Shown piece after piece: positions 1-64,000 of a DNA stretch of 64,000 nucleotides. A program made the translations under genes and the position numbers. The notes below the pieces were generated by a model that saw only the letters and a program-made list of their open reading frames with translations, was not told the origin of the DNA and made no database searches. The DNA is taken from NCBI GenBank assembly GCA_029556545.1, contig JAKQEQ010000098.1, positions 1 to 64,000 of the forward strand, in the 5' to 3' direction. Source of the DNA: Candidatus Hydrogenedentota bacterium (GTDB lineage: Bacteria > Hydrogenedentota > Hydrogenedentia > Hydrogenedentales > JAGMZX01). Numbering within the stretch: the first letter of the stretch is position 1; each line of letters opens with the position of its first letter.

Positions 1-2466
1 ACCGCCGCCACCACCGCCCGGACCGCCAGCGAGTTCGAGATTATTGGCGCTGCCCGCGAACGCGGGATTGGTTGCGGGCGCCTGCCCCGTACCGCCGTTG
101 CCGCCCGCTGCGCCGGTACCACCCGTACCGCCTTGATTGCCGCCAGCACCGCCGCCGCCGGGATTGCCATTGTTCAAAGCCACCGGTCCGCCGCCAACGC
201 CGCCGGCGGCGGAATCCGATCGCCCCGTGCCACCGTTGGTGGTGGTGCTAGCAGTGCCCTTGCCGCCACCCGCGCCGCCACTACCGGGGGTGCCTTGTCC
301 GCGAAAACCTGCCTGCCCCGGGTCACCGGGACTTCCGTTACCACCATCGGTGCCGACGTAGCCGCTGCCGCCATTCGAACCGCCGTTACGCCCGCTTCCG
401 GTAGCGCCGGCGCCAAGACCATTTCCATAGTCAGTAAAAAGGTTAGGTGAACCCGCGCCACCGCCGACCGCCGCCCCCCCGCCGCCGCCGGTGTTGCCGC
501 CTGCGCCGCCCTGGCCACCGGGCCCGCCTTGGCCGCCCGCGCGGGCGGCGGGCGCGGCGGATACATCGAGCGGGGCGTTCCAGACAATGTTTTCCGTGGC
601 CGCGATGGCCAGCGGATTGTCGCCGGTGACACTTACCGTGACGCCCGCCGGCACGACGACCTCGGCAAAATTGAATTTCGCCACGAGGTCGCCCGCGCCC
701 ACGTCGATGAGTTCGCCCTGAATAATCGTGCCCGCGTTCACCCGATACGTGGGCGGGGTCGCGCCGACGCCGGTGTAGATGGTCAACGTATTGCCGCCGC
801 TGAGGATCAGATTGCCGAGCGAGCCGTTGCTGAGATAGGGGTCGCCGCCCGCGGCGGGGGGCAGGTTGAATCGAAAGCCGCTGTATGTCGCGGGTGTATT
901 CGGATTGTTCAGTGCGTCGACCGCCGCGCCCGGCGGAATCGTCACGTCCACGAGAATATCGCCGGTGCGGCTGACGGACACGTTGAAGGTATACGTGGCG
1001 CCGCTGCCGGCGAAGTTGGTGACTTGCGCCGTGCCGGGGCCGCTAACGGCCAGTTGGATATCGCTCGCGGTTAAGCCGGTGACGGGCTCGCTGAAGTTCG
1101 CCGTGAACGGCGCCGAGGTGAGGAATGTCGGACTGCTGATGCCCGGCGTAAGTGTGACACTCGGCGGGCCCGCGTCGATGAGGTAGTACTCGCCGTTCGT
1201 GAACGTCACATTGCCGGCGGTCGGGGGCACGCCGTTATTGCCCGCAAGCCGCCAGTTCATGTCGTATACCGTGTCGCAGTCGATGAAGTCGATGCTGATT
1301 TGGCCCTCGCCGTTGCCCCGGTTCACGGTGACCGTGCGCGTCGCGCCACTGCCGCTGACGCCGGTGACGGTAGCGCCGGTGATCGTGGGCGAGGCGTCAA
1401 TGGCAAAGTCCGCCGCCACAACTGAACGCACGTCCTCGCTGAACGTAACGGTGAATTCAAGGATCAGGTTCGCGGTCGGGTTTTGCGCGCCCGCCTTGCG
1501 TGTGATCGAAAGCACCGTCGGCCCGGTCAGGTCCGCGAGCCAGCCCGCGAAACCTTGGCCGAGAGCGCTCGCGCACAGGTCTTTGTAACCGGTGGTGTTC
1601 AGATGAATCGGGTCGTTGCCGTTATCGGCAAGGCCGTCGCGCGGCGTCGGGTAAATGGGGTTACCGCCCGGATAGGGCGAATAGGACGGCGGCCAGCCGG
1701 GGGGCGGTACACTCGCCGGGCCGAACGGCGGACGATAGACCGGGCCCGCGTCGATAAACCCGGGATGCCCGTGGCGGTATTGTTGCAGCCCCCAGTTATG
1801 CACGTAGAGCACGCGATTGCGGGAAGTCGCGATGGCGCGTTTACGCAGACCCATGTTGGCGAAGGCGTTGTTGACCTGGCCTGGCGAAGGATTGCCGAGA
1901 TTAGCCTGGAAGACTTGCGCGCCCTGAATGCCCGCAAGCGAGGTCTCCCAGAGGTTCAGGTAGTCGTAATCGATCAGGCCGATTTTGATGTCCGGCCGCA
2001 GGCTCAAACAGTAGTCCACGATGACAGTGATGTCGGCTTGCATCTGGTCGAAGAGTGCGCTTTCCTGCGCGGAGGACAGACCCGTATGCCAGCCGCCCGC
2101 CAGTTGACCGGCCAGCATGTCGTTGCCACCGATGCTCAAATGAATAATGTCAACACTTGGGTTCGCGGCAACCGCCTGCCCTATCAGCGCCAGCGCGCCG
2201 GGGTCCTTCCACACCGAGGCCGTCGTGCCGCCGATGGCCGTCGTTGATCCCTCGACGCCCCACTGGCTGAGGCCATACGTGCTGAGCACGGGTGGCCAGG
2301 CGTTCTTCGTCCAGACTTGTTCCGCCCAACTGTCGCCGACCAGCAGGATGCGCTTCGTCTGCGCTTCCGCCCCCGGCATCAACAAGGTCGATACCCCGAC
2401 TACGAGCGCGAGAACCGCGAAGAAACGGCCACCGCAACCTTGCTCGTAACCCCGTCGTGCGCGCAT
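1..2466 (-). CDS. Secreted SGNH/GDSL-family hydrolase with Ig-like and glycine-rich C-terminal regions (3' end outside window)
   Basis: The reading frame is open from an ATG at 2466 to the left edge (822 codons, no stop), so the C-terminus is missing. An AAAGG ribosome site lies about 9 bases upstream. Residues 1-35 form a signal peptide ending near AEA-Q. The catalytic blocks of the SGNH superfamily are visible: GDSW with the nucleophile Ser near residue 46, SIGGNDM with Asn near 115, and DPIHLN with the Asp/His pair near 285. This predicts an exported esterase, lipase or carbohydrate deacetylase; the substrate cannot be told. Residues about 300-610 read as bacterial Ig-like/cadherin-like sandwiches (for example SEPVTGLTASD). 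From about 612 the chain is almost only Gly with Ala, Thr, Asn and Ser, resembling PGRS-like low-complexity surface regions. No neighbour is in the same operon. Confidence 0.85.
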   Translation of the reverse strand, partial: MRARRGYEQGCGGRFFAVLALVVGVSTLLMPGAEAQTKRILLVGDSWAEQVWTKNAWPPVLSTYGLSQWGVEGSTTAIGGTTASVWKDPGALALIGQAVAANPSVDIIHLSIGGNDMLAGQLAGGWHTGLSSAQESALFDQMQADITVIVDYCLSLRPDIKIGLIDYDYLNLWETSLAGIQGAQVFQANLGNPSPGQVNNAFANMGLRKRAIATSRNRVLYVHNWGLQQYRHGHPGFIDAGPVYRPPFGPASVPPPGWPPSYSPYPGGNPIYPTPRDGLADNGNDPIHLNTTGYKDLCASALGQGFAGWLADLTGPTVLSITRKAGAQNPTANLILEFTVTFSEDVRSVVAADFAIDASPTITGATVTGVSGSGATRTVTVNRGNGEGQISIDFIDCDTVYDMNWRLAGNNGVPPTAGNVTFTNGEYYLIDAGPPSVTLTPGISSPTFLTSAPFTANFSEPVTGLTASDIQLAVSGPGTAQVTNFAGSGATYTFNVSVSRTGDILVDVTIPPGAAVDALNNPNTPATYSGFRFNLPPAAGGDPYLSNGSLGNLILSGGNTLTIYTGVGATPPTYRVNAGTIIQGELIDVGAGDLVAKFNFAEVVVPAGVTVSVTGDNPLAIAATENIVWNAPLDVSAAPAARAGGQGGPGGQGGAGGNTGGGGGAAVGGGAGSPNLFTDYGNGLGAGATGSGRNGGSNGGSGYVGTDGGNGSPGDPGQAGFRGQGTPGSGGAGGGKGTASTTTNGGTGRSDSAAGGVGGGPVALNNGNPGGGGAGGNQGGTGGTGAAGGNGGTGQAPATNPAFAGSANNLELAGGPGGGGGG

Positions 2467-2819
2467 AGAACACCCTTTCCATGCTCTGCTTCCCGTTGCT
2501 GCGCGAGAAGCCGCTTGTATCGAATGAATTACCTGTTCATCTAATATGCTTGCGCCTGTCAACCCGGACTGCAACAGTGGACAATGCCCGGTCGCCATAA
2601 TAAGGTACCACATTCCATGCGATTTGTCCAGATCGCCCCAATACAAATAAGGCACAAAATATTCGGGCCAATTACGGGATTATCTCCCGGCCACGAAGCA
2701 ATCTACCACAACCGAGCCGACTACTACCGACCTTGCGCCCGATACCCGCGTTGTCTCAGCCCTTTGTCATTCTCATCAGGACGCGAAATCCCGCCTGCAG
2801 TCCCGGAGATCAGCGTTTC
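2467..2819. other. Divergent intergenic region without a gene
   Basis: This stretch separates the leftward hydrolase from the rightward polyphosphate kinase. An ORF can be extended upstream of the kinase start through most of it, but the predicted peptide has no recognisable content and lies upstream of the kinase promoter. A TTGACA hexamer on the minus strand (2557-2562) could be a -35 box for the hydrolase, but no convincing -10 box lies at the right distance. I see no RNA gene here. Confidence 0.5.
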
Positions 2820-2848
2820 TTGCAGTGCGGGAAGCACCAGGATACACT
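2820..2848 (+). promoter_or_regulatory. Sigma-70-type promoter for the polyphosphate kinase gene
   Basis: TTGCAG (2820-2825) and TACACT (2843-2848) are separated by exactly 17 bases. The expected transcription start near 2855 leaves a leader of about 20 bases before the ATG at 2875. This supports that ATG over the longer upstream extension of the frame. The call rests on sequence only. Confidence 0.5.
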
Positions 2849-2874
2849 CAGCCAATCTCGCGGGAGATGCGACA

Positions 2875-4353
2875 ATGTTGGAAACCGTTGATCTGAAAGC
2901 CAAGTTGAGCAAGGAGGAGTATAAGGGGACGATGGAGGCGTTGGACCTGCAACTGCCGGCGCTACACCGGGGACTGCACACGGCGGGCGTGCCGGTGTTG
3001 ATCGTGTTCGAGGGATGGGACGCCGCGGGCAAGGGCACGGTGTTGAGCCGGCTGCTGCAGCCGCTCGACCCGCGCGGCTTCAAGGTGTACACCATCAAGC
3101 CGCCGACGGAGGAGGAACGCTTCTATCCCCCGATGTGGCGTTTCTGGGGGAATCTGCCGCCGGACGGCACGATTGGCATTTACGACCGAAGCTGGTACCG
3201 GCAGGTGCTTGAGGAATATGTCGAGAGCGGCCGGGACAAGGCGCCGGTCGATGCGGCGTATGAGCGCATCCGCGTCTTCGAGCGGCAACTGACGGACAAC
3301 GGCGCAATCGTTGTGAAGTTCTTCCTGCACATCAGTAAGAAGGAACAAGCGAAACGGTTCAAGAAGCTCGAAGCGGACCTGGCGTTCGCGTGGCGCGTCG
3401 GCGACGCGGAGCGGCGGCAACACAGGTGCTACGACGAATACGCCCAGGCCGTCGAGGATATGGTGCGGGAGACTTCGACGCCGAACGCCCCGTGGACGCT
3501 GGTCCCGGCGACGGACGAGCGCTTCGCCCGCGTCAAGGTCGCGGAGACGCTGGCGGCCGCGTTGGTGAATCCGCTGGCGGCGCGTCCCCCGGCGCGGATA
3601 AACGTGCCGCCCGACGCGCCGCGGCGCACAAGCCCGCTGGACCGCGTCGATCTGACGGAGACGGCATCGGCGGAAGACTACGGCGCGGCACTGGCCGAAC
3701 TGCAAGCGGAGCTGCGTCGTCTTCAGCACCTGTGCTACAAGGAGCGTCGGCCGGTCGCGATCGTTTACGAAGGGTGGGACGCGGCAGGAAAGGGGGGCAA
3801 TATCCGGCGTCTGGTGCGCGACCTCGATCCGCGCGGCTACGAGGTGGTGCCCTTTGCCGCGCCGGAAGGGGACGAGAAGCGGCATCATTATCTGTGGCGG
3901 TTCTGGCGGGCGCTGCCGAAGGCCGGGCACCTCACGGTCTTCGATCGCTCGTGGTACGGGCGGGTGCTGGTCGAGCGGGTCGAAGGGTTCGCGAGTTACG
4001 TCGAGTGGGCGCGGGCCTATCGCGAAATCAACGAGTTCGAGGCCGACCTCGTGGATTACGGAATGGTGGTAATCAAGTTCTGGCTGCATATCTCGAAGGA
4101 AGAGCAACTGGCGCGATTCGAGGCGCGGCAAAACGCGCCCGAGAAGCGCTGGAAGATCACGGACGAGGACTGGCGCAACCGCGAAAGGTGGGACGAGTAC
4201 TGGCAGGCGGTCTCCGACATGGTCGAGCGGACTTCGACCGTGCACGCGCCGTGGACCATCGTCGAGGGGGACGACAAACGCCACGCCCGGCTCAAGACAC
4301 TCCGCACCGTGGTCGAACGCGTCGGCGCGGCCCTCTCGTCTCGCACAGGATAG
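2875..4353 (+). CDS. pap: Class II polyphosphate kinase 2 (polyphosphate:AMP phosphotransferase), two fused PPK2 domains
   Basis: The 492-residue protein is a tandem duplication of the PPK2 P-loop kinase fold. Walker A EGWDAAGKG appears in both halves (near residues 45 and 300), each followed by a DPRG(F/Y) lid motif and a Walker B-like DRSWY motif (DRSWYRQVL and DRSWYGRVL). Two-domain PPK2 proteins of about 500 residues belong to class II, whose known members phosphorylate AMP to ADP with inorganic polyphosphate, so a role in nucleotide recharging in the cytosol is likely. The start at 2875 is chosen because GGGAGA lies 8 bases upstream and a promoter ends at 2848; the frame stays open back to 2584 but that part has no domain. 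The gene stands alone; a palindromic repeat follows its stop by 13 bases. Confidence 0.92.
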   Translation: MLETVDLKAKLSKEEYKGTMEALDLQLPALHRGLHTAGVPVLIVFEGWDAAGKGTVLSRLLQPLDPRGFKVYTIKPPTEEERFYPPMWRFWGNLPPDGTIGIYDRSWYRQVLEEYVESGRDKAPVDAAYERIRVFERQLTDNGAIVVKFFLHISKKEQAKRFKKLEADLAFAWRVGDAERRQHRCYDEYAQAVEDMVRETSTPNAPWTLVPATDERFARVKVAETLAAALVNPLAARPPARINVPPDAPRRTSPLDRVDLTETASAEDYGAALAELQAELRRLQHLCYKERRPVAIVYEGWDAAGKGGNIRRLVRDLDPRGYEVVPFAAPEGDEKRHHYLWRFWRALPKAGHLTVFDRSWYGRVLVERVEGFASYVEWARAYREINEFEADLVDYGMVVIKFWLHISKEEQLARFEARQNAPEKRWKITDEDWRNRERWDEYWQAVSDMVERTSTVHAPWTIVEGDDKRHARLKTLRTVVERVGAALSSRTG

Positions 4354-4366
4354 GGGACGAGGGATG

Positions 4367-4426
4367 GGGGACAGGCACGTCTCGAAGATTTATCCGCCGC
4401 AGGTAGACTCGCTTGTGCCAGTCCCC
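4367..4426. repeat. Interspersed near-palindrome GGGGACAGGCAC...GTGCCAGTCCCC, long-loop version
   Basis: Twelve-base arms (4367-4378 and 4415-4426) are complementary apart from one base. The same arms occur at 25462-25502 and 39854-39894 with a shorter loop. Here the loop carries 19 additional bases between two AGA triplets. The element lies between the convergent polyphosphate kinase and symporter genes, 13 bases after the first and 10 bases after the second, so it may also act as a bidirectional terminator. Confidence 0.75.
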
Positions 4427-4436
4427 GGGGTGGCGC

Positions 4437-5771
4437 CTACCCCCGGTCCGGCGTGTTCCAAAGGTGCTTGCGGGTCTCGGCGACAATGACCGGACTCAGC
4501 ACCAGTAAGGCGATGAGATTGGGCACGGCCATGAGCGCGTTGGCGATGTCCGCGAAATCCCACACCACCTTGAGCGTCGCTACGGACCCGACCATGACGG
4601 AGGTGACCCACAGCAGGCGATAGGGGAGCACGGCGCCCTTGCCGAAGAGATATTCGACGGCGCGCTCGCCGTAGTAAGACCAACCGAGGATCGTCGAATA
4701 GACAAAGGTCAGCAGGCCCAGCGTCAGCACGGCGGGTCCGAAATGGTGAAGCTGGCCGAAGGCCGCCTTGGTCAGGGCGGCGCCGTCCGCGCCTGTCTGC
4801 CAGAGTCCCGAGTTCACCACGACAAGTCCCGTCATGGCGCAGACCACGACCGTGTCCCAGAAGGTGCCTGAGGCCGATACCAGCGCCTGGCGCACGGGGT
4901 CTTTGGTCTGGGCCGCCGCGGCGACGATGGGCGCGCTGCCAAGGCCCGATTCGTTCGAGAAGAGGCCGCGCGCGATGCCGTAACGCATGGCCTGCGCGAT
5001 GCCCGCGCCGAGGAATCCGCCTGCGGCGGCGTGGCCCGTGAAGGCGCTGCGCACGATGAGCGCGATCGTTCCGGGAATCCCGGCAACATTGAGTACAAGT
5101 AGCGCGAGACACCCCAGCACGTAAGTAATCGCCATGAACGGCACGAGCATTTGGCATACGCGTGCAATCGAGCGCACGCCCCCGAGCACCACGAGCGCCG
5201 TCAGTATGCTTAGCACGATGCCCGTCGCCCACGTGGGCACGCCGAAGGTGTCATGCACGTTGATGGATACCGCGTTCGCCTGCACGAGGTTGCCGATGCC
5301 GAACGCGGCAATTGCGGTGAAGACCGCGAAAACTACGCCCAACGCCTTGACGTTCATGCCGCGTTCGAGCACGTACATCGGCCCGCCCGCCATCGTGCCG
5401 TCCGGCATGGTCACGCGATATTTGACCGCCAAGAGCGCCTCCGAGTACTTCGTCGCGATGCCGAACACACCGGTGAGCCACATCCACAGCACCGCGCCCG
5501 GCCCGCCCAGTGCCACGGCGGTGGCCACGCCGACGATGTTGCCGGTGCCTATGGTCGCGGCCAGCGCGGTGGTCAGCGCGCCGAAATGGCTGATGTCGCC
5601 CTCGCCTTCCTTGTGCCGCTCGAGCGAGAGGCGTATGGCGCGCCCGATATATCGCTGGATGAAGCGCAGCCGAAAGGTAAGAAACAGGTGGGTGCCAAAG
5701 AGCAGGATGAGCATGGGCGGTCCCCACGCCATGCCGCTCGCCTTTCCCAGCAATGCCTCGAGGGTCTCCAT
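4437..5771 (-). CDS. Sodium:alanine/glycine symporter (AGCS family)
   Basis: The 444-residue polytopic membrane protein has the AGCS pattern: an N-terminal amphipathic segment, LFLTFRLRFIQ, then about ten hydrophobic helices, with the family-typical stretches WLTGVFGIATKYSEALLAVK and SNESGLGSAPIVAAAAQT. Members import alanine or glycine with Na+ across the inner membrane. The start at 5771 has AGAGGAG eight bases upstream; the frame is open 34 codons further, but that part covers an intergenic palindrome. No partner gene is adjacent in the same direction, and the upstream gene is separated by a hairpin element. The family call is firm, the exact substrate is not. Confidence 0.9.
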   Translation of the reverse strand: METLEALLGKASGMAWGPPMLILLFGTHLFLTFRLRFIQRYIGRAIRLSLERHKEGEGDISHFGALTTALAATIGTGNIVGVATAVALGGPGAVLWMWLTGVFGIATKYSEALLAVKYRVTMPDGTMAGGPMYVLERGMNVKALGVVFAVFTAIAAFGIGNLVQANAVSINVHDTFGVPTWATGIVLSILTALVVLGGVRSIARVCQMLVPFMAITYVLGCLALLVLNVAGIPGTIALIVRSAFTGHAAAGGFLGAGIAQAMRYGIARGLFSNESGLGSAPIVAAAAQTKDPVRQALVSASGTFWDTVVVCAMTGLVVVNSGLWQTGADGAALTKAAFGQLHHFGPAVLTLGLLTFVYSTILGWSYYGERAVEYLFGKGAVLPYRLLWVTSVMVGSVATLKVVWDFADIANALMAVPNLIALLVLSPVIVAETRKHLWNTPDRG

Positions 5772-5796
5772 GCCATCTCCTCTTATGCTCTCGTTT

Positions 5797-5843
5797 GGAG
5801 TGCACCCTTCACGGTGCAATAGCCGGGCTGAAGCCCGCACTCC
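5797..5843. repeat. Cloverleaf-like palindromic element (outer stem plus two hairpins)
   Basis: Outer arms GGAGTGC and GCACTCC enclose two hairpins: TGCACC/GGTGCA and CGGGCT/AGCCCG. The folded form is a three-way junction. Elements of the same architecture but different sequence occur at 17479-17530 and 48918-48971. It lies upstream of the symporter start, between two leftward genes. Confidence 0.65.
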
Positions 5844-5862
5844 GAACAGACGACAACCGCCG

Positions 5863-7086
5863 TCACTCACCAAACGCGGACTGGATGGCGTCCGTGCTCG
5901 CGCCCAGGCAGGCTCCCGCGACGGCGCTCAGGGCCGCCTCGTCGCCCTGGAGATGGATGGTGCGGTGCACGTGTGTGATGGAACCCTTCGGCGGCAGGGC
6001 GGCGGCGGGCGAGGAGGTTTCGAGTTCGTAGAAATTGCCCAGACCCGGCTTGCCCGGCGCAAGGGGGCCGTCGTTGTACGAATTCACCACGTCGCCCGCG
6101 TAAGGCGCGTCCTGCAATTCCCACATCGAGTTGACGTAGTCTTCAGCCCCTTCCGGCTTCGTGTAGTGTACGATGGTGAGCGCGTGATTCCGCGCGTCGT
6201 AACTGCCGATCACGGGCTTGGCCCGGCGCGGCGCCACGCCGAGCTTGCCCCGGTGTCGCGCGTCCCCCTTGAAAAACGCGATGTCCTCGCCCACGACAAG
6301 CCGGTCCGGCGGCACTTTCCCAAAATACGCATCATTGATCTTCGGTCCGAGTTCGCTCTCCGGCCCGGCGACAAACGGAACCACGACGGTCGTGTCCGGC
6401 GAGGCGTTGTACATGCCGAGAATCCAGATGGACAGGAGCCCCGTTTCCTTCTGCCACGGCGCATCCCCGACATTGGTCAACGTGTTCTCCGTCTCATATG
6501 CGACCACGTCGAGTCCCTCGGGGAGGTCTACGCCGAGAATCTTGCCGACCTGTTCGGGAGACAACATGCGGACCACGCGGTCGATCCGCACGTCGAAGGA
6601 CGCGCCCGCGCGGTTCCCCACTCGCGTGGTCTTGCGGAAGGAGACGCGGTCGGCGGCCTGTTCGACGACATCAAAGGGTTCCGTGTCGATGACGGCGGGC
6701 GTCTGCCAGTGCTCAAGATCGAAGGGGGCGTCCGGCGCGAAGAAGATCGCGAACTGGCCGCCTTCCGGCCCCATCCAGAACCGATCCTCTCCGCCGTATA
6801 CGTTGATGTGCGGTTGAATCTTTCCGGACGCGATAAGTTCGCGATTGACCCAGCCGAAACTGACGCCCTCCGGGCCGCGCGCCGTACTCGTCATGACGCG
6901 CCCCTGGTACGCAGGCACGACGGCCACTTGCGCTTTCCCTCCCGGCGCGACCAGCGCAATGACGTCGAGATGATCCATCAGAAAGGCGAGGTCGTCCGCG
7001 AAGGTGGGTTGGCCCGACGCCACGACCGGCGCGCCGACAAGCACCGCCATAACCGGCAATGAAACGAATACGAGTTGCTTCATCAT
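5863..7086 (-). CDS. Secreted protein of unknown function, possibly DUF6786-like with a mutarotase-like fold
   Basis: The 407-residue protein begins with a clear signal peptide (MKQLVFVSLPVMAVLVGAP, cleavage near ASG-Q). The remainder is rich in beta-strand-like segments: VNRELIASGKIQPHINVYGG, MGPEGGQFAIFFAP, HVHRTIHLQGD. These suggest a large beta-sandwich like galactose mutarotase-type proteins. I recall similar proteins under DUF6786, but this is from memory and tentative. No catalytic motif can be assigned. The frame begins with two ATG codons (7086 and 7083), with GGGGAA about 10 bases upstream. It could be a periplasmic sugar-binding or epimerase-like protein. Confidence 0.6.
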   Translation of the reverse strand: MMKQLVFVSLPVMAVLVGAPVVASGQPTFADDLAFLMDHLDVIALVAPGGKAQVAVVPAYQGRVMTSTARGPEGVSFGWVNRELIASGKIQPHINVYGGEDRFWMGPEGGQFAIFFAPDAPFDLEHWQTPAVIDTEPFDVVEQAADRVSFRKTTRVGNRAGASFDVRIDRVVRMLSPEQVGKILGVDLPEGLDVVAYETENTLTNVGDAPWQKETGLLSIWILGMYNASPDTTVVVPFVAGPESELGPKINDAYFGKVPPDRLVVGEDIAFFKGDARHRGKLGVAPRRAKPVIGSYDARNHALTIVHYTKPEGAEDYVNSMWELQDAPYAGDVVNSYNDGPLAPGKPGLGNFYELETSSPAAALPPKGSITHVHRTIHLQGDEAALSAVAGACLGASTDAIQSAFGE

Positions 7087-7167
7087 GACAACGTTCCCCT
7101 TTTTGTGTTACCAAAGGTTCAGGCGCGTCATCATAGCCCACGGATGCGCCGCAATTCACGAGAACCA

Positions 7168-7222
7168 GTCGGTCCCGATCGGTCCGATCTGTCCGATCTG
7201 TCCGATCGGTCCGATCCGTCCC
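7168..7222. repeat. Degenerate decamer tandem repeat (GGTCCGATCT type)
   Basis: About five copies of a 10-base unit such as GGTCCGATCT and GTCCGATCTG follow one another between two leftward genes. A related decamer array lies at 9160-9206, on the other side of cstA. Confidence 0.75.
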
Positions 7223-7240
7223 ACCGCTTGCCCGTCGCGT

Positions 7241-9052
7241 TCAGCACGGGCGGTGCGGCGGCATCCCGCCGCCGGACGCGGCCCGCACTGCGACGTGCAG
7301 CGGGGGCAAGGGCGCGGGGAGCACGCCCCTGGCTTTCTTCCACATGAGCGCGCCCTCGATAATCACCCAGACTTGCAGGCATTGCACGGCAATGCCGACG
7401 CCGACGAGCAGCCACTTCTGCTCGGCGTAGAACACGTGTAGTTGATGGTACATGGCCCAGGCGGGCAGCACGATCATCAACGCCAGCGGGACCACGAGGA
7501 ACCATACCGGCCGCTTGTGTCGAATAAGGTAGAAGGCCACCACAAGGAACGCCAGACCGGCCAGCAACTGATTTGTGGTGCCGAAAAGCGGCCAGAGAAT
7601 GGTGCCGCCCGTGCCGGCAGCCCCGCTTGGTCCGGGCACGAGCGCGAGCGCGCCGCCTGTGACCACGGCGACCGTCGTCGCGGCGTATTTGTTCCGCGCG
7701 CCGGGTATGCGCAGGGCGGCCCCGATCTCCTGAATGACATATCGTTGCAGGCGCGTTGCGGTGTCCAGCGTCGTCGCGGCGAAACAGGCGACCATGACCG
7801 CGATGATGGCCTGCGCGTAGCCGAGGGGCAACCCCAAGGCCGCAATCATGTTGCCGCCGCCGTTGACAAACGCGCTTACCGTCGAACTCAGCCCCTCCAT
7901 CTGCTTCCAGGACCCGCCGTAATAGTGGGTCCATGCCGCGCCTCCCGTAAGGCCGCTGTCCTTTAGCCCGAGTCCGACCCCCGCGCAACACGCGACAATC
8001 ACCAGCACCGCCAGCGCGCCTTCGAGTAGCATGCCGCCGTACCCCACGTAGTGCGCGTCCGTCTCCCGGCTCAATTGTTTTGAAGTCGTGCCCGACGAAA
8101 CCAGACAATGAAAGCCGGACACCGCCCCGCACGCGATCGTGATGAACAGAAACGGAAAGATCGGCGGTGCGCCGGGCACGTCGAGATGGAACGCGGGCGC
8201 TACAAACTCCGGCCGCGCGACGGCCAAACCGGTCACCAACAGGACCAAGGCCACCAGTAGTTGATGTGAGTTGATGTAGTCGCGTGGCTGGAGCAGCATC
8301 CATACCGGCAGCACGCTGGCGAAGAAGCAATACACCAGAAGCAGCAGCGTCCAGACCACGACCGGCGAACCCATCCCCGCCCAGAATCCCGCGCCCGGCG
8401 GCGGGTCCGCGCCAAGGGTGATATGCAGCGCCTCGAAGCGCACCCCGAGGAACACGGCGAGGTATAGGACGCCCAGCGCGATCAGACTCGGCAGCAGCAG
8501 CGTGCCGCCGCGCCGTATCCAGAATCCGACGATGACCGCCAACGGCATCGCAATCCAGACGGACAACACCGACTCCGGGTAGACCTTGAAAACGCTGGCG
8601 ATTACCAAGCCGAAGATCGCGATGACGATCATCAGGGCGAAGAAAAGGATGAACAGAAACAATACCCGCGCGCGGCGCGAAATCATGCGCCCGGCCACGT
8701 CGCCGATGGTCTGCCCGCGCGAACGCAGGGACACCACCAGCGCGCCGAAGTCGTGCACCGCTCCAATAAAGATGCTGCCGAACAGGACCCACAGAAGCGC
8801 CGGGCCCCAACCCCAGATCACGGCGAGCGCCGGCCCGACTATCGGGCCCGTGCCCGCAATCGAGGTGAAGTGATGCCCGAAAATCACCTGCCGGTGCGTC
8901 GGCACGTAATCCACGCCGTCATTGACCTCGCGCGACGGCACGAGCGCCTCGGGGTCAAGCCGGAATATCTTGCGCGCGAGGAAGCGGCCGTAGGTGTGAT
9001 ACGCGACGATGAACCCAACGAACGACAGGACCGCCACAAGTAACGTGCTCAT
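7241..9052 (-). CDS. cstA: Carbon starvation protein A family transporter (CstA/BtsT type)
   Basis: The 603-residue protein has many hydrophobic helices and the hallmark stretches of the CstA family: FGHHFTSIAGTGPIVGPAL near residue 60, GAVHDFGALVVSLRSRG, and GFHCLVSSGTTSKQL near residue 310. Characterised relatives import pyruvate or peptides during nutrient limitation. E. coli members are about 700 residues, so this is one of the shorter forms. The start at 9052 has GGAGG 8 bases upstream; an in-frame ATG 75 bases earlier lacks support. Decamer repeat arrays flank the gene on both sides. Confidence 0.9.
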   Translation of the reverse strand: MSTLLVAVLSFVGFIVAYHTYGRFLARKIFRLDPEALVPSREVNDGVDYVPTHRQVIFGHHFTSIAGTGPIVGPALAVIWGWGPALLWVLFGSIFIGAVHDFGALVVSLRSRGQTIGDVAGRMISRRARVLFLFILFFALMIVIAIFGLVIASVFKVYPESVLSVWIAMPLAVIVGFWIRRGGTLLLPSLIALGVLYLAVFLGVRFEALHITLGADPPPGAGFWAGMGSPVVVWTLLLLVYCFFASVLPVWMLLQPRDYINSHQLLVALVLLVTGLAVARPEFVAPAFHLDVPGAPPIFPFLFITIACGAVSGFHCLVSSGTTSKQLSRETDAHYVGYGGMLLEGALAVLVIVACCAGVGLGLKDSGLTGGAAWTHYYGGSWKQMEGLSSTVSAFVNGGGNMIAALGLPLGYAQAIIAVMVACFAATTLDTATRLQRYVIQEIGAALRIPGARNKYAATTVAVVTGGALALVPGPSGAAGTGGTILWPLFGTTNQLLAGLAFLVVAFYLIRHKRPVWFLVVPLALMIVLPAWAMYHQLHVFYAEQKWLLVGVGIAVQCLQVWVIIEGALMWKKARGVLPAPLPPLHVAVRAASGGGMPPHRPC

Positions 9053-9159
9053 CCAACTGCCTCCAGGCGGCGCCCCGGAAAAACACGAGCGCGCCCCATA
9101 ACCCCCTTCAATGTACGACGGCGACATGCGGATTTCAAGGAAGCGCCGCGGAAGATGCG

Positions 9160-20219: not shown

Positions 20220-21479
20220 CTATTGGTGATACGTAAGGCTTTCCCGGAGGAACGGGTCTTTCAGCGGCACGAGCGCGGCGCGGTTCAGGGCGCGGGCGAG
20301 CCCGATTACGAAGACGCCGGCTGTTCCGAGGGTAACGAGAATCTCGACAGGACCGATCACGGGCGCGCCGGGCGCGAAGGAGGGGTAGATCATCAGGTAC
20401 AGGTCAAGCCATCGCCCGACAAGCACGACGGCCGCGACCCGGACAAGAATATACGCGCTGCGCTTGCCGCCGCGCGGCAGTAACGCGAAGAAGGGCAGCA
20501 CCCAGTTCAGGATCAGATTCAGGATGAAGAGCGGGCCCCACGCGCCGCTGGTCCGCGAAACGTAGTAGCCGGTTTCCTCCGGGATGTTGGCGTACCAGAT
20601 GAGCATGTACTGGCTGAACCAGATATAGGCCCAGAAGGTCGTGAAGCCGATCAGGAGCTTGCCGAGGTCGTGGAGGTGTTCATCCGTCACGATGCCGCGC
20701 AACGCGCCGCGATCGCGCAGCCACGCCGCCACGATGATGGTGCAGGCCAGCCCCGAACAGAACAGGCCCGAGAAGTTGTACACGCCGAAGATGGTGCTGT
20801 ACCAGTGCGGTTCCAGCGACATGATCCAGTCCACGCTCGAAAGCCAGCAGGTCAGCGCGAAGACGACCAGGAACGCCGCGGAAATCCTCGCGTTTCGCCG
20901 CGTGCGCGCGACGTCGCCGTCGAAGTCCTGTTCCCGCGAGTTGCGCAGCAAGGCGCGCGCGAAAACGATCCACAGAACCCCGTAGGCGACCGCGCGCAAC
21001 AACCAGAATCCGTAATCGAGCCACAGGCCCTTGAAGCCGACGAAGGTTTCGGCTTCATCGGGGTTCGTCCAGGGATACAGCGCGCTCCCGGCGATGAGCA
21101 CGATCAGCGTGCACGCCAAGCCCATCGGCAGCAGGTGCGCAAACGCTTCCGGGATACGCCGGAGGGCCACGCCCCAGCCCGCGCCCGAGACGTAAAGTGT
21201 CGCGATCAGGAACAGCCCGGCCAGCGACAGCCCGACAAGGTATTGGCTCGTCAACAGCAGGCTTGCCCACGCGCGCTGCGGCGCCAGGGCCAGCCCCGCG
21301 ACGAGCGCGATCACGCCCAGCGCCGCCAGCACGTTCATCGCCCGCCGCGTGCGCGCGGCAAGCCGAAAACGGGTCAGGCGCTCGACGGTCGCGGGCGCGG
21401 TCAGATCAAGCAGCGGGCCGTGCGCGTGAGCATCGTGACCGTTTCCCTTGCCGTCGTAACAGGTCACTTCGCCGCTCAT
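20220..21479 (-). CDS. actF: Alternative complex III subunit ActF (NrfD-like quinol-interacting membrane subunit)
   Basis: The 419-residue integral membrane protein has about ten hydrophobic helices and the features of ActF: WTNPDEAETFVGFKGLWLDY after helix 3, SSVDWIMSLEPHWYSTIFGV near the middle, and FSQYMLIWYANIPEETGYY near residue 300. It belongs with ActC to the NrfD/PsrC superfamily and would form part of the quinol oxidation site. The start at 21479 overlaps actE by four bases (ATGA). It is the last gene of the act cluster; no cytochrome oxidase genes follow it. Confidence 0.9.
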   Translation of the reverse strand: MSGEVTCYDGKGNGHDAHAHGPLLDLTAPATVERLTRFRLAARTRRAMNVLAALGVIALVAGLALAPQRAWASLLLTSQYLVGLSLAGLFLIATLYVSGAGWGVALRRIPEAFAHLLPMGLACTLIVLIAGSALYPWTNPDEAETFVGFKGLWLDYGFWLLRAVAYGVLWIVFARALLRNSREQDFDGDVARTRRNARISAAFLVVFALTCWLSSVDWIMSLEPHWYSTIFGVYNFSGLFCSGLACTIIVAAWLRDRGALRGIVTDEHLHDLGKLLIGFTTFWAYIWFSQYMLIWYANIPEETGYYVSRTSGAWGPLFILNLILNWVLPFFALLPRGGKRSAYILVRVAAVVLVGRWLDLYLMIYPSFAPGAPVIGPVEILVTLGTAGVFVIGLARALNRAALVPLKDPFLRESLTYHQ

Positions 21480-22099
21480 GGTTGGGCCTCCTCGTTGGAT
21501 CGGGCCGCGGCCCGCTGCTGCATCGCGCGCACGTGCAAGACCGCGTTCCACCGGTCCTCGGGCGACACCTGCGCTGCATACGACGCCATGTTCCCTTGTC
21601 CGTAGGTCAGCACGTGGAACATCTGCCCGTCCTTCATGTGCACCGCGTGCTCGGCCAGCAATGACGGCGGCGGCGGGTAGCCGCGCAACGCCACCGGGCC
21701 GTCTCCGTTGCCGGTCGGGCCGTGACACGGGATGCAGAAGGATCGGTATACCTGGTCGCCCCGTTCGAGATTGTGCCGGCTCTCGTCATCCGCGTCGTCG
21801 CCCGCCGGAAGCGCGAAGGGATTCGCCAGTTCCTCGCCGGCGCGCAGCGCATCCTCCGGCGTCGCCGCGTAACGCAACGGCAGTGCGCCGCGCGCGATCG
21901 TGCCGGGGACGGGCGCCTGCAACGTCTGGCCGTCCGCGAACACGGGATTCGGCGCGAAGGCGTCGTAGGCGACCGAATAGACCATCTCGGGCAGGAACAT
22001 GTAATTGGGCCGCGTCGGGTCGCGCCGCATCGACACGGTCATGGCGACTGTGACGACTATGCCCGCGAACAACGCGATATTCAGGTGCGTTCGGCGCAT
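21476..22099 (-). CDS. actE: Alternative complex III subunit ActE (monohaem cytochrome c)
   Basis: The 207-residue protein has one N-terminal membrane segment (LNIALFAGIVVTVAMTVSM) and one haem c motif CIPCH near residue 120, followed by GPTGNGDGPVALRGYPPPPS. This is the usual ActE pattern: a membrane-anchored periplasmic cytochrome c that passes electrons on from ActA. The ATG shares one base with the stop of actD. A methionine as the distal ligand is likely (MASYA near residue 171), but this is not certain. Confidence 0.9.
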   Translation of the reverse strand: MRRTHLNIALFAGIVVTVAMTVSMRRDPTRPNYMFLPEMVYSVAYDAFAPNPVFADGQTLQAPVPGTIARGALPLRYAATPEDALRAGEELANPFALPAGDDADDESRHNLERGDQVYRSFCIPCHGPTGNGDGPVALRGYPPPPSLLAEHAVHMKDGQMFHVLTYGQGNMASYAAQVSPEDRWNAVLHVRAMQQRAAARSNEEAQP

Positions 22100-22626
22100 C
22101 AGACCGCCTCCTCTTCCCGTTCTTCGACGTGCACGGCATTGAATTGCTCGCAGAGTCGCCGCACCGCGCCGGGGTCAAACGCGGCGTCCTCTTCCTCGAT
22201 CACCAGGGCGAAGCGGTCGTCCGTCGTGCCCGGAAACGACGCGGTCGCCTGCTTCCCCGGCCAGAGCCGCGCGGAAATGAAGAGCGCAATGACGGTGCCG
22301 ACGCCCGCGAACAACACCATGACCTCGAAGGTGACTGGCACGAACGCCGGGAGCGAGTTCCACGGCTTGCCCCCGACGTTGATCGGCCAGTCCACGGCGC
22401 TGGTCCAGAACTCGAACCAGACCTTGAACGCCGCGCCCAGCAATCCCAGCAGAAAGCACACGATGGGCAGCCGCGACGGGCGGAAACCCGCCGCCTGGTC
22501 GAGGCCGTGGACCGCGTAAGGCGCGAAGATATCGACGATCTTAAGCCCTCGGCGGCGCGCCGCCCGCGCAACTCCGAGGATGTCCTCCTCTCGCTCGTGA
22601 ACGCTCAAGAATACGCGACGGCTCAT
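22099..22626 (-). CDS. actD: Alternative complex III subunit ActD (DUF3341)
   Basis: The 175-residue protein has two hydrophobic helices ([16 protein letters not shown] and [18 protein letters not shown]) separated by the conserved [18 protein letters not shown] loop, the signature of DUF3341/ActD. It is a small membrane subunit of alternative complex III. Its ATG overlaps the actC stop by four bases. The C-terminal acidic tail (EEREEEAV) is cytoplasmic or periplasmic depending on topology, which the sequence does not settle. Confidence 0.9.
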
Positions 22627-24050
22627 GTGCGGGCCTCCTCGAATGCTTCGGATGCGTGTCGGGTCTTGTCTGATTGGGAGTGGGGGAGCGGTGGCGCGCT
22701 GCGCCCGTGGGTGAGCACGCCCTTGACCTCGGCGATGGCGATAACAGGCAAAAACCGACAAAAAAGTATGAAACACGTGAAAAACAAACCAAAAGTGCCC
22801 AAAAGCGTTAATATCTCGATGAGCGTCGGCGTGTAGTCGGCCCAACTCGACGGCAGATAGTCCCGATGGAGGGACGTGACGATAATGACGAAGCGCTCGA
22901 ACCACATGCCGATGTTGACGACGATGCTCAGGGCGAAGACCGCGACGAGGTTCGCGCGGACCCGCCGGAACCAGAGCAACTGCGGCGAAACGACGTTGCA
23001 CGTCACCATGATCCAATAGGCCCAGGCGTAGGGTCCCATGGCGCGGTTCAGGAAGACGAACTGCTCGTAGGGGTTGCCCGAGTAGGCCGCCGTGAAGAAC
23101 TCGGTGAGATAGGCCAAACCGACGATGCTGCCCGTGACGATGATGATCTTGCACATGGCGTCGACGTGGCGCAGGGTGAAGTAGTCTTCGAGTCCCATGA
23201 CCTTGCGCGCGATGAGCATGAGCGTGAGGACCATGGCGAAGCCGGAGAAGATGGCGCCCGCCACAAAGTAAGGGGGAAAGATGGTAGTGTGCCAGCCGGG
23301 GATGATCGACGTGGCGAAGTCCCAACTCACGATGGTGTGCACGGAGACGACGAGGGGCGTGGCGAGTCCGGCCAGGAGGAGATAGACGACTTCATATCGA
23401 ATCCAGGTGCGGTAGGAGCCGTTCCAGCCTAGGCTGAAGAAGGCCATGATCTTTTTCCGCAGACCCGCTTTCGCGCGGTCGCGGATGGTGGCGAGATCGG
23501 GGATGAGCCCGACGTACCAGAACATCGCCGAGATCGTGAAGTAGGTCGAGATGGCGAAGAAATCCCACACGAGAGGCGAGCGGAAGTTCACCCAAAGCGG
23601 CCCGCGGTAGTTCGGGTAGGGGAATATCCAGAAGAAGAGCCAGGGGCGTCCCATGTGGATGAGCGGAAACAGCCCGGCGCACATGACGGCGAAGAGCGTC
23701 ATCGCTTCGGCGGCCCGATTGACGGAGGTGCGCCACTTCTGGCGGAACAGGAACAGGATCGCGGAGATGAGCGTGCCGGCGTGGCCGATGCCGATCCAGA
23801 AGACGAAGTTCGTGATGTCGAAGGCCCAGCCGACCGTCCGATTCACGCCCCAGACGCCGATACCCGTTGCCATCTGATAGCCGATGGCCAGCATGCCGAT
23901 GAGCAGCACGGTCGAGGAGGCCAGCAACGCCGCCCACCACAGGCGCGTCGGCTTGCGTTCGAGGAGGGCGCAAATATCGTTCGATACGTCGATGGGGCGC
24001 TTTTCCCCGAGAATCCAGGGGGTGCGCAGGGGCGCTTGCGCGTCAGCCAT
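22623..24050 (-). CDS. actC: Alternative complex III subunit ActC (NrfD/PsrC-like)
   Basis: The 475-residue protein has about ten membrane helices. ActC-typical stretches include [20 protein letters not shown] near residue 83, [18 protein letters not shown] near 130, and [19 protein letters not shown] near 235. It is the quinone-interacting membrane partner of the iron-sulfur subunit ActB. The ATG at 24050 has GGGAGC about 8 bases upstream and overlaps the actB stop by 8 bases. Upstream in-frame codons lie in a palindromic repeat (24071-24090) and are unlikely to be translated as part of ActC. Confidence 0.92.
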
Positions 24051-27000
24051 GATGCCCGCTCCCTTCCGTCGCATGGGCGTCCCGCCCATGATTCTCTGCC
24101 TCGTCACTTGCCCGATTGCGCACCAGGGTCAGGTACGTGACCGAAGGCCGCTGGTTGATTTCGTCGAGGACGCGGAAGGCGCGCCCGCTCGCGATTCGTT
24201 TCGAGACGGCGCTCTCGGGGTCGTTCATGTCGCCGAATGCGATCGCGCCCGCCGGGCACGACTGTTGGCATGCGGGCTGGGTCATTGCGTCCGTCACCTT
24301 GACGCCGAGCCGTTTCGCCTCGATCTTCGCCTCCTGAAGGCGCTGCACGCAGAACGAGCACTTCTCCATGACGCCGCGCGATCGGACCGTTACATCCGGG
24401 TTCAGCACGAGGTTTTCGACCGGGTCGTCGTGCCGGTACGTGAACCAGTTGAACCGGCGCACCTTGTAGGCGCAGTTGTTCGCGCAGTAGCGCGTGCCGA
24501 CGCAGCGGTTATAGACCTGCGCGTTCAAGCCTTCCTCGGTGTGTACCGTGGCCAGCACGGGGCATACGTTCTCGCACGAAGCGTTGTCGCAGTGCTGGCA
24601 CATCATCGGCTGATGCGCCACGTCCACGTCATCGCCTTCGCCCGAGTAGTAGCGGTCAATGCGCAGCCAGTGCATCTCGCGCTTGCGGCGCACCTCGTCC
24701 CTGCCGACGACGGGCACGTTGTTCTCCGCCTGACACGCGACCACGCACGCGCCGCACCCCGTGCACGCGGTGAGGTCCACGGCCATGCCCCAGTGATGCC
24801 CTCGCTTCGGGTGATCGTCCGGGTAGAGGTCCCCCTCGAAAATGTGGTGCGCGTGCGGATGCCCGGCTTTCGGGTCCTTTGCGAACGCCCCGAGCGTGGT
24901 CTCGTGCAGGATGGGACGCCGCAGCCCGCCCGCGGGCGCGAGACGCGGCGGGACCGTAATGGTGTGATGCGTCTGTGTGCAGGCGAGTTCGACGCGCGTG
25001 CCCGTGGGCGTAACGGTCACGCCGCGACGTTCGTAGCGCACCAGCCCTTCCTCGATGCGCAGCAGCGGCCCCACGTCCTTGCCCACCAGCCCGTCCTCGC
25101 CAACGCTGGCACGTTTGCCGAACCAGTCCGGCCCGAGTCCGGCGAATCGCGCCGTCGCGGTTTGGCCGTAGCCGAGGGCCACGGCGACCACGCGATCATG
25201 CTGGCCGGGTTGCACGCACACGGGCAGTTCGAGGGCCGCGTCGCCGGCGTCTATGCGCACGACGTCGCCGTCACGCACGCCGAGACGCTTCGCCGCTGCG
25301 ACGGAGAGGCAGGCGTAGTTGTCCCACGTGACTTTCGTCACCGGGTCCGGCAGTTCCTGAAGCCACGGGTTGTAAGCGTGGCGTCCATCAAGTAGACCGA
25401 CCTTCGGGTACGCCGTGAGTGTGAAGGCAGCGGGATCGGGATCGGGGACAGGCAGGGGATCGGGGACAGGCACGTCTCGAAGACTCGCTTGTGCCAGTCC
25501 CCCTCGGAGGCGGGCAAAGCCGTCGTGCAGCGTTCGGTTCCAGAAGGTGTCGAAGGAGTCCGCGGTGGTCGCGCGCGGGTATACGTGGTCGCGCCAGTAC
25601 GCGCGCAGGGTGTCATAGGCGTCCGCGGGCGCGCCCATCCACGCGTGCAGGCTCTCAAGGACGGAACGGGTCTGAAAGAGGGGTCGCAGCGCGGGCTGAC
25701 GCAACGCGACGCCGCCGCTGACCGGCTCCGCGTCGAGCCAGGATTCGAGAAAATGGTGGTCGGGACACAGAAACTGCGCGGCAGCCGCCGTCTCGTCCTC
25801 CCGTTCGCCGCAATAAACGACCAACCCCGCGCGCCGCAGCAGTTCGGCGGAACACGCGCCGCCCGGAATCTCGTACACGGGATTCAGGCCGATGATCACC
25901 AGCGCGGCAACGCGGCCTTCCTCGAGTTCCCGCAGCAACCCGGCGAGCGCGGCGTCGTTGCCCTGCTTCTGCATCGAGGGCCGCCGGATGTCCAGCGTCT
26001 TGCCGTAGTTGCCGAGCGCCTCGTTAATCAGATTGCACAGCCGCTGCGCCTCGGCGTCCTGGCTGCCGCACACGACCAGACTTCGGCCCCGCGCGTCGAG
26101 CAGGCGCTTGGCAAGCGCCTCCAGCGACGTTCGTAGTTCAGCCTTCAGGCTGTCTTCGGAGAAGGGGGACTGTCCCGCTTCTCCCGTTATGCGCCCGGCC
26201 AGCGCGCGCAACACGGAACTCGCCTCATCCGGCGCGATACGGCGGCGTTCGTCCGCCTTCGTGCCCGTGAGCGACATGCGGGACTCGAACTGGACGTGAT
26301 ACGACATCTTCGGCCCGTTATCGTCGAGCCGTCGGCCCGCGCTATACGCCGCCGTGAACGCGACCGGGCTGATCCACGTGCCAAGAAAATCCGCCTCGAC
26401 GCTCACGATGACTTCCGCGCGATCAAAGCGATAGCGCGGCAGGACACGCGCGCCGTGGGTCGCCCCGTGTGCGTCGAGGATCGCCGCGACGGACAGCGGG
26501 TCGTAGACGACATGTGCGCCATCGGCGAAGGTTTCGAGAAAGCGGTCGATGCTCGCCTGCAGCGTGGGACTCGTCACAGTGCGCGAAAGGACCCGCACCG
26601 CGCCGCCCGCGCGCCGCACTTCCTCGAACCGCGCCCGCAGCGCCTGATCCACCCCGGACCACGGGGTGTCGCGGCCCTCGATGCGCGCCCCGCGCAGCCG
26701 TTGCGCGTCGTAAAGACCCAGCAGCGCCGCCTGGCCCGCGGCGCACAAGCCACCGCGCGACAGCGGGTGTTCCGGCAAGCCTTCGATCTTGATGGGCCGC
26801 CCGTCGCGGCACTTGACCAGCGCGCCGCAGCCCGCCTCGCATGCGCCGCACACCGAGGCGTAGAACGCGGCGCGGCCGGGGGTCGTACCTTCAGGGTGGT
26901 TCAGGTACGGCAGCACGTGTTGTTCGGGGGCCTTGCCGCATCCCCCGGCCGTCGCCGCGGCGGAAAGCGCAAAACCCGCCGCCTTCAGGAAGTCCCGCCG

Positions 27001-27123
27001 ATTCACATGGCCGGGCGGGGCCTCGATCCACGCATCGACGTCGCGCGCGTCTCCGCAATGCGCGCCGGATCCGCCCGACGCCTCGTCGGGACTCCGCCAA
27101 TAGTGTTTCTCGTGCTGTCTCAT
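24043..27123 (-). CDS. actB: Alternative complex III subunit ActB (molybdopterin oxidoreductase-like plus iron-sulfur domain)
   Basis: The 1026-residue protein combines a catalytically degenerate molybdopterin-oxidoreductase-like region (about 60-750) with a ferredoxin domain from about 780. A Tat signal, [10 protein letters not shown], lies at residues 41-50. The ferredoxin part has four cysteine groups: [40 protein letters not shown], and CSFCVQRL with CQQSCP. This is the normal ActB layout, with Fe-S clusters carrying electrons from quinol toward the haem subunits. Two oddities stand out: a copy of the GGGGACAGGCAC palindrome is read in-frame (25462-25502, giving DVPVPDP), and the last residues (HGRDAHAT) come from another palindrome at 24071-24090. 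AGGGAG lies 8 bases before the ATG. Confidence 0.92.
24071..24090. repeat. Palindrome GCATGGGCGTCCCGCCCATG at the actB-actC junction
   Basis: It is one hairpin of the two-hairpin elements at 17479-17530 and 48918-48971. Here it encodes part of the ActB C-terminus and lies 21 bases before the actC start codon. A stem at this site could influence translation of actC. Confidence 0.75.
25462..25502. repeat. Interspersed near-palindrome inside actB, 41-bp version
   Basis: Arms GGGGACAGGCAC and GTGCCAGTCCCC enclose a 17-base loop. It is identical to the element at 39854-39894. Immediately to its left a partial duplicate, ATCGGGGACAGGCAGGGG, precedes it. The reading frame of actB continues through it without a stop. 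Confidence 0.85.
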
Positions 27124-27139
27124 GGACAACTCCCTGCGC

Positions 27140-27793
27140 TCAGTAATGACACGTCGTGCAATGCAGCGAAGCATTCACGGCTCGGCCCTGCACGCCCACC
27201 GCGTTCGCTTGGCGATGGCAGTTCACGCACCAGCCCATCGCCAGGGTCTCGACCTGCCGCACCCGCTCCATCGTCTCGACGTTCCCGTGGCACTGCTGGC
27301 ACGACACACCCGCTCCCACGTGTGCCCGATGGTCGAAGTAGACGAAATCGGGCAGGTTGTGAATCCTCGTCCAGGCGATGGGCCGCGTCGGCTTCGCCGG
27401 GTCCCGTTCCCGTTTCTCGTTCAGCCCCAGCGCCTCATACAACTTCGCGATCTCCGGCGAGACCACCGGCTCGACCGCGCGCCCCGCTTCCTTCGCCGCC
27501 GCTTCCTCCGCCTGAACCGCGCCCAGCGTCGCCGTCACGAACTCGTGGCAGTTCATGCAGACGCTCGCGGCGGGGACGCCCCCGTGCCGGCTCTTTTGCG
27601 CGCCCGCGTGGCAATAGAGGCAGTCCATGCCCAGTTCGCCCGCGTGCAGCCGGTGCGAGAACGCGATCGGCTGGGGCGGTTCGTAGCCCTGGTGATTACC
27701 CGCCAGATTAAACGTGCGCGCCGCCCCCGTCAGCGCGAGCAGACTCAGCACGAGGCCGATCGCCAGCACATACGTTGCCGTTTCCTTGCTCAT
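27140..27793 (-). CDS. actA: Alternative complex III subunit ActA (pentahaem cytochrome c)
   Basis: The 217-residue protein has an N-terminal membrane segment (TYVLAIGLVLSLLALTGAA) and five CxxCH haem motifs: CLYCH, CMNCH, CQQCH, CVNCH and CTTCH. Five haems and about 200 residues are standard for ActA, the periplasmic electron exit of the complex. PIAFSHRLHAGELGMDC and VYFDHRAHVGAGVSC provide distal histidines. It starts the act cluster, 43 bases after a narK gene transcribed in the same direction. Confidence 0.93.
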   Translation of the reverse strand: MSKETATYVLAIGLVLSLLALTGAARTFNLAGNHQGYEPPQPIAFSHRLHAGELGMDCLYCHAGAQKSRHGGVPAASVCMNCHEFVTATLGAVQAEEAAAKEAGRAVEPVVSPEIAKLYEALGLNEKRERDPAKPTRPIAWTRIHNLPDFVYFDHRAHVGAGVSCQQCHGNVETMERVRQVETLAMGWCVNCHRQANAVGVQGRAVNASLHCTTCHY

Positions 27794-27836
27794 ACCTTTA
27801 TCCTGTTCAGCACGTCGTCAACCAGCCTCCGGCCCG

Positions 27837-29156
27837 TCAACACGGTTTCTCACAGCCCTTGCGCCGATAGAACCACCAGTTGACGGCAGTATTTATAGCA
27901 TAGAAGACTGCTATTACATAGAAGAATGCATTAGGCGACCCCGTGCGTGTGACGACCTCGCCCAGGCACACCCCGAATACAAACGGGCCATACGCCGCAA
28001 TAGCGGCGGTCCACCCCAGCACGCCTCCCGCCTGCCGCGGCTCGAAGATCATCGGTATCTGACGAAACGTCGAGGCGTTGCCGATCCCGGAGAAGAAGAA
28101 AAGTCCCGCCATGCACACCACGAAGAACGGAAACTCCGCCGTCGAATCCGGCCTCGTGAAGAACGTGACCGCGATCGAACAGACCAACAATCCCACGCCG
28201 CTTACCTGCGTGATGACCGCGCCGCCCCACTTGTCGCTTGGCGGGCCGGCCAGCACGCGCACCAGTGAGCCGATGAGCGGCCCCACAAACGCGAAAACGA
28301 GCGGATCCGGCGCGTTCTCGAATCCTCCATACAATTTCGCGATCAGCAACGGAAACGTGGCGGAGAATCCGGAGAAGGATCCGAAGGTCATGATATAGAG
28401 CGAGGTCATCAGCCACGTGTGTTTGTTCTTGAAGATGTCCAGTTGCTGCGTGAACGAGGCCTTTACCGGCACGCTCCGAAGATAGAACCAGGCGATCAGC
28501 CCGAGTGCGATTAGCAGAGGGACGTACCAGAACGTGGCGTTTTGCACCCAGATGGGCTTGCTCACGCCGTCCTTCGAGAAAGTCTGCGGTTCGCCGCCCA
28601 GGACCCCGAGCACGCTCACTCCGATGATCCACGGCGTTACAAACTGGGTCAGGCTCACCCCGAAGTTGCCGATCCCCGCCTGGAGGCCCAGCGCGGTCCC
28701 TTGCAGCCGTTTTGGGAAGAAGAGACTGGTGCTCGGCATGAACGACGAGAAATCGCCGCCGCCAAGGCCCAACAGCAACGCCAGCACCAGGAACAGCCAG
28801 AACGGCGTTTCAGGGTTCATGACGGCGAGGCCGATGCCCACGCAGGGCAGCACTTTGATGAGCGTGGCCGCGGTAATCACATTGCGCGTGCCGTAGATCG
28901 GGATCAGGAACGTGTGGACGATGCGCAGCGTGCCGCCGGCCAGTCCGGGCATCGCGGCAAGCCAGAACAACTGCCGCTGAGAAAACGCGAAGCCGATATG
29001 GGGAAGCCGCACGACGATGGCGCTCATGGCGAACCACGTCGCGAAGGACAGCGTCAACGTGGCCGTCGTGATAATCAGCGTCCGCCACGCGACCCGTTTG
29101 CCGGTCGTCTCCCAGAATTCGGGATTCTCCGGTTCCCATCGTTCCAACGTTTTCAT
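27837..29156 (-). CDS. narK: Nitrate/nitrite transporter, NarK family (second of two)
   Basis: The 439-residue major facilitator protein has twelve hydrophobic helices. The two nitrate-signature regions are recognisable: QAGIGNFGVSLTQF in helix 5 and SGIGNASTFRQIPMIF in helix 11. RIVHTFLIPIYGTRNV follows helix 2. NarK proteins exchange nitrate and nitrite or import nitrate with protons. Its tandem neighbour is a longer NarK; paired transporters next to narGHJI are known from Thermus and other nitrate respirers, where one imports nitrate and the other exports nitrite. Which is which cannot be told here. GGAG lies 8 bases before the ATG. Confidence 0.88.
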   Translation of the reverse strand: MKTLERWEPENPEFWETTGKRVAWRTLIITTATLTLSFATWFAMSAIVVRLPHIGFAFSQRQLFWLAAMPGLAGGTLRIVHTFLIPIYGTRNVITAATLIKVLPCVGIGLAVMNPETPFWLFLVLALLLGLGGGDFSSFMPSTSLFFPKRLQGTALGLQAGIGNFGVSLTQFVTPWIIGVSVLGVLGGEPQTFSKDGVSKPIWVQNATFWYVPLLIALGLIAWFYLRSVPVKASFTQQLDIFKNKHTWLMTSLYIMTFGSFSGFSATFPLLIAKLYGGFENAPDPLVFAFVGPLIGSLVRVLAGPPSDKWGGAVITQVSGVGLLVCSIAVTFFTRPDSTAEFPFFVVCMAGLFFFSGIGNASTFRQIPMIFEPRQAGGVLGWTAAIAAYGPFVFGVCLGEVVTRTGSPNAFFYVIAVFYAINTAVNWWFYRRKGCEKPC

Positions 29157-29192
29157 CCGACACTCCGCCTTACTCTCACCAGCCTCTAGCCT

Positions 29193-30725
29193 CTATCGTT
29201 CCCGCGGCTTCTGCCGCTCCATGGCATGCTCGATCTCTTCGATCTTGCTCATGAGTTCGGGGGCCGCTTCGCGTAGCATGCGCTGGACCACCCGGTGCAT
29301 CCACCACAGGCAGATGCCAGAGAGAATCGCGAAAAACACCCAGCAGGTTGTCCAGATACCCGTCCACTCGAGGAGGTATCCGAAGATGATGGGGCAAACG
29401 AACCCGCCGAGCCCGCCGAGCACGCCTACAATTCCGCCCACGACCCCGACCTCCTTCGGGAAGTACTCGGGGATATGCTTGTAGACGGCGGCCTTCCCGA
29501 TGCCCATCATGATTCCGACAATGAATACGAGCGCGGTGAATATCCATACATTCGCCTGGAAGTAGATATGCGTTACGCCTCGCGCCAGCAGTTGTTTCTT
29601 GGCTACCTGATCGCCTTCGTGCACGACGGGCTCCTGCCATGACGACACCGTCGGCCAGACCAGAACCTGGTGCATTTTCTGTTCGGGAGTGAGGGCTTCT
29701 TCCTTGTCGGCGATGAGCGGATAGCGCGTGTTGCCGATCGCAATCTCGGTCGGGCTTACGGAAGTCACCACGCCGCCGCGCTTCGCCATTACGCCCCTGC
29801 CGGGCGACTCGATGTCCATGCGGGGCACGATGAGCAGCGTGCAGCAGATGAGGCAACTGCCCAGGACCCAGTACATCACGCGCCGCGCTCCCCAGCGGTC
29901 CGACATCCACCCGCCCAACGCGCGAATGACGCCTGACGGCAGGCTGAAGATCGAGGCCATCAGCCCGGCCATTGCCAGCGGCATCAAGTAGGCGTTCACG
30001 TAGTACGGGACGAGCCACTGGGCCAGGGCGACGAATCCGCCGAACACCAGAAAGTAATAGAGCCCGAAGCGCCACACGCGCACGTGCCGCAACGGCCTGA
30101 GGCGCTGGCTGAAACTCGTGATGTGCGAGTCGTCCACCTTGCGCGAGTGCGAGAGGAGGAAGAACACAACCGCCATGACGACGAGCGCCGCGGCGTAGAC
30201 GCGCGGCATGGTTCGCCACGCCTCGATGTCCTCACCATGGTTCGTGAGCCATGCGAGGAGCGTTGGCGCGCCCAGCGTCGTGAGCGCCGCGCCGGCGTTG
30301 CCCATGCCGAAGACGCCGAGGGCCGTGCCCTGGCGTTCCTTTGGGAACCACACCGACGTGTAGGCGATGCCTACGGCGAAGGACGTGCCTGCCAGACCGA
30401 AGCCGAGACTCGCGAAGAAGAAGGACCAGAAGCCGTCCGCCATGCTCAGCAGAACCATGGGAATCGCGGAGACCAGCATGACCGCTGTGTAGACGAGCCT
30501 GCCGCCGTATTTGTCCGTCAGAATGCCGACGGGCAATCGGATAATCGAGCCGGACAACACGGGGATGCCGATGAGCCAGCCTATTTGGGATTCGGTCAAT
30601 CGAAAGACCTGGTGCTCGACGAGAAACGTTACGAGCACGCCGTTGAGCATCCAGCAGGCGAAGCACACGGTAAACGCCACCGTATTCAGCGCGAGCACAG
30701 TCAGCGCCTTGCCTGTGTCTTTCAT
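29193..30725 (-). CDS. narK: Nitrate/nitrite transporter, NarK family, with an inserted soluble domain (first of two)
   Basis: The 510-residue major facilitator protein has LPVGILTDKYGGRLVYTAV after helix 2 and GMGNAGAALTTLGAP in helix 5, as in NarK proteins. Unlike the neighbour, it carries about 90 soluble residues (about 300-390) between two helices of the C-terminal half. The insert includes VSPTEIAIGNTRYPLIAD and EPVVHEGDQVAKKQLLARG; the latter resembles a biotinyl/lipoyl-type barrel turn without the modified Lys context. The ATG at 30725 is preferred, but one 18 bases upstream (30743) is possible. The gene follows narI by about 45 bases in the same operon. Confidence 0.85.
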   Translation of the reverse strand: MKDTGKALTVLALNTVAFTVCFACWMLNGVLVTFLVEHQVFRLTESQIGWLIGIPVLSGSIIRLPVGILTDKYGGRLVYTAVMLVSAIPMVLLSMADGFWSFFFASLGFGLAGTSFAVGIAYTSVWFPKERQGTALGVFGMGNAGAALTTLGAPTLLAWLTNHGEDIEAWRTMPRVYAAALVVMAVVFFLLSHSRKVDDSHITSFSQRLRPLRHVRVWRFGLYYFLVFGGFVALAQWLVPYYVNAYLMPLAMAGLMASIFSLPSGVIRALGGWMSDRWGARRVMYWVLGSCLICCTLLIVPRMDIESPGRGVMAKRGGVVTSVSPTEIAIGNTRYPLIADKEEALTPEQKMHQVLVWPTVSSWQEPVVHEGDQVAKKQLLARGVTHIYFQANVWIFTALVFIVGIMMGIGKAAVYKHIPEYFPKEVGVVGGIVGVLGGLGGFVCPIIFGYLLEWTGIWTTCWVFFAILSGICLWWMHRVVQRMLREAAPELMSKIEEIEHAMERQKPRER

Positions 30726-30760
30726 GGCCCCGTTTTCCACCATCTCACGAATCCCGTTCT

Positions 30761-30787
30761 TCTCTAGCCTCTAGCCTCTCGCCCCTA
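30761..30787. repeat. Short tandem repeat CTCTAGCCTCTAGCCT at the narI-narK junction
   Basis: The motif TCTAGCC is repeated three times with variation across the narI stop. A related AGCCTCTAGCCTCTA lies at the junction of the two narK genes (29181-29195). These look like small sequence expansions confined to gene boundaries. Confidence 0.55.
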
Positions 30788-31466
30788 GTCCGTACCAACG
30801 CACAACCTGCGGTTTGCGCCAGAGGTACGGGTTGGGCACCACAAGGATGTGGACCAATCGCGTAAAGGGGAAAAGACCGATTACGACGAATGCGTTAAAG
30901 ACGTGCAGTTTCACGAGGTGTGGCGCCGCGGCCATAAGCGTTACGTCGGGGCTGAACTTCACAAGGGACCATAGATAGGGCGTCATCGACGTGGCGAACC
31001 AGGACGTGCCCCACGGATAGAGAATGGCGATGGCGACGCCGCTGGCGAGTTGCACCAGCAACAGGAAATAGAGGACGGCATCGACGGGACTCGTGACCTT
31101 GCGGACCTTGCTGTTCGAGAGCCGGCGCGCGACCGCCGCGATGAGCCCCACGAGCGAGAGGATGCCGAAGGCGAGCGCGGAGATCTCGAGGACGTACAGG
31201 CGCAAGGGATGGCTATTCCACAAGAGGATGCTTCGGGGAATGAGGAAGGCCACGAGGTGACCCGCCAGGACGACGAGTATGCCGTAGTGGAAGGGGACCA
31301 GCGCCCAGAAGTGCCGTTTGTTTTCGAGTAATTGCGAGGACAGACTCGAAAAGCTGAACGTCTGCGCCCGATACCGCTGGATGCTCACCAGGAAGAAGGT
31401 AAACATCGCCACATACGGCGCCAGCGCAAAGAGCGCCGTGTCCACGTAATTAAGCAGTTGCGCCAT
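30771..31466 (-). CDS. narI: Respiratory nitrate reductase gamma subunit NarI (cytochrome b)
   Basis: The 231-residue protein has five hydrophobic helices and the NarI arrangement of haem-ligating histidines: FHYGILVVLAGHLVAF in helix 2 and HLVKLHVFNAFVVIGLFPF in helix 5. It anchors NarGH to the inner membrane and passes electrons from quinol at the periplasmic side to the cytoplasmic NarH clusters. Its length is close to that of the E. coli subunit. The start overlaps the end of narJ by 17 bases. Confidence 0.93.
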   Translation of the reverse strand: MAQLLNYVDTALFALAPYVAMFTFFLVSIQRYRAQTFSFSSLSSQLLENKRHFWALVPFHYGILVVLAGHLVAFLIPRSILLWNSHPLRLYVLEISALAFGILSLVGLIAAVARRLSNSKVRKVTSPVDAVLYFLLLVQLASGVAIAILYPWGTSWFATSMTPYLWSLVKFSPDVTLMAAAPHLVKLHVFNAFVVIGLFPFTRLVHILVVPNPYLWRKPQVVRWYGLGARG

Positions 31467-32052
31467 GTTCGCATTCCTCCGTTACGGGGCCGAAGGCGGC
31501 CCCCAAGGTCATCATGACGGCTTCGAGGAGCCCGCGATAGGGATTGTCCGCGGGCAGAGCGCCGATGGTCTTTTCGAGCGCGGGCATCACGCACGAGGCG
31601 GCGAAGTCCGTCGCACCCGCGGCGTCCATGCGGCCGAGCAGTCGCAGCGCCTGGGTCAGATGGTCGGGCAATTCCTGTGTCTCGGCGATTCCATGGATGC
31701 GGAGTTCGCGGCGCAGCTTTACGAGGTACAGGCCGCGGTTGTAGTCCTCTCCGAAGAGGTGCCAGCCGAGGTCGAGGGTGCAAGCGGGGTTCAGGTCGAA
31801 AGTGTTGATGTAGCGTTCTTCGAGATCGGTGCGCGTGTTGCCTTGGGTCGCTTCGCAAAATTGCTCCAATAGTGCGACGCCTGCGCAACTGATGCGTCGC
31901 GCGCGATCGCGGCAGCTTTCGAGGCGCGCGCGCCAGCCCGCTTCGGGATACGCAAGGACACCTGCAAGTGCATCAAGGAGTTCCGCAATATCGGGATCTA
32001 TGCGTGATTCCGGATGCGGCGTGAAGGTCGTACTGCGAACTTGTTCGTCCAT
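31450..32052 (-). CDS. narJ: Nitrate reductase assembly chaperone NarJ
   Basis: The 200-residue all-helical protein belongs to the TorD/DmsD/NarJ group: LLDALAGVLAYPEAGWRARL near the N-terminus, EERYINTFDLNPACTLDLGW near residue 80 and HLFGEDYNRGLYLVKL near 98. NarJ binds apo-NarG and allows cofactor loading before membrane attachment. The ATG at 32052 shares one base with the narH stop; an apparent longer frame upstream runs inside narH and is spurious. Confidence 0.92.
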   Translation of the reverse strand: MDEQVRSTTFTPHPESRIDPDIAELLDALAGVLAYPEAGWRARLESCRDRARRISCAGVALLEQFCEATQGNTRTDLEERYINTFDLNPACTLDLGWHLFGEDYNRGLYLVKLRRELRIHGIAETQELPDHLTQALRLLGRMDAAGATDFAASCVMPALEKTIGALPADNPYRGLLEAVMMTLGAAFGPVTEECEHGATA

Positions 32053-33542
32053 CACAGTCCCCTCCGTGGGCCGCTCAGGAAGCCGAAACCGGCGTTCTGT
32101 TTTTGTTCGTGCGGGTCCTTGAGCGATTCGATGGCCTGCTCGCGCAACATGGGGGGAATCACGAATCGCTGTTCGACGGTGCACAGGGAGGTCAGTTCGT
32201 AGATGGCTTGCGCCTCGTGTTCGGTGCAGTCGGCGTCGCGCAGCATGCGCCGGGCGGTTTCGAGGTCCACGTCGCCGACGGTCAAGGCGCGGCGATACCA
32301 GCGGACGGCCTTCTGCTTGCGTAAGGCGTATAGGACTTTGCCTTCCTGGCCCGCGCCGAGGAGGTTGGCAAGAAACTTGAGTGGCACTCGCGCCTGCTCG
32401 ATGTCGTGAAACAGGTTGTCGCTGACGCTGTCGAGCGCGCCGTCCCTGCGCTGGGCCATGACCGGCGCCATGGGCGGCACGTAGAACAGCATTGGCAGGG
32501 TGCGAAACTCGATATGCGGCGGCAGCGCGATCTTCCATACCTTCACGAACTTGTAGACCGGCGAGTCCTGCGCGGCCTCGATCACGGCGTCGGAGATGCC
32601 GTTTTTCAGGGCGTTTTCGATGACGTGCGAGTCGTGGGGATCGAGGATCATTTCGCGTTGCGCGTCGATAAGTTGTTCCGTCGGCAGGTTCGCGGCGTCG
32701 GCGATTCGCTCGGCATCGTAGAGGAGCACGCCGAGGTAGCGAATACGGCCCACGCAGGAGTGGAAGCAGGCCGGGGCCTGGCCGGTTTCAAGACGGGGAT
32801 AGCAGAGAATGCACTTTTCCGATTTTCCGGTGTGCCAGTTGAAGAACACCTTCTTGTAGGGACAGGCGGCGATGCAGGAGCGCCAGGCGCGGCAGCGTTT
32901 CTGGTCCACGAGCACGATGCCGTCCTCGCCGCGCTTGTAGAGCGCGCCGGAGGGGCAGGACGCGACGCAGGCCGGGTTCAGGCAATGATTGCAGATGCGC
33001 GGCAGGTAGAAGAAGACGAGTTGCTCGACGGAGAAAAGTTGCCGCCGTTGCTCTTCGCTTAGGCCCGCAAGGTTCGGATCATGCTCCGCGTACACGGGCG
33101 ATCCGCCCAGGTCGTCGTCCCAATTCGGGCCGGACTCGACGTCGATGTGCTCTCCGGTGACCATCGAGATCGGCCTTGCGGTCGGCTGGTCCGGGCCTTC
33201 CGGCGCGTTGAACAGGTGCTGATAGTCATACGTCCACGGCTCGTAGTAGTCGTCCATGCTGGGCATGTGCGGATTGTGGAAGATGTTCGTGACGATTCGC
33301 GCTTTCCCCGTGGACTTGAGCCGGATACTTCCGTTGTGCTTCTCCCAGCCGCCGCGGAATTTTTCCTGGTCCTCCCACTGGCAGGGGTATCCGGTGCCGG
33401 GCTTCGTCTCGACATTGTTCCACCACATGTACTCCGTGCCGCGCCGGTCCGTCCAGATGTTCTTACAGGCCAGGCTGCACGTGTGGCATCCGATGCACTT
33501 GTCGAGATGAAACATCGTCCCGATCTGCGCGCGTACGTTCAT
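32052..33542 (-). CDS. narH: Respiratory nitrate reductase beta subunit NarH
   Basis: The 496-residue iron-sulfur protein has four cysteine groups: CIGCHTCSLACK, CNHCLNPACVASCPSG, CRAWRSCIAACP and CILCYPRL...CFHSC. The tryptophan in the third group (CRAWRSC) is the known NarH feature that gives a 3Fe-4S in place of a 4Fe-4S cluster. It conducts electrons from NarI haems to the molybdenum site in NarG in the cytoplasm. Length and motifs match E. coli NarH. It lies 19 bases after narG. Confidence 0.95.
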   Translation of the reverse strand: MNVRAQIGTMFHLDKCIGCHTCSLACKNIWTDRRGTEYMWWNNVETKPGTGYPCQWEDQEKFRGGWEKHNGSIRLKSTGKARIVTNIFHNPHMPSMDDYYEPWTYDYQHLFNAPEGPDQPTARPISMVTGEHIDVESGPNWDDDLGGSPVYAEHDPNLAGLSEEQRRQLFSVEQLVFFYLPRICNHCLNPACVASCPSGALYKRGEDGIVLVDQKRCRAWRSCIAACPYKKVFFNWHTGKSEKCILCYPRLETGQAPACFHSCVGRIRYLGVLLYDAERIADAANLPTEQLIDAQREMILDPHDSHVIENALKNGISDAVIEAAQDSPVYKFVKVWKIALPPHIEFRTLPMLFYVPPMAPVMAQRRDGALDSVSDNLFHDIEQARVPLKFLANLLGAGQEGKVLYALRKQKAVRWYRRALTVGDVDLETARRMLRDADCTEHEAQAIYELTSLCTVEQRFVIPPMLREQAIESLKDPHEQKQNAGFGFLSGPRRGL

Positions 33543-33561
33543 GTTTCGCGTTCCTCTCCGT

Positions 33562-36500
33562 TCACCATTTCAGTTCCGGCAGCTTGCGCACCATCACGTG
33601 CGTGTCGCGGTTGCAGCCCACCGGTCCCCAATAATTGAAGTGATACGTGAACTGCCCGTAGCCGCCGCACATCAGATTCGGCTTGAGCCGCGTGCGCGTC
33701 AGGCTGTTGTGGCCGCCCGCGCGGCGATTGTTCCGCAAGGGCGATTTCGGCACGGAATACGTCCGCTCCGGCGAGTGATACTGGATGCAGACCCCCGGCG
33801 GGATGCGCGCGCTCACCACGGCGCGCGTGACGACCACGCCGTGATCGTTGTGCACCTCCACCCAGTCGTTGTCGTTGATGCCGATGGCCGCCGCGTCCTG
33901 GTCGTTCATCCAGAGCGGCTCCACACCGCGCGACAAGGTGGTCATGCGCTGGTTGTCGCCGTAAGTCGAGTGGATGTGCCATTTCCCGTGCGGGGTGAGG
34001 TAATTCAGCGTCTTTGTTGGCCCCGCCTCCTTGCTGAAGCGCATATCGGCGTATTCCGTCGGCAGCGGCTTCGGCTTGTACGTCGGCAGGTGTTCCCCGT
34101 ATTGCAGATACATCTGGTGATCGAGGTAGAAGTGCTGACGGCCCGTCAGCGTGCGCCACGGCACCAGCGCCTCCACGTTGTACGTAAACGGCGAATACGG
34201 CCGCCCGTCTTCGATGAGCCCGGACCACATCGGGCTGTTCACGAAACGATGGGGCCGCGCCTGAAGGCCCTTATAGTCGATGCGCACGGACCGGGATTTT
34301 TCCGCAAGCTGGGTCAGCGGCAGGCCCACCTTCTCCTCCATGTTCTTATAGGAGCGGTACGCGAGTTCCCCGTTCGTAACGGTCGCAAATTCGAGGATGA
34401 TGTTGCAGACATCCTCGTCGGCCTCGAGCGACAACAGCCGCTGCGCGTCGTATTCCACGGTCGGCAGCCGCGACAGCGCCTCCTCGTACACGTCGTCAAT
34501 GGCATAATGTGTGCCGTGCGCGCTCAGGCCGTTCTTGCGGACCATCGGGCCATACGAGATGAACTGTTTGTGGAGATTGCGGTAGTCGCGCGTTACCACC
34601 TTCAAGCCCGGCATGGTCTTGCCGGGGATCGCCTCGATCTCGCCCTTCTTCCAATGTCTCAGGTCCGGCTGCGCGATCTCCGCCGCGCTGTCGTGGGCGA
34701 GCGGCGTCGCCACGATATCCGCCACGGGCTCGGGGAAATGCCGCTGCGCCAGTTCCGAGAACTTCTTCGCGATCGCCTGAAAAATCCGCCAGTCGCTCTT
34801 CGACTCCCAGCACGGCGGCACCGCCGCCGACAGCGGATGGATGAAGCTGTGCATATCCGTCGAGTTCAGGTCCGCCTTCTCGTACCACGTCGCCGCCGGC
34901 AGCACGATGTCCGAGTACAGGGCGGACGTATCCATGCGGAAGTTGAGGTCCACCACGAGGTCCATCTTCCCTTGCGGCGCATGTTTGTGCCACACCACCT
35001 CCGAAATTGACTCCTCCGCCATGTCCTCCGCGATTGTGTTCGTGTGCGTGCCGAGGTAATGTTTCAAGAAATACTCGTGCCCCTTGGAACTCGCCATGAG
35101 CGCGTTGCCGCGCCAGATGTACCACACCCGCGGCCAGTTCTCCGCCGCGTCCGGGTCCTCGACCGAGAAGCGCAGTGCGCCCGACTTCAATTGCCCGACA
35201 ACGTAGTGGACGATCTTCTCCTCGGAATCCGCCCCCGCCGCGCGGGCCTCCTTAACCAATTCGATCGGGTTCTTGTTGAATTGCGGGTAAAACGGCAGCC
35301 AGCCCGATTGCACCGCCCGCACCTGCACGTCCATCGTATGGCCCGTCGCCAGCGAGTCCGGCGGCTGATGCCGCGGCACGGTGTGGTAGTCCCTGAAGGA
35401 ACGCTCGTAGCGCCATTGGTCCGTGTGGACATAGTGCCAGCTCGGGGCGTTCTGCACCCGCGACGGCGGGTACCAGTCCTTCGCCAACGCGATGCTGGCC
35501 CACGACTCGCCCGGCGCCAGTTTTTCCTGCCCCACGTAATGCGCCAACCCGCCGCCGTTCACGCCCACGCACCCGCACAGCATCAAGGCGTTAATCCCCG
35601 CCCGGTACATCAGATTCCCGTGATACCAGTGGTTGATGCCCGCGCCGATGATGATGGTGCACTTGCCTTTCGTCAGTTCGGCGGTTGTCGCCCACTCGCG
35701 CGCGAAGCGCACGATCATGTCTCGGCTCATCCCGGTGTATTTCTCCGACCACGCCGGCGTATACGGCGTATCATCGTCATAACTTTGCGGATACGCGCCG
35801 TCGAGTCCCCGCGGCACGCCGTACTGCGCCATCATCAGGTCGTATACCGTGGTGGCCAGCACTTCCTCGCCCGAGGCCGTCTTGATGCGCTTGACCGGAA
35901 CGCCCCGCGCGATCTCGCCGCCCGCGCTGAAATCATCCAACTGCGCGGAAACGACGGCGTCGCGCGCGTCGAGAAACGTCAGCGTGGGGGAGATGCCGCT
36001 GCCGTCCAGGCCGTCCTCGAGTTTCAGGTTCCACTTGCCCTTCTCCTGCCCCCATCGGAACCCGACCGCGCCCACCGGCATCTTCGGGCGGTTCTCCGCC
36101 TCGTCCCACATGAGGAACTTCCAGTCGCCGTTTTCGACGCCCGCGTAGGTGCTCAGCCGGCTCGCGCGCAGCAACCTGCCGGGCCGGTAGACGCCGGACC
36201 CCTCCGCCGGCTCCAATTCCACCAGCAAGGGAGCGTCCGTGTAGCGCTTCGTATAATCGAGGAAATACGGCGTCTTGCGCTCGTGGTGGAATTCCTTGAG
36301 GATGACGTGGTTTGCCGCCATCCACCACGCCCCGTCCTGACCCGCGTTCAAGGACACCCACTCGTCCGCGTATTTCGCCACCTGGTTGAAATCCGGCGCG
36401 AAGACCCACATCTTGGTTCCGTTGTGCCGCGCCTCCGCCGCGAAGTGACAGTCCGGCGTGCGTGTCATGTTCAGATTCGAGCCCATGACCGCCAGCAGCT

Positions 36501-37209
36501 TCGCGTTATACCAGTCCGCCGACTCGTGCACATCCGTTTGCTCGCCCCACGTCTCCGGCGACGCGCACGGCAGGTCGCAATACCAGTCGTAGAACGACAG
36601 CGAGATGCCCCCCATCAATTGCATCAACCGCGCGCCCGCCGCGTAGCTGATCATCGACATCGCCGGGATCGGCGAGAACCCCGCGATCCGGTCCGGACCG
36701 TGCTTCTTGATGGTGTGGATGTTCGCCGCCGCCATAATCTCGAGCACCGTGTCCCACGTCGTGCGGCGGAAGCCGCCCTTGCCGCGCGCCACCTGCCAGC
36801 GCGACCGGGCCGCCGGGTTTTCGACCAAGGAGGTCCAAGCGTCGACCGGGTCTTCGAACTCGGCACGGGCCGTGCGCCAGAGATCAAGCAGCGCCCCGCG
36901 AATGTACGGATATTTCACGCGCAGGGGGCTGTACAGGTACCAGGAGAATGAAATGCCGCGCTGACAGCCCCGCGGCTCATAGGGCGGGATGCCCGTCTGC
37001 AATTCCGGGTAGTCCAGTTGCTGCATTTCCCACGTGACGATCCCCTCCTTGACGTAAATGGCCCAACTGCAACCGCCGGTGCAGTTCACGCCGTGGGTGC
37101 TGCGAACCACCTTGTCGTGCTGCCATCGGTTCCGGTAGAACTCCTCCCAACCGCGCAGCTTCGGGTCGCACTCGTCCTTAATCCAGCGAATCGCGTTCCG
37201 CAATTTCAT
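33562..37209 (-). CDS. narG: Respiratory nitrate reductase alpha subunit NarG
   Basis: The 1215-residue molybdopterin enzyme reduces nitrate to nitrite. The Fe-S (FS0) motif His39-x3-Cys43-x3-Cys47-x34-Cys82 ([13 protein letters not shown] and EPRGCQRG) matches NarG spacing exactly. [19 protein letters not shown] holds the region of the Asp ligand to molybdenum. There is no Tat signal, so a cytoplasmic orientation like E. coli NarG is expected, rather than a periplasmic nitrite oxidoreductase. The C-terminal part has [20 protein letters not shown]. It needs molybdenum cofactor, whose genes diverge from this operon. AGGTGG lies 5 bases before the ATG. Confidence 0.96.
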
Positions 37210-37218
37210 GAGTCCACC

Positions 37219-38055
37219 TCACAGTTTCGATGCTTCAACCAGGGAACGCCGCACCGCGCGGAAGCGCCCCTTCCAGATGACGTCGAAAAGCACCAGCGCC
37301 AACGCGGCCACGCCCAGGCCGAGCAGCGAAAACGTCAACTGGGCCACGCCCGCCTGGACCGGCGCGCCATGCTTGGCCCGATCCTCGAAGAGCGCGGTCA
37401 GCGCGTGAATCTCGTCCGGCGCCAACGGTGCATTGCGCAGTAGCGACTGCATCATCGGCGTGGCGGGCGCTTGAAGCCACGCGCTCAATGCGGGCCTTCC
37501 CCCAAGTCGTTCGAAGACCAGCGTCAGGTCCGGCCCGGCGAAGCCGCCGCCCAAGCCGCCGATTCCCGGAATCGAGTGGCACGAAAAACAGGGGGGCGCG
37601 CCCGCGCTCGGTATATCGCGACCGGTGAAGAGCGCCATGCCGCGCGTTACGTCGGCGGGCGTGAACGGCGCCATCGAAATCTGCTGCCCCTTGAATTGGG
37701 ATTCCTCGAGGGCCGACTCCGCCTCGATGAGATCGAGGACGAAGTCCACCCGATCAGGCGTCAGGCCGGCCACCTGCGGCATCACCACGCCGCGCGCCTC
37801 TTCCAGGAGTTGCAGCGCGTATGGGTCGCCCGCAGTGATCTTCGCTTGTGGATTCAGAATGAAGGACTTCAGCCATTCGCGGTCTTTGCGCCGTGTTACG
37901 TCTTTAAGGTCCGGTCCCGCGAGACGCCCCCCCCCGATGGTGTGGCAACTCGCGCAGTTCGCCTTGAAGTAGGCCGCCGTTTCCTGGCCCCGCGCCGACG
38001 TCGCAAACGCCGCCGCAAGCACGATGCCCAGCACGGCCACGCCGCCTATGCGCAC
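37219..38055 (-). CDS. narC: Membrane-anchored dihaem cytochrome c, NarC-like
   Basis: The protein (278 residues from GTG 38055) has a signal segment VAVLGIVLAAAFATSARG, two cytochrome c haem motifs, CASCH and CFSCH, and a C-terminal membrane helix (TFSLLGLGVAALALVLFDVIW). It lies 9 bases upstream of narG. The order dihaem cytochrome c, narGHJI, two narK is the layout known from Thermus, where NarC takes part in assembly of and electron flow to nitrate reductase; assignment here is by that analogy. The start is uncertain: the frame extends to a TTG at 38199, but that part covers repeated intergenic sequence, and the GTG has no good ribosome site. Confidence 0.75.
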   Translation of the reverse strand: MRIGGVAVLGIVLAAAFATSARGQETAAYFKANCASCHTIGGGRLAGPDLKDVTRRKDREWLKSFILNPQAKITAGDPYALQLLEEARGVVMPQVAGLTPDRVDFVLDLIEAESALEESQFKGQQISMAPFTPADVTRGMALFTGRDIPSAGAPPCFSCHSIPGIGGLGGGFAGPDLTLVFERLGGRPALSAWLQAPATPMMQSLLRNAPLAPDEIHALTALFEDRAKHGAPVQAGVAQLTFSLLGLGVAALALVLFDVIWKGRFRAVRRSLVEASKL

Positions 38056-38098
38056 CCGCGGTGGGCAAGGGGATGGGGGAGACCCCGGGCCCTGTAAA

Positions 38099-38183
38099 CA
38101 TCTATAGCACCTACACGACCTATTGGTCTCATTGGTAGCCGCGCATCGCTCCCCGGACCCTGAACGCTGAACCCTGAACCCTG
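38099..38183. repeat. Phrase-like tandem repeats between rrf2 and narC
   Basis: The stretch holds degenerate 10-base units (CTATAGCACC, TACACGACCT, ATTGGTCTCA, TTGGTAG) and then three copies of CCTGAAC/GCTGAAC (38155-38183). Together they fill most of the gap in the operon. They are related in style to the decamer arrays around cstA. Confidence 0.6.
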
Positions 38184-38195
38184 TTTTCCGCGCCG

Positions 38196-38609
38196 TCAAT
38201 GCGATGTCCTCCGCTTCGCAATGGCTGCTATCGAGGTCTCTTCAAGAAACTTCAGATAGCTTTGCCGCGTCTTCTGGAATCGGTCGTGCGCCGGACAGGG
38301 CTTCTCGTCGTCGCACTCCCGGTTCTTGTCCAGAATGCAGGCCGGACGGGACCGCACACCCTCGAAGACCTCGATCACGTCGATGAGCAAGATGTCCTTC
38401 GCCGGCTTGGCCAACTGATAGCCGCCGCTCATGCCGCGCGTGGCGTCGATAATCCCGGCGCGGCCGAGGGCGGCGAGTATCTTGGACAGATAGCCCGCCG
38501 GAATGCCGGCGCGCTCGGAGAGGGACTTGCCGAACATCATGTGTCCGTCCTCCACGTTGGCCAGTTCAATCAGCGCGCGCAGTGCGTATTCCGACGTTGT
38601 CGAGAGCAT
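38196..38609 (-). CDS. Rrf2-family transcriptional regulator with three cysteines (NsrR/IscR-like)
   Basis: The 137-residue protein starts MLSTTSEYALRALIELA, the standard Rrf2 winged helix, with RAGIPAGYLSKILAALGRAG as recognition segment and RGMSGGYQLAKPA as wing. Cys91, Cys99 and Cys105 (ACILDKNRECDDEKPC) occupy the place of the Fe-S ligands in NsrR and IscR, so it probably senses nitric oxide, oxygen or Fe-S status. It heads the nar-act operon and diverges from moaA. Inverted repeats TGGAY-N6-RTCCA lie immediately upstream of its own start and over the moaA -10 box, suggesting autoregulation and control of both units. GAGGTCC is 7 bases before the ATG at 38609. Confidence 0.9.
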   Translation of the reverse strand: MLSTTSEYALRALIELANVEDGHMMFGKSLSERAGIPAGYLSKILAALGRAGIIDATRGMSGGYQLAKPAKDILLIDVIEVFEGVRSRPACILDKNRECDDEKPCPAHDRFQKTRQSYLKFLEETSIAAIAKRRTSH

Positions 38610-38611
38610 TC

Positions 38612-38627
38612 TGGACCTCGATGTCCA
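38612..38627. promoter_or_regulatory. Candidate Rrf2 operator A (TGGACCTCGATGTCCA)
   Basis: A 16-bp inverted repeat with arms TGGAC and GTCCA lies between the probable transcription start and the ATG of the Rrf2 gene, covering its ribosome binding site. Its spacing matches operator B at 38731-38746. A further TGGAC half-site at 38644-38648 pairs with the GTCCA arm at 38623-38627 as a wider inverted repeat. Confidence 0.5.
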
Positions 38628-38631
38628 CAAC

Positions 38632-38659
38632 TCTACAATATTCTGGACCTATTTGTCAA
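38632..38659 (-). promoter_or_regulatory. Promoter of the rrf2-nar-act operon
   Basis: On the minus strand a perfect -35 box TTGACA (38659-38654) is followed after 16 bases by TGTAGA (38637-38632). Transcription would begin near 38625, 16 bases before the Rrf2 start codon. No other strong promoter was seen before narC, so this one may serve the whole leftward unit. Confidence 0.5.
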
Positions 38660-38709
38660 GAACTGTTTTCGCGTTCTCGCGTCCATGGAGGAAGGGCCCC
38701 GCAGCCCCC

Positions 38710-38738
38710 TTGACAAGGCGCGAAAAATTATGGATAAT
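38710..38738 (+). promoter_or_regulatory. Strong promoter of the molybdenum cofactor operon
   Basis: TTGACA (38710-38715) and GATAAT (38733-38738) are separated by exactly 17 bases. The expected start near 38745 gives a leader of about 36 bases before the moaA ATG at 38781. The -10 box lies inside operator B. Confidence 0.65.
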
Positions 38739-38746
38739 AATATCCA
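38731..38746. promoter_or_regulatory. Candidate Rrf2 operator B (TGGATAATAATATCCA)
   Basis: This 16-bp inverted repeat (arms TGGATA and TATCCA) covers the -10 box of the moaA promoter, an ideal place for repression. The outer bases TGGAY and RTCCA and the 16-bp length are shared with operator A upstream of the Rrf2 gene. Confidence 0.55.
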
Positions 38747-38780
38747 GATTTACGCCGACATCTTTCGGAATCCCATTGTC

Positions 38781-39803
38781 ATGGCGTCAGCACTCGCGGA
38801 AAACACACGCATCGGGTTCGGCCCGCTCACGGACGCGTTCGCTCGCGCGCACACGTACCTGCGCATCGCGGTTACTGACCGGTGCAACTTGCGATGCCTG
38901 TACTGTATGCCGCCTGCCGGTGTTTCGTGGGCGCCTTCGTCGTTGCTGCTGACGGACAACGAGTTCGTTCGCCTATGCGAATTGTTCGCGCGGCTTGGTG
39001 TGCGGAAGATTCGTTTGACGGGCGGCGAGCCGTTGCTGCGTCCGGGGCTGGCGTCGCTGGCGGGGGCGATCAAGGGTATTGGCGGCATCGAGACTGTGGG
39101 AATTACCACAAACGGTGTGCGTCTTGCGGCGCAGGCGCGGGCGCTGCGCGTAGCCGGGGTCGACCGGCTGAACGTGAGCCTCGATTCGCTACGGCGAAAT
39201 CGATTCGAGCAGATTGCGCGGCGGGACGGACTCGGCGAAGTCTTATCGGGCATAGACGCGGCGCTGGAGGCGGGCTTCACGGGCGTGAAGATCAACACAG
39301 TTGTCATGGGGGGGTGTAACGACGACGAACTAGCGGATTTCGTTGAACTGACGCGCGGGCTGCCAGTGTGCGTCCGTTTCATCGAGTTCATGCCGTTTCT
39401 CGGCAATCGCTGGTGCGACGCGCATCTGGTTTCCTACGCCTCGATGCGCGCGGCGATCGAGGCGCGGTATGCGATCCTGCCGGTAGCCGACCCGGACCCG
39501 TCCCGGGTGGCCAAGGAGTTTAAGGTCCCGGGTTTCGCGGGGTCGATAGGATTCATAACGTCGATGACCGAGCATTTCTGCGGAGGGTGCAGCCGTTTGC
39601 GCATCACCGCTGACGGCCAGTTCAAGACGTGTCTCTTTCGATCTCCTGAGGTCAATTTGCGCGACGCGCTGCGGGGCGGCGCCGCGGACGAGGAAATCGC
39701 GGCGCTGGCGGCGGAGGCGCTGTATCTGAAGCCGCGGCAACATGCCGACATTCGCGAGCTGGAGCGGCGCGCGGACCGGAGCATGTTTCAGGTGGGAGGC
39801 TGA
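38781..39803 (+). CDS. moaA: GTP 3',8-cyclase MoaA (molybdenum cofactor biosynthesis)
   Basis: The 340-residue radical SAM enzyme carries out the first step of molybdopterin synthesis. The N-terminal cluster motif is CNLRCLYC (VTDRCNLRCLYCMPPAGV), followed by RLTGGEPLLRPGL. The second cluster's cysteines are in FCGGCSRLRITADGQFKTC. The protein ends in Gly-Gly (FQVGG), as MoaA must for activity. The ATG at 38781 is chosen because upstream in-frame codons lie within the promoter. It is the first gene of the cofactor operon. The partner moaC is not in the window. Confidence 0.95.
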   Translation: MASALAENTRIGFGPLTDAFARAHTYLRIAVTDRCNLRCLYCMPPAGVSWAPSSLLLTDNEFVRLCELFARLGVRKIRLTGGEPLLRPGLASLAGAIKGIGGIETVGITTNGVRLAAQARALRVAGVDRLNVSLDSLRRNRFEQIARRDGLGEVLSGIDAALEAGFTGVKINTVVMGGCNDDELADFVELTRGLPVCVRFIEFMPFLGNRWCDAHLVSYASMRAAIEARYAILPVADPDPSRVAKEFKVPGFAGSIGFITSMTEHFCGGCSRLRITADGQFKTCLFRSPEVNLRDALRGGAADEEIAALAAEALYLKPRQHADIRELERRADRSMFQVGG

Positions 39804-39847
39804 GCACGGCCATGAGCAAAACGGTGACGATTGAGTACTTTGCCCTG
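39789..39847. repeat. 59-bp direct repeat, copy A (end of moaA and start of a moaD fragment)
   Basis: The segment runs from CAGGTGGGAGGCTGAGC to the twelfth moaD codon. It is repeated at 39904-39962 with two base differences. Between the copies lie 56 bases holding the 41-bp near-palindrome 39854-39894. Confidence 0.92.
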
Positions 39848-39949
39848 GGGATCGGGGACAGGCACGTCTCGAAGACTCGCTTGTGCCAGTCCCCGGGCCA
39901 AACCAGGTGGGAGGCTGAGCACGGCCATGAGCAAGACGGTGACGATTGA
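39812..39949 (+). pseudogene. Truncated moaD fragment
   Basis: The ATG at 39812 opens 12 codons identical in protein sequence to the start of MoaD (MSKTVTIEYFAL), then the frame runs into the inserted palindrome and ends at TGA 39947-39949 after 45 residues. It is the upstream member of the 59-bp duplication and cannot make a ubiquitin-like fold. It keeps the ribosome site of the original gene, so a short peptide may still be made. Confidence 0.8.
39854..39894. repeat. Interspersed near-palindrome in the moaD duplication, 41-bp version
   Basis: GGGGACAGGCAC and GTGCCAGTCCCC enclose a 17-base loop with GTCTCGAAGAC. It is base-for-base the same as the copy inside actB (25462-25502), and both are preceded by GGATC or GGGATC. 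Confidence 0.9.
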
Positions 39950-40172
39950 GTACTTCGCCCTGCTGCGGGAAGCGCGCGGGTGCGCGCGCGAGAAGCGGGA
40001 AACGGACGCCGCGACCCCTCGGGTGCTTTACGGCGACTTGCGCGCGCGCTTCCGGCTGCCGATCTCGGCGGAGGCGATGCGGGTGGCGGTAAACGGCGCG
40101 TTCGCGTCGTGGGACGTTCCGCTGCACGACAACGACACGGTCGCGTTCATTCCGCCCGTGGCGGGAGGCTAA
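39927..40172 (+). CDS. moaD: Molybdopterin synthase small subunit MoaD
   Basis: The 81-residue ubiquitin-like protein begins MSKTVTIEYFALLREARG and ends PPVAGG; the C-terminal Gly-Gly is the site that is adenylated by MoeB and thiocarboxylated. VAVNGAFASWDVPLHDNDTV is the typical core. It gives sulfur to MoaE in molybdopterin synthase. The intact gene is the downstream copy of a 59-bp duplication; the moaE-moeA fusion starts two bases after its stop codon. Confidence 0.92.
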   Translation: MSKTVTIEYFALLREARGCAREKRETDAATPRVLYGDLRARFRLPISAEAMRVAVNGAFASWDVPLHDNDTVAFIPPVAGG

Positions 40173-40174
40173 TC

Positions 40175-41917
40175 ATGTTTCGTCTTACCCACACCGCTAT
40201 CGAGCCTTCCTCATGGAGCGCCCTTTGCGCGTCACCGCGGGCTGGAGCGCTTGCGACGTTCGAGGGCCGGGTGCGCGACCACGACGGGGGCCGCGCGGTA
40301 ACGGCGCTGGTGTACGAGGCGTACGAGGGGCTGGCCGTGGATGAGGGCGAGCGGATACTCGGGGAGGCGCTCGAACGGTTCCCGGCGGAGGCGGCGGTGT
40401 GCGTGCATCGTCTGGGCCGGATCGATGTGGGGGAGACGGCGGTGTGGATTGGGGTGAGCGCCGCGCACCGGAAGGCGGCTTTCGCGGCGTGTGAATACAT
40501 CATCGACGAACTGAAGTCGCGCGTGCCCATCTGGAAGAAGGAGTTGTACGCGGACGGCGATGCGGCGTGGGTGGGCGCGGGGCGAGGAGTCCACGTTCCA
40601 CGGGCGGGACGCGCGTGCTCCCTCCGCATGATCGACCCGGATACGGCGCTTTCGCTTGTGCGGGACACCACGGAGCCTTTGGCCCCGGTGCGAGTGCCTG
40701 TTCGAGACGCTCTCGGCCTGACGCTGGCGGAGGCGGTGTGGGCGGACCGGGCATATCCGCCCTTCGATAGGGCAATGATGGACGGATACGCGGTCCGTCT
40801 GGCAGACGCCGGTGGGGCGGCGCGGGTCGCGGGTGAGATCGCGGCGGGCGGGTGCGTGGATCAGACGCTTGAAGACGGTGTGACCTACGCGATCATGACG
40901 GGCGCACCATGCCCTCCGGGAAGCGAGGCGGTGGCGCCGGTTGAAGTCGCGGAGCGCCGCAACGGCGCGGTGCACGTGCCCTCGCGGATAGCGCCGGGCG
41001 AACATATCGCGAGGATGGGGAGCGAATGCGCCGCGGGCACGGTGGTGGCGCGGCCCGGCGACCGGATCACCCCGCTGGTTATCGCCAATCTGGCGACCTT
41101 CGGCTACACACACGTTCGCGCCGTGCCGAAGCCGGTGTGCGCCGTTATCACCACCGGATCGGAACTGGCGGACGAGAATGGCGGGCCGGGACCGTTTCAA
41201 ATCCGCGACGCGAACGGTCCCATGCTTGCGGCGCTGCTGGATCAAGCGGGCATCCGGCGGCAGATGCGTGGGCACGCCGCGGACAACCTGGAATCCCTTC
41301 GCGCGGCGCTTGAAGAAGCGCGACATGCCGACGTCGTGCTGCTCACCGGCGGCGTATCGGCGGGGGCGTATGACGTCGTGCCCGCCGCTCTCGCGGCGCA
41401 CGGCGTGGACGTGTTATTTCACAAGGTGACGCAGAAGCCCGGAAAGCCGCTCCTGTTCGGCAAAATGGGCACGCGCCTTTTCTTCGGCTTGCCGGGCAAT
41501 CCGCTGGCGACGCACCTGGGGTTTCATCGTTACGTGCTGCCGGCGCTGTGGGCGCTCGCAGGATGCGCCGCGCCGCCGCAGCCGCCGCGCGAAGGCTGCC
41601 TGACGGGAGAACTCCGGGGCGTACGATCTCGGACCCTGTTTCAGTTGTGCGGCGCGGTGTGGATCGATGGCGCGTGGCACATCACGCCGTTGCCGTGCAA
41701 GGGGTCCGCGGATATCTTCAGCGTTGCCACGGCGAACGCCTATGTCCGGGTGGACCCCGGCGCGGCCCCGCGTCACGCGGGGGAATATGTCCCGTTCACG
41801 ATGCTGGGGGAAGAAGGCCCATATTCCACGGGCGGGACGCCCGTGTCCCCTCCACAATACTTAGGGAAGAAGGCCCATACTCCACGGGCGGAACGCCCGT
41901 GCCACGTCGCGGGATAA
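40175..41917 (+). CDS. MoaE-MoeA fusion: molybdopterin synthase large subunit joined to molybdenum insertase
   Basis: One uninterrupted 580-residue frame joins two enzymes. Residues 1-137 are MoaE (FEGRVRDHDGGRAV, ACEYIIDELKSRVPIWKKE with the catalytic Lys region). Residues from about 152 are MoeA: PPFDRAMMDGYAV, TGAPCPPGSEAV, LTGGVSAGAYDVV, KPLLFG and GLPGNPLATH. The linker (about 138-151) is encoded by a palindromic repeat at 40596-40617. The last 37 residues, after FTMLGEE, are encoded by two further copies (41807-41905). An internal ATG (40628) could start MoeA alone, but it has no ribosome site. The two activities act at consecutive stages of cofactor synthesis, so fusion is tolerable. 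Confidence 0.88.
   Translation: MFRLTHTAIEPSSWSALCASPRAGALATFEGRVRDHDGGRAVTALVYEAYEGLAVDEGERILGEALERFPAEAAVCVHRLGRIDVGETAVWIGVSAAHRKAAFAACEYIIDELKSRVPIWKKELYADGDAAWVGAGRGVHVPRAGRACSLRMIDPDTALSLVRDTTEPLAPVRVPVRDALGLTLAEAVWADRAYPPFDRAMMDGYAVRLADAGGAARVAGEIAAGGCVDQTLEDGVTYAIMTGAPCPPGSEAVAPVEVAERRNGAVHVPSRIAPGEHIARMGSECAAGTVVARPGDRITPLVIANLATFGYTHVRAVPKPVCAVITTGSELADENGGPGPFQIRDANGPMLAALLDQAGIRRQMRGHAADNLESLRAALEEARHADVVLLTGGVSAGAYDVVPAALAAHGVDVLFHKVTQKPGKPLLFGKMGTRLFFGLPGNPLATHLGFHRYVLPALWALAGCAAPPQPPREGCLTGELRGVRSRTLFQLCGAVWIDGAWHITPLPCKGSADIFSVATANAYVRVDPGAAPRHAGEYVPFTMLGEEGPYSTGGTPVSPPQYLGKKAHTPRAERPCHVAG
40596..40617. repeat. Palindromic repeat at the MoaE-MoeA junction
   Basis: Twenty-one of 22 bases match the repeat at 41825-41846 at the 3' end of the same gene (core CCACGGGCGGGAC). 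It encodes the inter-domain linker of the fusion. Confidence 0.8.
41807..41905. repeat. Two tandem copies of a palindromic repeat at the 3' end of moaE-moeA
   Basis: The unit GGGAAGAAGGCCCATA followed by CCACGGGCGGGACGCCCGTG occurs at 41807-41849 and again at 41863-41905, with a 56-base period. Both copies are read as the C-terminal tail of MoeA. Confidence 0.85.
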
Positions 41918-41930
41918 AAGGATTACGACC

Positions 41931-42500
41931 ATGCGAATCGTGCACATCATCGGCCACACAAACCACGGGAAGACCACGCTCATCACCGAACTCATTCCGG
42001 AACTGCGCCAGCGCGGCCTGCGTGTGGGCACGGTCAAGCATTGCGGGCACAAGCATGAGATTGATGTGCCGGGGAAGGACTCGCACCGGCATCGCGCGGC
42101 GGGCGCGGAGGTCGTGCTCGCGGTAACGCCGGACACGCTCGCCGTTTTCCGCGCACGGCCAGCTAAAAGGGACTTTTACGACGAAATGGCCGTGCATTTT
42201 CGCGACTGCGACCTTGTCCTGGTCGAGGGCCATGCCAACGGACCCGGCCCGAAACTCGAAGTATGGCGCGCCGAACTTGGGACGTCGCCTATGGCCCTGG
42301 AACGCCCGGATGTGATCGGCATCATTAGCGACGATGCCCCGATTGTCCCCTGTCCCGTGTGGCTCCGCTGTGACGTGGCGGCCCTTGCCGCGCGGATTAA
42401 CGCCGTCGCCGCCACGCTTCCGGCGAGTCTCCCAACTGCGCCTGACGAGCCCACGCCCGCCATCGCGGACGGGAGGGACCAAGTATGTCTCAGCCGCTGA
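41931..42500 (+). CDS. mobB: Molybdopterin-guanine dinucleotide biosynthesis protein MobB
   Basis: The 189-residue P-loop protein starts MRIVHIIGHTNHGKTTLITE (Walker A GHTNHGKTT) and continues GLRVGTVKHCGHKHEIDVPG, typical of MobB, with LVLVEGHANGPGPKLEV as Walker B. MobB binds GTP and supports conversion of molybdopterin to its guanine dinucleotide form, the form used by NarG. MobA itself is not in the window. AAAGGA lies 9 bases before the ATG. The 3' end overlaps moeB by 16 bases. Confidence 0.9.
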   Translation: MRIVHIIGHTNHGKTTLITELIPELRQRGLRVGTVKHCGHKHEIDVPGKDSHRHRAAGAEVVLAVTPDTLAVFRARPAKRDFYDEMAVHFRDCDLVLVEGHANGPGPKLEVWRAELGTSPMALERPDVIGIISDDAPIVPCPVWLRCDVAALAARINAVAATLPASLPTAPDEPTPAIADGRDQVCLSR

Positions 42501-43687
42501 CGCTCGACCAAGTGGCGCGCGACACACGCGCCGGCCTCTCCGATGCCGAGCGCCTGTGGTACAGCCGCCACTTGCTGCTTTCCGAGGTCGGCGAGGCGGG
42601 CCAACGCCGCCTGAAGCGCGCTCGCGTCGTCATCGTCGGCATGGGCGGGCTCGGGTCTCCCGCGGCGCTCTACCTCGCCGCCGCCGGCGTCGGGCGCATC
42701 GGCATGGTCGATGGTGACCGCGTGGACCCCTCGAACCTCCACCGGCAAGTGCTCTACAGCGAGGGTGACGTCGGCAGACGCAAGACAGACGCGGCCGCCG
42801 AGGCCCTATACCGCGCGAACCCGCACGTGCACGTGACGGCCCACGCCAAGCGGTTGTCCGCCGCCAACGCCGAGGAACTCATTTTGGGCTACGATGTCGT
42901 GATCGACGGGACCGACAACTTCCCCGCGCGTTATGCCCTGAACGACGCATGCGGCCTCGCGCAAAAGCCTTACGTCTACGGGAGCATCCATCATTTCGAG
43001 GGGCAGGTTGCCGTATTCGACGCGCGCCGCGGTCCCTGCTATCGCTGTCTCTTTCCCGCGCCGCCGCCCGCGGGCGCGGTGCCCACGTGCGCCGAAGCGG
43101 GGGTGCTCGGCGTCTTGCCGGGCGTTATCGGAATGATCCAAGCGACGGAGGCCATCAAGATCATCCTCGGCATCGGAGAACCGCTCATCGGCCGCGTGTT
43201 GACCTTCGACGCGCTCGATATGTCGTTCCAGACGCTGCGACTCGAAAGAAACCCCGGTTGCCCCTTGTGCGGGCCGAATCCGCGGATCGCGAAAGTCGAG
43301 GAGGTCGTTTCGTCATGCGTCGCGCGCGACCACGTCGATGCGCCTGCCTGTCCCGAGGTTACGGCGCCGGAACTACTCGCGCTGCTCGAAGGCGGATCGA
43401 AGGTCACGCTTGTGGACGTGCGACAACTGCACGAAACCGCGGACGGCATCATCCCGGGCGCGATCTTGATACCCCTCGATGAACTGCCCGGCCGCGCGGG
43501 CGAGATCGATCGCGCTTCCGACGTGATCGTGTATTGCGCCATGGGCGTGCGGAGCCGCCGCGCGACCGCGCTGCTCGCCGACGCGGGTTTCGCACGCGTT
43601 CGCAGCCTGTCCGGCGGATTCAGCGCGTGGCGGGCCGCGTGGCGGCGGCCCGGGTCGCGCCGTGGGGCCGCCGCTTCCGCTGCGTGA
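42485..43687 (+). CDS. moeB: Molybdopterin-synthase adenylyltransferase MoeB with C-terminal rhodanese domain
   Basis: The 400-residue protein has the ThiF/MoeB fold: VVIVGMGGLGSPAALYLAAA near residue 48, NLHRQVLY near 85, DGTDNFPARYALND near 140, and zinc cysteines CYRCLFP and CPLCGP. It adenylates the C-terminus of MoaD. Residues about 290-390 form a rhodanese domain with LVDVRQLHETADGIIPGA and the catalytic Cys in VIVYCAMGVRSRR, which can supply the sulfur, as in MoeZ/MoeBR proteins. GGGAGGGA lies before the ATG. The basic tail (RRPGSRRGAAASAA) is probably non-functional. Confidence 0.92.
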   Translation: MSQPLTLDQVARDTRAGLSDAERLWYSRHLLLSEVGEAGQRRLKRARVVIVGMGGLGSPAALYLAAAGVGRIGMVDGDRVDPSNLHRQVLYSEGDVGRRKTDAAAEALYRANPHVHVTAHAKRLSAANAEELILGYDVVIDGTDNFPARYALNDACGLAQKPYVYGSIHHFEGQVAVFDARRGPCYRCLFPAPPPAGAVPTCAEAGVLGVLPGVIGMIQATEAIKIILGIGEPLIGRVLTFDALDMSFQTLRLERNPGCPLCGPNPRIAKVEEVVSSCVARDHVDAPACPEVTAPELLALLEGGSKVTLVDVRQLHETADGIIPGAILIPLDELPGRAGEIDRASDVIVYCAMGVRSRRATALLADAGFARVRSLSGGFSAWRAAWRRPGSRRGAAASAA

Positions 43688-43790
43688 GCGACGGGTAGCG
43701 TCTTCCGCCCGTTGTTCCGCTTGACTCGCGCGCGAATTCCCTTCATGCTCTTCCGCATGGCGGGACGCCGCCTTTTCCGGGAGAATTGCC

Positions 43791-46148
43791 ATGAGCTATC
43801 CATCGAGATCAACGATCCTTTACCGCATCGGCGTGTTGCTTGTTCTGACCGCGACGCAAGAGCCGGCCCGCGCCGAAACTCTGGCGGAAATCGGCGCGCG
43901 GCTTTCCGCCGAGACGAAGGCGGCGTATGAGGCAAGCCCCTTCTCCGCCCTGTCGCGCGACTACTTCTCCCGGTTCAGCCGCGACCCGGACGCCGTGGCA
44001 AGCGAAGAGGAGTGTGCCATCGACAGCGAGTGGCGCATCGTGATCCCGGCGGAGGCCGCCGAGTTGACGCGGCTCATGGCGGAGACGTTCGTCGAATTCA
44101 TGGAACGCTGCATGGGGGTATCGCTTGAAATCACGGACAAGATCTTGCCCACGGAGTCGTCGAAGACCATTGCGTTTCTCGAAACCGGCGGCGGCGACCC
44201 CGATACGCCGGACAGTTTCACGCTCGATGTCGCGAAAGAAGCGATCGTCCTCTCCGGCCAGAGCGTGGCCGGACTCCGCGACGGCATCGCGCGGCTCATC
44301 GACCGAATCGGCATGCGCCAGGCGCCGTTCCTTCCGCTCGGTAAGCAGGTGTATACGCCCCGGCTGCGTGTACGCCTGGGCGCGACGCCGTTTCTCGGGT
44401 CCTACCGCGACGTTGTGCTTCTCGGCTACAACACCGTCTTTGCCGCGGGCGGCAACCTGCACGCCTTGTCCACGTCGGACGCGATCCCCGAGTTGGCGGC
44501 CCGCCGCGTGGAGGGTCTGCTCGAAGGCGGTGTCTCGGCGGCGCGCGAGGCGCGGCGCTGGGGTCTGAAAACGTATGCGTTCATAGACACGCGCCAGAAG
44601 TTTCCAAAGGATGATCCGGTGTTCGAGGCGCACCCGGACATCCGCGGCGCGCTTACGTGGAAGGCCGACGGGGAGTACACATTGTGCACCGAGCACCCGT
44701 TGGTGAAGCAATTCCTTCGCGAGAGCGTCGAGGGCATTTTCCGCGCCGACCCGCAACTCGACGGGCTCGTGATGATCATCGGCGGCGAGGGCTTCTATCA
44801 CTGCTACATGCGCCCCTACGGCGTCGAGAAGGGGCGCACCAACTGCCCGCGCTGCGACGCCCTCGGCGCGGAGCAGGTCGTGGCGAACTTGATGAACCTG
44901 CTCAAGGACGCGGCACGCTCGGCAAGCCCAAACGCGGAGGTACTCGGCTGGCCGTACAGCGCGGAGCACGTGTGGTCCGCGGACAAGGCGCAGCTCGGCC
45001 TCATCGAGCGGCTCGAACCGGGCGCGGGCATCTTCAGCGAGATCGAGAAGGACGAATACGTCCGGAAGCCCGACGGCGTGAACAAGCACCTGTGGGATTA
45101 CAGTATCGATCTCATCGGCCCCGGCGATCGGGCGCGCGCCCAGGTCGCCGCGTGCAAGGCGCGCGGCCTCCCGGTCTACCTGAAAAGCGAGCCGGAACTC
45201 GGCTTCGAGGCGCCGCGGCTTCCGCACATCCCGTGCATGGACCGCTGGGCCGCCCGGGCCGAGGCGCTGGCCTCGTGCGGCGCGGACGGCGCGTGGGTTT
45301 TTCCCGCGTTCAGGCCCTGTTACGGCGCGAGCGCCTCCGAGATCAACAAGTTGTTCTGGTGGACGCTCGCCCCCGACCCGGACTCCGCCCTCGCGGCCTT
45401 CGCCGCGCGCATCGCGGGCCCGGAAGCCGCGCCGCATCTCCGCGCGGCCTGGCGCTACGTCTCCGAAGCTATCGAGTGGTCGCCCGAACTGCCCTCGTAT
45501 TACACCGGGCCGTACTATCTCGGTCCCGCGCATCCCATGTGCGCCGACCCGGACGCCGCCATGCCGGACGTGTTCAAGGGCCGCTACCTGTTCCACGCGG
45601 AAATCGCGGACGCGGAAGGACTCAAACTTACGCCGACCTACGTCGTCAACCCGACGGGCAACATCCCCGTCTTCGGGCGCTTCTACCGTGAAATGGAACG
45701 GCTGCTGAAGCGCGCCCTGGACGAAATGGACGCCGCGCGGCCCATGGTCGCGAAGCGATGCCGCCTGATGTTCGACGCCGAGGACTCGCCTGTCCGCTGG
45801 TTCTATCACACCGCCCGCACCGAGGCGAACTTCTACGAGTCCTGTCAACTGCGTGCCCGGCTCCTGGCCGTCGTCGACGGCAAGACCACCGCGTCGCGCA
45901 AGAATTCCGCGACGATGCTCGATCGCTGGCGCGAGGTGCTCGAAGACGAACGCGCGAACGCCGAGGCCGCGCTGCCCGTCATGGAGCGGGACATGCGCCT
46001 CGATTTCTACTACGGCGGCGATCATACGTTTTCCCACGGCACGGACATGATCCGCGCCAAACTTACCCTGCTTGATCACGAATTGAACGAATTCCTGCCG
46101 ACGCTGGAAAAGCGCATCAAGGCAGCGGAAACGGGCCGTAAGGAGTAG
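43791..46148 (+). CDS. Secreted glycosidase-like protein with GH20-type N-terminal domain and TIM-barrel core
   Basis: The 785-residue protein has a signal peptide (YRIGVLLVLTATQEPARA). Residues about 115-190 read like the non-catalytic N-terminal domain found in beta-hexosaminidases and alpha-glucuronidases: DSFTLDVAKEAIVLSGQSVA and RDGIARLIDRIGM. A large alpha/beta region follows, with LDGLVMIIGGEGFYHCYMRP near residue 325 and a C-x2-C pair (NCPRCDAL). The C-terminal 200 residues are mainly helical. I cannot name the family or catalytic pair with certainty; a polysaccharide-acting enzyme is the best guess. GGGAGA lies 8 bases before the ATG. A minus-strand ORF of similar length is only its shadow. 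Confidence 0.55.
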   Translation: MSYPSRSTILYRIGVLLVLTATQEPARAETLAEIGARLSAETKAAYEASPFSALSRDYFSRFSRDPDAVASEEECAIDSEWRIVIPAEAAELTRLMAETFVEFMERCMGVSLEITDKILPTESSKTIAFLETGGGDPDTPDSFTLDVAKEAIVLSGQSVAGLRDGIARLIDRIGMRQAPFLPLGKQVYTPRLRVRLGATPFLGSYRDVVLLGYNTVFAAGGNLHALSTSDAIPELAARRVEGLLEGGVSAAREARRWGLKTYAFIDTRQKFPKDDPVFEAHPDIRGALTWKADGEYTLCTEHPLVKQFLRESVEGIFRADPQLDGLVMIIGGEGFYHCYMRPYGVEKGRTNCPRCDALGAEQVVANLMNLLKDAARSASPNAEVLGWPYSAEHVWSADKAQLGLIERLEPGAGIFSEIEKDEYVRKPDGVNKHLWDYSIDLIGPGDRARAQVAACKARGLPVYLKSEPELGFEAPRLPHIPCMDRWAARAEALASCGADGAWVFPAFRPCYGASASEINKLFWWTLAPDPDSALAAFAARIAGPEAAPHLRAAWRYVSEAIEWSPELPSYYTGPYYLGPAHPMCADPDAAMPDVFKGRYLFHAEIADAEGLKLTPTYVVNPTGNIPVFGRFYREMERLLKRALDEMDAARPMVAKRCRLMFDAEDSPVRWFYHTARTEANFYESCQLRARLLAVVDGKTTASRKNSATMLDRWREVLEDERANAEAALPVMERDMRLDFYYGGDHTFSHGTDMIRAKLTLLDHELNEFLPTLEKRIKAAETGRKE

Positions 46149-46363
46149 CGCTGACGCAGTGTTCAGAGGTGGGGTTTGTTCGCGTGATTCGTGGCTAGAG
46201 CCACTCAATAGGGGATAACCATGAATGATCCGAATCACACGAATGTCGCGGTATTGATGCCGCGTCGTGAGACAATTATGGTGGGCTGGAAGTCAACGCG
46301 AATCGCGAACGTGAAGCAGTTGTTTGCCCCGTGCTATGCTGCTCGCGTAAAGGAGGCAATACC

Positions 46364-46579
46364 ATGACCGTGGCGGAGAACATCATCGAGCGCGTACGCC
46401 TCTTGCCGGCGCCGCTCCAGGCGGAAGTCCTGGACTTTGTCGAATTCTTGGCAAACAAGGCGGACGCGGAAGAACGAGAAGCCTGGAGCCGCTTCTCCTT
46501 GGCTCAAGCCTTTCGCGACATGGAATCGGAGGACTGCCTTTATTCAGAACAGGACATAAAGGAACCCGCCAATGATTGA
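46364..46579 (+). CDS. DUF2281-like antitoxin
   Basis: The 71-residue protein MTVAENIIERVRLLPAPLQA...EVLDFVEFLANK is typical of short DUF2281 antitoxins, whose N-terminal helix pair precedes an acidic, unstructured toxin-binding tail (MESEDCLYSEQDIKEPAND). The ribosome site AAAGGAGG is near perfect, so it is strongly translated. It overlaps the toxin gene by 8 bases. It should neutralise the toxin and repress the promoter, although no DNA-binding motif is evident. The 215-base gap upstream contains only a loose inverted repeat of GTGATTCG / CGAATCAC. Confidence 0.8.
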   Translation: MTVAENIIERVRLLPAPLQAEVLDFVEFLANKADAEEREAWSRFSLAQAFRDMESEDCLYSEQDIKEPAND

Positions 46580-46919
46580 GGAAGGACAGATCGTCCTTAT
46601 CCGCTTTCCCAGAACCGATCTCACACAAGGTAAACTCCGCCCTGCTGTTGTAATTCGGAAACTGCCCGGACCATATGATGACTGGCTTATCTGTATGATC
46701 TCGACTCAAATCGCGCGCGCCATTGGCGGCTTTGACGAGATCATCAGTGCTGATGATCCGGATTTCGGCAGTTCAGGCCTGAAAACCGAAAGCGTAGTGC
46801 GCATATCGCGGCTGGCAATTGTTGAGCGGCGCGCACTCTCCGGCGCCATTGGCAGGATTCATTCTGAACGCCTTACGCGTATCAGGAAGATCTTATCTGA
46901 CTGGATCACTGAGAAGTAA
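46572..46919 (+). CDS. PemK/MazF-family type II toxin (endoribonuclease)
   Basis: The 115-residue protein has the beta-barrel pattern of the family: EEGQIVLIRFPRTD at the N-terminus, GKLRPAVVIRK (the conserved RPA/V strand), ICMISTQ and LKTESVVRISRLAIVER. MazF/PemK toxins cleave mRNA at short sequences and slow growth. The ATG lies within the end of the antitoxin gene (8-base overlap), the normal coupling of such pairs. TTC replaces the usual strand motif PxxG in part, so the substrate specificity cannot be guessed. Confidence 0.85.
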   Translation: MIEEGQIVLIRFPRTDLTQGKLRPAVVIRKLPGPYDDWLICMISTQIARAIGGFDEIISADDPDFGSSGLKTESVVRISRLAIVERRALSGAIGRIHSERLTRIRKILSDWITEK

Positions 46920-46995
46920 CGCGCCCTAACCGCGGCCCTACATGTCGCCGGTGCGATGGAACGCTCCATAAGCGCCAACCAGGGACTCCTCTTAC

Positions 46996-48915
46996 ATGGC
47001 AAGTAATTGTGGGATATTGACTGCACTCTGCTTGTGTACAATCGCGGCCTCGCACCCCGCCGCGCCCGCAGACCCGAAGCTGGCGCAGCTCAAATACAAC
47101 CAGCCCGGCCTTGTGGTGGACCTCGGGGTCGGGCTCTGGGCGCAGCCGCTGCCGATGGACTTTGACGGGGACGGGGATTACGACCTCGTGGTGGCCTGCG
47201 CGGATGTGCCGTCAAACGGGGTGTATTTTTTCGAGAACCCCGGCGGCGACGCGAAGTATCCCGTGTCCAAGCCGGCCGTGCGGCTCGGCCCCGCGGTGCA
47301 CAACATGACGTGTTCGTACATCGACGGGACAGCCGTGGTCTGCACGCCGGGCAGGCGGTATCCTGATTTTCGGGATCACGGCCTGCGTCACGGCGTAGCG
47401 ATTCCGTTTACGGCCACCTTTCACGCGGGCCGCGACAACCAGTGGAAGTACTGCGACTACGACGGCGACGGCCTGGTCGATCTGGTCATCGGCGCGAGCG
47501 ATTGGCGTGAATACGGTTGGGACAACGCCTACAACGAGAAGGGCGAGTGGACCCACGGCCCGCTGCGCGGCTACGTCTACGTGGCGCGCAACACGGGCAC
47601 GAACGACGCGCCGGTGTACGCGGCGGCGGAACAGGTGTTGGCCGATGGCAGGCCGGTGGACGTATACGGCGCGCCGTCGCCGAATTTCGCGGATTTTGAC
47701 GGCGACGGCGATCTCGACCTGATCTGTGGCGAGTTTCTGGACAAACTGACGTACTTCGAGAACGTGGGCACGCGCACCGAGCCGGTCTACGCCGCTGGGC
47801 GCTTTCTGGAACACGACGGGGACGTGCTGCGCATGGACCTCCAGATGTTGCAGGTCGTCGCGCTGGATTGGGACCACGACGGGGACGTGGACCTCATTGT
47901 GGGCCAGGAAGACGGGCGCGTGGCGATCATCGAGCACACGGGCAAGGTCGATGACGGCATGCCGGTGTTCTTGCCGCCGCGCTTCTTCCGGCAGGAGGCG
48001 GACGCGGTGAAGGTCGGCGCGCTGGCGACCCCGTACAGCTTCGACTGGGACGGCGACGGCGACGAGGACCTTATCTGTGGCGACACGGCGGGCTACATCA
48101 ACTTTCTCGAGAACCTGGACGGCGGCAGTCCGCCGAAATTCGCGCCGCCGGTGTACCTCGAAGCCGACAGCGAAACGATCCGCATCCAGGCCGGCCCAAA
48201 CGGATCGATCCAAGGACCGGCGGAGGCGAAGTGGGGCTACACCGTCCTCTGCGTCGCCGACTGGGACCACGACGGCCTGCCGGACATCGTTATCAACAGC
48301 ATCTGGGGCGAGGTGCTCTGGTTCCGCAATCGCGGCGCGCGGACGCGGCCCGAACTCGAACCTGCCCGGCCCATCGAAGTAGCGTGGGAGGGATTCGCGC
48401 CGAAACCGGCGTGGACGTGGTGGCAACCGAAGGGCAACCAACTCGTGACGCAGTGGCGCACAAGCCCGGTGGTCATCGACCTGAACGGAGACGGCCTGAA
48501 CGACCTCGTCATGCTCGACCACGAGGGTTATCTCGCGTTCTTTGAGCGCACACGCGCCGGGGAGGAACTGGCGCTGCTTCCGGGCAAGCGCATCTTTCTC
48601 GATGAGGACTTGACGCCCTTGCGCTTGAACGACCGCGAGGCGGGCAAGAGCGGGCGGCGCAAGTTTTGTCTGGTCGATTGGGACGGCGACGGACGGCTCG
48701 ATATCCTGGTGAACGGCAAGAACATTGATTTCCTGCGCAACATCGGCGACGACGCGCGCCCGTATGTGTTCCGCAACGAAGGCATGGTCGATTCCCGCAT
48801 ACTTGCGGGACACACTACCTGCCCGACCGTCGTCGACTGGGACCGCAACGGGGTTCCCGATCTGCTCATCGGCGCGGAAGATGGTTTTCTCTACCACATG
48901 CGCAACCCGCGCTAG
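46996..48915 (+). CDS. Secreted FG-GAP/VCBS-repeat beta-propeller protein
   Basis: The 639-residue protein has a signal peptide (GILTALCLCTIAASHPAAPA) and at least seven calcium-binding propeller motifs: DFDGDGDYDLVVA, DYDGDGLVDLVIGA, DFDGDGDLDLICG, DWDHDGDVDLIVG, DWDGDGDEDLICG, DWDHDGLPDIVIN and DWDGDGRLDILVNG, plus DLNGDGLNDLVML near residue 495. These are the FG-GAP/VCBS repeats of integrin-like propellers, common in exported proteins that bind ligands. There is no visible enzymatic domain. The function is unknown. A cloverleaf repeat starts two bases after the stop codon. Confidence 0.88.
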   Translation: MASNCGILTALCLCTIAASHPAAPADPKLAQLKYNQPGLVVDLGVGLWAQPLPMDFDGDGDYDLVVACADVPSNGVYFFENPGGDAKYPVSKPAVRLGPAVHNMTCSYIDGTAVVCTPGRRYPDFRDHGLRHGVAIPFTATFHAGRDNQWKYCDYDGDGLVDLVIGASDWREYGWDNAYNEKGEWTHGPLRGYVYVARNTGTNDAPVYAAAEQVLADGRPVDVYGAPSPNFADFDGDGDLDLICGEFLDKLTYFENVGTRTEPVYAAGRFLEHDGDVLRMDLQMLQVVALDWDHDGDVDLIVGQEDGRVAIIEHTGKVDDGMPVFLPPRFFRQEADAVKVGALATPYSFDWDGDGDEDLICGDTAGYINFLENLDGGSPPKFAPPVYLEADSETIRIQAGPNGSIQGPAEAKWGYTVLCVADWDHDGLPDIVINSIWGEVLWFRNRGARTRPELEPARPIEVAWEGFAPKPAWTWWQPKGNQLVTQWRTSPVVIDLNGDGLNDLVMLDHEGYLAFFERTRAGEELALLPGKRIFLDEDLTPLRLNDREAGKSGRRKFCLVDWDGDGRLDILVNGKNIDFLRNIGDDARPYVFRNEGMVDSRILAGHTTCPTVVDWDRNGVPDLLIGAEDGFLYHMRNPR

Positions 48916-48917
48916 CG

Positions 48918-48971
48918 GTGGCATGGGCATCTTGCCCATGTCCTAATTCACGGGCGGGCCGCCCGTGCCAC
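48918..48971. repeat. Cloverleaf-like palindromic element, copy 2
   Basis: Outer arms GTGGCA and TGCCAC enclose hairpins CATGGGC/GCCCATG and CACGGGC/GCCCGTG, in the same order as copy 1 at 17479-17530. It lies immediately after the FG-GAP gene and may end its transcript. Confidence 0.8.
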
Positions 48972-49301
48972 GACCCTGTTGTGGCCGGTCTCCCGACCGC
49001 GCCACTCCATTCGACCGAAGGTCTCCACTAATAGCCCTCGCCCCTGCCCTCTTCCTCGGGGAGAGGGAATACCGAATCCTGCCGGCGCCATGCGGGGTCT
49101 GATATACAGTGCGCGCATTGCGTCGGCGGACCCGGCGATGCCGATTGCACCGTTGGGTTGCGTGGGCATTCCCCGTGCGGTAAAGTGTGGTTGCGCGCTG
49201 ATGCGCGTGAAGTCAACGCGGTTCAGGGCCGCGCCGGACTCGTGGTGGTGAGTTCGGCGGAGGGCGGACCGTCGTGCCGGGAGAAAGGACGGAGTAACTC
49301 C
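48972..49301. other. Intergenic region with further palindromes, no gene supported
   Basis: About 330 bases without a supported gene. They hold a second palindrome (GGTCTCCCGACC within 48978-49003, with outer GTGGC/GCCAC), a pyrimidine-rich CCCTCTTCCTCGGGGAGAGGG hairpin near 49050-49068, and a GCGCGC/GCGCG hairpin near 49195. A frame from the next gene is open through part of it, but it shows no protein-like content. Confidence 0.5.
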
Positions 49302-50417
49302 TTGGCGGTCAAGGAGCGAGTATTCAATAATCGTGCGCGAAAGGTCTTTCGCAAGCGTATCCCCCGAAGCGAAATCACTTCGGGTCTTTTCTTGTTGGTG
49401 CTCCTGATCCTTGCCGGCGTGTGGTTCGCTTCCCGGAAGAATGCGTATGACCCCGCCGAGCGCGACCTCTCGATGGAGGCGCTCGTATCCAGCACCGTCG
49501 AAGACACCCTGTATCGAACGCCGCTCCAGCGCTGGGTCGAGCCGGGTTCCGTCGCGGCGGTCGGCGGGCCGCCGTCCCTCGGCGTTTTCCCGGAAGGCAT
49601 TCTCTACGACGGCTGGCGGCCATCTTCCGGGTTGCGGGAATTCGACGCCGACACCCTATACGAGAAGATCAATGGAGCGGCGGAACAGTATATCCAGTTC
49701 GGCTTCGAGCGCCTGTACTTCATCTCCCTGGCGAAGGCGGGCACGGAACATGATATCAGCGTCGAAATGTACGACATGGGGAGTTTCGAGAACGCGCTGG
49801 GCATCTTCGCGGCGCAGCGGGACGCCACGCGGTCCACGGAACGGCTCGGTCCCGCGAATTACTACCCGACGGAGGCGGGGGCGGTGGCGCTGCTCGGCCC
49901 GTATTACCTGAAACTGTTTGGCACGAGCAACGACACGGTCATCCAACAGAAGGCGATCCAGTTGGTCGCGGCGCTTGGACCGCTGGCCGAAGGCGAGGGA
50001 TCGATGCCGCCCGCGTACAGCATTTTGGCGGACGGGTTGGGTCTGCCGTTCGACGCGATCGCATACGAGAAGACGGACGTGTTTCAATTCAGTTTTGCCA
50101 AAGATTTCTGGTTTGGCGTACCGCCGGAAGCGCCGGATGCGCGGTATTTCGTCCACACGGCGGCGGATGAGGCGGCGGCGGCGGACTTGCTGACCAAGCT
50201 AATCGAGAATAACAAGTATGACTACGTTGTTGTCATTGACGGAGAGGAAGGCGTGCTCATGAAGCACGCGTTCCTCGAAACCTATATGACGCTGAGTAGG
50301 CGCGGGCGGCACGTATTTGGCGTCGAGAATGCGCCGGATGACGCCGTCGCCGCCGCGTGCCGGGATAAACTAGCGGGAGTCCTGCATGGCGAAGCAGAAG
50401 GATATCCAGCATCCTGA
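49302..50417 (+). CDS. Membrane-anchored protein of unknown function, DUF6599-like
   Basis: The protein (371 residues from TTG 49302) has one N-terminal membrane helix (SGLFLLVLLILAGVWFA, residues about 29-45) after a basic stretch, so the bulk is periplasmic. EKINGAAEQYIQFGFERLYF, DISVEMYDMGSFENALGIFA and FGTSNDTVIQQKAIQLVAAL resemble proteins I recall as DUF6599; the fold looks like paired ferredoxin-type alpha/beta units. The TTG start has GGAG 8 bases upstream; no ATG suits. It overlaps the DUF362 gene by 32 bases and opens the six-gene redox unit 49302-56870. Its role there is unknown. Confidence 0.6.
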   Translation: MAVKERVFNNRARKVFRKRIPRSEITSGLFLLVLLILAGVWFASRKNAYDPAERDLSMEALVSSTVEDTLYRTPLQRWVEPGSVAAVGGPPSLGVFPEGILYDGWRPSSGLREFDADTLYEKINGAAEQYIQFGFERLYFISLAKAGTEHDISVEMYDMGSFENALGIFAAQRDATRSTERLGPANYYPTEAGAVALLGPYYLKLFGTSNDTVIQQKAIQLVAALGPLAEGEGSMPPAYSILADGLGLPFDAIAYEKTDVFQFSFAKDFWFGVPPEAPDARYFVHTAADEAAAADLLTKLIENNKYDYVVVIDGEEGVLMKHAFLETYMTLSRRGRHVFGVENAPDDAVAAACRDKLAGVLHGEAEGYPAS

Positions 50418-51426
50418 GTACCAGACGGCGCCGATGACACGGCGTCGGTTCGTCGGGCGGCTGCTGACCGCAGGCGGCATCGGCGGCGCCGTCACGTATC
50501 TGGCGACCGCGCCGGAGGGTTGGCCTCTCTCGATGAAGGACAAGAGCGGCCTGCGCAGTCAGCCGGTGCTTAAGCCGTTCACTCTACAGGACTACCGCGT
50601 CGCGAAGCCCTCCGGGGCCGCGGACATCGGCATCGGCCGCTACGGCGAGCCCGTCGAGAAGCTGCGGCGCGCGCTGGACGCCATTGGCGGCCTCACGCAT
50701 TACATCCAGCCCGGCGACATCGTGCTCGTGAAGCCGAATGTGGCGTTCGACCGCGCGCCGAATCTCGGGGCTACCTCGAACCCTGAACTCGTCGAGGAAC
50801 TGGTCCGCATGCTGCTCGTGGATTGCCGTGCGCAGGAGGTGCGAGTCGCGGATAATCCGATCGAGTCCCCGGCGGACTGTTTTGCGAAGAGCCGCATCCG
50901 CGAGGCGACCGAGCAGGCGGGCGGGCGCGTGTACCTGCCGGACTCGAACGCCTTCAAGATGCTCCACACGCCGGGCGCGGACCTGATCCGCAACTGGTGG
51001 TTCTTCCATCGCCCGTTTACCAACGTGGACAAGGTTATCGGCCTCGCGCCGGTGAAGGACCACAATCTGTGCAGCGCATCGATAGGGCTGAAGAACTGGT
51101 ACGGCCTCCTGGGCGGCACGCGCAACCAGTTCCACCAGGACATTCACGGGATTGTGTCGGACCTCGCGATCATGATTCGCCCGACGCTGACCATTCTCGA
51201 CGGGACGCGCGTATTGATGAAGAACGGCCCGACCGGCGGCGACCCCTCGAACGTGAAGGCGGGCGACGCCGTACTGGCGAGTCTCGACCCCGTGGGCGCG
51301 GACGCCTGGGCCTTCGAGCACCTGCTCGAACGGGGCCGGGACTATCCGGAATACCTGGCGAAGGCCGAGGCGAAGGGAGCGGGCAAGGTGGATTGGTCGG
51401 GGAGGATCAAGGAAATCACGGGTTAG
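50386..51426 (+). CDS. Tat-exported DUF362 protein
   Basis: The 346-residue protein has a Tat signal ([19 protein letters not shown], residues 18-36) and the DUF362 features [34 protein letters not shown] and [23 protein letters not shown]362 proteins are uncharacterised, often encoded beside iron-sulfur proteins. Here it lies between a membrane-anchored unknown protein and a polyferredoxin, with a 32-base overlap to the former, so a joint periplasmic role is likely. The three cysteines are scattered and no Fe-S motif is present. GGGAG is 6 bases before the ATG. Confidence 0.85.
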
Positions 51427-51445
51427 AGCGGAACAGGTGAAGTAC

Positions 51446-53089
51446 ATGCGCAAACTCGGTGAATACCTGGCGGCTTTCTCGATCAGGAGAGCCCTGCGCA
51501 TCACCAACATCCGCATTTTGTCCCAGGCATTCTTCTTCTTCATCTTTCTCTTCTCCGTCTGGGCGACCTGGACCTCGCGCGTTGGCGGCTACCCCGTGTC
51601 GCGCCTGCTTGAGATGGACCCGCTCGTCATGATCGCCACGATGCTCTCGACCGGGCACGTCTATCGCTACCTGGGATGGGGGCTGCTGGTGCTTGCGTTG
51701 ACGCTGCTGTTCGGGCGCGTCTTCTGCAACTGGATATGCCCCTACGGCACGCTGCACCAGTTTGTCGGGTGGCTGTTCAACATCGGCACGGGCAAGAAGC
51801 GCATCGAGGACAACCAGTACCGGCCCATTTACCATCTCAAATACGTGATCCTCATCATCTTTCTCTTGATGGCGGCGATGGGCGCGCTGCAAATCGGCCT
51901 GCTCGATCCAATCTGCCTCATGTACCGCACCTTCGCGACGGTGGTCGCGCCCGCCACGGACCTCGGCATCGACAAGGCGTCCGAGGCGGCGCACGGCGTG
52001 GGCGTCGATACGCTCTGGCTCGACAACCTGAAATTCGGGCCCGGCGTCGAGCGGCGGGTGTTTGTCGGATCGTTCTGGATCGCGGTGATGCTCTTCGGCC
52101 TTGTGGCCATGAACGTCGTCATTCCGCGCTTCTTTTGTCGCGTCTTGTGCCCGCTAGGCGCGTTGTTGGGCGTGTTTTCCAGGTTTGCCCTGTTTCGCAT
52201 CAATCGCGACGTTCATAAATGCACCGACTGCAACTTATGTTTGACCCGCTGTGAGGGGGCCTCCGACCCGCAGGCGCTCCTGCGCCAGAGCGAGTGTTTC
52301 TCGTGCATGAACTGCATCGACGATTGCCCCGAGGACGCGCTGTCCTTCACCATGCTGCGCCAGGATACGAAGCAGGTGAAACTCGCGCCGGACCTCTCCC
52401 GGCGGAAGCTGGTCTTCGCGTCCGTGGCCGGGGTGCTGGCGTATCCGTTCCTCAAGAACCACGGCGTGAACACCGATGAGCATTTCTCGCCGAAATTGAT
52501 TCGACCGCCCGGTTCCGTCGAGGAAGACCAGTTCCTCGCGAAGTGCATCAAGTGCGATCAGTGCATCAACGCATGCCCGACGAACGTGCTGCAACCGGCG
52601 ACTTATGAGGAGGCGGGGATCGAAGGATTATGGACCCCCGTCATGAACTTCCGCATCGGCCACTGCCAATTGAAGTGCACGCTCTGCTCGGAGGTGTGCC
52701 CGACCGGGGCTATCCGCAAGATCACCGCCGAGGAAAAGCTGGGCAAAGGCGCGTACGCGGAACAGGGCCCTATCCGCCTCGGCACCGCCTTCTACGACCT
52801 CGGGCGCTGCCTGCCGCACGCGATGGAAATCCCGTGCGTCGTCTGCGAAGAGGTGTGCCCCGTTTCGCCCAAGGCCATCCAGACGAAGGACGTGGAGGTG
52901 AAAGACGTCTTCGGCAAAGTCGTCGTATTGAACAAGCCGTTCATCGTGCCGGACCTCTGCATCGGGTGCGGCATCTGCGAGAAGGAATGCCCCGTGCGGG
53001 ACGAACGCGCGGTGTACGTCACGGCCGTGGGGGAAAGCCGGTCCGACGAGCGCAAACTGCTGCTCAAACATCGTGAAGTGGTCGGCTGA
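51446..53089 (+). CDS. Membrane polyferredoxin resembling a NapH-NapG fusion
   Basis: The 547-residue protein has a NapH-like half with four to five membrane helices and two CxxxCP loops ([13 protein letters not shown] near residue 96, [14 protein letters not shown] near 230), followed by [13 protein letters not shown] and [12 protein letters not shown]. Residue about 315 has a second Tat-like segment, [19 protein letters not shown], as in NapG. Four further cysteine groups follow: [34 protein letters not shown] and [12 protein letters not shown]. NapGH pass electrons from quinol to periplasmic reductases; no napA is present here. The likely recipients are the downstream Tat-exported reductases. 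ATG 51446 has AGGTGA 6 bases upstream; a GTG at 51437 is possible. Confidence 0.85.
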
Positions 53090-53110
53090 CCATAAGGTGA
53101 GGCGCGAAAG

Positions 53111-54316
53111 ATGAATAGCGAACATATCCCCCGGCGTGATTTCATGAAGCAGACCGCGGGCTACGGCGCGGGTCTGGGCTTGGTCGGGAACGGCGCGCGT
53201 GATTGGCTCGCGCAGGCGCCGTCGCCCGAAGAGAAGGTGCCGCGAAAACAACTTGGCACTACCGGGGCGGACATCCCGATTATCCTCATGGGCGGATCAC
53301 AGAAGTTCGACCCTCGCTACGACAAGGTGCTTCATCGCGCTTTTCAACTGGGCGTCGATTACATCGACACGGCGCAGATGTACGCGCAAGGGCAATCGCA
53401 GAAGACGATTGCGCCGTTCATCAAACAGATTGGCGACCGCAAGAAGCTGTGGATCACGTCGAAAGTGAAATTGGTCGGTTCGCGCGCCACGCCCGAGGGG
53501 TTCAAGGCGAATTTGGATAAGTGCCGGGAGGACCTCGAAACCGACTACCTCGACATGTTCTTCCTGCACATGATCACCGAGGAGCGGCTGCTGGGCCCCG
53601 ACTACATCCGCATGGCCGAGGAACTGAAGAGAGCGGAAAAGATACGCTTCTTCGGCTTTTCCTGTCACGACGGCAACGTCGCGGAACTCATGACGGCCGC
53701 GGCGAAAGCGGGCGGCGGCATAGACGCGGTCATGTTCCGCTATAATTTCCGCCAATACGGCGACGTGGCGCTGAACAAGGCCATTGACGCCTGCAAGGCC
53801 GCGGGAATCGGGCTCATCGCGATGAAGACCCAGGCGTCCGTGCCCGCGGACCTCGAGGCCGTCGTCAAGTTTCAGTCGCGGAACTTCACGCTGGGCCAGG
53901 CGAAACTCAAATCGGTCTGGGCCGATGAGCGGATTGACGCGGCGGTCTCCGGGTTGACCAATATCGAGCTCGTGATGGAGAACACCGCGGCGGCCATGTC
54001 GCCAGTGAAACTAAGCATGGACGAATTCATGCAACTTAACCGGCTCGCGGCGTTGACGGCGCACGCGCACTGCCTGGGCTGCAACCAGCGGTGCGAGCCG
54101 CGCGCCAATGGGCTGGGCATCGCGGATATGCTGCGCTATCTGATGTATCATGAGTGCTACGGCGAGTCCGAAGAGGCCCGCGCGCTGTATCGCGCCCTGC
54201 CCCGCGAGGCGCGGGACTTCGAGGCTATCGACCTCAGTGACGCGACGACGGCCTGCCCCCAGGGCATCCGCATCGCGGAACGACTGGCGCAAGCCAGGCG
54301 CGTATTGAGCGCGTGA
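53111..54316 (+). CDS. Tat-exported aldo/keto reductase with C-terminal cysteine cluster, copy 1
   Basis: The 401-residue protein has a Tat signal (PRRDFMKQTAGYGAGLGLVG) and an aldo/keto reductase barrel. The catalytic tetrad is complete: Asp86 and Tyr91 in DTAQMYAQG, Lys118 in ITSKVKL, His143 in FFLHMIT. The C-terminal extension has CLGCNQRC near residue 320 and CPQG near 385, a pattern that can hold an Fe-S cluster in related reductases. Cytosolic relatives use NADPH; an exported one must carry its cofactor or use another electron source, which the polyferredoxin 22 bases upstream could provide. The substrate is unknown. AGGTGAGG precedes the ATG. Confidence 0.88.
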   Translation: MNSEHIPRRDFMKQTAGYGAGLGLVGNGARDWLAQAPSPEEKVPRKQLGTTGADIPIILMGGSQKFDPRYDKVLHRAFQLGVDYIDTAQMYAQGQSQKTIAPFIKQIGDRKKLWITSKVKLVGSRATPEGFKANLDKCREDLETDYLDMFFLHMITEERLLGPDYIRMAEELKRAEKIRFFGFSCHDGNVAELMTAAAKAGGGIDAVMFRYNFRQYGDVALNKAIDACKAAGIGLIAMKTQASVPADLEAVVKFQSRNFTLGQAKLKSVWADERIDAAVSGLTNIELVMENTAAAMSPVKLSMDEFMQLNRLAALTAHAHCLGCNQRCEPRANGLGIADMLRYLMYHECYGESEEARALYRALPREARDFEAIDLSDATTACPQGIRIAERLAQARRVLSA

Positions 54317-54379
54317 TGACAGGTAGTTCATATTCCCGTCATGGTAGTAAAGTGAATCGAACCTGAAAGAGACTTGGCG

Positions 54380-55585
54380 ATGAGCACACACCCCATGGAT
54401 CGGCGCGACTTCTTGAAGAACACCGTGGCCGGCGGCGTGGGACTCGGCATGCTCGGCGCCGCCGGGGGCGCGCAGGCGGCGCAAGGGCCCGCGCCCGGCG
54501 GGAAGGTCCCGCGAAGACAACTTGGCGCCACCGGCGCGGATGTCCCGATCCTTCTCATGGGCGGAACACAGAAGTTTGACGACCGCTATGATAAGACGCT
54601 GCATCGTGCCTTCGAACTCGGCGTTGATTACATCGACACGGCGCGGGAATACGCGCAAGGACAGGCGCAGAAGACGATCGGCACGTTCATGAAGCAAGTC
54701 GGCGACCGCAAGAAGATGTGGGTAACCTCGAAAGCGACGCTGGTCGGCGCCGACGCCACGCCGGAGGGGTTCAGGACCGGCGTGGACCAGTGCCTTGAGG
54801 GACTCGAAACCGACTACCTTGACATGTTCTTCATGCACATGATCACCGACGAGCGGCTGTTCGGCCCCGATTTCATCCGGACGAGCGAGGAACTGAAGAA
54901 AGCGGGGAAGATACGCTTCTTCGGCTTTTCCTGTCACGACGGTAATTCGGCGGAACTCATGGCCGCGGCGGCCAAGATGGGCGGCGGGGTTGACGCCATC
55001 ATGTTCCGCTACAATTTTCGCGAGTACGGCGACGTGGCGCTGAACAAGGCCATCGACGCCTGCAAGGCCGCCGGAATCGGCTTGATAGCGATGAAGACCC
55101 AGGCGTCCGTTCCCGCGGACCTCGATGCCGTTGTCGAGTTTCGGTCGCAGGACTTCACGCTGGGCCAGGCGAAATTGAAAGCGGTCTGGGCCGACGAGCG
55201 GATTGACGCCGCCGTTTCCGCCATGACCAATGTTAACCTCGTCACGGAGAACACTGCGGCGGCCATGTCGCCCGTGAAACTCAGCATGAACGAATTCATG
55301 CAACTGAACCGACTGGCGGCGTTGACGGCGCACGCGCACTGCCTGGGCTGCAAGCAGCGGTGCGAGCCGCGCGCAAACGGCCTGCGTATCGCGGACACGT
55401 TGCGCTACCTCATGTACCATGAATGCTACGGCGAAACCGACGAGGCCCGCGCGCTGTATCGCGCGCTGCCGCGTAAGGCGCGGGATTTCAAGGCTATCGA
55501 CCTCAGTGAAGCGACCGCGGCTTGCCCCCAGGGCATCCGCATCGCGGAACGATTGGCCCAAGCCAGGCACGTGTTAACCGCCTGA
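54380..55585 (+). CDS. Tat-exported aldo/keto reductase with C-terminal cysteine cluster, copy 2
   Basis: The 401-residue protein is a close paralogue of the preceding gene, with long identical stretches such as KKAGKIRFFGFSCHDGN-type and ACKAAGIGLIAMKTQASVPA. The Tat signal is DRRDFLKNTVAGGVGLG. Tetrad residues are in DTAREYAQG, VTSKATL and FFMHMIT. The cysteine cluster is CLGCKQRC plus CPQG. The upstream gap of 63 bases shares the motif CGTGATGACAGGTAGTTCAT with the gap that follows this gene in slightly different form. GAAAGAGA precedes the ATG at 54380. Confidence 0.88.
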   Translation: MSTHPMDRRDFLKNTVAGGVGLGMLGAAGGAQAAQGPAPGGKVPRRQLGATGADVPILLMGGTQKFDDRYDKTLHRAFELGVDYIDTAREYAQGQAQKTIGTFMKQVGDRKKMWVTSKATLVGADATPEGFRTGVDQCLEGLETDYLDMFFMHMITDERLFGPDFIRTSEELKKAGKIRFFGFSCHDGNSAELMAAAAKMGGGVDAIMFRYNFREYGDVALNKAIDACKAAGIGLIAMKTQASVPADLDAVVEFRSQDFTLGQAKLKAVWADERIDAAVSAMTNVNLVTENTAAAMSPVKLSMNEFMQLNRLAALTAHAHCLGCKQRCEPRANGLRIADTLRYLMYHECYGETDEARALYRALPRKARDFKAIDLSEATAACPQGIRIAERLAQARHVLTA

Positions 55586-55619
55586 TGACAGGCAGTCCAT
55601 ACAGTCCATATCGTCCAAC
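55586..55619. repeat. Short tandem repeat AGTCCATACAGTCCATATCGTCC between reductase copies, given by position
   Basis: Three units of about ten bases with core GTCCATA or CGTCCAA fill the short gap between copies 2 and 3. They belong by period and style to the decamer arrays near cstA. Confidence 0.45.
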
Positions 55620-55658
55620 ATGACCGTAAACCAAATCGAACCTGAAGGAGACCTAGCG

Positions 55659-56870
55659 ATGAGCAAGCACCCCATGGACCGGCGCGACTTCCTGAGGAAC
55701 ACCGTTGCCGGCGGCGTGGGATTCGGTGTGCTGGGCGCCGCGGCCGGAGAGGCGATGTCTCAAGCCCCCGCCGCAAACGAAGGGAAAGTGCCGCGCAAGC
55801 CGCTCGGGTCCACGGGCGAGGTCCTGCCCATCATCCAGATGGGCACCTGCCAGACCATGGACCTCAAGTACGATCGGCGGCTGCACCGCTGTTTCCAGAT
55901 GGGCGTGGACCATATCGACACCGCCCAGATGTATGCGGACGGACAAGCCCAGAAGGCGGTCGGCGTATTCAACAAGCAGATTGGCGACCGCAAGAAGCTG
56001 TTCATTGCGACCAAGGTGTATCTGGGCGTACAGGAGGCCAGTGCGCAACGGTTCAAAGAGGAACTCGACAAGTGCCTCCACGACATGGAATTGGAGTATG
56101 TCGACCTCTTCTATATGCACATGGCCCATGACGAACGGTATATCGAACCCGAGTTCATTCAACTGGGCGAGGACCTGAAGAAGAGCGGCAAGTCGCGTTT
56201 CTTCGGGTTTTCCACGCACGACGGGTCCGTGCCGCGCATGCTGACCAAGGCGGCCGAGTTAGGCGGCGGCATCGACGCCATCCTTTTCCGCTATAACTTC
56301 CGGCAATACGGAAACGTCGAGTTGAATCGCGCCATCGACGCAGCGAAGAAGGCCGGAATCGGCCTTGTCGCCATGAAAACCCTGGCGGCGATCCCCGATG
56401 ACTCGGAGGAAATCGTGCCGTTCCGGTCGGAAAACTTCAACCTGGTCCAGGCGAAGCTCAAGGCGGTCTGGGCCGACGAGCGCATCGACTCGATATGCTC
56501 CCAGATGTCGAGTGTCGAGCACGTGATGGAGAACACCGCCGCCGCCATGTCGCCCGTCAAACTCTCGATGGACGAATACATGCAACTCCACCGCCTGGCC
56601 GCGCTTACCTCCGAACACTACTGCACCGGCTGCCACCACATCTGCGAATCGCGCGTCGCCGGTAAGCTTCGCATCGCCGATCAGATGCGTTATCTCATGT
56701 ACCACGAGAGCTACCACGAGTGCGAAAGCGCGCGCAAGCTCTATGATGCGCTGCGACCGGAGGAACGGGACTTCGACCGCGTTGACCTCGCCGAGGCGAC
56801 CAAGGCATGCCCCCAACGGATCGACATCCGGGAACGGCTGGCAAAGGCGCGCCAAGTGCTTTCCGCCTGA
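55659..56870 (+). CDS. Tat-exported aldo/keto reductase with C-terminal cysteine cluster, copy 3 (divergent)
   Basis: The 403-residue protein has the Tat signal DRRDFLRNTVAGGVGFG, nearly the same as copy 2, but its barrel differs more: DTAQMYADG, ATKVYLG, FYMHMAHDERY. The tetrad is complete. The cysteine cluster is CTGCHHIC with CPQRID at the end. The strongly conserved signal sequence and RKPLGSTGEVLPIIQMG start show a common origin, with the catalytic part drifting to a different substrate. GGAG lies 9 bases before the ATG at 55659. It closes the unit; no terminator is evident. Confidence 0.88.
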   Translation: MSKHPMDRRDFLRNTVAGGVGFGVLGAAAGEAMSQAPAANEGKVPRKPLGSTGEVLPIIQMGTCQTMDLKYDRRLHRCFQMGVDHIDTAQMYADGQAQKAVGVFNKQIGDRKKLFIATKVYLGVQEASAQRFKEELDKCLHDMELEYVDLFYMHMAHDERYIEPEFIQLGEDLKKSGKSRFFGFSTHDGSVPRMLTKAAELGGGIDAILFRYNFRQYGNVELNRAIDAAKKAGIGLVAMKTLAAIPDDSEEIVPFRSENFNLVQAKLKAVWADERIDSICSQMSSVEHVMENTAAAMSPVKLSMDEYMQLHRLAALTSEHYCTGCHHICESRVAGKLRIADQMRYLMYHESYHECESARKLYDALRPEERDFDRVDLAEATKACPQRIDIRERLAKARQVLSA

Positions 56871-57173
56871 TCGCCGAAGCGCGCGCCGTCCTGGATCCGC
56901 CGTCGCGTAGGGGGGCGCGTCTGCATCCGTGGCCGCGGGCGGCGCCGATTTTCGCAGTTTAAGCAGCACATTGCGCGAGAATTGCTTGAATCGAGAGTAG
57001 CATGCTGGTACCATGTTTTCTGGTCATGGCTGGGTTCGGTTTCTCTTGAGCCGCCGATGTCGTGATCGCTGCGTACTTGTGTAAGTTGAGGCCTTTCGTC
57101 CAACGAAAGAAACTGCGGGGTGGTGCTGATGCGACTCCATTCGCGGCAAGCACTCGGGAAAAGGATTGCGACT
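56871..57173. other. Intergenic region upstream of the second InlB-repeat protein
   Basis: About 300 bases with no gene. The only clear structure is a hairpin CTTTCGT-CCA-ACGAAAG (57092-57108) about 65 bases before the next start codon, in what is probably its 5' leader. No convincing promoter pair was found. Confidence 0.5.
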
Positions 57174-60100
57174 ATGCGTTCCTCTTGGTGGTTACTGATC
57201 ATTGCTGTGGTGGCCGGCGGTGTTTCGTCCGCGACGGCCGACGACGTGATGTACAACCTGACGGTGGAAGTTGTGGGATCGGGCACGACGAACCCGCCGC
57301 CCGGAGTCCACGAGTACCTTGAAGGCGGCGTGCTTTTTGTCACGGCCATCCCGGATTCGGGTTGGCGTCTGGACCACTGGGAAGGAGACGCCTCCGGCAG
57401 CGACACGTCGGTGGAGATCGTCATGGACGCCGACAAGACGGTCACGGCGGTGTTTGTAGAGTGCGGGTTTACCCTCACGATAGCCGTCGAGGGCAACGGC
57501 ACCACGGACCCGGCGCCGGGGGTCCACACGTACTCGCAGGGTCAGGGGGTCATCCTCATGGCGATACCGGACGCCGGCTGGGCGTTCGACCTTTGGGAAG
57601 GCAGCGTAACCGGCACGAACCCTTCCATCATCGTTATCATCGATTGTGACGTATCGGTAACCGCCGTCTTCGCCGAGGGCGGTTATGAACTCAGTATCAG
57701 CGTGACAGGTAACGGCACGACCTCGCCCGCGCCCGGTGTGTGGAACTACCTGCCGGGCCGCACCGCCGTGGTTTCCACGACGCCCGACTCCGGCTGGACC
57801 TTTGACCATTGGGAGGGCGATCACACCGGAACTTCGCCCCTCGCCGAAGTTGTCATGGACGATAACAAGGCGGTAACGGCCGTGTTTGTCGAGTTGGCCA
57901 CGTACACCTTGACCACCGCCGTCGTAGGGGACGGATCGATCACGCCGGCCCCCGGCGCGCACCAGTACAACGCCGGCCAAACGGTCTTCATCACGCCAAC
58001 TCCCAACCCCGGCGCCGCTTTCGACCACTGGGAAGGCGATCTTACCGGGACCAACCCTTTCAACCAGTACCTCATCATGGACTCGGACAAGTCGGTAACC
58101 GCCTACTTTGCGACCGCCGATTATACGTTGACCATCAGTGTGACCGGCGAAGGCGCCACGTCTCCGCCGCCCGGAAGCCACCCGATGATCGACGGTCGCG
58201 AGGTCTCAATTGTCGCTTATCCCACGATGAGCGGATGGGCCTTCAGCCATTGGGAGGGCGACCTCACCGGAACGGAAAACCCGGCGACGGTCCTGATGGA
58301 CAGCGACAAGAGCATTACCGCCGTCTTTACGGTCGCCTACTTTCTCGAAACCTCCGTCGTAGGCGAGGGCACGCTCGATCCGCCCCCGGGCTTCCGCTGG
58401 CTCCCGGCGGGGTCCGAGGTTACCCTCACCGCCATTCCCGCGACCGGCTACCACCTCGACCGTTGGGAAGGCGACCTCACGGGTTCGGAGAATCCCGTCA
58501 CCTTCACGATGGACGGCAACAAAACCATCACGGCGGTCTTTGCCGGGTCGCCGAACGCGTACTTGACAACCCTCGTGGTCGGGAGCGGCACGGTGGACCC
58601 CGAGGGAACCAACGTCTACCTCTACGGAACCGAAGTCGTCATCACGGCCACGCCGGACCCCCTCTGGTACTTCTCCGAATGGCAGGGCGACCTCACCGGC
58701 TCGGAAAATCCGGCCAGCATCATCCTCGATGGCGACAAGACCGTGACGGCGGTCTTCGATCAGGTCCAGACCTACTCGCTTGTCACCAGCGTGGTCGGCG
58801 GCGGCACGGTGGACCCGCCAGGTACTTCGTTCCACGAGCAGGGAACCACGGTGACGCTGACGGCGTTTCCCGACCCGGACTTGGAGTTCAGCGAGTGGCA
58901 AGGCGACATCGAGAGTACCGACAATCCGGTGGACTTGCTGATGGACTCGGACAAGGCCGTCACGGCGGTATTCACGGGAGGACCCGCGGAGGGCGAGGGC
59001 GAGGGCGAAGGGGAGGGCGAGGGGGAACCGCCGGTCGAATTCCCCGTGAATTTCTGCGCGGACATGGACTGGTTAACGGCGATCGTCCAGGACGAAAGCC
59101 CCTCGGGTCTCAAATGGTTGGCTGATCTGCTGGGCGAGGACGCCGCGTTGCTATTCATGTTCGCGTGCAACGTCGCCGATATCAACGGGCAGTGGAACGA
59201 GGTGGAAGACCTGCCTGGCCCCAACGGCATGCTGGACGGTCGCTACGAACTTCGGGTGGTACAGGAGTTGTTGAACAACCCCGGCCCCTATCTGGGGCTC
59301 GAATTGGGGACGCTCCCGTGCCAGGCGCAGCCTGGCGTGCCCACCGCCGCGGTCATGGGCGCGTACCTCCAGAATTACACGAATATCTACACCCCGGAGT
59401 TGCACGAACTCGTCACCGAGACGCTGCCGCTCTTGTGGGGGCTGTTGCAGAGCTACGAGCCGTCTGTCCCGCCCCTGACCCCCGAATTGCAGGAGACGTT
59501 GAACGCCCTGTTTCCGACTTTGGTCAGGGTTGTGGCCGCCTACGCGACTCTGGGCGATGAGGACTCGATGGCGCTGGTTCTGAAGGTCGCGGCATTGGCC
59601 GGCTTCTGCGACTTGATCGCTCCAGGATCGTGTCTCGTCAACCCGCCGCCGACGACCGATCCCGCGGATTACGCGACGCTTGACGGCATCCTGGCGTCCG
59701 AGGGCGACGCGGACGGCGACGGCTGGACTAATCGCCTCGAATACGAGCAACTCGAACCGCTTCGACCCGCGGCATATCTCCGTCGCGCGCTGGACCCCTG
59801 CCGCACGCCCTTGACACCGGGCGAAGGCGAAGGTGAAGGCGAGGGCGAAGGCGAAGGTGAGGGCGAAGGTGAAGGCGAAGGTGAAGGCGAGGGTGAGGGT
59901 GAAGGCGAAGGAGAGGGCGAGGGTGAAGGGGAGGGCGAGGGCGAGGGCGAGGGTGAAGGGGAAGGTGAGGGTGAGGGTGAGGGAGACCCGTGCTACAGCG
60001 AGTTTCACACGGCGGACCAGAACGAGAACAACTTTATCGAGTTAACGGAACTCCTGCGCGTGATTCAGTTCTATAACTCCGGCGGTTTCCGCTGCGCCGA

Positions 60101-60308
60101 GAATCCCGGCGATACCGAGGACGGCTATGTGCCGGGGCCCGGCGCGAATCAGTCCTGCTGCGCCCACGACAGCGATTACGCGCCCGCCGGACCCGATTGG
60201 ACCATCGGCCTGACGGAGTTGCTGCGCTTGATTCAGTTCTATAATAGCGGCGGCTACCATGCTTGCCCCGAGGCGCAGACCGAGGATGGATTCTGCCCCG
60301 GACAGTGA
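57174..60308 (+). CDS. Large surface protein: eight InlB-type repeats, globular domain, Glu-Gly linker, dockerin-like module
   Basis: The 1044-residue protein has a signal peptide (SSWWLLIIAVVAGGVSSATA). Eight repeats of about 72 residues follow (YTLT...[23 protein letters not shown] pattern), then a short EGEGE linker. A helical globular domain (about 620-880) includes CNVADINGQWNEVEDLPGPN and an EF-hand-like DADGDGWTNRLEYE. A long Glu-Gly linker (about 882-937) leads to a C-terminal module with AELL-type halves, [19 protein letters not shown] and [18 protein letters not shown]. It shares repeats, linker and module with the protein at 17623-19992; only the globular domain is extra. The ATG at 57174 has AAAGGA about 10 bases upstream and keeps the signal peptide intact. 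Confidence 0.87.
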   Translation: MRSSWWLLIIAVVAGGVSSATADDVMYNLTVEVVGSGTTNPPPGVHEYLEGGVLFVTAIPDSGWRLDHWEGDASGSDTSVEIVMDADKTVTAVFVECGFTLTIAVEGNGTTDPAPGVHTYSQGQGVILMAIPDAGWAFDLWEGSVTGTNPSIIVIIDCDVSVTAVFAEGGYELSISVTGNGTTSPAPGVWNYLPGRTAVVSTTPDSGWTFDHWEGDHTGTSPLAEVVMDDNKAVTAVFVELATYTLTTAVVGDGSITPAPGAHQYNAGQTVFITPTPNPGAAFDHWEGDLTGTNPFNQYLIMDSDKSVTAYFATADYTLTISVTGEGATSPPPGSHPMIDGREVSIVAYPTMSGWAFSHWEGDLTGTENPATVLMDSDKSITAVFTVAYFLETSVVGEGTLDPPPGFRWLPAGSEVTLTAIPATGYHLDRWEGDLTGSENPVTFTMDGNKTITAVFAGSPNAYLTTLVVGSGTVDPEGTNVYLYGTEVVITATPDPLWYFSEWQGDLTGSENPASIILDGDKTVTAVFDQVQTYSLVTSVVGGGTVDPPGTSFHEQGTTVTLTAFPDPDLEFSEWQGDIESTDNPVDLLMDSDKAVTAVFTGGPAEGEGEGEGEGEGEPPVEFPVNFCADMDWLTAIVQDESPSGLKWLADLLGEDAALLFMFACNVADINGQWNEVEDLPGPNGMLDGRYELRVVQELLNNPGPYLGLELGTLPCQAQPGVPTAAVMGAYLQNYTNIYTPELHELVTETLPLLWGLLQSYEPSVPPLTPELQETLNALFPTLVRVVAAYATLGDEDSMALVLKVAALAGFCDLIAPGSCLVNPPPTTDPADYATLDGILASEGDADGDGWTNRLEYEQLEPLRPAAYLRRALDPCRTPLTPGEGEGEGEGEGEGEGEGEGEGEGEGEGEGEGEGEGEGEGEGEGEGEGEGEGEGEGDPCYSEFHTADQNENNFIELTELLRVIQFYNSGGFRCAENPGDTEDGYVPGPGANQSCCAHDSDYAPAGPDWTIGLTELLRLIQFYNSGGYHACPEAQTEDGFCPGQ

Positions 60309-60452
60309 GCGACTGTCGTGTATAATATGCTCCGTACCGGGGGTGGTTGGGTATGAGGCGCGAAGAGCGGGCTGCGCGCGGCGCGGGGCGTGCCCCGCGC
60401 TCAGCGGGGCCTTGAAGAGCGGTGACCAGGTCATCCGAGAGGAGTCATACCG

Positions 60453-63400
60453 ATGAAGAACCATGGGTTGCGGGGGCAAAAGGGACAGGTGTGCGCGCTG
60501 CCGCCGTTTCTCCTGCTGGTTGCGGCGTTACTGCTGACCTCGGGCGCGGCGGACGCCGCCCTCACCGGCTATTACTATTACTCGACGGGCGGCACCGCGC
60601 CGAATTTCGGGTCGTTGATCATGACCCGATCCGACGCCGATGTGAATTTTAATTGGGGTACCGGAAGCCCCGGCGGGGGCGTGCCGGTCGAAAACTTCTG
60701 CGTGAGTTGGCGGGGCGTGCTGACGATTCCTACCGAGGGCGACTGGACTTTTTACACGTTGTCGGACGACGGTGCCCGGCTATACGTTGACGGCCAGCGT
60801 ATTATCGAGTTCTGGCAGGATCACGGCGCCACTGTCGAACAATCGGGCACAAGATTTCTGACGGCAGGCAAGCATGACATTGTGCTGGATTACTACGAGA
60901 ACACCGGCGGCGCACGGATCGAACTTCGCTATTCCGGGCCGGGGGTGGGAAAACAAATCATTCCGAGTTCGGCCACGTCGCCCTTGCCCACCAGCCCCAC
61001 GGGCCTCCTCGGGCGCTGGTACACGGTAAACGACTGCGCCGGAAACTGGGGAACGCTGGCCGGAAACCGCGTGGACGGAAACATCAGTTTTGGGGATGGG
61101 TTCATCCCACCATACGGGTTGCCGGTGGAGTATTTTGGGGGGCGCTGGGTCGGGCGCATCAATATTCCGACGACGGGGAACTGGACGTTCTACAGCAGGA
61201 CCGACGATGCAGTGCGTTTTTATATCCAGGAAGACGGTAGCGGCAACCTCATGAGAAGAATTGATCACTGGGGCGGCGGCGGCGCCGAGTACAGTTCTCC
61301 CCCGATTTTTCTTCACGGCGGTCTCCACAATATCGCCGTGGATTTCTTTGAATGCACGGGACAGCAATATATGGAGCTGCGCTGGCAAGGGCCGAACCAA
61401 GGGAAAGACATCGTCCCACAGAGCGCGCTTTTCCAGCACCAGAACGGCCTGATCGCCGAGTTCTTCAATAATCAAGCTGTCTCAGGTGTTCCGGCCGTAT
61501 TCCGCAACGACTACTATCTCAAGTTCAGCAGCTGGGGCGGTCCCCCGCAGGACAGCATCGGCGGGGACAACTTCTCCGTCCGTTGGCGCGGAAAAATATA
61601 TATTCCCACCAGCGGTGACTACACGTTCTACTCGACGACGGATGACGGTACCGAGTTATGGGTAAATGGGCAACGGATTATTGACTGGTTTTCGTCAAAT
61701 AATGGGATGACGGAGCGCACTAGCTCGCTAATCACTTTGACGGGGGGACGGAGATACTTCATCGACTGGCGAATGCGTGAGAATGACGGCGGAGCGGGGG
61801 CTGAATTGCGTTGGTCGGGCCCGGGGATCGCGAAGCAGTTTGTCTCCGACCAGAACCTGTTCCCCATCCTGAACGAGACCCCGACGGGCATCGCCCTCGA
61901 CAAGAATTACTTCTACGACGATGAGGGTCTGAACGCGACGGTCGGCAACCTGTCCACGACGGATCCGGACAATACGTCCGGGGGCTCCCAATCGCACACG
62001 TACACGCTGGTCGCCGGCGTGGGCGACACCCACAACGGTTCGTTCTCGATTTCCGGCAATCAACTGCGCGTGAACAACGCCGCGATGGCGCTCGGCACCT
62101 ACAGTGTTCGCATAAGGACCACGGACAACGGCCAGATTCCCGACAGGCTCTACACGGAGCAGGCGTTCACTATCTCGTGCCTTACCGCGCCGACGGTGAC
62201 GAACGTGACGAGCAGTCTGGCGAATGGGTACTACAAGGCGGGGCAGGTGGTGCCGGTGCAGATCACCTTCAGCAAGAACGTCACCGTGCAGTCCGGTCCG
62301 CCTTATCTCGCGCTGAACAGCGGTGGCGCGGCCACGGCGACGTATGCGAGCGGGAGCGGCACGAGTACGCTCACCTTCAATTACACGGTTGCGGCGGGCG
62401 AGAACTCGACGGACCTCGACTATATGGGCGTGGGCGCGTTGAATGCGGGTGGCGGCACAATCCGGGACGTTAACGGCAAGGACGCCGTCCTGACGCTGGC
62501 GGCCCCGGGCGCCGCGGGTTCGCTGGGCTTCAATAAGGACCTCGTGATTGACACGATCGCGCCGACGGTATCATCGATCGTTCGGCAGACGCCGTCGGGC
62601 CAGGCCACGAACGCGGCGCAGGTCACGTGGCGGGTGACGTTCGGCGAGGACGTGACCGGGAGCGTCGGCGCGACCGACTTCACGTTTACACCCACCGGCA
62701 CGCTCAGCGGGTACTCCGTGCAGAGCGTGACGCCGTTCGGGAGCGGGGGAACGACGTATGACGTGCTGTGCAATACGGGCACGGGCGACGGCATATTGCG
62801 CCTGGACGTGGTGACGCCCGCCGCGGTCATTTCCGATCTGGCGGGGAACAACCTGACGGCCAATTACACCACGGGCCAGACGTATATCGTCGATAAGACG
62901 GCGCCCACGCCGCCTGCGGCGAACGCACCGGCCTATGACAACGCGAGCCCGATCCCCGTGGGCTACGGCGCTTCGACGGACAACCTTACGGGGGTGGCGA
63001 GTGTGCGGCTTTGGTACAAGAAGGGCGCGGGCGGCACGTGGACCGATTCCGGGATGTCGGGCGTTGCGGGGGGCGGCACATTCAACTTCATCGGGATGAC
63101 GGGCGAGGACACGTACTATTTCGACGTCGTGGTGACCGACAATGCGGGCAACAGCAGCCCAGCGGCCTCTGGCGACGGGGATTCGAGCACCATCTACGAC
63201 ACGACGCCGCCGACGGCGCCCTCGGCGAGCTCGCCCGCTTACGACAACGCGAGCCCGATTCCGGTGACCTACGGCGTCTCGTCGGACAATCTGAGCGGCG
63301 TGGCGCTCGTCCGACTCTGGTACAAGAAGGGCGCCGGCGGCGCGTGGACCAACTCGGGTCTGTCGGGCGTGCCGGGCGGCGGCACGTTCAACTTCGCGGG

Positions 63401-64000
63401 GATGACGGGTGACGACACGTACTATTTCGACATCGTGGTGGTGGACAACGCGGGCAACAGCAGCCCGGCGGCCTCTGGCGACGGGGACACGAGCACAATC
63501 TACGATACGACGCCGCCGGTCCCGGCTTCGGCGAGTTCGCCCGCGTATGACAACGCCAGCCCGATTCCGGTGACTTATGGCGCGACGACGGACAATTTGA
63601 GCGGTGTGGCGACGGTCCGGCTCTGGTTCAAGAAGGGGTCCGGCGGGGCGTGGACGGATTCCGGGATGTCGGGCGCGGCGGGCGGCGGCACGTTCGACTT
63701 TGCGGGGATGACGGGCGACGACACGTACTATTTCGACATCGTGGCGACGGACGTGGCGGGCAACAGCAGCGCGGCGGCCTCGGGCAATGGCGATACGAAC
63801 ACGGTTTACGACACGACGGCGCCTGTGCCGGCGACGGCGAGTTCGCCGGCGTATGCGAACAGCAGCCCGATACCGGTGGACTACGGTGCGACGACGGACA
63901 ACCTGAGCGGGGTAGCGACGGTGGCGCTGTGGTTCAAGAAGGGTTCCGGCGGCGCGTGGACAAATTCGGGGTTGACGGGCGACGCGGGTGGCGGCACGTT
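60453..64000 (+). CDS. Giant secreted protein with three PA14-like domains and Ig-like repeats (3' end outside window)
   Basis: The frame is open from ATG 60453 (GAGGAG 9 bases upstream) to the right edge, at least 1182 codons. A signal peptide (PPFLLLVAALLLTSGAADAA) is followed by three PA14-type beta domains, each with GDWTFYTLSDDGARLYVDGQ-like text (near residues 105, 245 and 395). PA14 domains bind carbohydrates. A cadherin-like domain (about 485-570, DNTSGGSQSHTYTLVAG) and two Ig-like domains (about 575-810, VQITFSKNVTV and VTWRVTFGEDVTG) come next. From about 815 a 102-residue unit (SSPAYDNASPIPVTYG... YYFDIVVVDNAGNSSPAASG) is repeated at least three and a half times with very similar DNA. 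It is probably an adhesin. The 144 bases upstream hold a TATAAT (60321-60326) and a CGCGGGGCGTGCCCCGCG palindrome. Confidence 0.88.
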   Translation, partial: MKNHGLRGQKGQVCALPPFLLLVAALLLTSGAADAALTGYYYYSTGGTAPNFGSLIMTRSDADVNFNWGTGSPGGGVPVENFCVSWRGVLTIPTEGDWTFYTLSDDGARLYVDGQRIIEFWQDHGATVEQSGTRFLTAGKHDIVLDYYENTGGARIELRYSGPGVGKQIIPSSATSPLPTSPTGLLGRWYTVNDCAGNWGTLAGNRVDGNISFGDGFIPPYGLPVEYFGGRWVGRINIPTTGNWTFYSRTDDAVRFYIQEDGSGNLMRRIDHWGGGGAEYSSPPIFLHGGLHNIAVDFFECTGQQYMELRWQGPNQGKDIVPQSALFQHQNGLIAEFFNNQAVSGVPAVFRNDYYLKFSSWGGPPQDSIGGDNFSVRWRGKIYIPTSGDYTFYSTTDDGTELWVNGQRIIDWFSSNNGMTERTSSLITLTGGRRYFIDWRMRENDGGAGAELRWSGPGIAKQFVSDQNLFPILNETPTGIALDKNYFYDDEGLNATVGNLSTTDPDNTSGGSQSHTYTLVAGVGDTHNGSFSISGNQLRVNNAAMALGTYSVRIRTTDNGQIPDRLYTEQAFTISCLTAPTVTNVTSSLANGYYKAGQVVPVQITFSKNVTVQSGPPYLALNSGGAATATYASGSGTSTLTFNYTVAAGENSTDLDYMGVGALNAGGGTIRDVNGKDAVLTLAAPGAAGSLGFNKDLVIDTIAPTVSSIVRQTPSGQATNAAQVTWRVTFGEDVTGSVGATDFTFTPTGTLSGYSVQSVTPFGSGGTTYDVLCNTGTGDGILRLDVVTPAAVISDLAGNNLTANYTTGQTYIVDKTAPTPPAANAPAYDNASPIPVGYGASTDNLTGVASVRLWYKKGAGGTWTDSGMSGVAGGGTFNFIGMTGEDTYYFDVVVTDNAGNSSPAASGDGDSSTIYDTTPPTAPSASSPAYDNASPIPVTYGVSSDNLSGVALVRLWYKKGAGGAWTNSGLSGVPGGGTFNFAGMTGDDTYYFDIVVVDNAGNSSPAASGDGDTSTIYDTTPPVPASASSPAYDNASPIPVTYGATTDNLSGVATVRLWFKKGSGGAWTDSGMSGAAGGGTFDFAGMTGDDTYYFDIVATDVAGNSSAAASGNGDTNTVYDTTAPVPATASSPAYANSSPIPVDYGATTDNLSGVATVALWFKKGSGGAWTNSGLTGDAGGGT

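Follow-up and report, generated by a model that had tools for sequence, protein, structure and literature searches.

Within a cluster of genes for the molybdenum cofactor, the start of moaD is found twice, with a palindrome between the two copies. This arrangement raises the question of whether such a duplication is the mark that the palindrome leaves wherever it inserts or an accident of this single site. The analysis covered the surrounding stretch of 64,000 nucleotides (hereafter, the window), the rest of the draft genome and its relatives.

The duplicated moaA-moaD junction

As an earlier note on this DNA had described, two near-identical direct repeats of 59 nt (57 of 59 positions, 97%; spacing 115) surround a 56-nt insert (39848-39903) that bears the palindrome. 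The features of the site, together with the two other members of the palindrome family in the window, are the following:

39789-39847, + strand: upstream 59-bp copy, with the end of moaA (QVGG*), a ribosome site and 12 codons of a truncated moaD
39848-39853, + strand: GGGATC, an unpaired 5′ edge that is frequent among family members (flank column counts, 50 rows)
39854-39894, + strand: REP-like imperfect palindrome, 41-bp short-loop form
39895-39903, + strand: GGGCCAAAC, 9 bp, matching the flank of no other family copy
39904-39962, + strand: downstream 59-bp copy, with a ribosome site and the start of the intact moaD
39927-40172, + strand: intact moaD (ThiS family, PF02597)
25462-25502, + strand: second exact 41-mer of the window; its flanks are not duplicated, but its 5′ edge shows an 18-bp stutter at 25444
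4367-4426, + strand: third family member of the window, a 60-bp form with an enlarged loop and no flank duplication

The moaD site has a flank-repeat score of 53, whereas 120 positions drawn at random from the same window reach 29 at most. The upstream copy comprises the final codons of moaA with their stop, a spacer, the likely ribosome site and moaD codons 1-12, and the truncated frame that starts there (45 codons) reads through the palindrome and ends after about 7 codons of the second moaD start. By contrast, the moaD that follows is intact (81 aa, 51.7 bits to the ThiS family), so that a broken gene upstream and a whole one downstream, also proposed in the earlier note, are borne out. Full-length relatives of this MoaD were found in 28 of 100 genomes. 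The two differences between the copies (AAA/AAG and TTT/TTC) are both synonymous in moaD. The sequence of the site is free of N runs, and the genome holds one moaD and one strong moaA. As RNA, the whole 174-nt stretch has a structure within the ordinary range (z = -1.12). Elsewhere in the same cluster, the end of a moeA-like gene (41808-41901) carries a 56-bp shifted repeat with a third type of palindrome (ACGGGCGGGACGCCCGT).

A REP-like palindrome family

The 41-mer is present as first described, although the palindrome is imperfect: its 12-nt arms form 11 pairs, with one A.A mismatch, and enclose a 17-nt loop. As single-stranded DNA, the 56-nt insert is predicted to fold at -16.6 kcal/mol (z = -3.65), and none of 200 shuffles was equally stable. 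The 41-mer occurs exactly eight times in the genome (the moaD site and seven others) and 14 times within three mismatches, and the whole family comprises about 50 near-identical copies. A pattern of intact 12-nt arms with any loop of 5-35 nt finds 43 copies, mostly of 35-52 bp, while the reversed control pattern finds none. Since copies were found by pattern and then fetched as stretches, these counts describe the better preserved members, and badly decayed ones are missed.

Across the family, the outer arms (GGGGAC-A-GGCAC / GTGCC-A-GTCCCC) are near-constant and the A.A mismatch is fixed, while the inner part varies, giving total lengths of 35, 41, 49, 50, 52 and 60 bp. In the 52-bp form, five pairs are changed on both sides, four of them in the inner stem. 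Covariation in this form is 0.210, versus 0.070 in shuffles (0 of 500 as high), with 98.9% of the cells paired and 14 double-changed cells versus 5.9 in shuffles. GGGATC is the preferred sequence to the left of the arm, whereas conservation ends at the right arm.

The family occurs as singlets and as tandem clusters. Stutters of the REP edge or tandem units are seen at 25444-25473 in the window and at copies on contigs C87 and C182, which suggests that copying errors occur beside these hairpins. Thirty-one of 49 copies lie within a long ORF, versus 88% of random positions, a comparison blurred by spurious ORFs in GC-rich DNA. On contig C24, near 63170-63275 of the fetched stretch L058, a REP loop holds a 60-bp insert (CCTCCTTCGCCAAGG...), an instance of other DNA within the loop, and on C124 (L078, 1217-1286) the loop of another copy contains a perfect 31-bp tandem repeat. 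Beyond this genome, the pattern was found twice in a genome of the same genus; among 66 others from the order, two have a single copy, and the remaining 64 of the 68 genomes searched have none.

These hairpins resemble the known REP/RAYT systems in their size, in their imperfect GC-rich hairpin with a stem mismatch, in their many near-identical copies, in their occurrence as singlets and tandem clusters and in the presence of a RAYT-like gene between copies. They differ at the edge, as neither a GTAG nor a CGTC end tag was found: the 5′ edge is GGGATC (or variants such as GGACTT) instead of the GTAG tag, and CGTC is present where the arm meets the loop, not as an end tag (PMC3733652). For this reason, we file them as a REP-like family outside the GTAG and CGTC superfamilies. 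The palindrome works like a REP element, with most of the features by which such elements are recognized, and REPs are a known kind of repeat. It is thus very likely one copy of a REP-like family, and the family is probably a REP-type, non-autonomous mobile element.

RAYT-like and other Y1 genes

On contig C101, a RAYT-like ORF lies between two 49-bp family copies, one 23 bp ahead of it and the other 9 bp behind. This ORF scores above the cut-off for PF01797, while its match to NF047646 (71.3 bits) is below the 80-bit NCBIfam cut-off. Described RAYTs have inverted flanking REPs (PMC2817692), whereas the two REPs beside this gene are in the same orientation, with a third, inverted copy about 100 bp further. 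A second RAYT match, above the cut-off, lies on C36 about 0.85 kb from a family copy. In total, five proteins of the genome match Y1_Tnp (PF01797), a likeness to the IS200/IS605 elements, from which the palindrome differs in carrying no gene. A Y1/HUH RAYT-like protein encoded in this genome probably mobilized the palindrome in the form of single-stranded DNA. Of the HUH-type insertion that had been suggested for this site, the REP-like element and the HUH/Y1 (RAYT-type) genes are indeed there, while the long duplication does not hold as its mode of insertion (see below).

The window itself contains an IS200/IS605-type Y1 transposase gene (13277-13858; NF033573, above the cut-off). After it, at 13903-14232, comes a direct duplication of 184 bp in which a different palindrome (CCCGGCTGAAGCCGGG) is abundant.

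The duplication is not the insertion signature of the element

The earlier note had advised a search for other copies of the element and had named copies without duplications as evidence against its reading. For every copy fetched (49 distinct), we compared the flanks over 300 bp in both directions. Flank-repeat scores at the other copies range from 7 to 15, like those of random positions, with the sole exception of one on C55, which scores 20. Among these copies, a duplication of unique flanking sequence brackets the copy at the moaD site and none of the approximately 48 others. The C55 repeat (26 bp, three mismatches) was considered as a second target duplication and rejected, as it occurs 18 times in the genome and is therefore a dispersed repeat, not a copy of the target. 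The dispersed motif CTACTCCGAAAATCGACTCG is found near several contig ends (C10, C87, C128, C142 and C18), at a distance of about 110-160 bp, which suggests a longer repeat that broke the assembly.

A nested insertion on C186 is also informative. There, a 41-bp copy sits within the loop of a 52-bp copy, and the outer element is split (...GTCTCCCCC / GTGGCGCGGGG...) with no duplication. As neither the other copies nor this nested one are accompanied by a duplication, the 59-bp duplication is not the insertion signature of the family, and the refuting outcome named in the earlier note is what was observed. The duplication is specific to the moaD site, and we think that it represents a single, local rearrangement of the moaA-moaD junction. 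A strand-slippage or other replication-linked origin, as originally suggested, is possible for this one site. Local duplication beside REPs has already been described, since the tandem units of REPINs in Pseudomonas fluorescens SBW25 include flanking sequence (PMC3116915). In contrast to such clusters, the moaD site, a single site, doubles only the flank and keeps a single REP (A-REP-A).

Origin of the arrangement

Both junctions of the locus appear ancestral: the left one because the closest MoaA (61% identity) ends in SMFQIGG, where the sequence entering copy 1 reads SMFQVGG, and the right one because the intact ThiS-family frame continues from copy 2. The extra 115 bp is then the derived state, as far as distant relatives can indicate. 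A search for an empty site found no close relative in the collections examined: the closest MoaA proteins (61% in genome G016 and 60% in G001) are not followed by moaD, a MoaA relative at 52% in the contig collection has no adjacent moaD, MoaD matches elsewhere do not exceed 53%, and the plasmid search returned only a short moaE match.

The likeliest origin, to which we give a probability of about 0.5, is one event in which replication switched template to a REP and back. The product, A-REP-A, is what is observed. In the proposed mechanism, the nascent strand would leave its template at moaD codon 12, copy a REP together with its GGGATC edge and then re-anneal 59 nt upstream, thereby producing A-REP-A in a single event and keeping one whole moaD. 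The preferred left edge of the family begins exactly at the end of copy 1, and the 9 bp of GGGCCAAAC precede copy 2; one template switch would explain both. Additionally, copy 1 ends in CCTGG and copy 2 begins with CCAGG, and the pairing that these two allow would place both junctions near the base of the hairpin. Against a template switch, no donor REP with GGGCCAAAC as its right flank was found among the family copies, and the CCTG/CCCTG shared beside two others (C151 and C87) amounts to only 4-5 bp. The differences between the 59-bp copies were also considered as a means to date or order the events and set aside, as they are too few, both synonymous and, if the dead copy is the one that changed, both from G/C to A/T.

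Other origins can be envisaged. The HUH enzyme of the element could make long target duplications by nicking two strands far apart, and the coincidence of the duplication with the element edge and the presence of Y1/HUH genes agree with this. We nevertheless give it hardly any credence, given the unduplicated flanks of the other copies and of the nested C186 insertion and the fact that IS200/IS605 enzymes generate no larger target duplications (PMC2817692). It is also very improbable that REP insertion in this lineage is sometimes linked to the fork and copies tens of target bases, the moaD copy having been caught before loss of its duplication. The same end product could result, again in a single event, from the repair of a staggered break whose 59-nt overhangs were filled in while a REP fragment was captured; yet a search of the genome (96% complete) detected no Ku gene, which makes classical bacterial end joining unlikely, and we regard this explanation as quite improbable.

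An origin in two steps, in which a short duplication of the moaA-moaD junction arose first (the 9-bp filler included or not) and an ordinary RAYT-type insertion of the REP at the junction, without target duplication, came later, is a more serious though still rather unlikely alternative. Insertion without duplication is the rule for the family, and the window has short local duplications that do not involve it (for example, a shift of 184 at 13903-14048 and of 56 at 41808-41845). The two synonymous differences would also fit if both copies were once under selection (probability by chance 0.04-0.09), but this signal is weak and equally fits G/C-to-A/T decay of a dead copy. Furthermore, the conserved left edge of the REP would have to coincide precisely with the end of the first copy, and a 59-bp tandem duplication by itself should be unstable. 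An error of assembly, in which two strain variants of the junction were joined along a path through the repeated REP, is unlikely. The genome is a draft of 195 contigs with 4.27% contamination, REPs that recur in many exact copies offer natural branch points, and only two synonymous differences separate the copies, as might be the case between two strains; however, both junctions must still exist in some molecule, and the single moaD and strong moaA, with an uninterrupted sequence at the site, speak against it.

Significance

Ideas on how REPs insert are unchanged by the duplication at the moaD site. What the palindrome contributes is a REP-like family whose 5′ edge is unusual, whose inner hairpin varies and which adjoins a RAYT-type gene; within the lineage, its exact pattern is almost restricted to this genome. 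The moaD site, moreover, illustrates one way in which the start of a gene can survive the landing of a palindrome in it.
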